Part shown: one piece after another, positions 1 through 42,830 of the stretch
How the letters are laid out: each line of letters begins with the position of its first letter
Position numbering within the stretch: position 1 is the first letter of the stretch
IMG/VR virus record: IMGVR_UViG_3300010413_000068
Span: 1-42,830 of that record
Strand: one strand, 5' to 3'
DNA length: 42,830 nucleotides
Origin: a virus
Made by a program: the position numbers and the translations under genes
The notes under the pieces: generated by a model
What the model was told of the DNA's origin: nothing
Databases searched by the model: none
The model's input: only the letters and a program-made list of their open reading frames with translations

Positions 1-144
1 ATGCACCTACAGTCTGAATACAAGGCTATCAACTTCAGACGTGCATTGACGGAAAATGTCAAGTGTCCGGAAATTCCGGATAGTTACCCGAGCCTTACCG
101 TTTACAACGCCGCAAAGCTGTTACGCCTTCCGAAATGGATGCGC
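1..144. repeat. Direct terminal repeat, left copy
   Basis: Bases 1-144 are identical, base for base, to 42687-42830. The repeat lies inside an open reading frame that is continuous only if the two ends are joined. It is either a genuine terminal redundancy of a linear phage genome or the overlap left by assembly of a circular or circularly permuted molecule. Sequence alone does not distinguish these. Confidence 0.98.
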
Positions 145-168
145 GTGGCGAAGGAGGAGAAATCATGA
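1..168 (+). CDS. Small protein of unknown function, 3' part of a gene crossing the contig ends
   Basis: Joining the ends gives a 63-residue protein that starts at ATG 42663, passes 42830 and continues from base 1 to TGA 166-168. The C-terminal part is basic (KLLRLPKWMRVAKEEKS). Its stop overlaps the ATG of the next gene (ATGA at 165-168), as expected for translationally coupled early genes, and its start overlaps the stop of the zinc-ribbon gene ending at 42666. I recognise no family. An internal ATG at position 1 is an artefact of where the contig was opened. Confidence 0.8.
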   Translation: MHLQSEYKAINFRRALTENVKCPEIPDSYPSLTVYNAAKLLRLPKWMRVAKEEKS

Positions 169-701
169 CCGAGCCTAAGAAAACCACGTGGGCGACATTG
201 AGGGTGCCTGTGATCAAAAGAAGAGAAAATTTTACTACTGTTGGAATTGAAGACCCAGCTCATATTCCAAATGATTGGTACGACAAATACCTCGTCTCCG
301 AAGAGACCGTGACCGAATGGCCGTACAAGGTTGGCGACCTGCTGCTGGTGTGGCGTGGTGAGGATCGAGGTGTTGTAGAGATTGAAGAAATGTTCGATGA
401 TGGAGACATATTTATATCAAAGGTTTTGTTTGGATCAGTTCCATGTAGAATAAAGTGGAATGTATTTAATAGTGGCGCAAAAAGGGTCGGATTAAATCTT
501 ATCACAAAACCAGCCGGACGCAAGTACCGCGTAATCACGCCGGAAGAGTTCGAGGAGTTGAAGAATGAAGACAATAAAGGCTGTGACTTAATCGGAGAAA
601 TAACATCAATCGCAAATCACGAAAAAGATAGAGAAAACTTCTATTATTACAACACTTTGATGAAAGCGATAAAGTTGCTAAAAGAACGGAGGGAGTCATG
701 A
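165..701 (+). CDS. Early protein of unknown function, 178 aa
   Basis: The reading frame is open from further upstream, but the start is placed at ATG 165. That ATG follows an AAGGAGGAGA ribosome-binding site and overlaps the previous stop as ATGA. The protein is soluble and charged, with a compact central part (about residues 50-125) in which short acidic stretches alternate with beta-like segments, and a lysine/glutamate-rich helical C-terminus. It ends in an ATGA overlap with the next gene. No domain is recognised. Confidence 0.8.
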   Translation: MTEPKKTTWATLRVPVIKRRENFTTVGIEDPAHIPNDWYDKYLVSEETVTEWPYKVGDLLLVWRGEDRGVVEIEEMFDDGDIFISKVLFGSVPCRIKWNVFNSGAKRVGLNLITKPAGRKYRVITPEEFEELKNEDNKGCDLIGEITSIANHEKDRENFYYYNTLMKAIKLLKERRES

Positions 702-955
702 ACGAAAAACACCGTAAAGAGATGCAGAAGCGATACGAAGAGCAGCGCATGGTGAAGCTAGAAAATGCCGAAAAAGCCTGCGACCTGCTAGAGGAGCTGC
801 TGGATAATTCTATTGTTGTTGGTTTAGCTAAATTCAACGATCAATATGTTTGTACGCTTAATTTTGAAAAAGGTTCGTCCGACATAAATATTGGCACCGA
901 TTTCCTCGACCTCATGGTAACTGTTGAGGAAAAGTGGAGAGGAGGTGAATTGTGA
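698..955 (+). CDS. Early protein of unknown function, 85 aa
   Basis: A short protein with a strongly charged helical first half (residues 1-40, rich in K, E, R and Q, coiled-coil-like) followed by a beta-like segment. The start ATG overlaps the preceding stop (ATGA), with a GGAGG-type site just upstream. The stop overlaps the GTG start of the exonuclease gene. The position suggests an accessory role in the recombination module, but the sequence shows no function. Confidence 0.75.
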   Translation: MNEKHRKEMQKRYEEQRMVKLENAEKACDLLEELLDNSIVVGLAKFNDQYVCTLNFEKGSSDINIGTDFLDLMVTVEEKWRGGEL

Positions 956-1773
956 GTGTTCCTGAACCAGGCATATACGAAGATGTAGCAGAGCCAGTGT
1001 ACCGCGCTTGGGATGCAGCTTCGTATTCATCGCTGAAGATTCTTGCCCGGTCTCGACAGGAATATCGGTACTGGAAAGACAATCCACGAGAGGAAACGGA
1101 CGCTTTACGTCTAGGATCTGCGTTTGACCATCTGATCTTTGAGCCTGAACTTTACCAGCAGATGTACGCGGTCGCTCCTGAAGTGAACAAGCGAACCAAG
1201 GAAGGAAAGGAGACCTTAGCGCAATTCGAGGAAGAACATCCAAACCAAACATATATTTCCAAGTCTGAAGAGTTCCAACTTTACTCCATGCAGTACGCAT
1301 TGTCTAAGAATTGGTACGCTGACCAGATGTTGCGTAATAACGAGATGAAATCACAGGTAGCGTTCGTATGGCACGATGAGGAGACTAACGTATTATGCAA
1401 GTCTCGTGTTGACATGCTGTTGCCGAACATGTTGGCTGATCTGAAGACATCTCGAGACGTGCGCAAGTTCAAGTATGATGCGTTTGGGTATAGTTATCAC
1501 ATTCAGGCTGCTATGTATCTTGCTGGGGCGCATGCGCACGGAATTGATGTAAACGATTTCAGATTCATCGTTATTGACAAAAATCCTCCACACATCGTTA
1601 AGGTGTTTAATTTCGATGATAACGGGATTAAGCTAGGGCAGGTTCATTATCGTTCTGCTCTGTATGAATGGCGTAACGCTCACGAGACGAACAACTGGGA
1701 AGATGAAGATTTCGTGGAAACCATACAGACTCCTATGTGGAGGCTGAAAGAGGAGGGTATAGAAAGTGACTGA
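952..1773 (+). CDS. PD-(D/E)XK exonuclease, RecE/YqaJ/DUF3799-like
   Basis: A 273-residue protein with the layout of phage PD-(D/E)XK exonucleases that resect double-stranded ends for recombination. Visible elements are a helical motif near 53-64 (RLGSAFDHLIFEP), a catalytic aspartate in SRVDML (D154), the D-x-K pair in LADLKT (D163 and K165), and the downstream glutamine motif GYSYHIQAAMYL (179-190). This order and spacing match the RecE/YqaJ superfamily. It starts at GTG 952 after a GGAGGTGAATT site and overlaps both neighbours. The next gene looks like a strand-annealing partner, so the two probably form a RecE/RecT-like pair. The protein is much shorter than E. coli RecE but normal for phage single-domain versions. 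Confidence 0.85.
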   Translation: MSVPEPGIYEDVAEPVYRAWDAASYSSLKILARSRQEYRYWKDNPREETDALRLGSAFDHLIFEPELYQQMYAVAPEVNKRTKEGKETLAQFEEEHPNQTYISKSEEFQLYSMQYALSKNWYADQMLRNNEMKSQVAFVWHDEETNVLCKSRVDMLLPNMLADLKTSRDVRKFKYDAFGYSYHIQAAMYLAGAHAHGIDVNDFRFIVIDKNPPHIVKVFNFDDNGIKLGQVHYRSALYEWRNAHETNNWEDEDFVETIQTPMWRLKEEGIESD

Positions 1774-2623
1774 AGCAACAGAGATCATTGAATATCAGGA
1801 AATTGCGCCTGTTCAACAGTATGGCGGTGCGGTACAATTGCTTCCCGTCAAGGAAATGCTAGAGCAGCTCAAGGAATACGATGCGCGTAGATCGTCATTT
1901 ATTGAGTGGGTGCTTTCGCACATGAAAGAGGGGTTGCATTACGGGTTTCCGCCAGGATGTCAGGCAAAGTATGATGCTCAAGGAAACCTTTTAATTGGCG
2001 GAAAATCCTATCCGATTACGCAATGGAAGCCAAAGGCCATGATATACAAGACCGGTCTCATGCTTTTGCTTGATCTTCTGCGACTTCAGCCGAAACACGA
2101 GCCGGATACGCAGACTTGGGAAATGCTTGGAAGCCAGCAAGGTACCATTTTCCGTAAATGCACCCTGTTCAGGGGAGACATTATGGTTGGAGAGGGATTT
2201 GGTGCATGTGGGGTTAAGGAAAAAAGTACAACAACCATCAACTCTGCTATTAAGCAGGCTAATACTCGAGCGTTGCGTGAAGCCGTCATGAACGCTTTCC
2301 CTATGATCGCGGAACTGTTTGGCGAACCGTATGACGGCGATGAATCTCGAAGCAAGTCAGATGGAAGCGGAGATACGTCAGAGTCCAAGCAAACGCCTGT
2401 AACAAGGAAGCAAAAACAGGAACTTATCGCTATTGTTGACAAGAAGATGTCAGAGAAAAAATGTGATGGGATGAATCCTGTTGATTTTCTCGCGGTAATC
2501 ATAGGCGACATATTAGGTAAGCCTTCTCTTGATACGATGAGTGAATACGAAGAGGTGAAAGCTGCAATTGACTCGGGAGACTACGATCTGAACACGGGTG
2601 AACGTATACCGGAAAACAAATAG
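1766..2623 (+). CDS. Putative single-strand annealing protein (recombinase partner)
   Basis: A 285-residue protein starting at GTG 1766, overlapping the exonuclease gene by 8 bases. The middle contains a glycine-rich segment (VGEGFGACGVKEK, about 140-152) followed by NSAIKQANTRALREAV (about 157-172). This G-rich segment, then N-x-A-x-K-x-A-x-x-R-A-x-x-x-A-V, is the pattern I associate with several phage strand-annealing families (Sak/Erf/DUF1071-like). The C-terminal 80 residues are charged and probably a flexible tail. The family call is by pattern and by its place next to an exonuclease. A RecT fold is not evident, so the exact family remains open. Confidence 0.6.
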   Translation: MTEATEIIEYQEIAPVQQYGGAVQLLPVKEMLEQLKEYDARRSSFIEWVLSHMKEGLHYGFPPGCQAKYDAQGNLLIGGKSYPITQWKPKAMIYKTGLMLLLDLLRLQPKHEPDTQTWEMLGSQQGTIFRKCTLFRGDIMVGEGFGACGVKEKSTTTINSAIKQANTRALREAVMNAFPMIAELFGEPYDGDESRSKSDGSGDTSESKQTPVTRKQKQELIAIVDKKMSEKKCDGMNPVDFLAVIIGDILGKPSLDTMSEYEEVKAAIDSGDYDLNTGERIPENK

Positions 2624-2632
2624 GAGGATGTG

Positions 2633-2911
2633 ATGTATATCCATTTCGCAACATCAAACAGAAAAGACGCTCTTTGCTATTTGCAGGACGTTTTGCCACA
2701 CAAGAAAATAACCGACACACCAGACAGTGCTGGACCATTACTCGATTTTGTTCAACAAGGTATTGTAAGAGTTCAAGATCCTAAAATGCATGGATCTCGC
2801 ATTCACGTAATGCCCGGAGACAATTATGTCGAAAGCAAAGAATTGCGACAAAAAATCGTAGATGCTTGCAGGATATTTACTGACGAAACGGACGGAAAGG
2901 AGACATCATGA
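2633..2911 (+). CDS. Early protein of unknown function, 92 aa
   Basis: A GTG at 2630 is in frame, but the ATG at 2633 sits five bases after a perfect AGGAGG and is the better start. The protein is small, mixed alpha/beta, with no clear motif. The C-terminal third is acidic. The stop overlaps the next gene's ATG as ATGA. No family is recognised. Confidence 0.72.
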   Translation: MYIHFATSNRKDALCYLQDVLPHKKITDTPDSAGPLLDFVQQGIVRVQDPKMHGSRIHVMPGDNYVESKELRQKIVDACRIFTDETDGKETS

Positions 2912-3156
2912 AGACTCTCAAGGTAGAATGGACGCGAGAGGTTCCGAAAGAACCGGGATTGTATCTGCGTAAAACATTTGATGGTAGCATTTTAACATCA
3001 TGTGTGGTTAAGGCTAGAAACAGGTTCCTTATTTCGGATTATCCTCGATCCAATTGGGTTGCTGAAAATAAGGGAAAAAAACCGCTACATTGGTTCAGCC
3101 AACGCATAGAGGAAGCGCATCCCGGAGCGCACAATCCGGGCACTAAACGGAGGTGA
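2908..3156 (+). CDS. Early protein of unknown function, 82 aa
   Basis: The protein begins with a basic N-terminus and contains W-T-R-E-V-P-K-E-P-G-L-Y-L, resembling the W-x-x-x-x-P-x-x-x-G-x-Y-x pattern of many small phage proteins of unknown role. The C-terminal 20 residues are rich in R, H, P and G. It is translationally coupled to the preceding gene (ATGA) and is the last gene before the tRNA. The function cannot be assigned. Confidence 0.7.
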   Translation: MKTLKVEWTREVPKEPGLYLRKTFDGSILTSCVVKARNRFLISDYPRSNWVAENKGKKPLHWFSQRIEEAHPGAHNPGTKRR

Positions 3157-3169
3157 GGTGATCGTATCT

Positions 3170-3199
3170 ATTGCGGCTCGAACTCCCTGAGGCCGCAAT
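3170..3199 (+). other. Hairpin abutting the tRNA 5' end
   Basis: ATTGCGGC (3170-3177) and GCCGCAAT (3192-3199) form a perfect 8-bp stem with a 14-base loop. The 3' arm ends exactly one base before the tRNA. It could be a processing signal that frees the tRNA 5' end, or a partial transcription barrier. There is no U-tract after it, so a simple terminator is unlikely. Confidence 0.6.
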
Positions 3200-3285
3200 G
3201 CGAGGGTGGCGGAATTGGTATACGCATCGGACTTAAAATCCGACGAAGGGAAACCTGCATGCGGGTTCGACTCCCGCCCCTCGCA
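3200..3285 (+). tRNA. tRNA-Leu (anticodon UAA)
   Basis: An 86-nt class II tRNA. The acceptor stem GCGAGGG (3200-3206) pairs with CCCTCGC (3278-3284), with discriminator A at 3285. The anticodon stem TCGGA/TCCGA encloses loop CTTAAAA with anticodon TAA at 3234-3236. There is a long variable arm as in leucine tRNAs, and a T arm GCGGG-TTCGACT-CCCGC (3261-3277). The 3' CCA is not encoded. It would read UUA codons. The two genes immediately downstream are markedly AT-rich and use TTA often, so the tRNA may support their translation. Confidence 0.95.
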
Positions 3286-3305
3286 CAAACCTTCAGGAGG
3301 ATGTC

Positions 3306-3581
3306 ATGGCGAAAATAGTACTTTTAACATTGACTACAGTGTGTTTTGCTATAGTAGTTCCTTGCACGTTTATGGCAGCATTGTATTTTTGTCAATTTAT
3401 GGTAAATTTATTTTTTATTTTAGCACATATCGCAATGTTTATTTATGAAAATTTTAACGTAAGCGTGTTTAATGGTGAGTTGTTTCATGATTCTATTAAT
3501 TTGTTTGGAAAAGGATTAATCTGGTATATAATCTATATGGTACCATTAGTATTTTTAATACAAAAACATCAGAAACATTAG
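3306..3581 (+). CDS. Small integral membrane protein, 91 aa
   Basis: The sequence is dominated by hydrophobic segments at about residues 4-28 and 32-48 and a third at about 70-86, with a short polar loop in between, so two or three membrane spans are likely. The start follows an AGGAGGATGTC site. The coding sequence is much richer in A+T than the flanking early genes, suggesting separate acquisition together with the next gene. The function is unknown. Phage membrane proteins at such positions can act in superinfection exclusion, but nothing here proves it. Confidence 0.7.
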   Translation: MAKIVLLTLTTVCFAIVVPCTFMAALYFCQFMVNLFFILAHIAMFIYENFNVSVFNGELFHDSINLFGKGLIWYIIYMVPLVFLIQKHQKH

Positions 3582-3590
3582 GAGGATGTC

Positions 3591-3929
3591 ATGACCAAAA
3601 AACTAGAAGAAATGAATTATTGTTTAGCAAGTATATATTTTATTATCCATAATGATACACTAGAAGCTCACAATAAGTTCAAAAAAATTGAAGAAAAAGG
3701 ATTAAATGATAAAGAAACAATTGAACTTCTTTACGAAATTAGAAATAAGCTAGAATTTGGTGAAACGATGAATATGGAGAGAAATCATGCAATTAATATG
3801 TATTATAAAATTAAAAGAGAAAATAGAGAATTAAAAGAAAAGCTAGAAAAAATGGCAGACGTTGAAAGCGCAGCATATAAAGCACTTGAAATATTGAAAC
3901 AATTTGGGGAAAAAGACAAGGAGAAATAG
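3591..3929 (+). CDS. AT-rich coiled-coil protein, 112 aa
   Basis: Almost wholly helical, rich in K, E and N, with a probable coiled coil from about residue 65 to 110 (heptad-like runs in IKRENRELKEKLEKM). It carries the same AGGAGGATGTCATG start context as the membrane protein upstream and shares its low G+C, so the two look like a unit. No family is recognised. The protein could be a soluble partner of the membrane protein, which is inference from position only. Confidence 0.7.
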   Translation: MTKKLEEMNYCLASIYFIIHNDTLEAHNKFKKIEEKGLNDKETIELLYEIRNKLEFGETMNMERNHAINMYYKIKRENRELKEKLEKMADVESAAYKALEILKQFGEKDKEK

Positions 3930-3931
3930 CC

Positions 3932-4210
3932 ATGTCTCTACGCTGCAATCTTGATATCGAGGAGCGCGATGGTCGGCTGTACGTCACGCCGAAGGTTTAC
4001 GGTATACCGATCACATTTCTTCTGGAGCAGCACGTTCGGGAGATTGAGCGTGTTCAGGAACTGCTTGCTAAATCTTCGCTTACAAGCGAAACGCTCCATT
4101 ATCTTCGCGCCGGAGGATTTCCAACCGAGTTCAGCTTTCCTGCTGAACAGGAGGAAGAGGTTCGCAAGGCGTTGAACTTGCCGAGAAAACAGGAACAGTT
4201 ATCGCTATGA
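3932..4210 (+). CDS. Early protein of unknown function, 92 aa
   Basis: The base composition returns to that of the main early genes. The N-terminal half is beta-like (about residues 1-32) and the rest helical, ending in a glutamine/glutamate-rich tail. The ATG lies after an AGGAGAAATAGCC site. The stop overlaps the next start (ATGA). No motif is recognised. Confidence 0.75.
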   Translation: MSLRCNLDIEERDGRLYVTPKVYGIPITFLLEQHVREIERVQELLAKSSLTSETLHYLRAGGFPTEFSFPAEQEEEVRKALNLPRKQEQLSL

Positions 4211-4485
4211 ACTGGACCCAGCGCGACCTCGACAATAGCCGTGCGAAGCCCGTGGACGCGAAGAAACGCACCAAGGCACGTCTGCCTAACATCGGGCATA
4301 AAAGCCGCGCAGAGGCCATATACAAGCTAGAACGGACGCAGCTTATCAAGCTGGTGCTTAACCAGGACGAGAAGATCAGGACATTGACAAGAAGGCTGAA
4401 GGAAAGCAATGACATCTGGGAGCCGATGAAGCAGAACTTATTGAAGGAAAACAGAGAACTTCGGGAAAGATTGGAGGAGAAATGA
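4207..4485 (+). CDS. Early basic coiled-coil protein, 92 aa
   Basis: The N-terminal half is strongly basic (many K and R up to residue 40). The C-terminal half forms a predicted coiled coil ending in LLKENRELRERLEEK. Basic plus coiled-coil character would suit a small nucleic-acid-binding oligomer, but there is no family evidence. It is coupled to both neighbours by ATGA overlaps. Confidence 0.72.
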   Translation: MNWTQRDLDNSRAKPVDAKKRTKARLPNIGHKSRAEAIYKLERTQLIKLVLNQDEKIRTLTRRLKESNDIWEPMKQNLLKENRELRERLEEK

Positions 4486-4856
4486 AAGAGAAATTCACGC
4501 CGGGACCGTGGAGGAGATGCCACTGCGGAAAGTGCGGACACGTCAACGATGGCCACGGGTTCATAGCTATAGCAAATGGGCAATGGAATTGTCCTCCAGA
4601 AGCGGATATGTACCCAACAGATGAAGCGTGTTTTGCCAACGCCAACCTTATCGCAGTCGCTCCCGAGATGTACTATAAGATTAAAGAGCAGCTTGATTTT
4701 TTTGATAATATGATATCTACATTTGATAGGCTCGGAGGTGCTTATAATAAGTCGTTTGATGAGTTGAAAATGCGAGCTGATGACATACGCAAACTGTTAG
4801 TCAAAGCGCGAGGAGAAGATGGGGAACGTGATGGATCTACTGGCTCCTCGTCATAA
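4482..4856 (+). CDS. FTPGPW-type phage protein, 124 aa
   Basis: It begins with KFTPGPW and later contains ACFANANLIAVAPEMY (about residues 49-64). These are the two hallmarks of a common phage/prophage family of unknown function that starts FTPGPW and has an A-N/D-A-x-L-I-A-x-A-P-E motif. The segment CHCGKCG (about 13-19) adds a cysteine cluster that may bind metal. The 3' end overlaps the next gene by 38 bases. The role is unknown. Confidence 0.78.
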   Translation: MKEKFTPGPWRRCHCGKCGHVNDGHGFIAIANGQWNCPPEADMYPTDEACFANANLIAVAPEMYYKIKEQLDFFDNMISTFDRLGGAYNKSFDELKMRADDIRKLLVKARGEDGERDGSTGSSS

Positions 4857-5037
4857 GCCGTGGATGCGATGCTGGGGCATCACGCGAGCTGGAGAACGGT
4901 GCAAGTGTATCGGAGGTGTGCAGCGTGGCAACAGGTACTACTGCGTGGAGCACGACCCTAAAGATATTCGGACACATCCGCAGTATGAACAGTTAGTTAA
5001 GGAACTTACAGGAGGCGATCATGGGAAAGATGAGTAA
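4819..5037 (+). CDS. Small zinc-finger-like protein, 72 aa
   Basis: The core pattern C-W-G-I-T-R-A-G-E-R-C-K-C (about residues 18-30) followed by YYCVEH (40-45) matches the C-x-G-x-T-x-x-G-x-x-C ... Y-C-x-x-H arrangement of small zinc-binding proteins common in phages and bacteria. The start at 4819 lies after an AGGAGAAG site inside the previous gene. ATG 4831 is a possible later start that would keep the finger. It may bind nucleic acid or protein. No target is visible. Confidence 0.72.
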   Translation: MGNVMDLLAPRHKPWMRCWGITRAGERCKCIGGVQRGNRYYCVEHDPKDIRTHPQYEQLVKELTGGDHGKDE

Positions 5038-5344
5038 GGAAGAGCGGGAGAAGAATATAGAATCTCTACGATACAGTTACGAAACAAGAAAAAACGGTGA
5101 CTGGAAATTTAAGCTTCAAGTCCCAATATCCTATAATGAATTAGTAGCCGCTCTCGAGGAGATTGACGAGCTGAGGGAAGAGGTTAAGCAGTTGCGAGAT
5201 GAAATTGACAATATAAACACGATACTTGGTGATTTTTTTGTTGATGTTAACGTAGAAATTACAGATGAAACAGAACCAAAACACTTAATAAGAATATTTA
5301 ATAAGATAAAGAAAGATCTTGACCAAGCCAGAGCCACCAAATGA
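5021..5344 (+). CDS. Coiled-coil early protein, 107 aa
   Basis: Start ATG 5021 follows an AGGAGGCGATC site within the preceding gene. Residues about 45-70 are a clear heptad-patterned coiled coil (EIDELREEVKQLRDEID) flanked by a short beta-like segment and a helical C-terminus. No family is recognised. A second in-frame ATG at 5030 is possible. Confidence 0.72.
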   Translation: MGKMSKEEREKNIESLRYSYETRKNGDWKFKLQVPISYNELVAALEEIDELREEVKQLRDEIDNINTILGDFFVDVNVEITDETEPKHLIRIFNKIKKDLDQARATK

Positions 5345-5372
5345 CCAACCCTATCCACAACAGGAGTAAAAC

Positions 5373-5921
5373 ATGCGTGTTTTAGTAGCTTGTGAGTTCA
5401 GCGGGATAGTAAGGGACGCATTCAGGAAACGTGGTCACGATGCCTGGTCTTGCGATCTTTTACCCACTGACGCAGATCCAAAGTATCATATTCAAGGTGA
5501 TGTTCTTGATATACTTGATAACGGATGGGATTTAATGATAGCACACCCGCCGTGTACACATTTAGCCGTTTCTGGAGCAAGATGGTTTAAGTATAAACAA
5601 AATGAACAAGCTGAATCATTGGATTTCGTGAAAAAATTACTTGATGCGCCGATAAATAAAATAGCTCTTGAAAACCCGGTAAGTATAATCAGTACAAGAA
5701 TCAGAAAGCCTGACCAGATCATACAACCGTGGATGTTTGGACATGGAGAAACTAAAGCAACATGTTTATGGCTGTTTAATCTTCCAAAACTTATACCAAC
5801 TAATATTGTAGAAGGTCGTGAACCTCGTATACATCACATGGCACCTGGACCAAACAGATCAAGAGACAGAAGCGTTACTTTTCAAGGGATCGCAAACGCA
5901 ATGGCGGAACAATGGGGATAA
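5373..5921 (+). CDS. C5-cytosine-methyltransferase-like DNA modification protein, 182 aa
   Basis: The N-terminus has a motif I-like cofactor segment (VACEFSG, 5-11). AHPPCTHLAVSG (57-68) carries the catalytic Pro-Cys of C5 cytosine methyltransferases, and ALENP (98-102) matches motif VI (E-N-V/P). Only about 180 residues are present, far shorter than free-standing bacterial C5 enzymes, and I see no target-recognition domain. The compact form is common in phages. It could methylate phage DNA to avoid host restriction, or modify cytosine in another way. No restriction nuclease gene is adjacent, so it is an orphan enzyme. The last 10 bases overlap the next gene. Confidence 0.8.
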   Translation: MRVLVACEFSGIVRDAFRKRGHDAWSCDLLPTDADPKYHIQGDVLDILDNGWDLMIAHPPCTHLAVSGARWFKYKQNEQAESLDFVKKLLDAPINKIALENPVSIISTRIRKPDQIIQPWMFGHGETKATCLWLFNLPKLIPTNIVEGREPRIHHMAPGPNRSRDRSVTFQGIANAMAEQWG

Positions 5922-6631
5922 ACAACATCGACCCTAAGGATCGGGATAAACTGTACCCGATACTGTACACGATTGATATAATTCAGTACGGGTATCCGGA
6001 TGGACTCATTCCGAAAAAAGTGATCCGAGATCACCTTGCTTTACGGAGCGAATCGAGTCGTTTCAGGTGGGTTTTAGGTGAAAAGTACGGGCTCTGGGAG
6101 GAGCACGGTCACAAATTAAAGCTATGCCAAAAAAATACGATAAACACGGAATTTCAGAAATTAGGTTCCCCAAAAAATACGATAAACACGGAAATTTCAG
6201 AAAATAAACCGGAAAACACGGAAATTTTACCTGGCACGGAAATTGCTAATCAGTTATATATAAACAATAGGTTTTCTAACGAAGGTTCCGGAACGGAAAC
6301 GGAGACCTTCGTGAAAAAATTTATTTCGTGTCCTGAACTGATCGAACGTAAGGTGAAAATCAAAGAGGAAACTTTACGGCAACGAGTTCAGGAATGGTTC
6401 AAGAAATACCCACCGGATTATATCGAAGAAAAATTCTGGGCATTCAGAGAATATCTTTCAGACAAGAAAACGAAATGCAAACGTCCGATGTCCATATTCA
6501 CCAACTTCCTGACACCAAAGTATGAGCGTCAGAAAAAATTCACGGCGAAGATTCACAAGAAAGAAACTGTCCAGCCTGTTCATGAAGAAACGAAACATTC
6601 ACTTCTAAACCTCATGGATGAAGACCTATGA
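5912..6631 (+). CDS. Putative replication initiator or helicase loader, 239 aa
   Basis: It lies immediately upstream of the DnaB-type helicase, where phages of many kinds keep an initiator or loader. The N-terminal 75 residues look like a winged-helix domain. The middle (about 75-115) consists of repeated N-T-E-containing units encoded by iteron-like DNA repeats. The C-terminal part (about 140-215) is a helical, basic region with QEWFKKYPPDYIEEKFWAF. This is the arrangement of lambda O-type initiators, whose genes contain the origin iterons, but no specific family motif is seen. The start at ATG 5912 overlaps the methyltransferase by 10 bases. Confidence 0.6.
   Translation: MGINNIDPKDRDKLYPILYTIDIIQYGYPDGLIPKKVIRDHLALRSESSRFRWVLGEKYGLWEEHGHKLKLCQKNTINTEFQKLGSPKNTINTEISENKPENTEILPGTEIANQLYINNRFSNEGSGTETETFVKKFISCPELIERKVKIKEETLRQRVQEWFKKYPPDYIEEKFWAFREYLSDKKTKCKRPMSIFTNFLTPKYERQKKFTAKIHKKETVQPVHEETKHSLLNLMDEDL
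6127..6310 (+). repeat. Iteron-like repeats and AT-rich tract, candidate replication origin
   Basis: Inside the putative initiator gene, two 34-base near-identical units (6127-6160 and 6170-6203) share TACGATAAACACGG. The core CACGGAA recurs at 6145, 6187, 6217 and 6235, spaced 42, 30 and 18 bases. An AT-rich stretch with TTATATATAAAC follows at about 6250-6280, then the perfect palindrome GTTCCGGAAC (6285-6294) and a GAAGGT/ACCTTC inverted repeat (6281-6310). Iterons inside an initiator gene, followed by an AT-rich unwinding region, is the lambda-type origin plan. Confidence 0.6.
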
Positions 6632-8136
6632 ACCAGGAACACGAAAACAGGTATGAGGCTCCTTGTGACATTCATGCAGAAAAGGCAGTCTTGGGAGCCA
6701 TACTTTCTGAACCTGATGCCATGGACAGAGCACTCGTATCCAAAATCAGGCACGAATTCTTTAAAGATCCCAAGAATTCCCGAATTTTCAAGGCAATGCT
6801 AGAGCTTCACAATCAAAACGAAACTATTGATTTTGCTTCAGTAAGCATACAGCTAAATAGTGACTTACCAAAGGTTGGAGGCAATCTTTACATCACGGAG
6901 CTTGCAGAAAGCACTCCAATTCCATCTAATCTTGAATTCTATGCTAAATCAGTGTTGGATAAGTACTTACTTCGTGAACTTCATCGCGTTTCCATGGAAT
7001 TAAGCAGAAATTCAATTGACATAACTGCTGATCCAAAGGAGATTACCAGCAAATTTATTCACAGTCTCGAGGCATTACAGGAAAGTGGATCTCGCAGTAA
7101 TTTCTTTGCAGACTCGCGTTCTGTTGTAGACAATACCATGGCAGAGATATACTATAAGGCTGAACTCGAAGGACAAGTGTTCGGCGTGATGACCGGCATT
7201 GATGAACTGGACTATTTTGACGGTCTTTGGGCTGGAGAGATGGTAATACTTGCCGCACGACCATCAAAGGGTAAAACCGCGCTAGGAATGCACATCGCTT
7301 TGAAAGCAGCAAAGAACTTGAAAGAGGGTTGTGTAGGCGTTATTTCTCTTGAAATGGGAGCACAACAGCTTATGCAAAGACTGTTGGCCAATTATTCAGG
7401 AGTTCAACTAACCAAAATACAAATGCCTAACGCTAGACCTAAGGTAGGATTCAAGGGTTTGAATGGCCAGGAATTTAGAAAACTAAACGATGCAGCCGAT
7501 AAAATACGTGAATTGCCATTACACATAAGCCAAGTTCCAGGCGTAAACGTTGACCAGGCGAAGGTGCAGGCTAGAATTCTTCATAGAAAACATAATCTTA
7601 AAATGCTTGTAGTTGACTATTTACAACTAATGAAGCCTTCCAGTACAGAATCTTTTGAATCCCAGAACCTTCGTATAGGCCATGTATCGTATACGTTGAA
7701 GCATCTTGCTATGGAGCTTAACATACCAATCCTGCTTCTTTGCCAGCTTAACAGGAACATCGAACACAGGCCAAATTCCAAGATGGTAATGTCAGACCTT
7801 AGAGATTCTGGCATGATCGAACAAGATGCAGATGTGATCCTGGGTATTCATGATACTGGAAAGACATTCTTTGAAGATGAGGAAAACCAGAAAGGAGAAA
7901 TGAGGGAGATTGAATTGCTTATGCTGAAGAACAGGAATAGGCCATTACTTCCTCCCATTGAACTTCAATTTGACGGGCGCAGGCAAAGGTTCTTCCCCGG
8001 TAAAAACACGGAAAAGCAGGGATATATTCCACCTCCTCCTCCACGAAATGACATACCGGACCCAGAACCACCACCAGAATACCAACCGAACCCGGCCCTT
8101 GATGGAAACATGCCGGACAACGAATTTCCATTTTAG
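6628..8136 (+). CDS. dnaB: DnaB-family replicative DNA helicase
   Basis: A 502-residue helicase of normal length. Residues 10-120 form the N-terminal domain typical of DnaB (HAEKAVLGAIL near 16-26). The RecA-like domain has Walker A ARPSKGKTALG (210-220), Walker B LVVDYLQLM (about 327-335) and the DnaB signature SDLRDSGMIEQDADVI from about 388. The C-terminal 40 residues are proline-rich and probably disordered, a phage-specific tail. It unwinds the phage replication fork and would be loaded by the gene product just upstream, with which it overlaps by ATGA. No phage polymerase or primase is recognised, so the host replisome is probably recruited. Confidence 0.95.
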   Translation: MNQEHENRYEAPCDIHAEKAVLGAILSEPDAMDRALVSKIRHEFFKDPKNSRIFKAMLELHNQNETIDFASVSIQLNSDLPKVGGNLYITELAESTPIPSNLEFYAKSVLDKYLLRELHRVSMELSRNSIDITADPKEITSKFIHSLEALQESGSRSNFFADSRSVVDNTMAEIYYKAELEGQVFGVMTGIDELDYFDGLWAGEMVILAARPSKGKTALGMHIALKAAKNLKEGCVGVISLEMGAQQLMQRLLANYSGVQLTKIQMPNARPKVGFKGLNGQEFRKLNDAADKIRELPLHISQVPGVNVDQAKVQARILHRKHNLKMLVVDYLQLMKPSSTESFESQNLRIGHVSYTLKHLAMELNIPILLLCQLNRNIEHRPNSKMVMSDLRDSGMIEQDADVILGIHDTGKTFFEDEENQKGEMREIELLMLKNRNRPLLPPIELQFDGRRQRFFPGKNTEKQGYIPPPPPRNDIPDPEPPPEYQPNPALDGNMPDNEFPF

Positions 8137-8145
8137 GAGCGATAC

Positions 8146-8379
8146 GTGAACATCATCAGGCATCCAGCATATTATTACCTTGTAGCGGATAAGCAACACA
8201 GGCCGTACAGGTCTGTAGATATTCCAAGTGTTTTATCCGCTGGATACATATTGGTTAATCCTGAAACAAACAGAGTGTATTATCAGGATAATAGTACATT
8301 TGCACATCCAATACTTAAAGACGAGTGTTGGAAATTACCGATCATAGCATTGAAAACAGGTGATATAACATACGTTTAG
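8146..8379 (+). CDS. Small protein of unknown function, 77 aa
   Basis: It starts at GTG 8146 after an AGGAG site and is the last gene of the rightward early operon. The composition is mixed, beta-like, with many tyrosines (AYYYL, NRVYYQD). No family is recognised. Its stop lies 12 bases before the terminator hairpin. Confidence 0.65.
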   Translation: MNIIRHPAYYYLVADKQHRPYRSVDIPSVLSAGYILVNPETNRVYYQDNSTFAHPILKDECWKLPIIALKTGDITYV

Positions 8380-8384
8380 GCAAT

Positions 8385-8405
8385 AAAAAACCCCGCGATG
8401 CGGGG
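8385..8405 (-). terminator. Rho-independent terminator of the leftward regulator cassette
   Basis: CCCCGC (8391-8396), loop GAT, GCGGGG (8400-8405). Read on the - strand, the stem is followed by six U residues (AAAAAA at 8385-8390), a textbook terminator for the 8423-9369 cassette. On the + strand the hairpin is followed by CTTGGTGG rather than a U-tract, so it should stop rightward transcription less well. Confidence 0.9.
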
Positions 8406-8422
8406 CTTGGTGGCTTTATGGA

Positions 8423-8701
8423 TCATTCGTCCGGTGGATCGAGGATAAGGTGACTATTGGTACACCACCATCTTGACTCGCTATTGTCTAATAGGAAACG
8501 AGATGGCGGTGTTCCATCGTATCCATCATGTCCATTTTCCCAATCATCAAACTCTACCACAACATCATATACATTTTTACGAATATACACAACCTTACCG
8601 TGCGTGTTTTTCGGTGGTGAGATCATTGTATACCCGCTACTCCAGACATCACATCCAACCTCAAGCTCTTCAAACGATGGTGCGATCTTGTAAGCACTCA
8701 T
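8423..8701 (-). CDS. Small protein of unknown function, 92 aa
   Basis: Last gene of the leftward cassette, starting after an AAAGGGA site. The N-terminal half contains a compact beta-rich segment with GKVVYIRKNVYDVVVEFDD (about residues 35-53), like a small SH3 or chromo-type barrel. The C-terminal part is rich in D, S and W. The family is unknown. Its position beside a regulator and a pentapeptide protein suggests an accessory or lysogeny-related role, which is inference. Confidence 0.72.
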   Translation of the reverse strand: MSAYKIAPSFEELEVGCDVWSSGYTMISPPKNTHGKVVYIRKNVYDVVVEFDDWENGHDGYDGTPPSRFLLDNSESRWWCTNSHLILDPPDE

Positions 8702-8719
8702 GATACATTCCCTTTCGTT

Positions 8720-9169
8720 TTAGTGCTTGTGGGACAGTCTTTTAACTTCTGTTCTATGAAACAGGTTACAGAACGCAATAACTTTGGGGTCGTTGCGGAT
8801 TTCAAGCCATTCAGGATCATCACATTTTTGATCCATCGCGTGAAATAGAAATTGTACAGCCAATCTTTTGTCAATCTTCATTTGTAAACCTCCGCAATGA
8901 AGCGTCAAGCACGAAAAATCAAGATTTGCCCCGCGCAAGTTGGCACCGCACAAGTTGGCACCGCACAAGTTGGCACCGAGCAAGTTGGCCTCGAGCAAGT
9001 TGGCACCGCACAAGTTGGCACCGAGCAAGTTGGCACCGAGCAAGTTGGCCTCGAGCAAGTTGGCACCGAGCAAGTTGGCCTCGAGCAAGTTGGCACGTAC
9101 TCCTCCTTCATCCTTATTTATCCATTTTTTGTGAAGGTTAAGAATTTCTCTGAGCTCTTTGTTATTCAT
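8720..9169 (-). CDS. Pentapeptide-repeat protein, 149 aa
   Basis: After a 23-residue N-terminus come eleven full A-N-L-x-x pentapeptides (about residues 25-85), mostly [10 protein letters not shown] or ANLCG, which build a right-handed quadrilateral beta-helix. The C-terminal part ([20 protein letters not shown] and beyond) resembles the helical tail seen in other phage and anaerobe pentapeptide proteins. Some family members protect DNA gyrase by mimicking DNA, but most have unknown targets, and this short repeat tract gives no direct support for gyrase. It is coupled to the XRE regulator gene by an ATGA overlap. The repeat units are nearly identical in DNA, which implies recent expansion. 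Confidence 0.88.
8931..9096. repeat. 15-bp tandem DNA repeat encoding the pentapeptides
   Basis: The unit AAGTTGGC followed by seven variable bases (ACCGCAC, ACCGAGC or CTCGAGC) recurs every 15 bases about eleven times. Units are identical or differ at one to three sites, far more alike than the protein function needs, so copy number has probably changed recently by slippage or recombination. It is not a CRISPR array, because there are no spacers of differing sequence. Confidence 0.92.
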
Positions 9170-9369
9170 GATACATCTCCTCTTGTTTCAGCTTCGATCT
9201 GTTCAAGCACCACCATGTACGGACCGGATGGTACTTGCTTGTCGTTCTCCCAGTTACTTAATGTCGCAGGCTGCGGAAACGTGCCCAGCTTCGCGTAAAT
9301 GGCTAAGGCAAGGCTGGACTGTGTCCACCCATTCCGCTCCCGCATTGCTTTGATCTCTGACCCGGTCAT
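9166..9369 (-). CDS. XRE/Cro-type helix-turn-helix regulator, 67 aa
   Basis: The whole protein is a single HTH domain: [18 protein letters not shown] (4-21), then the recognition-helix region [13 protein letters not shown] (35-47), as in Cro/CI-like regulators. It has no C-terminal cleavage or oligomerisation domain, so it resembles Cro or a small antirepressor-regulated repressor. It is the first gene of the leftward cassette and faces a divergent promoter region with dyads at 9426-9443 and 9485-9495, its most likely binding sites. It should control its own operon and the start of the late or rightward genes. Confidence 0.85.
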
Positions 9370-9418
9370 GATAGCTCCTCGATAGAGTCAATGTGTTTGC
9401 CGAGTGTTAGTTTACTGT

Positions 9419-9447
9419 AACATAGCACATAACATGTCATGTGTCAA
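9419..9447 (-). promoter_or_regulatory. Leftward sigma70-type promoter of the regulator cassette
   Basis: Read on the - strand: -35 TTGACA (complement of 9442-9447), 17-base spacer, -10 TATGTT (complement of 9419-9424). It lies 50 bases upstream of the XRE gene start. Consensus -35, exact spacing and a near-consensus -10 make this a strong candidate. Confidence 0.8.
9426..9443. promoter_or_regulatory. Candidate operator in the leftward promoter
   Basis: CACAT (9426-9430) and ATGTG (9439-9443) form a dyad around AACATGTC, which itself contains ACATGT. It fills the spacer of the leftward promoter, so a bound repressor would block polymerase. A second short dyad, GCAC-TAT-GTGC (9485-9495), sits in the spacer of the rightward promoter. 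The adjacent XRE regulator is the obvious candidate to bind both. Confidence 0.55.
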
Positions 9448-9472
9448 GTGGTGACAATGATTATTTTCGCTA

Positions 9473-9502
9473 TTGACTCCAAGAGCACTATGTGCGTATA
9501 TT
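9473..9502 (+). promoter_or_regulatory. Rightward sigma70-type promoter before the late region
   Basis: TTGACT (9473-9478), an 18-base spacer and TATATT (9497-9502). It is back-to-back with the leftward promoter and lies 37 bases before the ATG of the first small gene of the rightward late block. The spacer holds the GCAC-TAT-GTGC dyad. The interval 9370-9539 otherwise holds no gene. Confidence 0.7.
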
Positions 9503-9539
9503 TATATGAAGACATGGATTTAAGATTTTTGGAGGAATC

Positions 9540-9719
9540 ATGGACATTCAAGTAAAAATAAACGAAGCATTACCAAAAGACTGTATTTACTTCGTTTCAC
9601 CACAAATAGCTAAGGCATTATTGAACGGAAACCAATATGTTTTAGATAAATTGGTTGAAATGGGAGAATATAAAAAGTGTGGTATTATTGAAATTTCGGG
9701 AGGACGTGAAGATGATTAA
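9540..9719 (+). CDS. Small protein of unknown function, 59 aa
   Basis: An open frame from ATG 9540 after a strong GGAGGAATC site, ending at TAA 9717-9719. Residues include KINEALPKDCIYFVSPQIAK and an acidic end (GGREDD). It is the first gene downstream of the rightward promoter and overlaps the next start. Codon use and ribosome-binding site support translation. No family is recognised. Confidence 0.68.
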   Translation: MDIQVKINEALPKDCIYFVSPQIAKALLNGNQYVLDKLVEMGEYKKCGIIEISGGREDD

Positions 9720-9798
9720 GCTGTCCATCACTATTATTGCGCTTGCAGCCGTTTCGGCGTGGCTGCATAGCGCGTACCACACGAAACACGAGTTGTAA
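9712..9798 (+). CDS. Single-span membrane peptide, 28 aa
   Basis: A short frame from ATG 9712 to TAA 9796-9798, preceded by GGGAGGACGTGAAG. The peptide is one hydrophobic segment (IKLSITIIALAAVSAWL) with a polar, basic tail. It overlaps the previous gene and ends directly before TerS. Translation is plausible from its position and site, but so short a frame needs experimental support. Confidence 0.5.
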   Translation: MIKLSITIIALAAVSAWLHSAYHTKHEL

Positions 9799-9799
9799 T

Positions 9800-10411
9800 A
9801 TGGGTAAGAAATCTAAGCTCACCCTCAAACAACAAAGGTTTGTTACAGAATACCTGATTGATGGTAATGCCAGACGTGCAGCTATTAAAGCAGGGTACAG
9901 CAAAAATACTGCTATAGAAATGGGATACGAGAACCTCACAAAACCTCACATAGCTGAAGCTATAGACCAAGCTAAATTAAAACAACAAGCTAGAACAGAG
10001 ATTACAGCCGATAAAGTCCTGAAAGAAATAGCCTCCATCGCATTTGACGACATTAAGAACTATTTAGGCTGGCGCATAAATGAACGTGGAAAAATCGAAG
10101 TTGTCCCCAAAGATAGCGATTCCATAGATACTAAGAATGTTTCCGAAGTTCACCTAACCAAGCACGGCGAGTTTAAATTTAAGACCTATAGTCGAGACGA
10201 GGCTTTGTATAAACTTGCGCACCACTTTGGTTTGTTCAAAGATAAGTTGGAGATCAGTGGGCTTAGCAATTTGCCTCAGGAAATGCAGGATCGCTTTGCT
10301 CGCATTATATCTCACCCAGAAGGACTCGTACTGATACAGCAGATATTTGAACAGATAGACCAGCATCCCCACGTGAAGGAGCTGGTAGGTGAAGAGCCTG
10401 GGAGGAACTAA
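9800..10411 (+). CDS. terS: Terminase small subunit (Terminase_2 type)
   Basis: A 203-residue protein. The N-terminal part has the classic pattern LTLKQQRFVTEYLIDGNARR followed by AAIKAGYSKNTA and a later helix, the DNA-binding HTH of Terminase_2 (PF03592) proteins. The next segment, EITADKVLKEIASIAFDDI (about 71-89), is also typical. It recognises the packaging site and feeds DNA to the large subunit. The frame is open further upstream, but ATG 9800 puts the family motif at the N-terminus and abuts the preceding stop. It is separated from terL by about 1.7 kb of very small genes, which is unusual. Confidence 0.92.
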   Translation: MGKKSKLTLKQQRFVTEYLIDGNARRAAIKAGYSKNTAIEMGYENLTKPHIAEAIDQAKLKQQARTEITADKVLKEIASIAFDDIKNYLGWRINERGKIEVVPKDSDSIDTKNVSEVHLTKHGEFKFKTYSRDEALYKLAHHFGLFKDKLEISGLSNLPQEMQDRFARIISHPEGLVLIQQIFEQIDQHPHVKELVGEEPGRN

Positions 10412-10414
10412 ATC

Positions 10415-10654
10415 ATGGAGAATTTTGAATATGTCGAGTTAACTCATAAAGATTTGCGTCAGCTTGAGGAGATTGCAATGACGCTTAAAAAACAGGCACA
10501 AGCAATGACGCTTACGCTAGGCCATACAAGTCCCGCTGTATCATGGATTTCTAATTTAGCCACAGAGCTTGATGGTTGGGTGAATCTACGTAAGCGAAAG
10601 ATTGACGATAAGAAAGAGGCCCATTTTGCTAGTGTCAGCAAAGGGGGAGAATAG
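10415..10654 (+). CDS. Small protein of unknown function, 79 aa (paralogue of 11544-11801)
   Basis: A helical, charged protein that is clearly related to the product of 11544-11801. Both share the spaced pattern T-x-K-D-x-R ... E-x-I-A ... L-x-K ... L-G-x-x-S-P-x-V-S ... L-x-x-W-V-N. The two lie about 0.9 kb apart between terS and terL and probably arose by duplication. The start follows a GGGAGGAACTAAATC site. No family is recognised. Confidence 0.72.
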   Translation: MENFEYVELTHKDLRQLEEIAMTLKKQAQAMTLTLGHTSPAVSWISNLATELDGWVNLRKRKIDDKKEAHFASVSKGGE

Positions 10655-10656
10655 CC

Positions 10657-10869
10657 ATGGGTTCGCGTTTTATCAACTACGGAGTGCTGAACCCTTATGC
10701 TACTGATAAACCAATGGGTAAAGCTGCGCAAATGATTATAGGCGAATGGTTAAGGCTGTTATCCATTCCCATCGAGACTAAAGTTGAGTACAGAGAGTCG
10801 TGGTTTTGGGCTAACAAGAACGTTTATACTGCGGGAGGAGATCATGAATTACGTCACTTACACGATTGA
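10657..10869 (+). CDS. Small protein of unknown function, 70 aa
   Basis: Starts at ATG 10657 after a GGGGGAGAATAGCC site and overlaps the next gene by 26 bases. Residues 10-45 are moderately hydrophobic and helical (KAAQMIIGEWLRLLSIP), followed by an aromatic stretch (YRESWFWANKNVY). Not clearly a membrane span. No family is recognised. Confidence 0.62.
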   Translation: MGSRFINYGVLNPYATDKPMGKAAQMIIGEWLRLLSIPIETKVEYRESWFWANKNVYTAGGDHELRHLHD

Positions 10870-11353
10870 AACTCTACACCGAGATTACGAGCTTTTGGTC
10901 GGCACGGTTGCAGAGCATGGCTTGACTGAAAGCGAGCATAAGAAGCTGTGGCAGCTAGTTGATGACATGAAGCAGTACGCCATGATTGTTGAGCCTTCAA
11001 CCGATCCCGGCAAGCCGTTCCAAGCGAAAAAGGACGGATCAAGTCCTATCGGTATCTGTAACATCTGCGGCAAGGATTTTCGATACTGTCCACATTGGGT
11101 ACATCTGGATTATGATGGTAAAATATGCCAGATATACGTTGACGGTAAACCAATCAATGATGCAGGAGAGTTCGTGAAGGAGAACGATCGGCGCAAGGAG
11201 CAGCGGCGGAAAGGTGACTGGTTTAAGAAAATAATAAAAGTTTCTTTATATCAGTTTGCATATAATGATCACGCTGGGCAATTACGCGAATGCCGTAGAA
11301 TGTATATGTTTCATGGTGGTGAATATGGTCCATACGACCGGAGGCAATCATGA
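10844..11353 (+). CDS. Protein with a C-x-x-C cluster, unknown function, 169 aa
   Basis: The frame is open from further upstream, but ATG 10844 has a GGGAGGAGATC site. Residues 1-55 are helical. IGICNICGKDFRYCPHWVH (about 69-87) gives a C-x-x-C plus C/H cluster that may hold zinc, and the following segment is beta-like. The C-terminal third is basic and aromatic. It is coupled to the next gene by an ATGA overlap. No family is recognised. Confidence 0.68.
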   Translation: MNYVTYTIETLHRDYELLVGTVAEHGLTESEHKKLWQLVDDMKQYAMIVEPSTDPGKPFQAKKDGSSPIGICNICGKDFRYCPHWVHLDYDGKICQIYVDGKPINDAGEFVKENDRRKEQRRKGDWFKKIIKVSLYQFAYNDHAGQLRECRRMYMFHGGEYGPYDRRQS

Positions 11354-11562
11354 GCGTCACGATCTGCGCGAAGTGTAAGCATTGCAGAGGCTTAAAGCTG
11401 CCTTTCGATCACCGTAAAGATTATGAGCCTATATGTATCAAAAGTCTACATAGAGACTTAGTATTTGGATTAGAGGTATACTGTCATTGTAGAAGCAAAA
11501 ATGATGGCAACTGCCCTGATTACGAGGCCAAGGAGGAGGAAATATGCGACCAAACACTGTAG
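11350..11562 (+). CDS. Small cysteine-rich protein, 70 aa
   Basis: CAKCKHC (about residues 6-12), a single Cys near 29, CHC near 45-47 and NCPDYE near 54-59. This scattered C-x-x-C-x-x-C pattern ending in C-P-D-Y/F is seen in many small phage proteins presumed to bind zinc or an iron-sulphur cluster. The function is unknown. The last 19 bases overlap the next gene. Confidence 0.7.
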   Translation: MSVTICAKCKHCRGLKLPFDHRKDYEPICIKSLHRDLVFGLEVYCHCRSKNDGNCPDYEAKEEEICDQTL

Positions 11563-11801
11563 ACATGACACCCAAGGACTTCAGGACGGTGGAAGATATA
11601 GCCGAAAAACTGGAGAAACACACTGCTGATCTAAGGCTATGCTTAGGTGCCCAAAGTCCTATTGTATCTCTATTCGCCACAGAAATGCTAGGTCTGAAGC
11701 ACTGGGTAAATTCAAAATCCAGGGAGCTGGATCGTCTGATCGAAGAATACGATGAAAAAGAGGATGACAAGAGAGAGCTGGATCGCGTTGGGGGGGAGTG
11801 A
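11544..11801 (+). CDS. Small protein of unknown function, 85 aa (paralogue of 10415-10654)
   Basis: Related along its length to the 10415-10654 product (T-P-K-D-F-R ... E-D-I-A ... L-G-A-Q-S-P-I-V-S ... HWVN). The C-terminal 25 residues are an acidic/basic helical tail. It starts at ATG 11544 after an AAGGAGGAGG site inside the preceding gene. The role is unknown. Duplication within the terS-terL gap suggests a locally useful small helical protein. Confidence 0.72.
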   Translation: MRPNTVDMTPKDFRTVEDIAEKLEKHTADLRLCLGAQSPIVSLFATEMLGLKHWVNSKSRELDRLIEEYDEKEDDKRELDRVGGE

Positions 11802-11983
11802 TGAAGATTTACGGATCAAACAGCGTAGAGCAAGGGCAGAGAGATGCTATTCACAGAATGATAAAGCTCGTGGGGCTTCTCCAGGGTGATGTGAAGGCTG
11901 GATATGGCCTGATTAACGATGTACGGGCGGATCTATCGTTACTGAGGGAAAAGATAGGCATCATTCTGGAGGAAGAGAAATGA
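11801..11983 (+). CDS. Small protein of unknown function, 60 aa
   Basis: The start is taken as ATG 11801, which overlaps the preceding stop (TGATG) after a GGGGGGAG site. An in-frame GTG at 11798 is less likely. A helical protein with regular hydrophobic spacing (DAIHRMIKLVGLLQGDVKAG). No family is recognised. It overlaps the next gene as ATGA. Confidence 0.65.
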   Translation: MKIYGSNSVEQGQRDAIHRMIKLVGLLQGDVKAGYGLINDVRADLSLLREKIGIILEEEK

Positions 11984-12108
11984 CCCCGACATACGCAGAT
12001 GATCCAGAGCGTTCACTGTTCAAGCTGATCTTCAAGGTGCTCGGTCTGGTGTTCGTGGTTATCGTAGCGGCTATGTCGCTGGTGTACTCGATATTGTGGT
12101 TTGCGTAG
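11980..12108 (+). CDS. Single-span membrane protein, 42 aa
   Basis: ATG 11980 overlaps the previous stop and the frame ends at TAG 12106-12108. An acidic N-terminus (TYADDPERS) leads into a hydrophobic span (IFKVLGLVFVVIVAAMSLVY). The site GGAGGAAGAGAA precedes the start. A single-span peptide just before terL could be a pinholin-like or accessory membrane protein, but nothing specific supports that. Confidence 0.62.
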   Translation: MTPTYADDPERSLFKLIFKVLGLVFVVIVAAMSLVYSILWFA

Positions 12109-12119
12109 GAGTAGTTAGT

Positions 12120-13640
12120 GTGCGGATGTTCGCTTACATACTGGTGTTTGCAATGTTGACCGCTTCTGACATGGCGTTAGCTGCCATAGAGAACACGATC
12201 AGCAAGACTCGTCCGTGGCGTTCGTATCAGCCACATGCGAAGCAGCTCCAGTTTCATCAATCGAAAGCACACGTCCGCTCCATTTTGGGAGGTAACCGAT
12301 CAGGTAAAACGCGTGGAGGAGCGCAAGAAGCCGTCTGGCATGTTACTAATGAGCACCCTTACCTGAACGTATATGTACCTGAAAAACGCCCACAACGCGG
12401 GAGGATTGTTGGTGATGCAGGCGCGCTTGAGGCAATATCAGGGTATTTGCACGAGCTGCTTCCTGATCTGATGGTAGAGGTGCAGCGTAAGGGGCGCACA
12501 TGGGATTACTTCTGGCGTATCAGGCGGGGCGGGAAGGTTGTTGCTGAATTTGATCTCATGACTTATGACCAGGACGTAAAGCAGTTCGCTTCAGTCGAGC
12601 TTGACTGGTGCTGGTTCGATGAACCGCCTCCCCTGGCAATATGGCGTGAGACATGGCTCAGGTTCGCTACTTCACCCTATCCGAACATATGGGTGACTAT
12701 GACACCACTCATGAGCGCGGGATATTACATAGACGAAGTAATTGACAATAAAGACATTTACAGCGAAGAGTTCTATGTAGCGATCACAGATAATACGTAT
12801 CTGCCAAGATCAACTGTTGATACCATTATCGCAGGTATACGAGATCCTGATGAATACGAGGCCCGTGTGAATGGAAGGTTTAAGGCTCTTATGGGTCGTG
12901 TGTTCAAGGAGTGGGACAGGTCAATACACGTAATACCCGAGGATGATGTGGATATGTTGTTGCGTGACCGTACACCCGCTGTGTCCTGCTTCCTTGATCC
13001 TCATGACCGGAAGCAACCTGCCGTTGTATGGTTCGCAACGTTCCCCGGACCGGTAGTGGTTGCCATAGACTGCTTGCCAATCATACCGTGGGATGAAGTT
13101 CGGTCATATACTGGTGGTGCTGTAGGTGTCGTAAAGATGATCGAGGAGCGTGAAAAGCAGTTTGGTTACAGGACTGTATATAATGGCATGGACCCGAAGT
13201 TCGGCGCACAACACAAACTAAACTCAGATGTTGACGTACAGACGCTCTACAGGCGCGCAGGTCGGTCTTTTACGCTTGCCCGGGTGAAAGACCTGCAAGC
13301 CAGGCATACGGCGATCAGGGGGCTTTTAACACCGGGAATCAGTGGATATCCTGGTTTGTTGGTGTCCTCGAGGGCTCGAAATGTAATCAAGTCGTTCGAG
13401 CGGTATGTATGGAAAGAGTCCAAGAACCCTGAAGATCCTGTTTCGCAGCGTGTGGTTGAGGTATGGAAAGACTTCATCGACTGCGTGGGATATATGGCTG
13501 TTACGCAAAAGGACTACGAAAGCGGATACGAAGAGATGGTACAGGCTGCTTACGAAGCTAAGATGAATGAATATAAGAAAAACGAGCCTGATTATTACGA
13601 GGCTTTGACGGGTGGTTCGGGAGGGGATCGGAGACGGTGA
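12120..13640 (+). CDS. terL: Terminase large subunit (packaging ATPase and nuclease)
   Basis: A 506-residue motor protein. Walker A GGNRSGKT lies at 57-64 and Walker B ending WCWFDEPP at about 163-170. MTP near 194-196 is a plausible coupling segment. The nuclease domain begins near FLDPHD (about 291-296), whose Asp is the expected metal ligand. It drives DNA into the prohead and cuts it. GTG 12120 has an AGGAG site eight bases upstream, but this start adds a hydrophobic, signal-like N-terminus (MFAYILVFAML) that is odd for a terminase. ATG 12171 would remove it and may be the true start. Confidence 0.93.
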   Translation: MRMFAYILVFAMLTASDMALAAIENTISKTRPWRSYQPHAKQLQFHQSKAHVRSILGGNRSGKTRGGAQEAVWHVTNEHPYLNVYVPEKRPQRGRIVGDAGALEAISGYLHELLPDLMVEVQRKGRTWDYFWRIRRGGKVVAEFDLMTYDQDVKQFASVELDWCWFDEPPPLAIWRETWLRFATSPYPNIWVTMTPLMSAGYYIDEVIDNKDIYSEEFYVAITDNTYLPRSTVDTIIAGIRDPDEYEARVNGRFKALMGRVFKEWDRSIHVIPEDDVDMLLRDRTPAVSCFLDPHDRKQPAVVWFATFPGPVVVAIDCLPIIPWDEVRSYTGGAVGVVKMIEEREKQFGYRTVYNGMDPKFGAQHKLNSDVDVQTLYRRAGRSFTLARVKDLQARHTAIRGLLTPGISGYPGLLVSSRARNVIKSFERYVWKESKNPEDPVSQRVVEVWKDFIDCVGYMAVTQKDYESGYEEMVQAAYEAKMNEYKKNEPDYYEALTGGSGGDRRR

Positions 13641-13641
13641 T

Positions 13642-13830
13642 ATGGCATGGAGAAACGTCATTTTTAACGTTCTTAACGGTGCGGAAAGTGAAGATTACAG
13701 AAATTGCAGGATAGCAATTGAAGTAGATGCAGAAGACGAGGCAAATGCCGTATTTAAGGCTAGAAACATCATTTGTTGCAAGTCTGACATAAAACTTGAC
13801 AGCGTTTATGATGTCGAGCCGCCTGAGTAA
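13642..13830 (+). CDS. Small protein of unknown function, 62 aa
   Basis: ATG 13642 is one base after the terL stop. The product is acidic in its middle (IEVDAEDEANAVFKARNI, about 27-44), with alternating beta-like segments. No family is recognised. It is the first of five small genes between terL and the gene before the portal. Confidence 0.68.
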   Translation: MAWRNVIFNVLNGAESEDYRNCRIAIEVDAEDEANAVFKARNIICCKSDIKLDSVYDVEPPE

Positions 13831-13844
13831 AAAGGAGCTACTAG

Positions 13845-14006
13845 ATGTCAACGAAAAAGAAGTGGACATACAAGACTGTTGAGTTCGAGAACATTACAGT
13901 TCTCGCGGCTACAATCGAACAGTATGTAAACGATGGTTGGGAATACGTGGAAGTTATTGTAACTCCTGCGATAGTTCCCGATGTAATCTTGTTCAGGAAA
14001 CAGTAA
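13845..14006 (+). CDS. Small DUF4177-like protein, 53 aa
   Basis: ATG 13845 follows AAGGAGCTACTAG. The pattern W-T-Y-K-T-V-E ... DGWEYVEVIV ... LFRKQ resembles DUF4177, a small alpha/beta domain with W-E-Y-K-x-V at the start, G-W-E in the middle and a basic end. The function of that family is unknown. The next frame starts right after the stop. Confidence 0.6.
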   Translation: MSTKKKWTYKTVEFENITVLAATIEQYVNDGWEYVEVIVTPAIVPDVILFRKQ

Positions 14007-14025
14007 GATGCCGTGGGAGGAAAAC

Positions 14026-14199
14026 ATGAGTTTAAAAACATACGTTGGTATTTTGGCTGCATCGTTTTTATTCATGGTGATGTGGATAATTTGCGCAATC
14101 ATTACATATAACCAAACAATGCTTAATGTTTGGTTGTTCACATTTCCATTAGTTTTTGTAGTGTTACTTTTATTTGAGCCTAAAGACAGGAAACAGTAA
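14026..14199 (+). CDS. Small membrane protein, 57 aa
   Basis: The frame is open from 14008, but ATG 14026 directly follows GGGAGGAAAAC and is preferred. Two hydrophobic spans (about 6-28 and 32-49) with a short turn and a charged C-terminus (EPKDRKQ) give a helical hairpin. Such hairpins can be holins, but the gene lies far from the lysis cassette, so the role is open. Confidence 0.65.
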   Translation: MSLKTYVGILAASFLFMVMWIICAIITYNQTMLNVWLFTFPLVFVVLLLFEPKDRKQ

Positions 14200-14200
14200 G

Positions 14201-14353
14201 ATGCCAGCAGCACTACACAGAGCACTAAAGCGTGAGGCCAGAAAGAAAGGTCTCACTGGGGATAGATATGGTGCGTATGTCTACGGCACGCTTAACAAAA
14301 TCGAAAAAGGTAAACATGGCGCACTTCGAAGGCGCAGAAAAGGTAAACAATAG
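14201..14353 (+). CDS. Small basic phage protein, 50 aa
   Basis: ATG 14201 to TAG 14351-14353. The sequence is very basic and contains KREARKKGLTGDRYGAYVYG, the pattern of a widespread short phage protein of unknown function (basic helix, K-K-G-L-x-G, Y-V-Y-G-T-L). It may bind nucleic acid. It lies between two genes with strong GGGAGGAAAA sites. Confidence 0.7.
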   Translation: MPAALHRALKREARKKGLTGDRYGAYVYGTLNKIEKGKHGALRRRRKGKQ

Positions 14354-14363
14354 GGAGGAAAAC

Positions 14364-14723
14364 GTGAAGCATATTGATTTATTTAAAAAGGGTTGTCCTA
14401 TCGTCATCGGTATGCAAGGTGGCGGAGAAATGATCGGAGAATACATCGAGTTCGCAGAAAGTTATGGACGCGAAGGTATTCTGTTTCATGTTAGCGGTCA
14501 TATCTTCAAAGACGAAACGTTTGTTGTATTTGACAACATCAAGTATATGGTTAAACTTGACAAAGAAATATACAAGCGTATCGACAAGGCCAATCAATTG
14601 ACCCGTGAAAAGTGGATGAAAGAAAGCGAAGTGATAGTGCATGAGGGTAAGATTGAGGTAATCAACCCAAACATAGACGCATTGCGTCCAAAGCCGGGCG
14701 AAGGTCCGGGCATTGTAAATTAG
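14364..14723 (+). CDS. Protein of unknown function, 119 aa
   Basis: The start is assigned to GTG 14364, seven bases or so after GGGAGGAAAA. The frame itself is open further upstream through the basic-protein gene. Residues 10-65 form a glycine-containing beta-like domain (VIGMQGGGEMIGEYIEF) and the C-terminus is charged with prolines. No family is recognised. An accessory packaging or head role is possible from position only. Confidence 0.68.
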   Translation: MKHIDLFKKGCPIVIGMQGGGEMIGEYIEFAESYGREGILFHVSGHIFKDETFVVFDNIKYMVKLDKEIYKRIDKANQLTREKWMKESEVIVHEGKIEVINPNIDALRPKPGEGPGIVN

Positions 14724-14732
14724 GGAGGAAAC

Positions 14733-15323
14733 ATGCCAGAACTAAAAGCAAGACACAGCGAACAGACATACATGCCCAAGGAACATTTACGGGCAATCAA
14801 TGGCAGGGAATGGGCGATACATGCAGACGATACGCTGTTTGTTGGCGGTAAGGCCACCCTCTGCGCTCAATGGCCCCATTCTGATCCTCCGCCTGTTGGT
14901 GAGTATCATATGGGTATCCAGCGTTCTTACTCTGATGAGGCGGATCTACAGGCAACCGTACAGTCTATTGTTGACGAAAAGAAGCGAAGATATTCACTTG
15001 AGATACAGCAACTTACAGAAGAGCTTGCCAAAATCGGAGACGTAGATCCAATCAGGATTGAAGAGATAAACATTCGCCTCAAAGAACTTCGGCAGGCTGG
15101 AGTCTGGGCATGGTGTCATCGTAAAGTTGTTCTATTCGGATCGGATTCTGATGCAATACAGGGACAACGGATATTTGGGTATGCTGACGAAGTGTTTATC
15201 AAATACTTCAAAGGCGGTAAAAAGGCTGTGACTGACCTGAACAAAGAAGTAGAACCAATGCTTATGCGTCCTTTCGGGAACAATACGGGCGAGATTTGGC
15301 ACGACTGGAAAATCTTGGAGTAA
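14733..15323 (+). CDS. Protein of unknown function before the portal, 196 aa
   Basis: Starts at ATG 14733 after GGGAGGAAAC and ends three bases before the portal gene. The N-terminal half is beta-like with WAIHADDTLFVGGKATLC. Residues about 75-130 form a charged helical stretch (EIQQLTEELAKIGD). Its fixed place between terL and portal suggests a packaging or prohead function, but the sequence shows none. Confidence 0.7.
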   Translation: MPELKARHSEQTYMPKEHLRAINGREWAIHADDTLFVGGKATLCAQWPHSDPPPVGEYHMGIQRSYSDEADLQATVQSIVDEKKRRYSLEIQQLTEELAKIGDVDPIRIEEINIRLKELRQAGVWAWCHRKVVLFGSDSDAIQGQRIFGYADEVFIKYFKGGKKAVTDLNKEVEPMLMRPFGNNTGEIWHDWKILE

Positions 15324-15326
15324 CAG

Positions 15327-17123
15327 ATGCCATACCAGCAGCAGACAGAACTTGAAGAGAAATACCAGAAGCTACTGCAACGTGCGCAGGAACAGCAGCG
15401 TCTGTTTGCTGTCGTGGCTGAACAGGCCCGTGAGTTATATGGTGGGCATCCAGAGATAGCCCTTTCTGCTCGTGCTCCAAGTTCGCACAACAACTTGTTT
15501 AAGAAAGCTGTAAAGATCATCAGAGGAAAGGCCATTCAGGGAGAACCATCATGTCGTGTCGTTCCTCGTGGTGAAATCTCGGAAGATGCGGCAACAGTAG
15601 CGTCAGAAAAGATAAGTTCAATATTTTCATCACAGTCTGTATATCCTCAGATAGCGCAGATTTCTACGGATACACTGTTGTGTTCGGGTGGTTACGCGAT
15701 GATCCATGAGGACAGGCACGTAGAATACCTGAACTGGTTTGATGTATTTCCTGACAATGCGCTTGGATGCAGTGCTGACCTGTCAAAGGGAAGGTATCTG
15801 TTTATCAGGAGACTGGTTGATGCTGCTGAGTTTTGGGATACATATGAAAAAAGACTGAAAGAGCTTGGATACAAAGATGAAGAATCTCTTCCACGCGCCA
15901 CAAAGGTGATGGGCCGCAGAATCGTGGGAGTAAATTCTACACACACGCTGTCCGGTGTGTTTGAAAAGAAAACAGTTTCGTATATCACAAATGTGTTCGG
16001 AAATCCAACATATTGGGAGTATTCGTCAACACAGCCCGACCTTGACGGACTGGTAGCTGAATGGGAGTGTTTTGTAAGGGATTCTGTGGACGATGAAACT
16101 GGGTTGCCTCGTTGGAGCCGTGTGTTAATGTTCGAGGACTATTTCCTTGAAGATCCTGAAGATTTGCCTTCAGTAATGCCCGGACCAAATGTAGCCTACT
16201 TCCCGTTTGATTTCCTGAACGGACAGGTTTATCAGCCGTCTTTGTATGTTGATGTTATCAGGAACCAGGCTTCATATAATTGGATCAATAGCAAGACGGC
16301 GCAGATCCTTGCAAACCTTGACAACCCTGCACGTAAGTTCCATAAGGACGATACACAGGCAGTGAAGAAATGGTGGAATAACCCGGGCGAGGATCTTGCA
16401 TTAGATCAACCTACACTATTCGAAATGATAGACCAGCCCGTACCTCCTCCTATTTATGAGGAAATAAAGGCAAGTATAAAAGAGGATGCGTCCGAAAACA
16501 CTGGGGTTACTCCTGCCACACAAGGGATCTCTCCCAGCGAAGACTCCAGCGGTATAGCTATCGAAAAGCTGCAACGCTCAGCCGAGGTGTTCTTTGAGTC
16601 ATTCCTTACATCTCGCGACGAGTTCTTTACGGATGTTTGCCGATGGATACTGTACTTTGAAGTTCTGGAGAATCCACAGGAATATAATGGAATTACTCCG
16701 CAAGCTGTCATGAAAGATGCCGTATTCTCGTTCAAGCTGGTTCCAAAGCTGGGACGTGAAGAGAAAATGGCGCAAACACTTTCTGGGATTACAGCGGCTA
16801 CAAATATGCTTGTCGGGACCATTCTTGAAACTGATCCGATAGCTCGTATAGACTTGGCAGGTACGTTGACTGGAAACACGAAAGAAGCAGATGAGCTTAT
16901 AAACAAAGTTAAAGAATACATGAAGGCAGCTCAAGATGCTTCAAAACAGCAACTTGCAGAGCAGCAAAATATAGAATCAGAAATGGCTGACGAAGACCAG
17001 GAGCGAGCCATTGAAGAGAAATTCATTGATGCGGAGATTGAATCACAGAAAAAAGAGCAGGACCAGGAGTTTCAGCGTGAACAAGCGGCTGTACAAGGCC
17101 AGCAAAAGACCGCAGGGAGGTAA
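15327..17123 (+). CDS. Portal protein
   Basis: A 598-residue protein downstream of terL and upstream of the scaffold, the normal place and size for a portal. Helical N-terminus, then a mixed core with features seen in podovirus portals: VEYLNWFDVFPDNALG (about 130-145), RYLFIRRLVDAAEFW (about 154-168) and a DUF-type stretch near 390-430 (NTGVTPATQGISPSEDSSG). The C-terminal 80 residues are a Q/E/K-rich helix, like the barrel region of P22-type portals. It would form the dodecameric DNA gateway. The call rests on position, length and general pattern. Confidence 0.82.
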   Translation: MPYQQQTELEEKYQKLLQRAQEQQRLFAVVAEQARELYGGHPEIALSARAPSSHNNLFKKAVKIIRGKAIQGEPSCRVVPRGEISEDAATVASEKISSIFSSQSVYPQIAQISTDTLLCSGGYAMIHEDRHVEYLNWFDVFPDNALGCSADLSKGRYLFIRRLVDAAEFWDTYEKRLKELGYKDEESLPRATKVMGRRIVGVNSTHTLSGVFEKKTVSYITNVFGNPTYWEYSSTQPDLDGLVAEWECFVRDSVDDETGLPRWSRVLMFEDYFLEDPEDLPSVMPGPNVAYFPFDFLNGQVYQPSLYVDVIRNQASYNWINSKTAQILANLDNPARKFHKDDTQAVKKWWNNPGEDLALDQPTLFEMIDQPVPPPIYEEIKASIKEDASENTGVTPATQGISPSEDSSGIAIEKLQRSAEVFFESFLTSRDEFFTDVCRWILYFEVLENPQEYNGITPQAVMKDAVFSFKLVPKLGREEKMAQTLSGITAATNMLVGTILETDPIARIDLAGTLTGNTKEADELINKVKEYMKAAQDASKQQLAEQQNIESEMADEDQERAIEEKFIDAEIESQKKEQDQEFQREQAAVQGQQKTAGR

Positions 17124-17125
17124 TT

Positions 17126-17332
17126 ATGTACGACCAGAATTTAGAACTTGTGTCTGGACCTATTCGATGCCATAGGTGCGGAATAGATATGAAAAGAAAA
17201 GCAGAGATTTCTTTTGTATCATGGTATTCTGATCCTGTATCTATATATAAATGCAAAAAATGTGGAGAAGAAAGGCGTTTTGTAAATGAAAGAAAAGCAT
17301 TTGATTACTTGGGAGGAAAAGATGAGTACTGA
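17126..17332 (+). CDS. Small zinc-ribbon protein, 68 aa
   Basis: Two cysteine pairs, CHRC (about 15-18) and CKKC (about 43-46), spaced by about 25 residues, make a zinc ribbon. The end overlaps the scaffold gene by 11 bases. It has a GGGAGGTAATT site. A small zinc-ribbon inside the head operon is uncommon; it may be a cargo gene. No specific family is recognised. Confidence 0.7.
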   Translation: MYDQNLELVSGPIRCHRCGIDMKRKAEISFVSWYSDPVSIYKCKKCGEERRFVNERKAFDYLGGKDEY

Positions 17333-18296
17333 GGAAAAATCTCCGTCTACAATGACGGATGAAGAATTTGTCATGAGCCGTCTAGGTACAGACGGTGATG
17401 CACATAAAGAAGAAACACAGGACGGTGGAGAGAATATCGCCCCGAATACCGAGGACGGTGGAGATCCTGACACCCAGGAAGAGGACCACGAAAGTGACAC
17501 CCCTCAATCTGACCAGGAAGAAGCCGGAGGCGGCGATGCGGATACGCTGACGATCCCCAACGATCAAAAGGTTTGGACAACGAACGAAAAAGGTGAAAGG
17601 ATAGCTGTTCCGTTTTCCAAGCTGATCGGTGGCACCAAGCTCAAGTCAGATTATGATGCGTGGATTGAAAACGAAAAGAAGCCGTTAGAAGAGGCAAAGC
17701 AACAGTTGGAGACATATCTCGATGCTCTTGAAGAAGATCCAGTCGGCCTGTGGACTGAACAATTCAAGACAATCGTTCAGGATTTTGAAATGAAACCCGC
17801 CGACTTGCTCGGTGGCCTGATCGGATTCCTGAAGGGAATGGGGTATCCCAACGTCGGCTTGATGGATACGAGTACTGGCGAACAGTATGATTTGCCTGCT
17901 CCCCAAAAGTCCGATGGTCCTACGCCTCGCGAACGTAAGCTGGAAAAGCGTCTACAGGAGCTTGAAGGTAAACAGACGGCAGAACTTGACAAGGTGCAAT
18001 TGGAAACAGTCCTCAGCAATTATGAGGACGTTCCCAAAGAGGTTCGTCAGTCCGCAAAAGAATTGATGGAGCAATACCGCGAGGTATTCACAAAAGGCAA
18101 TCCGGACAATCCGTGGGAGCCTGCTGTCAAAATGGCATTAGCCAATAGCGGACAGACGGTCTCGAAGAAGAAGGAAGAACCGAAAAAGGAACCAACTTCG
18201 AGACGTCGCGGCTTGTCAACACCGAAGAAGCCCTTTGATGACACGAATCCTGATGTTAAGTTCATGAAAGATAAGGGCATACTAAGGGTAAACTAG
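17322..18296 (+). CDS. Scaffolding-like protein, 324 aa
   Basis: ATG 17322 follows GGGAGGAAAAG. Residues about 15-75 are extremely acidic and low in complexity (E, D, G, T, Q). The middle is helical with coiled-coil runs (PLEEAKQQLETYLDALEEDP, then RERKLEKRLQELEGK). The C-terminus is basic (KKKEEPKKEPTSRRRG). Acidic N-terminus, coiled core and basic C-terminus directly upstream of the capsid gene is the usual signature of a phage scaffolding protein, whose basic tail binds the capsid protein. Cleavage or protease activity is not apparent. Confidence 0.8.
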   Translation: MSTEEKSPSTMTDEEFVMSRLGTDGDAHKEETQDGGENIAPNTEDGGDPDTQEEDHESDTPQSDQEEAGGGDADTLTIPNDQKVWTTNEKGERIAVPFSKLIGGTKLKSDYDAWIENEKKPLEEAKQQLETYLDALEEDPVGLWTEQFKTIVQDFEMKPADLLGGLIGFLKGMGYPNVGLMDTSTGEQYDLPAPQKSDGPTPRERKLEKRLQELEGKQTAELDKVQLETVLSNYEDVPKEVRQSAKELMEQYREVFTKGNPDNPWEPAVKMALANSGQTVSKKKEEPKKEPTSRRRGLSTPKKPFDDTNPDVKFMKDKGILRVN

Positions 18297-18304
18297 GCTG
18301 CGAT

Positions 18305-18322
18305 GTCTCCTTACATGGAGAC
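18305..18322 (+). promoter_or_regulatory. Hairpin covering the capsid gene ribosome-binding site
   Basis: GTCTCC (18305-18310), loop TTACAT, GGAGAC (18317-18322). The 3' arm contains the only Shine-Dalgarno sequence, GGAG at 18317-18320, that is placed correctly (eight bases) for the GTG start at 18329. The perfect 6-bp stem would limit initiation unless opened, for example by ribosomes finishing the scaffold gene that stops at 18294-18296. Confidence 0.65.
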
Positions 18323-18328
18323 TAAGCA

Positions 18329-19429
18329 GTGGCAGTTAATAACGTAACGATTGATTTTAACCGGTTGGAGACGTTCCATCCCGCCGAGCGTAGCCCGGAA
18401 TTGATGGACATTTACTTCTCCGCCTATCCCACAGCAGCCATTTTTTACAAGGTTGCTATGGCTGGTTCACTCGATGCTGCGTCACAAATGAAAGATTGGG
18501 CTAACAACTTCATCCATGGAAGGGTGTCGACAAAGTCTAATCTGTTCGGTGGTCGCGGTACATACGAGTCTCCGGTTTTATTCAGTCCTCTGTCCGGTAC
18601 TACAGATGGTTCTGGTGTCAATCCCATTACCAACTCTCCAGTACAGGCATATACCAAGGCGCGTTGGGATCTGAACCGCAAGTATACCCCCGTAGCTCTT
18701 CCGAGCGATGAATGGGGAATGGCTCAGGCGATTGGCGACTCAGTAGAACGTGGTGTCGTATCCATGAACCTGATGACTTCCGCATTTGGGAATGCGTTCA
18801 AGACTCATCTTTCAGCGATCAACTCCGACCTGATCGGAACAAATACCAGCTCAGAGGCTGGCGTTCTGTCCCTGATTGCTGGTTTTGGTACAAGTGCAAC
18901 TGAAACAGGTACATACGGAAACATTTCTCGTTCATCCATTACCCAGTGGCGTTCAAACTACGACACGGGTACCCTGGCTAACTGGATCACCAACACCTCC
19001 GCAGATTTCTGTGTGTCGATCATGGGTGAAATGGTAGATACAGTCCAGGCAAATGGAGCGAACCTGAACGATCTCCTGTTTATCATGGGATCTGATACGT
19101 TCCGTGGGTATCGTAGAAGTTTGCAAGGTCTTGGTACTACAAACAGTGCATATTACAGGTTCGATGCCGATAGTGGTCGTAAGATCCCTCATGCGGAACT
19201 TTACTACTCTGGCGGAATCCCTGTAATCCACGATCCTAACCTCACCGCAAAGCGTGTGTATCTGATTGATACGGCTACCACGTACCTGATCGGTGTATCC
19301 GGCAACATCTTCAAGCTCTCCGACTGGAACTTGAGCGAGAATGCAACGCAGGAATGGGCGCGTTTGCATACGTTCTCCAATGTTGTCATGACGAAGCCCA
19401 ACAACAACTTCTACTACCTGACCACATAA
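18329..19429 (+). CDS. Major capsid protein (probable)
   Basis: A 366-residue protein beginning at GTG 18329, directly after the scaffold gene. It has the expected size, a mixed alpha/beta make-up rich in S, T, N and A, and the spaced aromatic pattern of HK97-fold shell proteins (for example IMGSDTFRGYRRSL and AELYYSGGIPVIHDPN in the second half, similar to A-domain and P-domain strands). The fold cannot be proven by eye. Position after the scaffold and before a small capsid-associated protein makes this the best capsid candidate. The gene has a hairpin over its ribosome-binding site. Confidence 0.82.
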   Translation: MAVNNVTIDFNRLETFHPAERSPELMDIYFSAYPTAAIFYKVAMAGSLDAASQMKDWANNFIHGRVSTKSNLFGGRGTYESPVLFSPLSGTTDGSGVNPITNSPVQAYTKARWDLNRKYTPVALPSDEWGMAQAIGDSVERGVVSMNLMTSAFGNAFKTHLSAINSDLIGTNTSSEAGVLSLIAGFGTSATETGTYGNISRSSITQWRSNYDTGTLANWITNTSADFCVSIMGEMVDTVQANGANLNDLLFIMGSDTFRGYRRSLQGLGTTNSAYYRFDADSGRKIPHAELYYSGGIPVIHDPNLTAKRVYLIDTATTYLIGVSGNIFKLSDWNLSENATQEWARLHTFSNVVMTKPNNNFYYLTT

Positions 19430-19441
19430 GGAGGGTTTGAC

Positions 19442-19933
19442 ATGAGTTACAACAACAAAGCTAACGAAACCCTCGTTGCAGGAATCTACAAGTCTGATTC
19501 ACAGCGTGGTGAAACTCTCCCCTTTACCATCACAACCGCAAGCGATGGAGATATCAGTGCGGCAAATGTTGCCGCTGCACAAGTCGCCTGTCGTTTGACA
19601 AGTGATGGTCAAGTGACCAAGGAAGCAAAAGGCGCAGCTATCGGCGATGCCGAGCTGATGGGTTTTGTTGACTTCCTTGATCCGTCTGGAGCTATCGCGT
19701 TTGTTCAGACAAAGGCTGGTTCTGCAATGTGGTGCGCATACGAAACCGCCAACGCTCCTGTTGTTGGTAGTCGTGTGCAGATGTCCACAACTACTGCAAT
19801 CTTCGGAAAGGTCCGTAAGTCAATCGCAATCCTGAGTGAGGATGAGTTTGCTGCTGGTGCCATGACGCCACGCTCGAACGTTTGTATCCAGCTCAATACC
19901 GCGAACGAACTTGCGTTGATCCTGCTTCTGTAG
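19442..19933 (+). CDS. Putative capsid decoration or cement protein, 163 aa
   Basis: It starts 12 bases after the capsid stop with an AAGGAGGGTTTGAC site. The sequence is rich in A, T, V and G with alternating strand-like segments, no charged tails and no membrane span, as in phage decoration proteins that sit on the capsid surface. A GC-rich hairpin follows the gene. The function is inferred from place and composition; no family motif is visible. Confidence 0.6.
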   Translation: MSYNNKANETLVAGIYKSDSQRGETLPFTITTASDGDISAANVAAAQVACRLTSDGQVTKEAKGAAIGDAELMGFVDFLDPSGAIAFVQTKAGSAMWCAYETANAPVVGSRVQMSTTTAIFGKVRKSIAILSEDEFAAGAMTPRSNVCIQLNTANELALILLL

Positions 19934-19962
19934 TCAACTTTGCGGCTCAGGCCGCGATAAAA

Positions 19963-20010
19963 GGCGTGGCGGGGTCAAATTCCTCCCGGCCCCGCTGCGC
20001 TGCACTTTTT
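19963..20010 (+). terminator. Strong hairpin after the capsid genes, probable partial terminator
   Basis: GCGTGGCGGGG (19964-19974) pairs over all 11 positions (two G-U) with CCCCGCTGCGC (19990-20000). Loop of 15 bases, then TGCAC and TTTTT at 20006-20010. The U-tract is five bases away from the stem, so termination is probably incomplete. A smaller GCGGC-TCAG-GCCGC hairpin (19942-19955) precedes it. It could reduce transcription into the large modification enzyme relative to the capsid proteins. Confidence 0.65.
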
Positions 20011-20045
20011 AAAACGGGAGGAAAAGGTTTGGGAGGAAAGAGAGA

Positions 20046-22121
20046 ATGATGAATCTTACAGGTGCAGTTTACCATTCGTTTAATCCGTTTCTACTGCCTA
20101 AAAACGCAGTGGTAGTAGATATTGGCGCGTGTGTTGGAGGCTTCATTGAGCGTGTAGCTGAAAACGGAGCTTGCCGTATCTTTGCGTATGAACCTAACCG
20201 TAAAAGTGCAGAACACTTGCGTGATACTTACGGCGACAAGATCACATTGAAAAACGTTGCTGTCGCAGGAAAAAGAGGGAAGGCCAAGTTCTACACCTAT
20301 GGCGAAAACTCGATGAGTGAGAGTGATTCGCTGTTTCGCAGGGATGATAGTTGGTTAGCCAGGGAGAACGAATCCTACGAGGTAGATGTTATTTCTCTTA
20401 ACACGGTGCTTTCAAAGCATGATGAAATTGATCTCCTGAAGATTGATGCAGAAGGTGCCGAGTACGAAATGCTGAAAACGGTTCACAAGCCAAAACTACG
20501 CAAGGCACGTCAGATTATCGTTGAGTTTCATGGAGCACATCTTCAGCATTATGAAAGCCACGAGTTCGGGCTGGATGAAATCCAATGGGCCGTAAACAAG
20601 ATTATTGGAATGGGGTTCACGCTTACGGCCAAGAATCCACAGTTACATGAGTATACGTTCATTCGTGACGATGTTGAAATACCACAGATCGCTGTCTATA
20701 CGGCTATTATTGGTGATCGTGATTATCTGTCAATTCCTCATGTAAGACCAGACAATGTTGATTTTATTTGCTTTACTGACAGGGATGATTTGCAGGATCA
20801 TGGAATATGGCAGATTGTACAAGTAGCAAAAGAAGATCATGAACCATGTCTTCATGGTAAAATGTTCAAGATGTATCCCTGGGAATATCTTGAGGGATAC
20901 AAGTACAGCATGTGGATTGATGCTAACCTGCAAATTACAGGGCCGATTATAGAGCAGACGTTTAGAGAGATGGATAATACGGACGACATGATCGTGTACA
21001 AACATCCCGGATGGGACTGCATCTATGCTGAAGCCGAAGCAATCAAAGCCATGAAACGTGCTGATTCTGACTCCATAGACAGGCAAATTGCGGCCTATAA
21101 GAAAAGCAAGTTCCCTGCTGAATGGGGAATGTCGGATAATGGAATGATCTTTCGAAAGCATACTAAGCGTTTAAAGAAACTTATGTCTGCATGGTATCGG
21201 GAGACGTTTAAATGGGGGAACTACAGGGATCAGATTACGTTACCCTATGTGCTGTGGAAAACAAAGACCGACATTACCAGAATTGAAAGACCGTACAGGA
21301 CTTCTCCTGATTTGGTGGCACAGCTTTCCCATGTAGACAAAATGGCAAAACCTCTTCTTCTGTTGTTGGTTCCCCTGTGGAATCCCGAAGGTGACTGGCA
21401 TTTTAATTTCCAGCTTGTTCGTAATGAACTTGCTAAGAAATATACAGTTATAGAGATACCGAAAAGTAAGGCTTATCTGTTCATGGCCTGTAATGAATTG
21501 CTTGGGGCGAAGGGTCCGCAGTTCAGGGACATTAAGCCGTATCAGAATCCGGACTTCTTTCTTGCCAGCCAGTATGATAAATTGATCTGGTATGAAAACG
21601 ATATGTACTTCGATGATCCTAAAGACGCTTTACGCATGATCGAGCGTATGGATGAAAATAAGGTCGATATACTTTCAGCTACTTATGTTCATTCAGGAGA
21701 AGTACTTACATACAGCGTATGGAATGAAGAGGTCAACTACAATGTAAAGGTATTCGATCCCCCGCAGGGAGATGATCTTGTAGAGGTATCCGCCGTTCCT
21801 CTCGGGTTTACAGCGATGCGACACGGCGTTTTTGAATCCATGACTTACCCGTGGTTCAGCCCGGAGGTGGTCATTGATACATTGGGTAAAATAGGTCATG
21901 TAGGTCATGATATAGCGGTTTCTAACAGGATACGCAGGGCAGGACACAAGATGTACATAGATCCAACTGTACGGCCTGCACACATCAAGAAAACGTTCTA
22001 CAGGGTTGGAGATAGCCAGAGAGAACGTAACGCTGTTCGGGAAAACGTTGCAGAGTTCCTTGAAAAGCAGGAATGTGACGGTCTTGCCGAAGAAGTTAGG
22101 CGCATGAAGGAGCTTACATGA
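20046..22121 (+). CDS. Three-domain FkbM methyltransferase / DUF616 / GT-A glycosyltransferase fusion, 691 aa
   Basis: Residues 1-205 are an FkbM-type SAM methyltransferase: VVDIGACVGG (23-32) for SAM binding, AYEPN (47-51) and LLKIDAEGAE (130-139), the family signature. Residues about 215-425 match DUF616-type glycosyltransferases: AVYTAIIGDRDY (216-227), ICFTDRDD (241-248) and SMWIDANLQI (288-297), whose acidic pair resembles a DxD metal site. Residues about 435-650 are a second GT-A-like domain with LIWYENDMYF (513-522) and GHDIAVSNRIRRAG (620-633). The gene lies between capsid and connector genes and overlaps the next one (ATGA), so it is part of virion assembly. It probably glycosylates and methylates a phage structural protein or a host surface glycan. 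Substrates are not visible. Confidence 0.85.
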   Translation: MMNLTGAVYHSFNPFLLPKNAVVVDIGACVGGFIERVAENGACRIFAYEPNRKSAEHLRDTYGDKITLKNVAVAGKRGKAKFYTYGENSMSESDSLFRRDDSWLARENESYEVDVISLNTVLSKHDEIDLLKIDAEGAEYEMLKTVHKPKLRKARQIIVEFHGAHLQHYESHEFGLDEIQWAVNKIIGMGFTLTAKNPQLHEYTFIRDDVEIPQIAVYTAIIGDRDYLSIPHVRPDNVDFICFTDRDDLQDHGIWQIVQVAKEDHEPCLHGKMFKMYPWEYLEGYKYSMWIDANLQITGPIIEQTFREMDNTDDMIVYKHPGWDCIYAEAEAIKAMKRADSDSIDRQIAAYKKSKFPAEWGMSDNGMIFRKHTKRLKKLMSAWYRETFKWGNYRDQITLPYVLWKTKTDITRIERPYRTSPDLVAQLSHVDKMAKPLLLLLVPLWNPEGDWHFNFQLVRNELAKKYTVIEIPKSKAYLFMACNELLGAKGPQFRDIKPYQNPDFFLASQYDKLIWYENDMYFDDPKDALRMIERMDENKVDILSATYVHSGEVLTYSVWNEEVNYNVKVFDPPQGDDLVEVSAVPLGFTAMRHGVFESMTYPWFSPEVVIDTLGKIGHVGHDIAVSNRIRRAGHKMYIDPTVRPAHIKKTFYRVGDSQRERNAVRENVAEFLEKQECDGLAEEVRRMKELT

Positions 22122-23041
22122 ATTTAGCCGAAATGCGTAACGAGTTTGATTATTGGCGCGCCGAAATCAACGGCTCTCCAACTTTCGATACCACTTTGAA
22201 GGATTTCTGGCTCCAGAAGGCTCAGAAGCGGATTACAAAGACGTACGCAACATACATGAAAACAAAGGTGATCGCTTCAGCCGCTCAGGTGACGGAATAT
22301 CCTCGCGCTTCGGTCCTTCCCACCCTGGCCTCTGGTGAGGTGCAGGTTGGGAGGCCGAGCGTTCAGTTTGCAAGAGGAAATTCTGCCGCGATTACGAGTG
22401 TTACAGATGTTGGTGGTGATGCTACGATAAATTCAGCGGCTCATGGACTGTCAGATGGAGATATTATCCAGATTTTCGATAGCTCCAATACTACCAATCT
22501 TGCCAACGGTCGTTATACGGTAGATGCCTCAGCAACCAACACATTTGAAATACTGGATTCAAGTGGATCTACGGTTGCCTATGTAGGTGATGCTACTGGG
22601 GTTTGGATGGAAGAGGGGACGTATGTTCGTCATCCATTAAACTTTGTTCGCTGGCAGGACGTACAGGACATATTCTACAACCAGATATATCCACCATCAG
22701 GAGATGCTCCTGCTGGAACATTGTGGTTGTCATGGATTGTCCAGAGCGAAAATCTCCCCGCTGTAGGTACGGATCTGGCGGAAAACATCATTCCCGAACA
22801 GCTACAGGAGCATGTCCCATTGCTTGCGGCTCGCCTGGCGGCAGCATCGAGTGAGGATACACGTTTAGAGATATATGAGCGTGAATGGGCTCGTGCTCGA
22901 TCGGAACTGGAAGAGTACAGGAAAATGAACTTCCCTGAAGAACGTGTCATGCGCGGATCTTACAAGTTAGTAGACGGGGTATTTTCCTATCGTAACCAGA
23001 CGGACCGGGCTTTCATCTTTGTTCCTAACGGGTGGATATAG
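22118..23041 (+). CDS. Head-tail connector / tail adaptor protein with E1-FCCH-like insert, 307 aa
   Basis: Helical N-terminus (AEMRNEFDYWRAEI) and C-terminus (LEIYEREWARARSELEEYRK) flank a central beta domain. The helical frame is that of podovirus adaptor proteins binding the portal. The central segment (about 89-150) has the pattern of E1-FCCH-like phage beta domains: INSAAHGLSDGDIIQI then NGRYTV and TNTFEI. It follows the glycosyltransferase gene with ATGA coupling. Assigned as connector by position and helical pattern. A tail-tube A-type role is the alternative. Confidence 0.68.
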   Translation: MNLAEMRNEFDYWRAEINGSPTFDTTLKDFWLQKAQKRITKTYATYMKTKVIASAAQVTEYPRASVLPTLASGEVQVGRPSVQFARGNSAAITSVTDVGGDATINSAAHGLSDGDIIQIFDSSNTTNLANGRYTVDASATNTFEILDSSGSTVAYVGDATGVWMEEGTYVRHPLNFVRWQDVQDIFYNQIYPPSGDAPAGTLWLSWIVQSENLPAVGTDLAENIIPEQLQEHVPLLAARLAAASSEDTRLEIYEREWARARSELEEYRKMNFPEERVMRGSYKLVDGVFSYRNQTDRAFIFVPNGWI

Positions 23042-23043
23042 GC

Positions 23044-23745
23044 ATGAAAGATAAACTTGCTATGATACTTTTCGCAGGTTTCCTGTTGCTGGTAGCAGCT
23101 ACTACACAGCAGGAATCCTGGACCGCGCTTAAGAATATTGCTCAATATGCGCAAGGTTCAGAAACGCGCATGAACCAGGATGGTCTTGAATATAATTTTG
23201 GTGCCATAGACGCAAGTGATTTTCTGATCAACGTAAGCCGTGATAGTCTTGAAGAGGACTCAAGCTACTATTTTGACGGAACATTCGATAGTCTTCTAAC
23301 CTATTATTCAAAGCCGTACTACATCGGTGGAAAGCTAAATATGACAGGAGGGCTACAGGCATTGGCTTCGCTTGTGGTTCCTACCGGACAGGATTCGTTC
23401 GTTCTTGCTGCCGTGTATCTTGAATATGGTACACAGTATGGAACGAAAAAGCACTGGCACGGGATACTTGATACCTTGATTACGTTTGGAGACAGTACTG
23501 CAAATGGAACTGCTGTAAGATCTAATATTTATAATAATATGGAAATGTTCAGTACTGCGCTTGATGCTTCAGACACAACCTATGATGGAATACAGACATA
23601 TTCGAATATTGTTAGATTTGTAACCGTATGGCCTGATTGCAATTATGTTAATCTTGGCTCTAATGGCATACGCAAGGGTGGATATGTAAATGCCACAAAT
23701 GTACGTCTAACGGGAGGAATAGTTGCCATGGATTCAGCGAGGTAG
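23044..23745 (+). CDS. Secreted or membrane-anchored beta-rich protein, 233 aa
   Basis: ATG 23044 is used; a GTG at 23032 in the same frame overlaps the preceding stop and is less likely. The N-terminus is a clear signal peptide (MKDKLAMILFAGFLLLVAAT), with a cleavage point plausible near 23-25. The rest is beta-rich, S/T/N/Y-rich and without enzymatic motif. A protein for export between connector and nozzle genes is unexpected, because tail parts assemble in the cytoplasm. It may be surface-exposed on the infected cell, or the hydrophobic segment may serve in the virion. Confidence 0.68.
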   Translation: MKDKLAMILFAGFLLLVAATTQQESWTALKNIAQYAQGSETRMNQDGLEYNFGAIDASDFLINVSRDSLEEDSSYYFDGTFDSLLTYYSKPYYIGGKLNMTGGLQALASLVVPTGQDSFVLAAVYLEYGTQYGTKKHWHGILDTLITFGDSTANGTAVRSNIYNNMEMFSTALDASDTTYDGIQTYSNIVRFVTVWPDCNYVNLGSNGIRKGGYVNATNVRLTGGIVAMDSAR

Positions 23746-23747
23746 CG

Positions 23748-26741
23748 ATGCCAAGGCTTTTTAAGAGCATATATTTCACAGCAGCTCCCGGAGTAGCAAG
23801 CGTCAGCTTCTACCCGGGTGGGCATACACCCTATTCGGATGGAGATGCACAGGACTATCCTGTAGAGAAAGGTTTCTACTCACGACTTGAAAACGCTGAT
23901 CCAAGCAGGAGACCGGGATACTTTGTCAAGCGCAGGCCATTTATTCAGGCACGTCCTCGCCAGACTGGATACACAACATCATATATCGCAAATATCGGCT
24001 ATCTTCCTGGGCAACGCTTGCTTGTCAGTAATTCAAATGTTTTGCGTGATCTTCTTTACATACAATATGTTGATGATAATGTACCAAGTGCTGATTTACT
24101 CGACTTCGGCGTAGAGTCCTATACGGTTGCCCTACGATACACAGCAGCGAACTGGTCAGATCTTGGAACGTGGAAAGACTCCACGGCCCACACAGCAACC
24201 AGTAATAACGCTTATCCCGTTTGGTGGGAAGGCTCATGGATGTATCCTGTAGGAGGTCTTGCCCCATGGCATGTATCTTCAAGAGGGTTTATCAGTGCGC
24301 CTCAGGGAAGATATGCGGACGAATCCGTTCCGTTGAGATTGTTCCCGGTTATACGAAAGGGAGGTAAAGATAATGGCGGCAATCATGACGGGTTCTTTTC
24401 GCATCCAAGTTCAGGTACAGAGGCTGATCGTAGTGGGGCGATAAGTAAAACTGCTTCAGGAGTTGCTGTTCCTGAAAAACCATCATTTAACAATGAATTT
24501 ACGCTTATTGCTACGTCGGTTATTCCCGAGACAGACAGCAGTCAGATTTCAGGTGATGCTAACAGGCCATTTACGGGTACGCTACTTTACAAACAGGATG
24601 TTCTTAATTATGAATCTGGAGATGACAGTGTTCTCCAGCAGTCCGGTAATTGTCCATTGGGGCATTATCAATTTGCTGTATGTCCCATAGACGATCAAGG
24701 AGAATTTGGTCCACCTATAAAAAATCTGGAATACTTTCAGGAAGGGAAAGCACTTAACCTGACATTTCAATACTATGATCCAAATGAAGGTTCTAGTTTT
24801 ATAGGAAATCATGACGCATACATGCGTGGAGTAACTATACAGCTACAGATCAACAACGTAAAAACGGCACTGGACAAATTGCGCCCGAATATACGAGGAC
24901 TAGCTGTATTTGTTAAGTATACAAATCCGATGAAGGGTGATGCTTTCTGGACCAATTCCAGAGATCCGGGCCAGAACTTGCCGCCAGGGTATGGGTCAAA
25001 CTATACGGAGCCTGAAGACATACAGTTTTCTTTATGGCGAATCGTTGATTTGAACGGAAGACAATATGAACCACTAGACCAAACACTATTTGGGGCTCAA
25101 TGGGCAGACGCTTCCAAATGGACGACCAGTGATAGATTTAACAGGCAACTGTCTCTTGATGGGATAGAAGTCCGTGCTGTGCGTGAGACCGTAAGTGGAA
25201 CTGGAGGAAGGGTAAGGCTAAAAAGTCCAGTCTACAGGTCTCAATTCAGCCATAATCGGTATCCTACTGTGCTGGCAGCTACGGATAATGTCCACATTGA
25301 AGTAGATAGCCTGTTTGGTACCGGAATCATGAATAACTGGTTCTACAGAAATCAAGGCGATTTAAACAACTTGCAGGCTCAATGCTATCTTACATTTGCC
25401 GGATCTGGAAGCTCTACATTGCCGGCCGCATGGACAGCAAACGAGGAAAGAACAATAAGGTTCTGTTATCCATGGACCAATGTTGATGCTGACAATGAAA
25501 AGATCAATCTTTTTCTGACTACACTTGATGAGGTTGACAGATCATTTCCTATGCCATTTCCTGATGATGCAAATGCAGGATACAGCGTACCCTATTTCAA
25601 TTACTACCACAGCGCGGAAAGTCCGAGCGGTAAACGAAAGCTGATCGCAAAAACATGGAATAGCGGTCGATTTGATGACAATGTTCTTAGAGGAACCACA
25701 AACGGAGTAGATGGTGACAGAAACGCAAGGTTTGATCTCGCGGAAACATTGCCAATTGAAATAACCGGTATAGCCTTTCTCGATGAATACAGGTTCATTG
25801 TTACGGGAAAGCACCAGTCCTATTTTGGGAAATACAAACTGGTTGGAGATCAGTGGGTATTCGAGATAGAAGATGTTCCATTAAGATACGGTCATCTTGG
25901 ATGGAGTCTCGAGCGTTCTGAACAGGGCATATTCGGGTGTGATCCATTGTACGGGCCGTGGGTAGTAACGTATAGCGAGGCGAGATCCAGGGAAGATATT
26001 TCACCAATCTCCGGGCAAAGATTGTTGTTTAACGAGATCCAGCAGAAATATTTCAGGGACACGTTTACGGATAGTAAGACGTTTGAATATCTTTCTCTTA
26101 CAGTTGCGAGTGATCGTCTTGTCATGACGTTACCCAAGTTCGGGGCAAGTTCTGCAACCAACGCAAAGAACAATATATCGCTACGAATACCAAATACAAG
26201 TGGTTCATATTACTTTACATATTGGTTTAATTTTGGTTTATGGTCTCTTGATTACGTATACAATACGACCGGACCTGTTACGGGGATTACTGCATATATC
26301 CAATCTCAGCTTGGACCTGAAGGAAATGTTATGGTCAGTACGACCACGAACATAGGTATTTGCAGTGATGTTGATACGGACGAGCAGGATAAGGCAGACG
26401 GAACCGGATACAACCCATTTATAAACATTGAGTGGATAGACAGGCTTTCGTCTATGGCTAAATCAGGCGTTCCTCAGCCTATGATGAGATTACAGAACAT
26501 CTATCTGCGTCTTGCTAAAGAATCTGCAACGGCGATTTCAACAACGCTAACGGTAACTCCATATCGACTTGCAACGGCTGGAACACCCGTGTCGAAGACA
26601 GCACTTACCGGTCAGGGATGGGTAAGGGGATTCATGACTACAGATGATCTGTTTGCATTACTTATAACAGATAGTTCTATAGGTATTACGGCTATCGGTG
26701 AAGCAACGATTGAAGCGTACTATCACGGACTAAAGATTTAG
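23748..26741 (+). CDS. Large tail protein, probable tail nozzle/tubular protein, 997 aa
   Basis: A very long beta-rich protein with no membrane span, many aromatic residues and no coiled coil. It follows the connector genes and precedes the internal proteins, the place of tail tubular protein B (nozzle) in short-tailed phages, although nearly 1000 residues is longer than T7 gp12. Repeated aromatic and glycine-rich strand patterns suggest a propeller-like region in the middle (about 470-760). No enzymatic motif is visible. The assignment is by position and size. Confidence 0.62.
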   Translation: MPRLFKSIYFTAAPGVASVSFYPGGHTPYSDGDAQDYPVEKGFYSRLENADPSRRPGYFVKRRPFIQARPRQTGYTTSYIANIGYLPGQRLLVSNSNVLRDLLYIQYVDDNVPSADLLDFGVESYTVALRYTAANWSDLGTWKDSTAHTATSNNAYPVWWEGSWMYPVGGLAPWHVSSRGFISAPQGRYADESVPLRLFPVIRKGGKDNGGNHDGFFSHPSSGTEADRSGAISKTASGVAVPEKPSFNNEFTLIATSVIPETDSSQISGDANRPFTGTLLYKQDVLNYESGDDSVLQQSGNCPLGHYQFAVCPIDDQGEFGPPIKNLEYFQEGKALNLTFQYYDPNEGSSFIGNHDAYMRGVTIQLQINNVKTALDKLRPNIRGLAVFVKYTNPMKGDAFWTNSRDPGQNLPPGYGSNYTEPEDIQFSLWRIVDLNGRQYEPLDQTLFGAQWADASKWTTSDRFNRQLSLDGIEVRAVRETVSGTGGRVRLKSPVYRSQFSHNRYPTVLAATDNVHIEVDSLFGTGIMNNWFYRNQGDLNNLQAQCYLTFAGSGSSTLPAAWTANEERTIRFCYPWTNVDADNEKINLFLTTLDEVDRSFPMPFPDDANAGYSVPYFNYYHSAESPSGKRKLIAKTWNSGRFDDNVLRGTTNGVDGDRNARFDLAETLPIEITGIAFLDEYRFIVTGKHQSYFGKYKLVGDQWVFEIEDVPLRYGHLGWSLERSEQGIFGCDPLYGPWVVTYSEARSREDISPISGQRLLFNEIQQKYFRDTFTDSKTFEYLSLTVASDRLVMTLPKFGASSATNAKNNISLRIPNTSGSYYFTYWFNFGLWSLDYVYNTTGPVTGITAYIQSQLGPEGNVMVSTTTNIGICSDVDTDEQDKADGTGYNPFINIEWIDRLSSMAKSGVPQPMMRLQNIYLRLAKESATAISTTLTVTPYRLATAGTPVSKTALTGQGWVRGFMTTDDLFALLITDSSIGITAIGEATIEAYYHGLKI

Positions 26742-26752
26742 CGAGGTGAATT

Positions 26753-28099
26753 GTGGCCGATCCATTTGAACAATTTTTGAAAGAACAGCGGCAACGCAAT
26801 CAGTTTTCGCAGCTTGGAGACGAACGCGGTAAATTGCAGCTCCTCAGCCGTCCAAGAGGTACGACTTCGGGAAGAAATGCGTTTGTCCGAAGCCTTAGCA
26901 AGCCTGTGCAGGAAACAACAGCAGAGCCACAGTTCCCGGATCTATTACAGCCAGCAACGGTTGCTCCGGAAATGACGGGTCTTGAAAAAGCGAATCCATA
27001 CTTACAGTTATTCCAAACTGCTGTTAATGTTGGAGGCAGGTTGTATTCGGCAGGACAGGAACGAAGAGCATTGCGCAGGCGTGAACGTGAAACAAAACGA
27101 GAGATCGAACAGGGAGATATCTTTGCACGGTCACAATCACAGCGAGAGAAAGCCGGCCTCGCATCAAGGATGCGTACAAGCAGGCAACTTGCTACTTCTG
27201 GACTTACACCTGATCAACAGGCAACACAAGCTCTTGTAGAACAGAAGTTTGCACAAACTGAAGCTGAACAGACGGGAGATATTGAACAACGCAGGGCATT
27301 GGCTGATGCAGTGCTTCGTTCACGCAAGCGTGGAGAACTTGCTGATATAGACATCGCTAAAAATCAGCTTGAATCTGACCTGATTACTGGGATTGCTAGT
27401 GATATTGGAGGAGCTGTACCTGGATTTATTTCTTCACAAATGCAGAATAAACAACTTGCCGAACAACGCGCACTTGCCGAAACCTCTCTGAATCAGAAAC
27501 AGGCGGAGATGCTGAACGAACAAAAGTTAGCTGAATTTGAGGCCGAACGTGGAGCGTTTGAATTTGGCCAAGAGCAACAGTTAAGGCGTGAAGAGATTCA
27601 ATCTAAAGAAGAAATGAATCAGCTTCGACAAGGGATTCGCGAAGAACTGGCAAAGATAAGAGAAGCTGGTGCAACAGAGCGGAATACGGCAAAGCTAGAT
27701 GCGATGATGGAAAGACTTGATAAATTGATTGGATCTAAAGAAAAAATAGCCAAAGGTAAAGAAGAGACAGAAAAAGAAAAAATGCGTTCTCGAGAAAAAA
27801 TAGAAGCCGACAAACTTAAGGCTGCACAAGAAAAAGAGCAAAAGCGAATCCAGGGAAAGGCTGGAGAAAAGGCTTCAATAGCTTATCAGCGTGAGATTAA
27901 CATACTTAACGACTTGCTTTACGATAAATCGTTTACAGGATCGAAGATTGAAACGGATATTTGGGACGACACCGATGCGCTTGAAAGCACATTGGTAGAT
28001 GCCTCAAAACGTATATATAAATCTGCTCCCGGTGCCTACGAAAGCCCGGAAGAGGTATTCATTTCATTGGCTCGTGACTTTGGTATTAAGGTGGAATAA
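26753..28099 (+). CDS. Coiled-coil internal virion protein, 448 aa
   Basis: It starts at GTG 26753 (GCGAGGTGAATT site). From about residue 95 to 375 the protein is almost only A, E, K, Q, R and L, forming long amphipathic helices and coiled coils (for example EEMNQLRQGIREELAKIREA). The N-terminal 95 residues are P/Q/T-rich. Such proteins upstream of a huge partner are typical ejection proteins packed inside the head and expelled with the DNA (like T7 gp14-gp16 or P22 gp7-gp20). No lytic domain is found. It overlaps the next start by one base (TAATG). Confidence 0.65.
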   Translation: MADPFEQFLKEQRQRNQFSQLGDERGKLQLLSRPRGTTSGRNAFVRSLSKPVQETTAEPQFPDLLQPATVAPEMTGLEKANPYLQLFQTAVNVGGRLYSAGQERRALRRRERETKREIEQGDIFARSQSQREKAGLASRMRTSRQLATSGLTPDQQATQALVEQKFAQTEAEQTGDIEQRRALADAVLRSRKRGELADIDIAKNQLESDLITGIASDIGGAVPGFISSQMQNKQLAEQRALAETSLNQKQAEMLNEQKLAEFEAERGAFEFGQEQQLRREEIQSKEEMNQLRQGIREELAKIREAGATERNTAKLDAMMERLDKLIGSKEKIAKGKEETEKEKMRSREKIEADKLKAAQEKEQKRIQGKAGEKASIAYQREINILNDLLYDKSFTGSKIETDIWDDTDALESTLVDASKRIYKSAPGAYESPEEVFISLARDFGIKVE

Positions 28100-31000
28100 T
28101 GGCTGTCAGCCTGGAAAGAGTAAGATCTAAGCTACAAGAAGATGATCAGCAAAGACCTGCATTAAGCCTTGAAAGGGTTAAAGCTAAATTTGCTGGATCT
28201 GACACTACTGGAATTGAACTTCCAGATAAGATCTCTCTGCAAGCTACTGCCGAGCCTGTTTCTACGCGAACAGTAGATCCTACCAGTCTGCCCGAGAAAG
28301 AATCTACAGATGCAGGGCGTAGCAAGTTAGCGCAACTCCTGACAATCATACCTCGCGTTGAGTCGTCATTGATCCTCGCGGGTCAACGTCCAGAGGGAGA
28401 GGCATTCTGGAAAGCGTTTGGCAGAGAGTTCGAGCAAGATCCTACGTTCGGGACGGTCATAGGCAGAAAATTTCCTATCGAGGGCGCGGAAGACGTACGC
28501 ATACCAACTCCTAACCCTATAGTATCAGGACAGTTTCTTGAGGGACCAACCCTGAAGCAGACACAAGAAATATCTGGTCTTGCTCTTGATATAGGTCTAG
28601 ATCCAACCACTTCCATGACCCTTGGGGCAACCAAGGCCGGAAGAGCTGCTGCCATGCTGCGCAGTCCTGCCAAGAATATATCCATGAAACTCTCAGAAAA
28701 GGCAGCTAGAGGCGAGATTTCTATTGCAAATCTGTTCGGTAAGAGTATTATACCAAAAACGATTAACGAGCCTATTTTCCGCGTTGTAGACAAGATTCGA
28801 GAGGCTTCACGGGAAAACCGGGCATGGCAGGGATTAGGCAGGACATTCTGGACAGAGACAAGCCATCCGGTTATGGACTGGTTCAGCAATAAGGCTCGTT
28901 GGTTCAGGGGATCTTTGTCAAGCCAGTATACTCGAAGATACTTAAATGCAAACAAGGACGGCAGGAAACTTGCAAAGTCCGTTGGGCTGAATATGGATAG
29001 CTGGAATACGGCATTACTTGAGGAAATTGAAAGACCGGGAAGCGCAAGGTTGAACCAGTTGTCAAAGCCTCAACTAGAAGCCATTACAGCAGAAGCAGAA
29101 CGGTTAAAGACTGTTGGTTCAGAACTACTTCCAATCGAACGTAACGCTGGACTCTATGCTGGTGAACTACAGGGTGATGTAGACTACTGGCTTCATGCTT
29201 TAACCAAGGAAGCTAAGGAACATCTTATTAAGACAAAAAGGGTTCCTGCAAATACTCTTGAATGGCAACCGAAACATGCCTCGATGCTTCAACGTGAGTT
29301 CTCTGCAAACAAGACTGTAGCGGAAGCTAACGAACAAATGGCCCACCTCGGATTTAAGTTCTTCGAAGATGATCCGTACTTGCTTGGTGCCATACGTGCA
29401 GATCGTACCGCCAGATCAGTAGCAGCTCGTCAGTTCATAGATGAAAGTATTGACTTTTTTGTGAAAAACAAGGAAGCTCAGGTCATTAAAGATAAGACAA
29501 TGTACAGTCTTGATAAAATAGCCAAGACGGCGTCCCAAGAGGTTGGTAAAGGAATCTACCTTGATAAGCGTGATTTTACGCGAGCAATGGCAGAGCTTGA
29601 TTTTGAAAAACTGTCAGATAACGCTAAGGCGGGACTTCAACAAATAGAATCAATATTCGATGCTGACCAGAAAGGAACAAAACTTGCTGATATAACGAAA
29701 GCCCTAGGTAAGGAAGAAGCTAAGCCAATCAAGGAAGCATTAAAAGAAATATCAAAAAAGAGAGGAACGCTTTACATTCTTCCGGAAGAAGTAGCTGGAG
29801 AGCTTAACAAAGTTCACAAAAATCTAGCGGACATGTATCCGATTGTTAGGATATTTAATGCAACGCAGAACTGGTGGAAGAGGAACACGTTGTCCCTGTT
29901 CCCTGCATATCACATGCGCAACCTTGTATCAAATATCGCGAATAACATGCTTGGCGGGGTCTACGATCCATCTTTTTATGCCAAGGCAGGAGAGTTGCAG
30001 CTTGGTCTTGCAAAGTCTAAGGGAGAAATAGGAAAGATTGTTAATGCTGCTGATCGTGAACTTATGGAGTTGGCAAGTAGATATGGAGCGATAAATACCG
30101 GGTTCTTCCAGACTGAATACGGCGAACAGTTAGCAAAGGCCATGAAAGGAGCAACAGTAAAGGGTACACTAGGATTTGGCCAAACAAGCGCCCTCAACCT
30201 TGCAGGACGTGCAGTAGGAACAGCAATTGAAGATAACGCCAGATTAGCACATTTCCTTAGCAAGTTTGATGAGGGAATACAAGTAGCCAAAGCTGCTGGT
30301 CAAGAGATAACCCCTGAACTTCGTGAGATTATCGCTCAGAATTCTGCACTTTCTGTAAAGAAATATCTATTTGATTACGGAGAACTTACAAACGCAGAAA
30401 GACAGATATTTCGCACCGCTTTCCCGTTCTATTCGTGGACAAGGAAAAATTTGCCGCTACAGGCAGAAAAAATTATTACGCAACCAGGATTTGCCAGTAC
30501 GATTGAAAAGGGACGCAGGGCAGTAAGTGAACGTTCAGAGAATCCTGAGTTCGCAATGCCAGCAAAGTACCTGTCGAGTTGGTTGCAGAACAATTATCCG
30601 GTTCGTGTTCGCACGTTGCCGGATGGTACTGAAGAGTATCTCAGTATCGCTGGCTATCTTCCAATCGGTGACCTGATGCAGATAACGAACCCACAAAGCG
30701 CATTGGAGATCGTAACAGGCAACTTGACGCCTCTAGTAAAGGAGCCCTTGCAAAATCTGCTCCCTAATGGTGGGTATGATTTATTCTTTGGCGGTCCAAT
30801 TGAGCGTTCACCCGGAGAAAAAGAACAGTTCCTTGGCATGGAAATGCGCAAGCGTTGGGGATCTCATGTTCTTCGCAACCTTAGACTTTTAAGTACTATA
30901 GATCAATTATTCTTTGATCGCGGAGACGGACAGCTTAGTAAGCGTGAAAAATATGGTAAATTTATGCTAGGATTCCGGTTGTTTCCGCAAGATCCAGTAA

Positions 31001-31302
31001 AAGCAATGACCTATTACTCTGTAGAACTTGACAAACAATTGCAGGAGTACAAGGGTCAGATAAGGCTTTATCAAAGTCAGATTAAACGGGGAAAGATAGA
31101 TCCGGACATCTATCAACGGCGCGTTGATTCTATAGAGAAACAAATGCAAAAACTTGAGATTGAATCTGAACAGCTAATAGACGATATGGTTAAGTTTGAA
31201 AAGTCTTCATCTTCAAAGCTAAGAAAAACACGAGTTAAAGAAGAACGAAAGATACAGCGCGGGCGGATCAAAGAACTGCTACGCGAACAGAGGAACCAGT
31301 AA
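28099..31302 (+). CDS. Large internal virion / DNA-ejection protein, 1067 aa
   Basis: An N-terminal pair of short repeats (SLERVRSKL, SLERVKAKF) precedes a low-complexity linker. A helix-rich body follows. Around residues 598-620 lies LFPAYHMRNLVSNIANNMLG and around 773-786 TAFPFYSWTRKNLPLQ. These motifs I have seen in large polyvalent-type phage proteins thought to be ejected with DNA. The C-terminus is a basic coiled coil. No peptidase or transglycosylase residues stand out. It is probably the largest ejection protein, analogous to T7 gp16. Confidence 0.62.
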   Translation: MAVSLERVRSKLQEDDQQRPALSLERVKAKFAGSDTTGIELPDKISLQATAEPVSTRTVDPTSLPEKESTDAGRSKLAQLLTIIPRVESSLILAGQRPEGEAFWKAFGREFEQDPTFGTVIGRKFPIEGAEDVRIPTPNPIVSGQFLEGPTLKQTQEISGLALDIGLDPTTSMTLGATKAGRAAAMLRSPAKNISMKLSEKAARGEISIANLFGKSIIPKTINEPIFRVVDKIREASRENRAWQGLGRTFWTETSHPVMDWFSNKARWFRGSLSSQYTRRYLNANKDGRKLAKSVGLNMDSWNTALLEEIERPGSARLNQLSKPQLEAITAEAERLKTVGSELLPIERNAGLYAGELQGDVDYWLHALTKEAKEHLIKTKRVPANTLEWQPKHASMLQREFSANKTVAEANEQMAHLGFKFFEDDPYLLGAIRADRTARSVAARQFIDESIDFFVKNKEAQVIKDKTMYSLDKIAKTASQEVGKGIYLDKRDFTRAMAELDFEKLSDNAKAGLQQIESIFDADQKGTKLADITKALGKEEAKPIKEALKEISKKRGTLYILPEEVAGELNKVHKNLADMYPIVRIFNATQNWWKRNTLSLFPAYHMRNLVSNIANNMLGGVYDPSFYAKAGELQLGLAKSKGEIGKIVNAADRELMELASRYGAINTGFFQTEYGEQLAKAMKGATVKGTLGFGQTSALNLAGRAVGTAIEDNARLAHFLSKFDEGIQVAKAAGQEITPELREIIAQNSALSVKKYLFDYGELTNAERQIFRTAFPFYSWTRKNLPLQAEKIITQPGFASTIEKGRRAVSERSENPEFAMPAKYLSSWLQNNYPVRVRTLPDGTEEYLSIAGYLPIGDLMQITNPQSALEIVTGNLTPLVKEPLQNLLPNGGYDLFFGGPIERSPGEKEQFLGMEMRKRWGSHVLRNLRLLSTIDQLFFDRGDGQLSKREKYGKFMLGFRLFPQDPVKAMTYYSVELDKQLQEYKGQIRLYQSQIKRGKIDPDIYQRRVDSIEKQMQKLEIESEQLIDDMVKFEKSSSSKLRKTRVKEERKIQRGRIKELLREQRNQ

Positions 31303-31303
31303 C

Positions 31304-31867
31304 ATGAAAAAGCTGTCAATTGCGGTGCTTGTCTCTTTGCTGACTGGCATTCTTGCTGCGCAGCCGATCACTCAAGCTCCTCCGGTGACGCTGACACCAC
31401 TTTCCAGTGCAGGGAGTGTTGTGTCAATGCAGAACCCAACAGAGAGCATTGAGGACTCTGTCCAGCAAACTACTGTAGATTCAATTTGGTTTGCATTTCC
31501 CAACAATGGAGCTAGTCCGCTAGTATTAGGCTATCCTACGTTGTTGGTTAAGCCTAAAGCTGCGATGACGTTGAAGATTTGGGCTTTCCCGTGTAGTGGA
31601 ACGTATCAGAACCAGTTCAGTACAAATGCGCAGATAACTCTTGTTCAGCGAAAAGTGTTTGATGCAACTGGTACAGCGGACTCCCTTGATCTTTGTGATC
31701 TTACTTCTGGCGTAAGTCTTGCCGCAAACACGGAATATCAGTTTGATTTCGATACGTGGAAAAGCGGTACATCTCATCCATGGGGACCATGTTGGGGGTT
31801 CCTTGTAAAGTTTACGAAAACAGACGCTAACACTGAAGCGTGTGATTTTTCCATGTATATTCAGTAG
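31304..31867 (+). CDS. Protein with signal peptide, beta-sandwich-like, 187 aa
   Basis: It begins with a textbook Sec signal (MKKLSIAVLVSLLTGILAAQ; cleavage after A18 or A19 is plausible). The mature part is S/T/P-rich, beta-like, with three cysteines spread over the C-terminal half. It is the first of four consecutive genes whose products carry export signals. It may be a fibre-associated or secreted binding protein. No family is recognised. Confidence 0.68.
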   Translation: MKKLSIAVLVSLLTGILAAQPITQAPPVTLTPLSSAGSVVSMQNPTESIEDSVQQTTVDSIWFAFPNNGASPLVLGYPTLLVKPKAAMTLKIWAFPCSGTYQNQFSTNAQITLVQRKVFDATGTADSLDLCDLTSGVSLAANTEYQFDFDTWKSGTSHPWGPCWGFLVKFTKTDANTEACDFSMYIQ

Positions 31868-31879
31868 GGAGACCAAGCC

Positions 31880-32155
31880 ATGAGGAAAGTACTACTGATG
31901 GTATTTAACGCCATTATGTGCTTTAGCGTGTTTCTGTATATCAAGACCTCGCAGTTCAATCCGGGTCTTGTTCCTCCGAACACGTACAATTCTGTACGGT
32001 ATAACGTGGCAGAGGATTCTGTAATGGTATCGTTGAAACACGCTACGGCTGATTCACAGAGAACTGTTTACCTGAAGAACCCTACGATCAAGGTACTTAA
32101 CGCCAAGCAGGCGCGAAAGTTGGGAGTGAGCCCGTCATGGACTACTGGAGAATAG
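31880..32155 (+). CDS. Small membrane-anchored protein, 91 aa
   Basis: Residues 1-22 are a hydrophobic signal-anchor (VLLMVFNAIMCFSVFLYI). The remainder is polar, beta-like, with no cysteine beyond the anchor. The start has a GGGAGACCAAGCC site. The short interval after it (32156-32180) contains CTAGT-TTT-ACTAG, a weak hairpin. The function is unknown. It lies between two secreted-type proteins. Confidence 0.65.
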   Translation: MRKVLLMVFNAIMCFSVFLYIKTSQFNPGLVPPNTYNSVRYNVAEDSVMVSLKHATADSQRTVYLKNPTIKVLNAKQARKLGVSPSWTTGE

Positions 32156-32180
32156 TACTAGTTTTACTAGAGGTGCATAA

Positions 32181-33809
32181 ATGCGACAAAGATTAGCCAT
32201 ACTTCTAGTGGCGTTGCTTTCATCGGTTGCGTTCGCAGCCAGCTACAACGTAAGCACCACGGAGGCAACTTCTGCCGCATCTGGCGGAAAGGTGATCTAC
32301 AGCCGGGCAGATATAGACTCCCTGACGGGTGGACTTGTTGCTGCCGAGGATATCATCTGTTTGTGGGCGAACGGCCCGAACGGGTGGTTTACGGATGCCC
32401 GTAGCGCAGGTGACTTTTCGGTAGGGCTTGGCGCAGGTGTTTATTCGATCCGCGCATTCGCCGATACGCTTAAATCCCGTTACTTAGATGGAGCAACGGA
32501 TTACGATACGGTTGTCGCTGCGTCCCGTGATTCATTTGACGTTGGTACTACCGGGATTACGTGGGTCGCTTTGGTTCGTGCATGGGACAAAGACAGTACG
32601 GTTTATGATAACCAGTTTCCTCAGATTGTGTCGTGTTTAGAACTTGGTACTGCTGGTTATGAAATGCGTGGTTATGAGCTGGATGTTGGAGCGGCTCGTC
32701 TTGGAAACTTCCAGGCTTTGCTTGATGGATTAAGCAGCGTAAGTTCAACTATTAAATTCCCTGACTGGCATTGGCATGTAGTTACGGCATCTTTTAAGGA
32801 TGTAGCTGCGGCTGGGGGAGATAGTGTGGGGATATCTGTTGACGGTGAAGCTGTTGTATGGGGAACGGGAAACTACAATGGAGATGGGGATCAGACCATA
32901 GCTTTTGGCCAGCGGCCAACTCCGTTAGCTACTACTTACGGCCTATGGGAGATGCCGTTCGTTTTCGCATACAGGGGAATACTTCGCGGCACAGCAAGAG
33001 ATGCCGTATATGACAGCCTGATCTCGGTTCTGGATGGAACAGACGACTTTTTGAACCCGCACCCTTCCGCAGGGATACTTGTTGCTGATGATTCGTTGGT
33101 GGTGGCTGCTGGTTCCTATTGCGGTCCCATCACGTTCATAGACTCTTCATTGTCCATGATCGGAGCCGGTCCGGACAAGACCATCTTTACGGGATCACAG
33201 CTTCCTGCAGGCTACGATATGATTTCCGTTGGAGCCGGGGTCACACTTACCGCTGATTCTTTTCAGGTATACGATGGACCCCAGTACGGTTTAACCGTAA
33301 GTGGTTCCGGAGCACAGATTTACGCATCACATATACTTGTGGACAGTTGCTCTACTGCTGACATTTATTTTGTAGAAACCAATCCTGCCGATAGCAGCTA
33401 CCTGGAAAACATGACCGTAAACCTGTCTCCGTTTGGATTATTGACTAACGGATCAGATGATAGCGGAGAGGTTGTCATTATTAACAGTCTGTTCTCCAGC
33501 AATACGAAAGATCTTGCCGGACAGGACGGAAGCAACCTGAATGTATTCTATACCGGGTTCTACAGTTCGATAGATACCAGCGGAATTACCACAGCGAGCA
33601 ACCTGTACGCTGTAACGCAATATCCATATTACGGAGCAGGATTTTACCTGTCATGGTTCGCCAAAGCAACGAACGGAGTTCCGCTGAAGTCTGCTTCTAA
33701 TGGTGGCCTGTATATCGGTGCTTTCCCGGCTGCTGGTGGCACACCGAGCATACCATGGTTCGGGACAGGTCCATGGGGGAATCCACTAGCTGAACCTTGG
33801 AGGGATTAG
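32181..33809 (+). CDS. Secreted-type receptor-binding or fibre protein with LamG-like and beta-helix domains, 542 aa
   Basis: A Sec signal (MRQRLAILLVALLSSVAFAA, A-x-A cleavage) starts the protein. Residues about 115-275 look like a concanavalin/LamG sandwich: WHWHVVTASF near 200, then a strand with GDSVGISVDGEAV. From about 290 to 500 repeated short strands with N/D/S turns (LVVAAGSYCGPITFIDSSLS, LTADSFQVYDG) suggest a right-handed beta-helix, as in tailspikes. This would bind or degrade a surface glycan, and an adhesin function for the infected cell is possible. The signal peptide is unusual for a tail fibre. Confidence 0.66.
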   Translation: MRQRLAILLVALLSSVAFAASYNVSTTEATSAASGGKVIYSRADIDSLTGGLVAAEDIICLWANGPNGWFTDARSAGDFSVGLGAGVYSIRAFADTLKSRYLDGATDYDTVVAASRDSFDVGTTGITWVALVRAWDKDSTVYDNQFPQIVSCLELGTAGYEMRGYELDVGAARLGNFQALLDGLSSVSSTIKFPDWHWHVVTASFKDVAAAGGDSVGISVDGEAVVWGTGNYNGDGDQTIAFGQRPTPLATTYGLWEMPFVFAYRGILRGTARDAVYDSLISVLDGTDDFLNPHPSAGILVADDSLVVAAGSYCGPITFIDSSLSMIGAGPDKTIFTGSQLPAGYDMISVGAGVTLTADSFQVYDGPQYGLTVSGSGAQIYASHILVDSCSTADIYFVETNPADSSYLENMTVNLSPFGLLTNGSDDSGEVVIINSLFSSNTKDLAGQDGSNLNVFYTGFYSSIDTSGITTASNLYAVTQYPYYGAGFYLSWFAKATNGVPLKSASNGGLYIGAFPAAGGTPSIPWFGTGPWGNPLAEPWRD

Positions 33810-33811
33810 AT

Positions 33812-34492
33812 ATGAAGAGATGGATTCCGTGGCTTGGTTTATCCTTGCTTATTCTGTGCGGATCATGGGGTGGTGGTATGATCGCAACCTCGTGGCTAGT
33901 CGAACTCAACCAGAACGGAGTGTTGTATCTTGGCGGTGCAGACCCGGGTTCTGTTGACAGCACGGACTGGCGCATCCGCGATAACGGTTCTGATAGCCTT
34001 GTCATTGAACGCTACAACGGAACATCCTGGATCGTGATGCACGGAGCTGACACGAACGGTCCATTGACCGAGCACGGTGAACTTTACGCCTATGGAAACG
34101 CTACGGCAACTACTATAGCGGCTGCTGACTCATACCATACCGTTACTATTCTGGACAGTTCGGCTTCTCTGATAGGGTTTACAGCTGAGGGTGACTCTGC
34201 TCTAGTTGCTGATGCTGACATACAGGGATCTGTGTTTGTATCATGGAGTCTTTCTGCTTCCGCTGCTGCTGCGAACAAAGAGTTTCATGTGGTCGTATTT
34301 GTAAACGATACGGAGATAAATTCCACTGAACAATCTATCAATATCACGGTTACGGCTGCAAGATCAATCTCCGGGTCTGGCATCATCGATTCGATAAGTT
34401 CAGGAGATAAGATTACGCTACGCATTGAAAATGTTACGGATGACTCGAACATAACGATAAGCTACGGCGGATTCACACTTGTAAAGATATAG
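33812..34492 (+). CDS. Fibre-like protein with signal/anchor and TNF-like C-terminus, 226 aa
   Basis: The ATG at 33812 starts a basic then hydrophobic segment (KRWIPWLGLSLLILCGSW), a signal or anchor with a cysteine near residue 16 that could fit a lipoprotein. Residues about 30-85 resemble the short beta repeat of phage fibre shafts. Residues about 115-226 have the strand pattern of trimeric jelly-roll (C1q/TNF-like) tips: GSVFVSWSLSA, EFHVVVFVNDTEI, SGDKITLRIEN and NITISYGGFTLVKI at the very end. A probable trimeric receptor-binding tip. Confidence 0.62.
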   Translation: MKRWIPWLGLSLLILCGSWGGGMIATSWLVELNQNGVLYLGGADPGSVDSTDWRIRDNGSDSLVIERYNGTSWIVMHGADTNGPLTEHGELYAYGNATATTIAAADSYHTVTILDSSASLIGFTAEGDSALVADADIQGSVFVSWSLSASAAAANKEFHVVVFVNDTEINSTEQSINITVTAARSISGSGIIDSISSGDKITLRIENVTDDSNITISYGGFTLVKI

Positions 34493-34507
34493 CTACGAGA
34501 GGTTATT

Positions 34508-34834
34508 ATGTCCATAAATGAGGAGCGTATTAAATATTTGGAGGATCGACTAGCAAAACTGGAAGCATCACAGGAAAAGGATTCTGCATTCCTTGTGCTT
34601 GCGGCTGAAAAGTTCAAGAATATAGATGCTCGAATTGAAGAGATACAAGGAACATCAAAGGAGATAAAGGAAGCCATAACCGGGAACGGAAAGGCCGGAC
34701 TCAGGCAGCAAGTTGATCTAAATACGGGGTTCAGGATGAAGATAGAAAAGGATTTTGCTAAGATTAAGTGGTTACTGTTTGGGCTTATTGTCGCTGCTAT
34801 TGGTAACCCATTCTTGAACCACTTCATGAAGTAG
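34508..34834 (+). CDS. XhlA-like membrane protein, putative lysis accessory, 108 aa
   Basis: An N-terminal coiled coil (about 4-55, RIKYLEDRLAKLEAS) and one C-terminal membrane span (KWLLFGLIVAAIGNPFLNHF, about 86-105). This is the layout of XhlA-type proteins, which act with holins in phage and prophage lysis. It opens the region that ends in the M15 peptidase. The TM span is at the extreme C-terminus, as in that family. Confidence 0.66.
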   Translation: MSINEERIKYLEDRLAKLEASQEKDSAFLVLAAEKFKNIDARIEEIQGTSKEIKEAITGNGKAGLRQQVDLNTGFRMKIEKDFAKIKWLLFGLIVAAIGNPFLNHFMK

Positions 34835-34854
34835 TGCCTCGAAAGGGAGGAGAC

Positions 34855-35550
34855 ATGATTGCAACCATTATTAAGGCTATCGAGTGGGTAAAAGGCCACT
34901 GGAAGCTATCACTATTGATCCTTGCGGCTGTGTTGGTGGCCGCGTTCCTGTTGTTTCGATCTAAGCCTGCTGCTACTGATCCTGTGCCAGCAGCTCCTGA
35001 AATAGAACAGGAGACCCATGACGAGGTTGAAACCACCAAACAGGACAGCACCGTCAAGGAGTCCGGCCACAAGACGAAGGTGAAAGTAACGATCCCGCCG
35101 AATACCGTAGTTGGACCCGATGAGCCTTTGATAGTGGAAGTAGAGGTTCATGATACCACACGACAGACCACTGAACCTATCATCACGAAAAAGCACCGGA
35201 TAGATTCCAGTACCCGCTACAAGCCCGAGACGATCGTCAAGCAACCCACATCGACAGGCCCGGTACTGTCAAACCCCAGTGAAGGTAACTCACAGAATGA
35301 TGGAGTTTTCGGGCTCGTGGTCGGTGCGGGATATTCTCCAGCTCTTCCCTTGGGCCTTGTTGGTGCTTATATTAGACCATACGGCAGGATATACCTTCAC
35401 GGAGGCGTAGGTGCAGGATATCACCTTGACAACGAGACTGCTGAGGTCCGTGCCTATGTAGGCGTAGGTGTCCGTGTCTGGAAAGGGTTGCTGTTGTCAG
35501 CCGGGTACGATGGGTCGTATCTGGTTAGTGTTGGGTGGAGGATAGACTGA
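34855..35550 (+). CDS. Putative envelope-spanning (spanin-like) protein, 231 aa
   Basis: The ATG 34855 follows GGGAGGAGAC. One hydrophobic span (about 15-36, KLSLLILAAVLVAAFLLF) anchors the protein in the inner membrane. Residues about 40-150 are a long polar, P/T/E/K-rich linker. The last 80 residues (from GLVVGAGYSPALP) are glycine- and aromatic-rich amphipathic beta-strands, like a piece of an outer-membrane barrel. An inner-membrane anchor, a periplasmic linker and outer-membrane-type strands would let it bridge the envelope as a spanin does. Known unimolecular spanins are lipoproteins with a C-terminal TM segment, so this layout would be different. Confidence 0.55.
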   Translation: MIATIIKAIEWVKGHWKLSLLILAAVLVAAFLLFRSKPAATDPVPAAPEIEQETHDEVETTKQDSTVKESGHKTKVKVTIPPNTVVGPDEPLIVEVEVHDTTRQTTEPIITKKHRIDSSTRYKPETIVKQPTSTGPVLSNPSEGNSQNDGVFGLVVGAGYSPALPLGLVGAYIRPYGRIYLHGGVGAGYHLDNETAEVRAYVGVGVRVWKGLLLSAGYDGSYLVSVGWRID

Positions 35551-36227
35551 TTAGTAATAAATTAGGTCCATTTAAGCTCAACGAGATTTACTGCTGCGAT
35601 TGCCTTGAGGCGATGAAACAACTACCGGAAAATTGCGTGGATGCTATTGTGACTGACATACCATACGGAGAGGTGAATAGGAAAAGTAATGGATTGAGAT
35701 GTTTAGATAAAGGTTTGGCTGACATTGAAACTGTTAGTTCTCTAGATATGTCTATAGAGTTCTGTAGAATTTCAAGGGGATCAATTTACGTATTTTGCGG
35801 AGCCAAACACATAAATGAGATAAGAGAAATTTTTATATGTAATGAATTATCAACAAGATTTATAGTTTGGGAAAAAACAAATCCGTCTCCAATGAACGGA
35901 GAACACATCTGGTTATCTTCTATTGAGTGGTGTGTATTTGGTAAAAAGCAAGGAGCAACATATAATGGATTTTGCAGAAGTGTTGTGTTGAGACACCCCA
36001 GTGGAAAAAGCAATATTCATAAAACAGAAAAGCCAATTTCTCTTATGAAGGATTTGATTGTAACAAGCACAAACAAAGACGATATCATCCTAGACCCTTT
36101 CGCTGGTTCCGGAACCACATTGGTAGCAGCTAAGGAACTTGGGAGACAGTTTTTAGGATTTGAAATAGAGCCAAAATATGTAGAGATCGCACAGCGTAGA
36201 CTGGCTCAAGAAGTTTTTGCATTTTAA
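35535..36227 (+). CDS. DNA N6-adenine / N4-cytosine methyltransferase (beta class), 230 aa
   Basis: Motif IV reads DIPYGE (41-46), an unusual variant of DPPY. HKTEKP lies at 162-167 and the SAM motif LDPFAGSGTT at 186-195. Motif IV before motif I marks a beta-class enzyme (N6_N4_Mtase, PF01555). No restriction partner is nearby. GTG 35535 overlaps the previous gene by 16 bases but lacks a good upstream ribosome-binding site. GGAGG at 35537-35541 would better serve a start at CTG 35547 or ATT 35550, so the true start may be non-canonical. It lies between two lysis-type genes. Confidence 0.85.
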   Translation: MEDRLISNKLGPFKLNEIYCCDCLEAMKQLPENCVDAIVTDIPYGEVNRKSNGLRCLDKGLADIETVSSLDMSIEFCRISRGSIYVFCGAKHINEIREIFICNELSTRFIVWEKTNPSPMNGEHIWLSSIEWCVFGKKQGATYNGFCRSVVLRHPSGKSNIHKTEKPISLMKDLIVTSTNKDDIILDPFAGSGTTLVAAKELGRQFLGFEIEPKYVEIAQRRLAQEVFAF

Positions 36228-36236
36228 GGAGCAACC

Positions 36237-36461
36237 ATGTTCAAGAAACTAGCGGAAAGTCGTAAGGCGATAGTGTGGTTTTTGTTTCAGCCTGTCGCAT
36301 TATTGTTCGTAATCGCAGCCATGAAAGAGGATTGGAACAAGGTTGCGTTCTGGACGACTACCATTGACGGAATCGTGAGCGGAGCACTGATCTTGGGACA
36401 GTCTTTTATTGACAGCGTGGAGAAGGTCGCAACGGCTTGGGTTCAGCGAAATAAGGCGTAA
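36237..36461 (+). CDS. Putative holin, 74 aa
   Basis: Two hydrophobic stretches (about 12-29, AIVWFLFQPVALLFVIAA, and about 40-58) joined by a charged turn, with a basic N-terminus and C-terminus, in a 74-residue protein. This is the class II/III holin layout. It lies two genes before the M15 peptidase, so it is a good holin candidate. No sequence family is certain. It has an AAGGAGCAACC site. Confidence 0.62.
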   Translation: MFKKLAESRKAIVWFLFQPVALLFVIAAMKEDWNKVAFWTTTIDGIVSGALILGQSFIDSVEKVATAWVQRNKA

Positions 36462-36481
36462 TTCAACAAGAGGAGGAGATC

Positions 36482-36613
36482 ATGAGCGTTGGATTAACGA
36501 TGCATGGTCATAAGGCAATGAAAAAATTAAAGCGACGCAAAGAACGCAGACTAGCCAAGAAAAAGCCAGAAGTACAGCCAAAATATAAGAAGTTTTGGGG
36601 CTATCTTACTTAG
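36482..36613 (+). CDS. Small basic protein, 43 aa
   Basis: ATG 36482 follows GGAGGAGATC and the frame ends at TAG 36611-36613. The product is extremely basic (KKLKRRKERRLAKKK) with an aromatic end (KKFWGYLT). It could bind nucleic acid or the membrane. A lysis role is possible only by position between holin-like and endolysin genes. Confidence 0.62.
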   Translation: MSVGLTMHGHKAMKKLKRRKERRLAKKKPEVQPKYKKFWGYLT

Positions 36614-36621
36614 GAGAAGAC

Positions 36622-36969
36622 ATGAAGTTCAAGACACCACTAGCCTACGAACAGTTCCATAGCGATAAGTTAAATGATAACCTTCGCAAGGTCGTGCAAT
36701 GGGTAGATCATCTTTGCGCACTTATGCAGGTAGATTGCGAGGTAACCAGCGTGTATCGCGAAGGAGATCCCGGAGTACATGGGTTCTGGCGCGGCGTGGA
36801 TCTGTCTGTCAGATCGTGGCCTGAAGGCGTGGCAGAGCTGTTTGAGACGCTGATTAACATGCGGTGGCCCTACGGGTTCAGATCTGACGGAAAACCCGGC
36901 GTAACGGCCTTGTATCACGAAAACAGAGGCGCACCTGGAATGCACATGCACTTGCAGTCTAGACCATAA
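36622..36969 (+). CDS. Endolysin-type M15 peptidase, 115 aa
   Basis: The start at ATG 36622 follows GGAGAAG. The family residues are present in order: SVYR (43-46), H53 and D60 in GVHGFWRGVDL (51-61), and the H-x-H pair HMH at 108-110. These are the zinc ligands and support of M15 (VanY/L-alanyl-D-glutamate-type) peptidases. It is short but complete for a single-domain enzyme, with no wall-binding domain or signal peptide, so it needs a holin. It would cleave peptidoglycan stem peptides. Confidence 0.85.
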   Translation: MKFKTPLAYEQFHSDKLNDNLRKVVQWVDHLCALMQVDCEVTSVYREGDPGVHGFWRGVDLSVRSWPEGVAELFETLINMRWPYGFRSDGKPGVTALYHENRGAPGMHMHLQSRP

Positions 36970-37151
36970 TGCCGATCTACACCTATCGATGCCCGAAGTG
37001 CGGGAACTTCACGAAACGCTTGCCCATGTCGTATTCAATGGCGGCCCCGTGTCCCAAGTGCAAGAAAGAAGCCCCGAGAGTGTTCGGCTCTACGGGGCCT
37101 GTTATTTTCAAGGGAAGCGGGTTCTACGCTACGGATTACAGGGCTTCATAG
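36969..37151 (+). CDS. FmdB-type zinc-ribbon protein, 60 aa
   Basis: The start overlaps the peptidase stop (TAATG). [12 protein letters not shown] followed by CPKC (28-31) and [20 protein letters not shown] is a near-perfect match to the FmdB/CxxC_CxxC_SSSS family (PF09723). These are small zinc-ribbon regulatory proteins of mostly unknown role and are common in phages. The gene ends at 37151, overlapping the convergent gene by 16 bases, and a terminator-like hairpin lies inside it at 37071-37098. Confidence 0.88.
37071..37098. terminator. Bidirectional terminator-like hairpin inside the FmdB-type gene
   Basis: GCCCCG (37071-37076) pairs with CGGGGC (37093-37098), and AGAG with CTCT inside it, giving a 10-bp stem with one bulge. 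On the + strand it is followed by CTGTTATTTT, on the - strand by TTCTTTCTTGC. It sits at the meeting point of the convergent late and leftward operons, so it can stop both while also coding for protein. Confidence 0.68.
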
Positions 37152-37372
37152 GTTTTATCAAATATGTCTGGCTTACATGGATAAAATTCTCCATTTACTC
37201 CCTTGATGATCCAGTCTCCGTAATTTGCGAGCATTGTTCCCTCAAGGGTTTTAATTTCACATCCTTCATCTGTTTGTTTTCCACCGCACCAATTGGCAAC
37301 ACGTTCAGCATCTATTCCCATCCTGGTGTACTGTTCTGCCTCGATTACAACTGGCTTTTTTCTAAACTTCAT
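37136..37372 (-). CDS. Phage protein of the [11 protein letters not shown] family, 78 aa
   Basis: It starts at the ATG at 37372 (an in-frame GTG lies just before), five bases after [20 protein letters not shown] at the N-terminus, [18 protein letters not shown] in the middle and [16 protein letters not shown] at the end are all hallmarks of a very common phage protein of unknown function. It is the last gene of the leftward operon and overlaps the FmdB-type gene tail to tail. Confidence 0.85.
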
Positions 37373-37396
37373 CACATCCTCCTATGGTTTACACTT

Positions 37397-37615
37397 CTAT
37401 CGTAAAGCTATTTTACCTTCACGCGCTAAACTTTCAAGCTCTTCCTTAAAAAACGTAAGTGATGGACGTTCGAATGGGTCTCCATCTTCATTTACAAATG
37501 TGCATTCTGGAAGAAACTCTACATCATAGCTCATTAAATCTTCGTCTTCGTTTACTTCCGTTATTACTGCTGGAATGAAAACGATGTTTGTTCTCTTGAA
37601 TCTCATCTTACCCAT
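37397..37615 (-). CDS. Small protein of unknown function, 72 aa
   Basis: ATG at 37615 follows AGGAGAGTATC. The protein has a basic N-terminus, an acidic middle (TEVNEDEDLMSYDVEF) and a helical C-terminus (FKEELESLAREGK). No family is recognised. Confidence 0.72.
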   Translation of the reverse strand: MGKMRFKRTNIVFIPAVITEVNEDEDLMSYDVEFLPECTFVNEDGDPFERPSLTFFKEELESLAREGKIALR

Positions 37616-37631
37616 GATACTCTCCTATGCT

Positions 37632-38321
37632 TTACACTTCTGGCCAATTCTTTGGCTTCTCTGTGCGCTCGAACTCGTATACCCATACCCAAGGGTTTGA
37701 GTCCCACATGTAGTCTCCTTTGGGATATATGTGTTCCCAAGCTCTCTTAAACCATGCTTCGTAATTTGGAGCTTGGTCTGGATCAAATCCGCTATACCTA
37801 TAGTTACAGCCTTCCTTTTGTATATCACACGGCAAAATATCCTGCACCCGTTCCACCATGACGCTCTTCACGAGAAGGAAGTTCCGGCAAGCCCACTTCG
37901 GCATGAACATGGATGGTTTTTTAATAAATCCATGTATTTTAGGGTCAGTATCATCGTCTACTGGATAATTTCCGAGACCCATTCTATGAGCTAATGAATC
38001 TTTATGAAAAAATAAATTTCCATCACAATGATATAAAGAGACTCCATCTTCCTGTCTTTGCCACCACGTCTCCTTCACCCACAGCCCGTCTCCTGGTCTT
38101 CCGTATGGTGAATCTTTTACCATGTAAGGCATGAATGGATACGTTTTCCATGTATGTATCATGTTATTTTTGTTTTTTTCCCAAAACCATCCATCACTAT
38201 CACACGGCAACCCAGATAAATATTTTGGCTGAGGCTTCACAGGCCGTCTAGTCTGTGTTTTCGTTCCGTCCATGATCTTTTGGACAGAATCAGATTTGAA
38301 TAGTATCGGTCTCCATTTCAT
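37632..38321 (-). CDS. ASCH-like phage protein, 229 aa
   Basis: It starts with KWRPILFKSDSVQKIMDGTK and TQTRRPVKPQP. Then come SPYGRPGDGLWVKETW (about 72-87), FMPKWACRNFLL (about 139-150), VERVQDIL (157-164) and the C-terminal NPWVWVYEF. This ordered set marks a widespread phage/prophage family with an ASCH-like core, a fold that binds RNA or nucleotides. The start is ATG 38321 after AAAGGAGAAATC, coupled by ATGA to the zinc-ribbon gene upstream. The exact role is not known. Confidence 0.82.
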   Translation of the reverse strand: MKWRPILFKSDSVQKIMDGTKTQTRRPVKPQPKYLSGLPCDSDGWFWEKNKNNMIHTWKTYPFMPYMVKDSPYGRPGDGLWVKETWWQRQEDGVSLYHCDGNLFFHKDSLAHRMGLGNYPVDDDTDPKIHGFIKKPSMFMPKWACRNFLLVKSVMVERVQDILPCDIQKEGCNYRYSGFDPDQAPNYEAWFKRAWEHIYPKGDYMWDSNPWVWVYEFERTEKPKNWPEV

Positions 38322-38494
38322 GATTTCTCCTTTCCACACTTCGGGCACTTTTCTCCCTGTCGTTCAAATGTCCACCCGTGCTCTTGCGCTTTTTTCATCG
38401 CATCGGCTAGCGTTGTTCCCGTGAACTCTGCGCGGTCATTGCACTTGTCGCAAGCGATCACGAGGCGATAATGGCTCAGGCCGGGGAGGATCAT
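38318..38494 (-). CDS. Small zinc-ribbon protein, 58 aa
   Basis: ATG at 38494 and TGA at 38318-38320 on the - strand. CDKC (15-18) and CPKC (50-53) form a two-pair zinc ribbon around a helix (LADAMKKAQEHGWTFE). Small proteins of this C-x-x-C / C-P-x-C form are common in phages. It overlaps both neighbours by four bases. Confidence 0.75.
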   Translation of the reverse strand: MILPGLSHYRLVIACDKCNDRAEFTGTTLADAMKKAQEHGWTFERQGEKCPKCGKEKS

Positions 38495-38658
38495 TCTTCG
38501 TCTTTATCTTCCCATAGGTCGCACCAATCGTCCTCATACGTAATTCTATCTTCTGGTATTAACCATACTTCTGGATTTTCACATTTACCTTCATCTTCCT
38601 CTACATGCTTAAAATATTTGCATGTACTGCAAGAATCTTCTGGTGGCTTCCAACTCAT
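38491..38658 (-). CDS. Small cysteine-cluster protein, 55 aa
   Basis: ATG at 38658, seven bases after GGAGG. CSTCKYF (10-16), GKC (24-26) and DWCDLW near 44-49 give a four-cysteine cluster as in small phage proteins beginning C-x-x-C-x-Y/F. It is highly acidic at the C-terminus (EDKDEE). It may bind zinc or an Fe-S cluster. The function is unknown. Confidence 0.72.
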   Translation of the reverse strand: MSWKPPEDSCSTCKYFKHVEEDEGKCENPEVWLIPEDRITYEDDWCDLWEDKDEE

Positions 38659-38660
38659 CT

Positions 38661-39062
38661 TTACCTCCACTCTTGATATGCATCCGATGGACCATAGCGC
38701 TTCATTGTATAATCATCCATCGCGATAACCTCGTCCTTTTTCTTAAACAAATCAGTTAATAGGCACTGTTGTTTCAAATGACATGCAAACGGTTCAAGTT
38801 TTTTTAGTTTCGACTTAAGTTTATATATTTCATTATATTTTTCGCTAATATCACTACTGAATTTATCTCTATCGTATTCAATAGAACTAATTCTATTTTC
38901 GACTGTTTTCTGGAAATCTTCTATACAGGTGTTATTAAAGTATTTTTTGTCTCCAGAAACCTCTCCAGCCCAATCCCTCCATTCTGTAAGAAGTTTGTCT
39001 AGTCGTGCGACTTCATCTTCAAGCTGCTTCATTTTCTTTTTTTCTGATTTCGTCATACTCAT
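38661..39062 (-). CDS. Coiled-coil protein, 133 aa
   Basis: ATG 39062 follows GGAGGTAAAG. The first half is a charged coiled coil (EKKKMKQLEDEVARLDKLL) and a second helical stretch follows (about 70-95). A C-terminal segment with a cysteine pair (ACHLKQQC) follows. AT-rich. No family is recognised. Confidence 0.7.
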   Translation of the reverse strand: MSMTKSEKKKMKQLEDEVARLDKLLTEWRDWAGEVSGDKKYFNNTCIEDFQKTVENRISSIEYDRDKFSSDISEKYNEIYKLKSKLKKLEPFACHLKQQCLLTDLFKKKDEVIAMDDYTMKRYGPSDAYQEWR

Positions 39063-39064
39063 CT

Positions 39065-39211
39065 TTACCTCCAAATGTGTTCTAAGCTATCGAGCACCGA
39101 AACGCTTGGCTCCTGGAACCAAGGTTTTGCGCCTGCGGAGAAGTTGATCAGTCTTTTACCGCACCATACATACTCGCCCGTGAACGTGTTGAACCGAACG
39201 AAGCTAGTCAT
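39065..39211 (-). CDS. Small protein of unknown function, 48 aa
   Basis: ATG at 39211 after GGAGAAACAAA, ending at TAA (39065-39067). The sequence TSFVRFNTFTGEYVWCGK is beta-like and aromatic; the rest contains W and S. The stop lies two bases before the start of the next gene, whose ribosome-binding site is inside this gene's end. No family is recognised. Confidence 0.65.
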   Translation of the reverse strand: MTSFVRFNTFTGEYVWCGKRLINFSAGAKPWFQEPSVSVLDSLEHIWR

Positions 39212-39231
39212 TTTGTTTCTCCGTCAAATCA

Positions 39232-39453
39232 TTAGTATCCAAGCTGAAAGTCTGCGCTGTCATATGTTGCGCTTACACGCAGACTATCTTTTAAATCTTT
39301 TGGTTTTTCGAGGTATGTCGTATCGTTTGTTATTCCTTTTATGTATTCCTTTTCCCATCCAGCATAATACTTGAACCAGAATGTGCAAACCAAAACACAA
39401 GCCATAGCCATTATGACCATACAGACGATCCCGTCTCTTATCTTCCCTTTCAT
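39232..39453 (-). CDS. Single-span membrane protein, 73 aa
   Basis: ATG 39453 overlaps the previous stop (ATGA). A basic N-terminus and one hydrophobic span (GIVCMVIMAMACVLVCTFWF, about 8-27) are followed by a polar C-terminal domain. It is translationally coupled to the six-span protein and may act with it. Confidence 0.68.
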   Translation of the reverse strand: MKGKIRDGIVCMVIMAMACVLVCTFWFKYYAGWEKEYIKGITNDTTYLEKPKDLKDSLRVSATYDSADFQLGY

Positions 39454-40046
39454 ATCACCATCCCCCACACGTACAGCACTGCGACAAGCGAGGTCGCTGT
39501 GATTAGCCTACCCATGTAGTTGCGGTTCAGCCAGAAATGGGCTATTACCAATGATGCGATACCGTAGAATAAAATCGGTGCAGACAGGTAAGCTATTAAG
39601 TGCCAGTTTGGAAGGTTTATGAATATGGAAATCATTGAACTTGAAATAATGAAGATCGACAGTTTGTAAGTTATATTAGCTGCCCTTATATCTATAGCTT
39701 CCCTATTTTCGCTTTCACTCATTGATGCTATATAAATCATCATAAATGCAAAAATCATCATATAAATATGGATAATTCCGAAGTATGGTGTATTGGGAAA
39801 GATGACTAATATGCAAGCGGTAGATTCTACCGCAAAAGATGCGCTGTGTGCATATTTTCTTAGATCATTGGTGTCGCTTTTGCCTTGTAAATATTTATAT
39901 AAGTATCCGATATGAACGAATACCGGAACGCCAATTAATGAACAAAGTATCGGATGAGATTTCCATTCATTAAGAGCGAGGATTCCGAAAATAATATATA
40001 GAATATGGAGAATTGATTCTGCTATACGCCTTTTATTGCTGTCCAT
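39450..40046 (-). CDS. Multi-span membrane protein, 198 aa
   Basis: Start at ATG 40046 after AAGGAGAACATC. At least five, probably six, hydrophobic segments alternate with short polar loops (for example SILHILYIIFGILAL, IIHIYMMIFAFMMIYIA and LITATSLVAVLYVWGMV). No transport or enzyme motif is seen. Full-length polytopic proteins are unusual in small phages. Candidates are a superinfection-exclusion factor or an acquired host gene. A structured RNA lies just upstream (40071-40156). Confidence 0.72.
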   Translation of the reverse strand: MDSNKRRIAESILHILYIIFGILALNEWKSHPILCSLIGVPVFVHIGYLYKYLQGKSDTNDLRKYAHSASFAVESTACILVIFPNTPYFGIIHIYMMIFAFMMIYIASMSESENREAIDIRAANITYKLSIFIISSSMISIFINLPNWHLIAYLSAPILFYGIASLVIAHFWLNRNYMGRLITATSLVAVLYVWGMVI

Positions 40047-40070
40047 GATGTTCTCCTTAAAATTAGCCGT

Positions 40071-40156
40071 CCCGTGGAGTAGCCACACGCAACAATTAAT
40101 CTTCCGAGTAATTAACTGTGCGCCCCGGAATCCTTTCGGGTATCCGCATCCACGGG
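40071..40156 (-). ncRNA. Candidate structured RNA (three-way junction), leader of the membrane-protein gene
   Basis: On the - strand, an 86-nt stretch is closed by a perfect 8-bp helix, CCCGTGGA (40156-40149) with TCCACGGG (40078-40071). Inside are a 7-bp hairpin CCCGAAA-GGA-TTCCGGG (one G-U) and a longer arm CGCAC/GTGTG with an AT-rich inner stem TTAAT/ATTAA. An alternative hairpin GTGG-CTACT-CCAC would compete with the closing helix. It starts 12 bases after the upstream gene's stop and ends 25 bases before the membrane-protein ATG. No known riboswitch or ribozyme core is recognised. The same pairings exist on the + strand. Confidence 0.6.
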
Positions 40157-40167
40157 CAAGCTAAACT

Positions 40168-40521
40168 TTATCCTTCAGCGGGAAGTATATGATTCCCCAG
40201 TGGGTTCCCGTCCTTGTCCTCGAAAGTAATATCTCCCGGTTGCGCTACATCATCATCAAACTCGATGAACCCGACTTCATTTCCATCCTTCATGTGCGTA
40301 GCCGATGCGTAAGCAGCAGCAGTCTGAGTTTTCGTGAACGGGTATGTTACCGGGTTCACGCTCATGGCTCCCGCGTCCTGTCCTTCGAGATCAGCATGTT
40401 GTCCACCCTGCGCACCAACAACTACGCAAACAGCGATACCAGCGTCCTTCAAGTCCTCAAAAGATACCTGCCCGGTCGTAGCGTCCTTGGAATCTCTTGG
40501 GAAGTAAAACTTGGTGCTCAT
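40168..40521 (-). CDS. Protein of unknown function, 117 aa
   Basis: ATG 40521 follows AGGAGCAAAGAC. Mostly beta-like, rich in D, G, A and T. The segment GIAVCVVVGAQGGQHADLEG is a hydrophobic strand plus Gly-rich turn, and the C-terminus is acidic (IEFDDDVAQPGDITFEDKDG). It resembles small virion-type or carbohydrate-binding domains only generally. No family is recognised. Confidence 0.7.
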   Translation of the reverse strand: MSTKFYFPRDSKDATTGQVSFEDLKDAGIAVCVVVGAQGGQHADLEGQDAGAMSVNPVTYPFTKTQTAAAYASATHMKDGNEVGFIEFDDDVAQPGDITFEDKDGNPLGNHILPAEG

Positions 40522-40542
40522 GTCTTTGCTCCTATCGTTGGT

Positions 40543-40562
40543 TAATGCCCTGTTGGGCGTTA
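40543..40562 (-). other. Hairpin between leftward genes
   Basis: TAATGCCC (40543-40550) and GGGCGTTA (40555-40562) pair with one G-U and a four-base loop, a stable stem lying 21 bases upstream of the ATG at 40521. There is no U-tract after it on either strand, so it is more likely an RNA-processing or stability element than a terminator. Confidence 0.55.
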
Positions 40563-40564
40563 TG

Positions 40565-40759
40565 CTAAAACGCACGTTTGTATGCTGATACAATCATTAC
40601 AATTGTTGCACATATATAACATAAAGACATTGGTATATAGAAAAACAATGACGATTTACCAAGTGTTTCATAGGCGAAAACAAAAGATCCAATTATTGCT
40701 GCTCCCAAAGAAGTCCAAAGCAAACATAATGTAACAATAATCAATATAGGAACTATCAT
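40565..40759 (-). CDS. Two-span membrane protein, 64 aa
   Basis: ATG 40759 follows GGAGGAGTC and overlaps the preceding stop. Two hydrophobic stretches (VPILIIVTLCLLWTSLGAAI and FFYIPMSLCYICATIVMI) form a membrane hairpin. Function unknown. Confidence 0.7.
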   Translation of the reverse strand: MIVPILIIVTLCLLWTSLGAAIIGSFVFAYETLGKSSLFFYIPMSLCYICATIVMIVSAYKRAF

Positions 40760-41043
40760 GACTCCTCCTTCATGGCCTTGTCTATAGCTTTTCGTATGTT
40801 CTTTTCTTGTGATGAAAAGTTCCAGTGCCATAGCTTTGTGCGATTGTTTTTACCATATCTGACCATTTCTTTATTTTTATTGAGCCAGTCCAACACTTCC
40901 TTATCCTTACGCAGCTCGGCGTTCTCCTGCTCGAGAGAACAGTTTATGATTTCGAGATCAAGACATTGCTGTTTTAGGTCAGCAACTTCATCCTCAAGAT
41001 CTGAAACTAACTCTTCGTATTTTTCTTTCCAATCGTTACCCAC
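40756..41043 (-). CDS. Coiled-coil protein, 95 aa
   Basis: The start is GTG at 41043 after GGAGGTGGATC. The frame extends further, but the upstream part lies within the next gene. Residues about 5-50 are a coiled coil (KYEELVSDLEDEVADLKQQ and CSLEQENAELRKDKEVL). The C-terminus is basic and helical. No family is recognised. Confidence 0.7.
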   Translation of the reverse strand: MGNDWKEKYEELVSDLEDEVADLKQQCLDLEIINCSLEQENAELRKDKEVLDWLNKNKEMVRYGKNNRTKLWHWNFSSQEKNIRKAIDKAMKEES

Positions 41044-41290
41044 GATCCACCTCCATCGTTTCCTTAGCCGCCTCGATGTGCGCCACACCTTTTAGCATCT
41101 TCTTGACGTTGTATTTAACGTTCGCAGCCTTGTTGCGCGGAGACTTCGTGCGCTTAGGGCTGTAGAAATCAGGGTCGATCTTGCTTTTAATCTGATAAGC
41201 CAACATGTCTCCAGTATCAAAATAGATAATAGATATTTGCGAAAGCCTGTTCTCGCGTTGGTAGACGCTCGTTAGGGGCGCGACTGGCAT
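41036..41290 (-). CDS. Basic protein of unknown function, 84 aa
   Basis: The start at ATG 41290 overlaps the HTH gene by 19 bases. The ribosome-binding site is weak, and an internal ATG at 41206 with GGAGAC close by is a possible alternative. The C-terminal half is strongly basic (KRTKSPRNKAANVKYNVKK). It may bind nucleic acid. No family is recognised. Confidence 0.6.
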   Translation of the reverse strand: MPVAPLTSVYQRENRLSQISIIYFDTGDMLAYQIKSKIDPDFYSPKRTKSPRNKAANVKYNVKKMLKGVAHIEAAKETMEVDRG

Positions 41291-41478
41291 TGCTTCACCA
41301 CGTATTCATCGTAGGCAACGTTTATCCTGGCTAGACAATATTCGTCTGTCGGTTCAGATTTTCCAGCCTTCCAACGCCAGAGCGTAGTCGTGTGAACGTC
41401 AAGCACACGCGCCAAATGGCTGTCGCTCCTGAACTTGCCCGAAGCGATCAGGGCTAAGATTTTCTCTTGATGGGTCAC
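41272..41478 (-). CDS. Helix-turn-helix regulator, 68 aa
   Basis: The segment FRSDSHLARVLDVHTTTLWR (16-35) with the following WKAGKSEPTD is a HTH of the XRE/Cro or YdaS type (helix 2 S-H-L-A-R-V-L-D-V, recognition helix H-T-T-T-L-W-R-W). It is a small DNA-binding protein and the second protein-coding gene of the leftward operon. It is a likely controller of the divergent promoters 400-600 bases upstream, where a repeated TGCATATGCA palindrome occurs. Confidence 0.78.
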   Translation of the reverse strand: MTHQEKILALIASGKFRSDSHLARVLDVHTTTLWRWKAGKSEPTDEYCLARINVAYDEYVVKQCQSRP

Positions 41479-41696
41479 TTTGACTCCTTGGTAACTTTAT
41501 CAACAATTGCATCACAGATATAATTCCAGTCTTTAATGGCTTCTTCTTCTACTTCTTCATTACTTCTTGAGAATCGTCTTGCAATAGGGCCTTGCATACA
41601 GCAATCATGGCACATAACATAAAGATCTCCGCTTGCTGCATCAAGCAAAAATATGCTTGCGGTTCCACCGCACAAACCACAATCTTTTATTTCCAC
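41475..41696 (-). CDS. Lar-like restriction-alleviation zinc protein, 73 aa
   Basis: The start is GTG at 41696 after GGAGGGGGTC. CGLCGG (6-11), then VMCHDCCMQGP (about 27-37) and a C-terminal EEEAIKDWNYI. This order (C-x-x-C-G, C-x-x-C, G-P, then A-I-x-x-W-N) is that of the Lar restriction-alleviation family (PF14354), which moderates host type I restriction. It is the first protein-coding gene of the leftward operon, as expected for an early counter-defence gene. Confidence 0.75.
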   Translation of the reverse strand: MEIKDCGLCGGTASIFLLDAASGDLYVMCHDCCMQGPIARRFSRSNEEVEEEAIKDWNYICDAIVDKVTKESK

Positions 41697-41720
41697 GACC
41701 CCCTCCTTTAGTTTAAAATC

Positions 41721-41864
41721 GCGGGAAGGCAGGATATGAACCTGCAACCTGAACGGTTCTTACGACTCCTAGACCGCTACGCTTATGGACTGGTCGACCA
41801 CAGTGCGTCTACTTATATCGACTTTTCGGTTAAATATGTCGAAACCGCTTCCGCCACTTCCCGC
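41721..41864 (-). ncRNA. tRNA-like structured RNA, 144 nt
   Basis: On the - strand the ends pair as an 8-bp helix, GCGGGAAG (41864-41857) with CTTCCCGC (41728-41721). A T arm GCAGG-TTCATAT-CCTGC precedes the 3' end, and a variable arm AACC-GTTCA-GGTT lies before it, as in class II (Leu/Ser) tRNAs. The 5' side reads TGGCGGAAGCGGT and later AGACGCAC, the D-arm pattern of tRNA-Leu, but about 32 extra bases separate them. About 25 more bases lie in the anticodon region, and no normal 7-base anticodon loop is found. It could be an intron-bearing, degenerate or remodelled tRNA, or a leader RNA. Transcription from the leftward promoter would begin some 15 bases before it. Confidence 0.6.
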
Positions 41865-41887
41865 TAAAAGAACATTATCCACGACCA

Positions 41888-41916
41888 AATATACCACTGC
41901 ATATGCACCTTGTCAA
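41888..41916 (-). promoter_or_regulatory. Leftward early promoter
   Basis: On the - strand: -35 TTGACA (complement of 41911-41916), 17-base spacer, -10 TATATT (complement of 41888-41893). It is nearly perfect sigma70 consensus and drives the tRNA-like RNA and the accessory operon. The spacer contains the palindrome TGCATATGCA (41898-41907). Confidence 0.82.
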
Positions 41917-41940
41917 TACCTCCTGCTCCATCGGGGAGCA
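41898..41940. promoter_or_regulatory. Operator region between divergent early promoters
   Basis: TGCATATGCA (41898-41907) lies in the spacer of the leftward promoter and recurs at 42082-42091 in the spacer of the second rightward promoter. Between the two facing -35 boxes lies the dyad TGCTCC-ATCGG-GGAGCA (41924-41940). Symmetry and position suit binding by a small HTH dimer such as the one encoded at 41272-41478. The binding itself is not shown by sequence. Confidence 0.55.
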
Positions 41941-41941
41941 C

Positions 41942-41970
41942 TTGACACTTACCTCTATTTACCTTATCTT
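41942..41970 (+). promoter_or_regulatory. First rightward early promoter
   Basis: TTGACA (41942-41947), 17-base spacer and TATCTT (41965-41970). It faces the leftward promoter with 25 bases between the -35 boxes. Transcripts would pass the terminator-like hairpin at 42020-42049 before the first gene at 42128. The interval 41865-42127 contains no credible protein gene, only these control elements. Confidence 0.78.
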
Positions 41971-42019
41971 ACTTATGAGGGCAGCCAAGGCCCTTTCCAT
42001 GATGACCTTCTTTGTTGGG

Positions 42020-42049
42020 AGCCCGGTGGTGATGCGCCGGGTTCTTTTT
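42020..42049 (+). terminator. Leader terminator / possible attenuator
   Basis: AGCCCGG (42020-42026) pairs with CCGGGTT (42037-42043, one G-U), then CTTTTT. It has the form of an intrinsic terminator, yet it lies between a strong promoter and the genes it should serve. GGGAGC (42017-42022) can instead pair with GCTCCC (42052-42057), which overlaps the terminator stem, so alternative folds could switch it off. It may regulate read-through into the early genes. Confidence 0.62.
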
Positions 42050-42074
42050 GTGCTCCCGGAGTTCATTCCACCTC

Positions 42075-42103
42075 TTGCGCTTGCATATGCACGGTTGTAT
42101 ATT
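42075..42103 (+). promoter_or_regulatory. Second rightward early promoter
   Basis: TTGCGC (42075-42080), 17-base spacer and TATATT (42098-42103), lying after the terminator hairpin and 25 bases before the ATG at 42128. The -35 is weaker. Its spacer has the same TGCATATGCA palindrome as the leftward promoter, so both could answer to one regulator. Confidence 0.6.
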
Positions 42104-42127
42104 GTGACCAACAACAAGGAGGAAGTC

Positions 42128-42331
42128 ATGAAGTATACCATCATCACAGCAACGTTTGAGTGGGAAGGGAAGACGTACCATCCCACATACTGCCAGGGTC
42201 AGCTATTCTTTCCTGACATCGAGATTACGGCTCGCCATCTTCGAGTCCTGAGCCAGCAGTTCCGCGCAAAGTGCTACGAAGCTATCGACTCCACGGACGC
42301 GGTTACGCATACTGTGGAGATCCCATCATGA
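42128..42331 (+). CDS. First gene of the rightward early operon, unknown function, 67 aa
   Basis: The frame is open from further upstream, but ATG 42128 follows AAGGAGGAAGTC and lies downstream of the promoters. KYTIITATFEWEGKTYHPTY is beta-like and the C-terminal half is helical (ITARHLRVLSQQFRAKCYEA). No family is recognised. It is coupled to the next gene by ATGA. Confidence 0.7.
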   Translation: MKYTIITATFEWEGKTYHPTYCQGQLFFPDIEITARHLRVLSQQFRAKCYEAIDSTDAVTHTVEIPS

Positions 42332-42666
42332 AACAGATAATCGAAATGACTCACGAAGAGTGGAAACAGCGGGGACGCGAGTTGTTTGGTGATGATCCAA
42401 AAGAGTGGAGATTCGTGTGTCCTTCGTGCGGTCATGTCCAGACGTTCAATGATTTTCTGGCATTAGATATGGTTCCAGAAGACGTTGAAAAATACGTTGG
42501 ATTTAGCTGTATAGGTCGTTTTGATGGACATGGCGACACGGACATATGTAGTGGTAAAAGTCCGTGCAATTATACGGCAGGCGGCTTATTAAATATCAAC
42601 CCAATCAAGGTTATCATCGGAGAAAATCATCGTTATGTATTCGCTTTCGAGGAGGACAAATCATGA
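42328..42666 (+). CDS. VVA0879-type phage zinc protein, 112 aa
   Basis: The start at ATG 42328 is used; the frame is open further upstream. FVCPSCGHVQTFNDF (about 29-43) carries a C-x-x-C pair, GFSCIGRFDG (about 58-67) and KSPCNYTAGGLLNINPIKV (about 78-96) carry further cysteines, and VFAFEE lies near the end. This set of motifs is that of a widespread phage family (VVA0879-like) of unknown function with a probable zinc site. It is coupled to the flanking genes by 4-bp overlaps. Confidence 0.8.
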   Translation: MKQIIEMTHEEWKQRGRELFGDDPKEWRFVCPSCGHVQTFNDFLALDMVPEDVEKYVGFSCIGRFDGHGDTDICSGKSPCNYTAGGLLNINPIKVIIGENHRYVFAFEEDKS

Positions 42667-42830
42667 TAACCTACGAGTTTGGCGCGATGCACCTACAGTC
42701 TGAATACAAGGCTATCAACTTCAGACGTGCATTGACGGAAAATGTCAAGTGTCCGGAAATTCCGGATAGTTACCCGAGCCTTACCGTTTACAACGCCGCA
42801 AAGCTGTTACGCCTTCCGAAATGGATGCGC
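42663..42830 (+). CDS. Small protein of unknown function, 5' part of a gene crossing the contig ends
   Basis: ATG 42663 overlaps the preceding stop. The frame is open to the end of the window and continues at bases 145-168 after the repeat, giving 63 residues in total. It starts ITYEFGAMHLQSEYKAINF and contains a conserved-looking central region with P, S and Y. No family is recognised. The same protein's 3' end is listed at 1-168. Confidence 0.8.
   Translation, partial: MITYEFGAMHLQSEYKAINFRRALTENVKCPEIPDSYPSLTVYNAAKLLRLPKWMR
42687..42830. repeat. Direct terminal repeat, right copy
   Basis: Identical to 1-144. Joining the copies restores one reading frame across the junction and links the early promoters near 41900-42100 to the early genes at 165-8379, so these form one operon. 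Confidence 0.98.

Follow-up and report, generated by a model that had tools for sequence, protein, structure and literature searches.

Cluster O mycobacteriophages (Corndog, Firecracker) encode an O-methyltransferase and three glycosyltransferases between the portal and capsid protease genes (PMC4351075). Two later articles, citing Freeman 2023, report that these head-operon enzymes modify the capsid and tail tube (PMC11600133, PMC12363180), and the second also describes Che8 and Myrna as phages whose own glycosyltransferases glycosylate their virion proteins. The 42,830-nucleotide stretch of viral DNA analyzed here, which we call the window, covers positions 1 to 42,830 of IMG/VR virus record IMGVR_UViG_3300010413_000068 and resembles the cluster O arrangement in having a methyltransferase and several glycosyltransferases within a phage head operon. 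The cluster O enzymes, however, are separate genes lying before the protease gene, whereas those of the window are fused and lie after the capsid gene. The families differ as well, being TylF-type methyltransferase, GT2-like, and GT25-like in cluster O as opposed to FkbM, DUF616, and phrog_1574 in the window. A comparison of the window protein with Firecracker gp33 to gp36 gave no significant match, and we rejected homology to the mycobacteriophage enzymes for lack of significant similarity. What the window shares with mycobacteriophage-type virion glycosylation is thus the placement of glycosyltransferase genes near structural genes and not homologous enzymes; the likeness to Che8 and Myrna would be one of phage-encoded virion glycosylation.

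Because an identical 144-bp direct repeat occupies both ends of the window (1 to 144 and 42687 to 42830), the record is probably a complete genome. Its head genes run from a terminase large subunit (12096 to 13640, + strand; phrog_2, E = 6.5e-21) through a P22-like portal protein (15327 to 17123, +; Pfam P22_portal, 1.5e-12) to the major capsid protein (MCP; 18329 to 19429, +; PHROGs major head protein, 7.5e-11). A 163-residue gene follows (19442 to 19933, +), its product giving no family or PDB match in Pfam, PHROGs, or the PDB, and then the enzyme gene (20046 to 22121, +), which is preceded by the Shine-Dalgarno (SD) site GGAGG. The stop codon of the enzyme gene overlaps the start of the next gene (22118 to 23041, +) in the sequence ATGA at 22118 to 22121, bearing out the ATGA overlap noted when the DNA was first read. 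That next gene is a probable head–tail adaptor by position, as sequence searches including Pfam and PHROGs gave no match that would prove an adaptor or connector; the gene at the corresponding place in ctSlx955 matches SU10_adaptor. The original placement of the enzyme between capsid genes and a connector therefore stands insofar as the MCP and one small gene lie upstream, whereas the names "decoration protein" and "connector" derive from position only.

The 112-nt gap between the small gene and the enzyme gene (19934 to 20045, +) contains 7-bp and 14-bp GC-rich hairpins followed by two purine-rich, SD-like runs, and its predicted RNA fold has an energy of −43.1 kcal/mol (z = −1.5). The structure is clear, and a possible function is that of a partial terminator or attenuator between the capsid genes and the enzyme. 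The gap and the 14-bp hairpin indicate that the enzyme gene is coupled to its downstream neighbor and not to the capsid genes. Expression of the enzyme may thus run below that of the capsid and together with that of the neighbor. Elsewhere in the window, 11 tandem copies of a 15-bp unit lie at 8931 to 9096 and are read as amino-acid repeats in the ORF at 8897 to 9298. Several ORFs of the tail region (23032 to 23745 and 31304 to 34492) have N termini resembling Sec signals or membrane anchors, which is odd in virion proteins. A gene for an N6/N4 DNA methylase occupies 35535 to 36227. Between 37000 and 42000, both GC and AT skew change sign, which suggests that this part is transcribed leftward and is poor in long ORFs.

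The 691-residue protein is predicted to combine, in one polypeptide, a class I SAM-dependent FkbM-type O-methyltransferase and two GT-A glycosyltransferases, in the order FkbM, DUF616/TOD1-MUCI70, phrog_1574. Its Pfam and PHROGs matches are far above chance, upholding the claim of a methyltransferase and two glycosyltransferase-like domains in one gene. The sequence-only reading had drawn the second and third domains too narrowly, at residues 216 to 297 and 513 to 633; rebuilt profiles place the three domains at about residues 19 to 162, 214 to 414, and 438 to 649. Domains 2 and 3 were folded singly and domain 1 was assigned from sequence profiles; a MAFFT multi-domain alignment for a whole-protein fold put partial sequences onto the wrong domain. 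The three folds and active sites that had been expected are recovered in the form of predicted GT-A folds for domains 2 and 3 and a profile match to a solved structure for domain 1, with family-invariant catalytic residues retained in all three (alignments of 40 sequences for domain 2 and 17 for domain 3).

Domain 1 (20100 to 20579, +; about residues 19 to 178) is a predicted FkbM methyltransferase. The Pfam Methyltransf_21/FkbM family (PF05050) matches residues 25 to 170 with an E-value of 2.2e-18 and 67.4 bits, against a curated cut-off of 22.7, and phrog_8156, a methyltransferase family, matches residues 8 to 180 (E = 3e-18). The FkbM profile in turn matches the solved FkbM structure 2py6 (E = 3.5e-17). 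Both the SAM motif DIGACVGG (D25, G27), with E49, and the signature LLKIDAEGAE (D134/E136/G137/E139) are present, the latter at residues 130 to 139 just as originally reported, and the family-invariant residues G27, E49, D134, and G137 are retained.

Domain 2 (20685 to 21287, +) matches Pfam TOD1_MUCI70 (PF04765, formerly DUF616) over residues 248 to 408, with an E-value of 4.2e-18 and 66.2 bits against a cut-off of 21.4, and the glycosyltransferase family phrog_26101 over residues 217 to 407 (E = 8e-17). Its motifs are WID at 290 to 292, E329, and RDQ at 394 to 396, and across 40 sequences K275, D292, E329, and R394-D395-Q396 are invariant. An AlphaFold2 (AF2) model built from those 40 sequences has a pLDDT of 90.8. 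Foldseek aligned it with GT6 enzymes, among them alpha-1,3-galactosyltransferase and the blood-group A/B transferases, with E-values near 1e-6 and TM scores near 0.5, and the nearest viral model in BFVD is a Cellulophaga phage glycosyltransferase (TM 0.85). Profile, invariant residues, and modeled GT-A fold thus agree on a predicted TOD1/MUCI70 glycosyltransferase.

Domain 3 (21357 to 21992, +) matches phrog_1574 over residues 432 to 650 (E = 1.4e-17). In place of the DxD motif it has E517-N-D519, followed by PWF at 602 to 604, D622, and H646. The sequence ENDM stands where DSDI is usual and H621 where glutamate is usual, with D519, D622, and H646 still present; D519, P602-W603-F604, D622, and H646 are invariant across 17 sequences. 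The AF2 model from these 17 sequences has a pLDDT of 77.6 and aligns in Foldseek with many GT-A enzymes at E-values of 5e-8 to 1e-6, TM scores of 0.4 to 0.5, and high rmsd. The phrog_1574 profile, the (D/E)xD-PWF-D-H residues, and the modeled fold together mark domain 3 as a predicted GT-A glycosyltransferase. Mnn9, GalNAc-T2, COLGALT1/LH3, and Mimivirus R699 are among the structural matches, and several of the matched enzymes act on proteins, although at such distance this says nothing certain about the acceptor.

Profile scans of viral contigs found the order FkbM-DUF616-phrog_1574 in the window only. One of the closest likenesses is a gene in two uncharacterised IMG/VR contigs, L343 (3300017605_000811) and L359 (3300025481_000001), which joins FkbM to phrog_1574 as the window protein does at its two ends, with an FkbM part 32% identical to that of the window, but is without the middle DUF616 domain and belongs to a lambda-like head module. 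It lies after the MCP gene and before the tail genes: the order in L343 is terminase, portal, protease, MCP, a 140-residue gene, the 456-residue FkbM::phrog_1574 fusion, and tail genes, and L359 keeps the fused gene (44% identical to that of L343) downstream of a homologous MCP. One possible origin of the window gene is an FkbM::phrog_1574 gene of this type with DUF616 inserted between its domains. ctkAd229 (MW202691), like the window a P22-like podovirus, has a 425-residue phrog_1574::methyltransferase-like gene between a P22 coat protein (1.5e-31) and a gp4-like adaptor of the P22_Tail-4 type (1e-9); it differs in its reversed domain order, its weakly matched methyltransferase-like part, and its lack of DUF616. 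In Cellulophaga phages phi12:1, phi18:1, and relatives, a gp39 methyltransferase is followed by a gp40 DUF616 glycosyltransferase in the head module, the methyltransferase-then-DUF616 order of the window, but gp39 is a Methyltransf_24 protein encoded separately, whereas the methyltransferase of the window is FkbM and fused. We rejected homology between domain 3 and the C-terminal half of gp40, a part with no phrog_1574 match.

Further loci extend this picture. Both phi12:1 and contig L060 have a methyltransferase and a DUF616 protein with a C-terminal extension adjoining a minor head protein; between the MCP and head–tail adaptor genes of contig L056 lie genes for two glycosyltransferases, two methyltransferases (one of them FkbM), and a DUF616::GT2 fusion; ctSlx955 likewise has a cluster of separate glycosyltransferase and methyltransferase genes between the MCP and an SU10-like adaptor; and DUF616 genes lie near capsid or terminase genes in L084 (beside the MCP), L040, and L043. 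Most other DUF616 loci are large glycan clusters of cyanophage-like viruses. Fusions of FkbM to Glycos_transf_1, Glycos_transf_2, Glyco_transf_34, or Mannosyl_trans3 domains recur in viral contigs, where fusions of DUF616 to other glycosyltransferases are common. Very long multi-enzyme proteins of 1217 and 2393 residues with glycosyltransferase and FkbM domains are encoded in viral contigs L285 (5591 to 9244) and L318 (678 to 7859). Methyltransferase and glycosyltransferase genes, separate or fused, thus recur in the head modules of unrelated phages, a statement of presence rather than of excess over chance because head genes make up a large share of such genomes. The sequence-only reading had suggested an unusual virion-modification system, but these fusions and same-slot relatives show that it is not unique in kind, the exact three-domain order apart. 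The window protein is a new three-domain form of an already known habit, the carriage of methyltransferase and glycosyltransferase enzymes in phage head operons.

We consider it somewhat better than an even bet (roughly 55%) that the protein is a late enzyme building a short, methyl-capped glycan, most likely on a virion protein. Its expression would most likely be late, alongside that of the head and neck proteins. One glycosyltransferase domain would attach a first sugar to a virion protein or carrier, the second would extend the chain, and the FkbM domain would cap it by O-methylating a sugar. The tested genes of the window included none for sugar nucleotides, so nucleotide sugars, like SAM, would come from the cell. 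Candidate acceptors are the capsid protein, the 163-residue neighbor, which is a possible decoration protein by its position, and the tail or fiber proteins, and the benefit may be, for instance, changed adsorption, stability, or shielding. That the gene lies in a head operon is not in itself proof that the virion is the target.

The lineage of the window bears on this last point. We found no close relatives of the enzyme, MCP, or portal in viral contigs; the terminase is nearest to those of uncultured podoviruses from Manatee Spring and of Arthrobacter and Microbacterium phages. When 80 viral loci whose terminases are related were compared with a limited set of such methyltransferases and glycosyltransferases, none of their genes matched. 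Behind the capsid gene these loci mostly have fiber-like genes or nothing. That place is therefore a variable cargo slot in which enzymes are rare within this terminase lineage. The proposal of virion modification made by the sequence-only reading is partly supported: the head-module setting, the recurrence of the enzymes, and the cluster O precedent speak for it, and the lack of matches in the 80 loci speaks against it.

If the head operon is a mere cargo slot, the enzyme could instead place a methylated sugar on a host polysaccharide or cell-surface glycan late in infection and so reduce readsorption or superinfection. This is the chief rival, unlikely overall yet deserving the most weight after virion modification. 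It is well established that phages encode glycosyltransferases acting on the surface glycans of their hosts, the slot between MCP and adaptor often holds fiber- or spike-like genes in this lineage, FkbM and DUF616 genes are present in bacterial genomes, and DUF616 glycosyltransferases are also found in glycan clusters. The window gene itself stands in the head module and not in a host-surface locus. Against host-surface action, we noted no transmembrane segment, flippase, or polymerase-type neighbor, the ATGA overlap couples the enzyme to a gene of the head and neck region, and methyltransferase–glycosyltransferase fusions occupy the same slot in unrelated phages. Moreover, the only experimentally studied head-operon cluster of this kind that we found is reported to act on virion proteins.

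A narrower form of the preferred reading, in which the acceptor is a tail fiber, spike, or other appendage instead of the shell and the glycan serves, for example, as a receptor mimic or in adsorption tuning, seems less probable still. It draws on the fiber-like proteins that often fill the slot in this lineage and on ctSlx955, in which several glycosyltransferase genes and two methyltransferase genes between the MCP and an SU10-type adaptor enclose a long repetitive gene of 598 residues. In contigs L312 (1674 to 11531) and L291 (1417 to 13387), similarly, a phrog_1574 glycosyltransferase, a GT4::FkbM fusion, and a gene that is sulfotransferase-like by sequence stand among long repetitive, fiber-like genes, and phrog_1574 glycosyltransferases adjoin baseplate genes in freshwater cyanophages. 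The fiber-like genes of the window, however, lie 9 kb downstream (31304 to 34492), whereas the enzyme gene adjoins capsid and neck-region genes, and L343 and L359 pair their fused enzyme with capsid genes.

That the exact three-domain order occurs in one record only might point to a dispensable or decaying fusion with no fixed role, or to separate genes joined in assembly, but catalytic residues are retained in all three domains, an erroneous joining of three genes needs two lost boundaries, and fusions of a methyltransferase to a glycosyltransferase from the same two families turn up repeatedly, so we give this very little credence. DNA or nucleotide hypermodification yielding glycosylated or methylated bases is the least probable of all: sequence records label the Cellulophaga methyltransferase beside the DUF616 glycosyltransferase a DNA methylase, and PMC11946311 includes it among DNA methyltransferases, but FkbM and TOD1/MUCI70 are sugar and glycan enzyme families rather than families that modify bases, we noted no gene for base modification in the set tested, and the window has its separate N6/N4 DNA methylase.

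Glycan building on a virion protein is thus the reading we prefer, and if it is true, coat modification would be carried out by a single protein that is easy to express and assay. More tentatively, and with the balance leaning against so broad a claim, unrelated tailed phages may repeatedly have placed methyltransferase–glycosyltransferase enzymes, often fused, between their capsid and neck genes, forming a widespread, unrecognized head-linked class that coats virions with methyl-capped glycans and of which the window protein would be a compact, trifunctional form. The recurrence beside the capsid gene suggests that glycan decoration of virions is far broader than the few mycobacteriophages in which it is known, and such breadth would bear on how virions adsorb, how stable they are, and how they are recognized in the environment.
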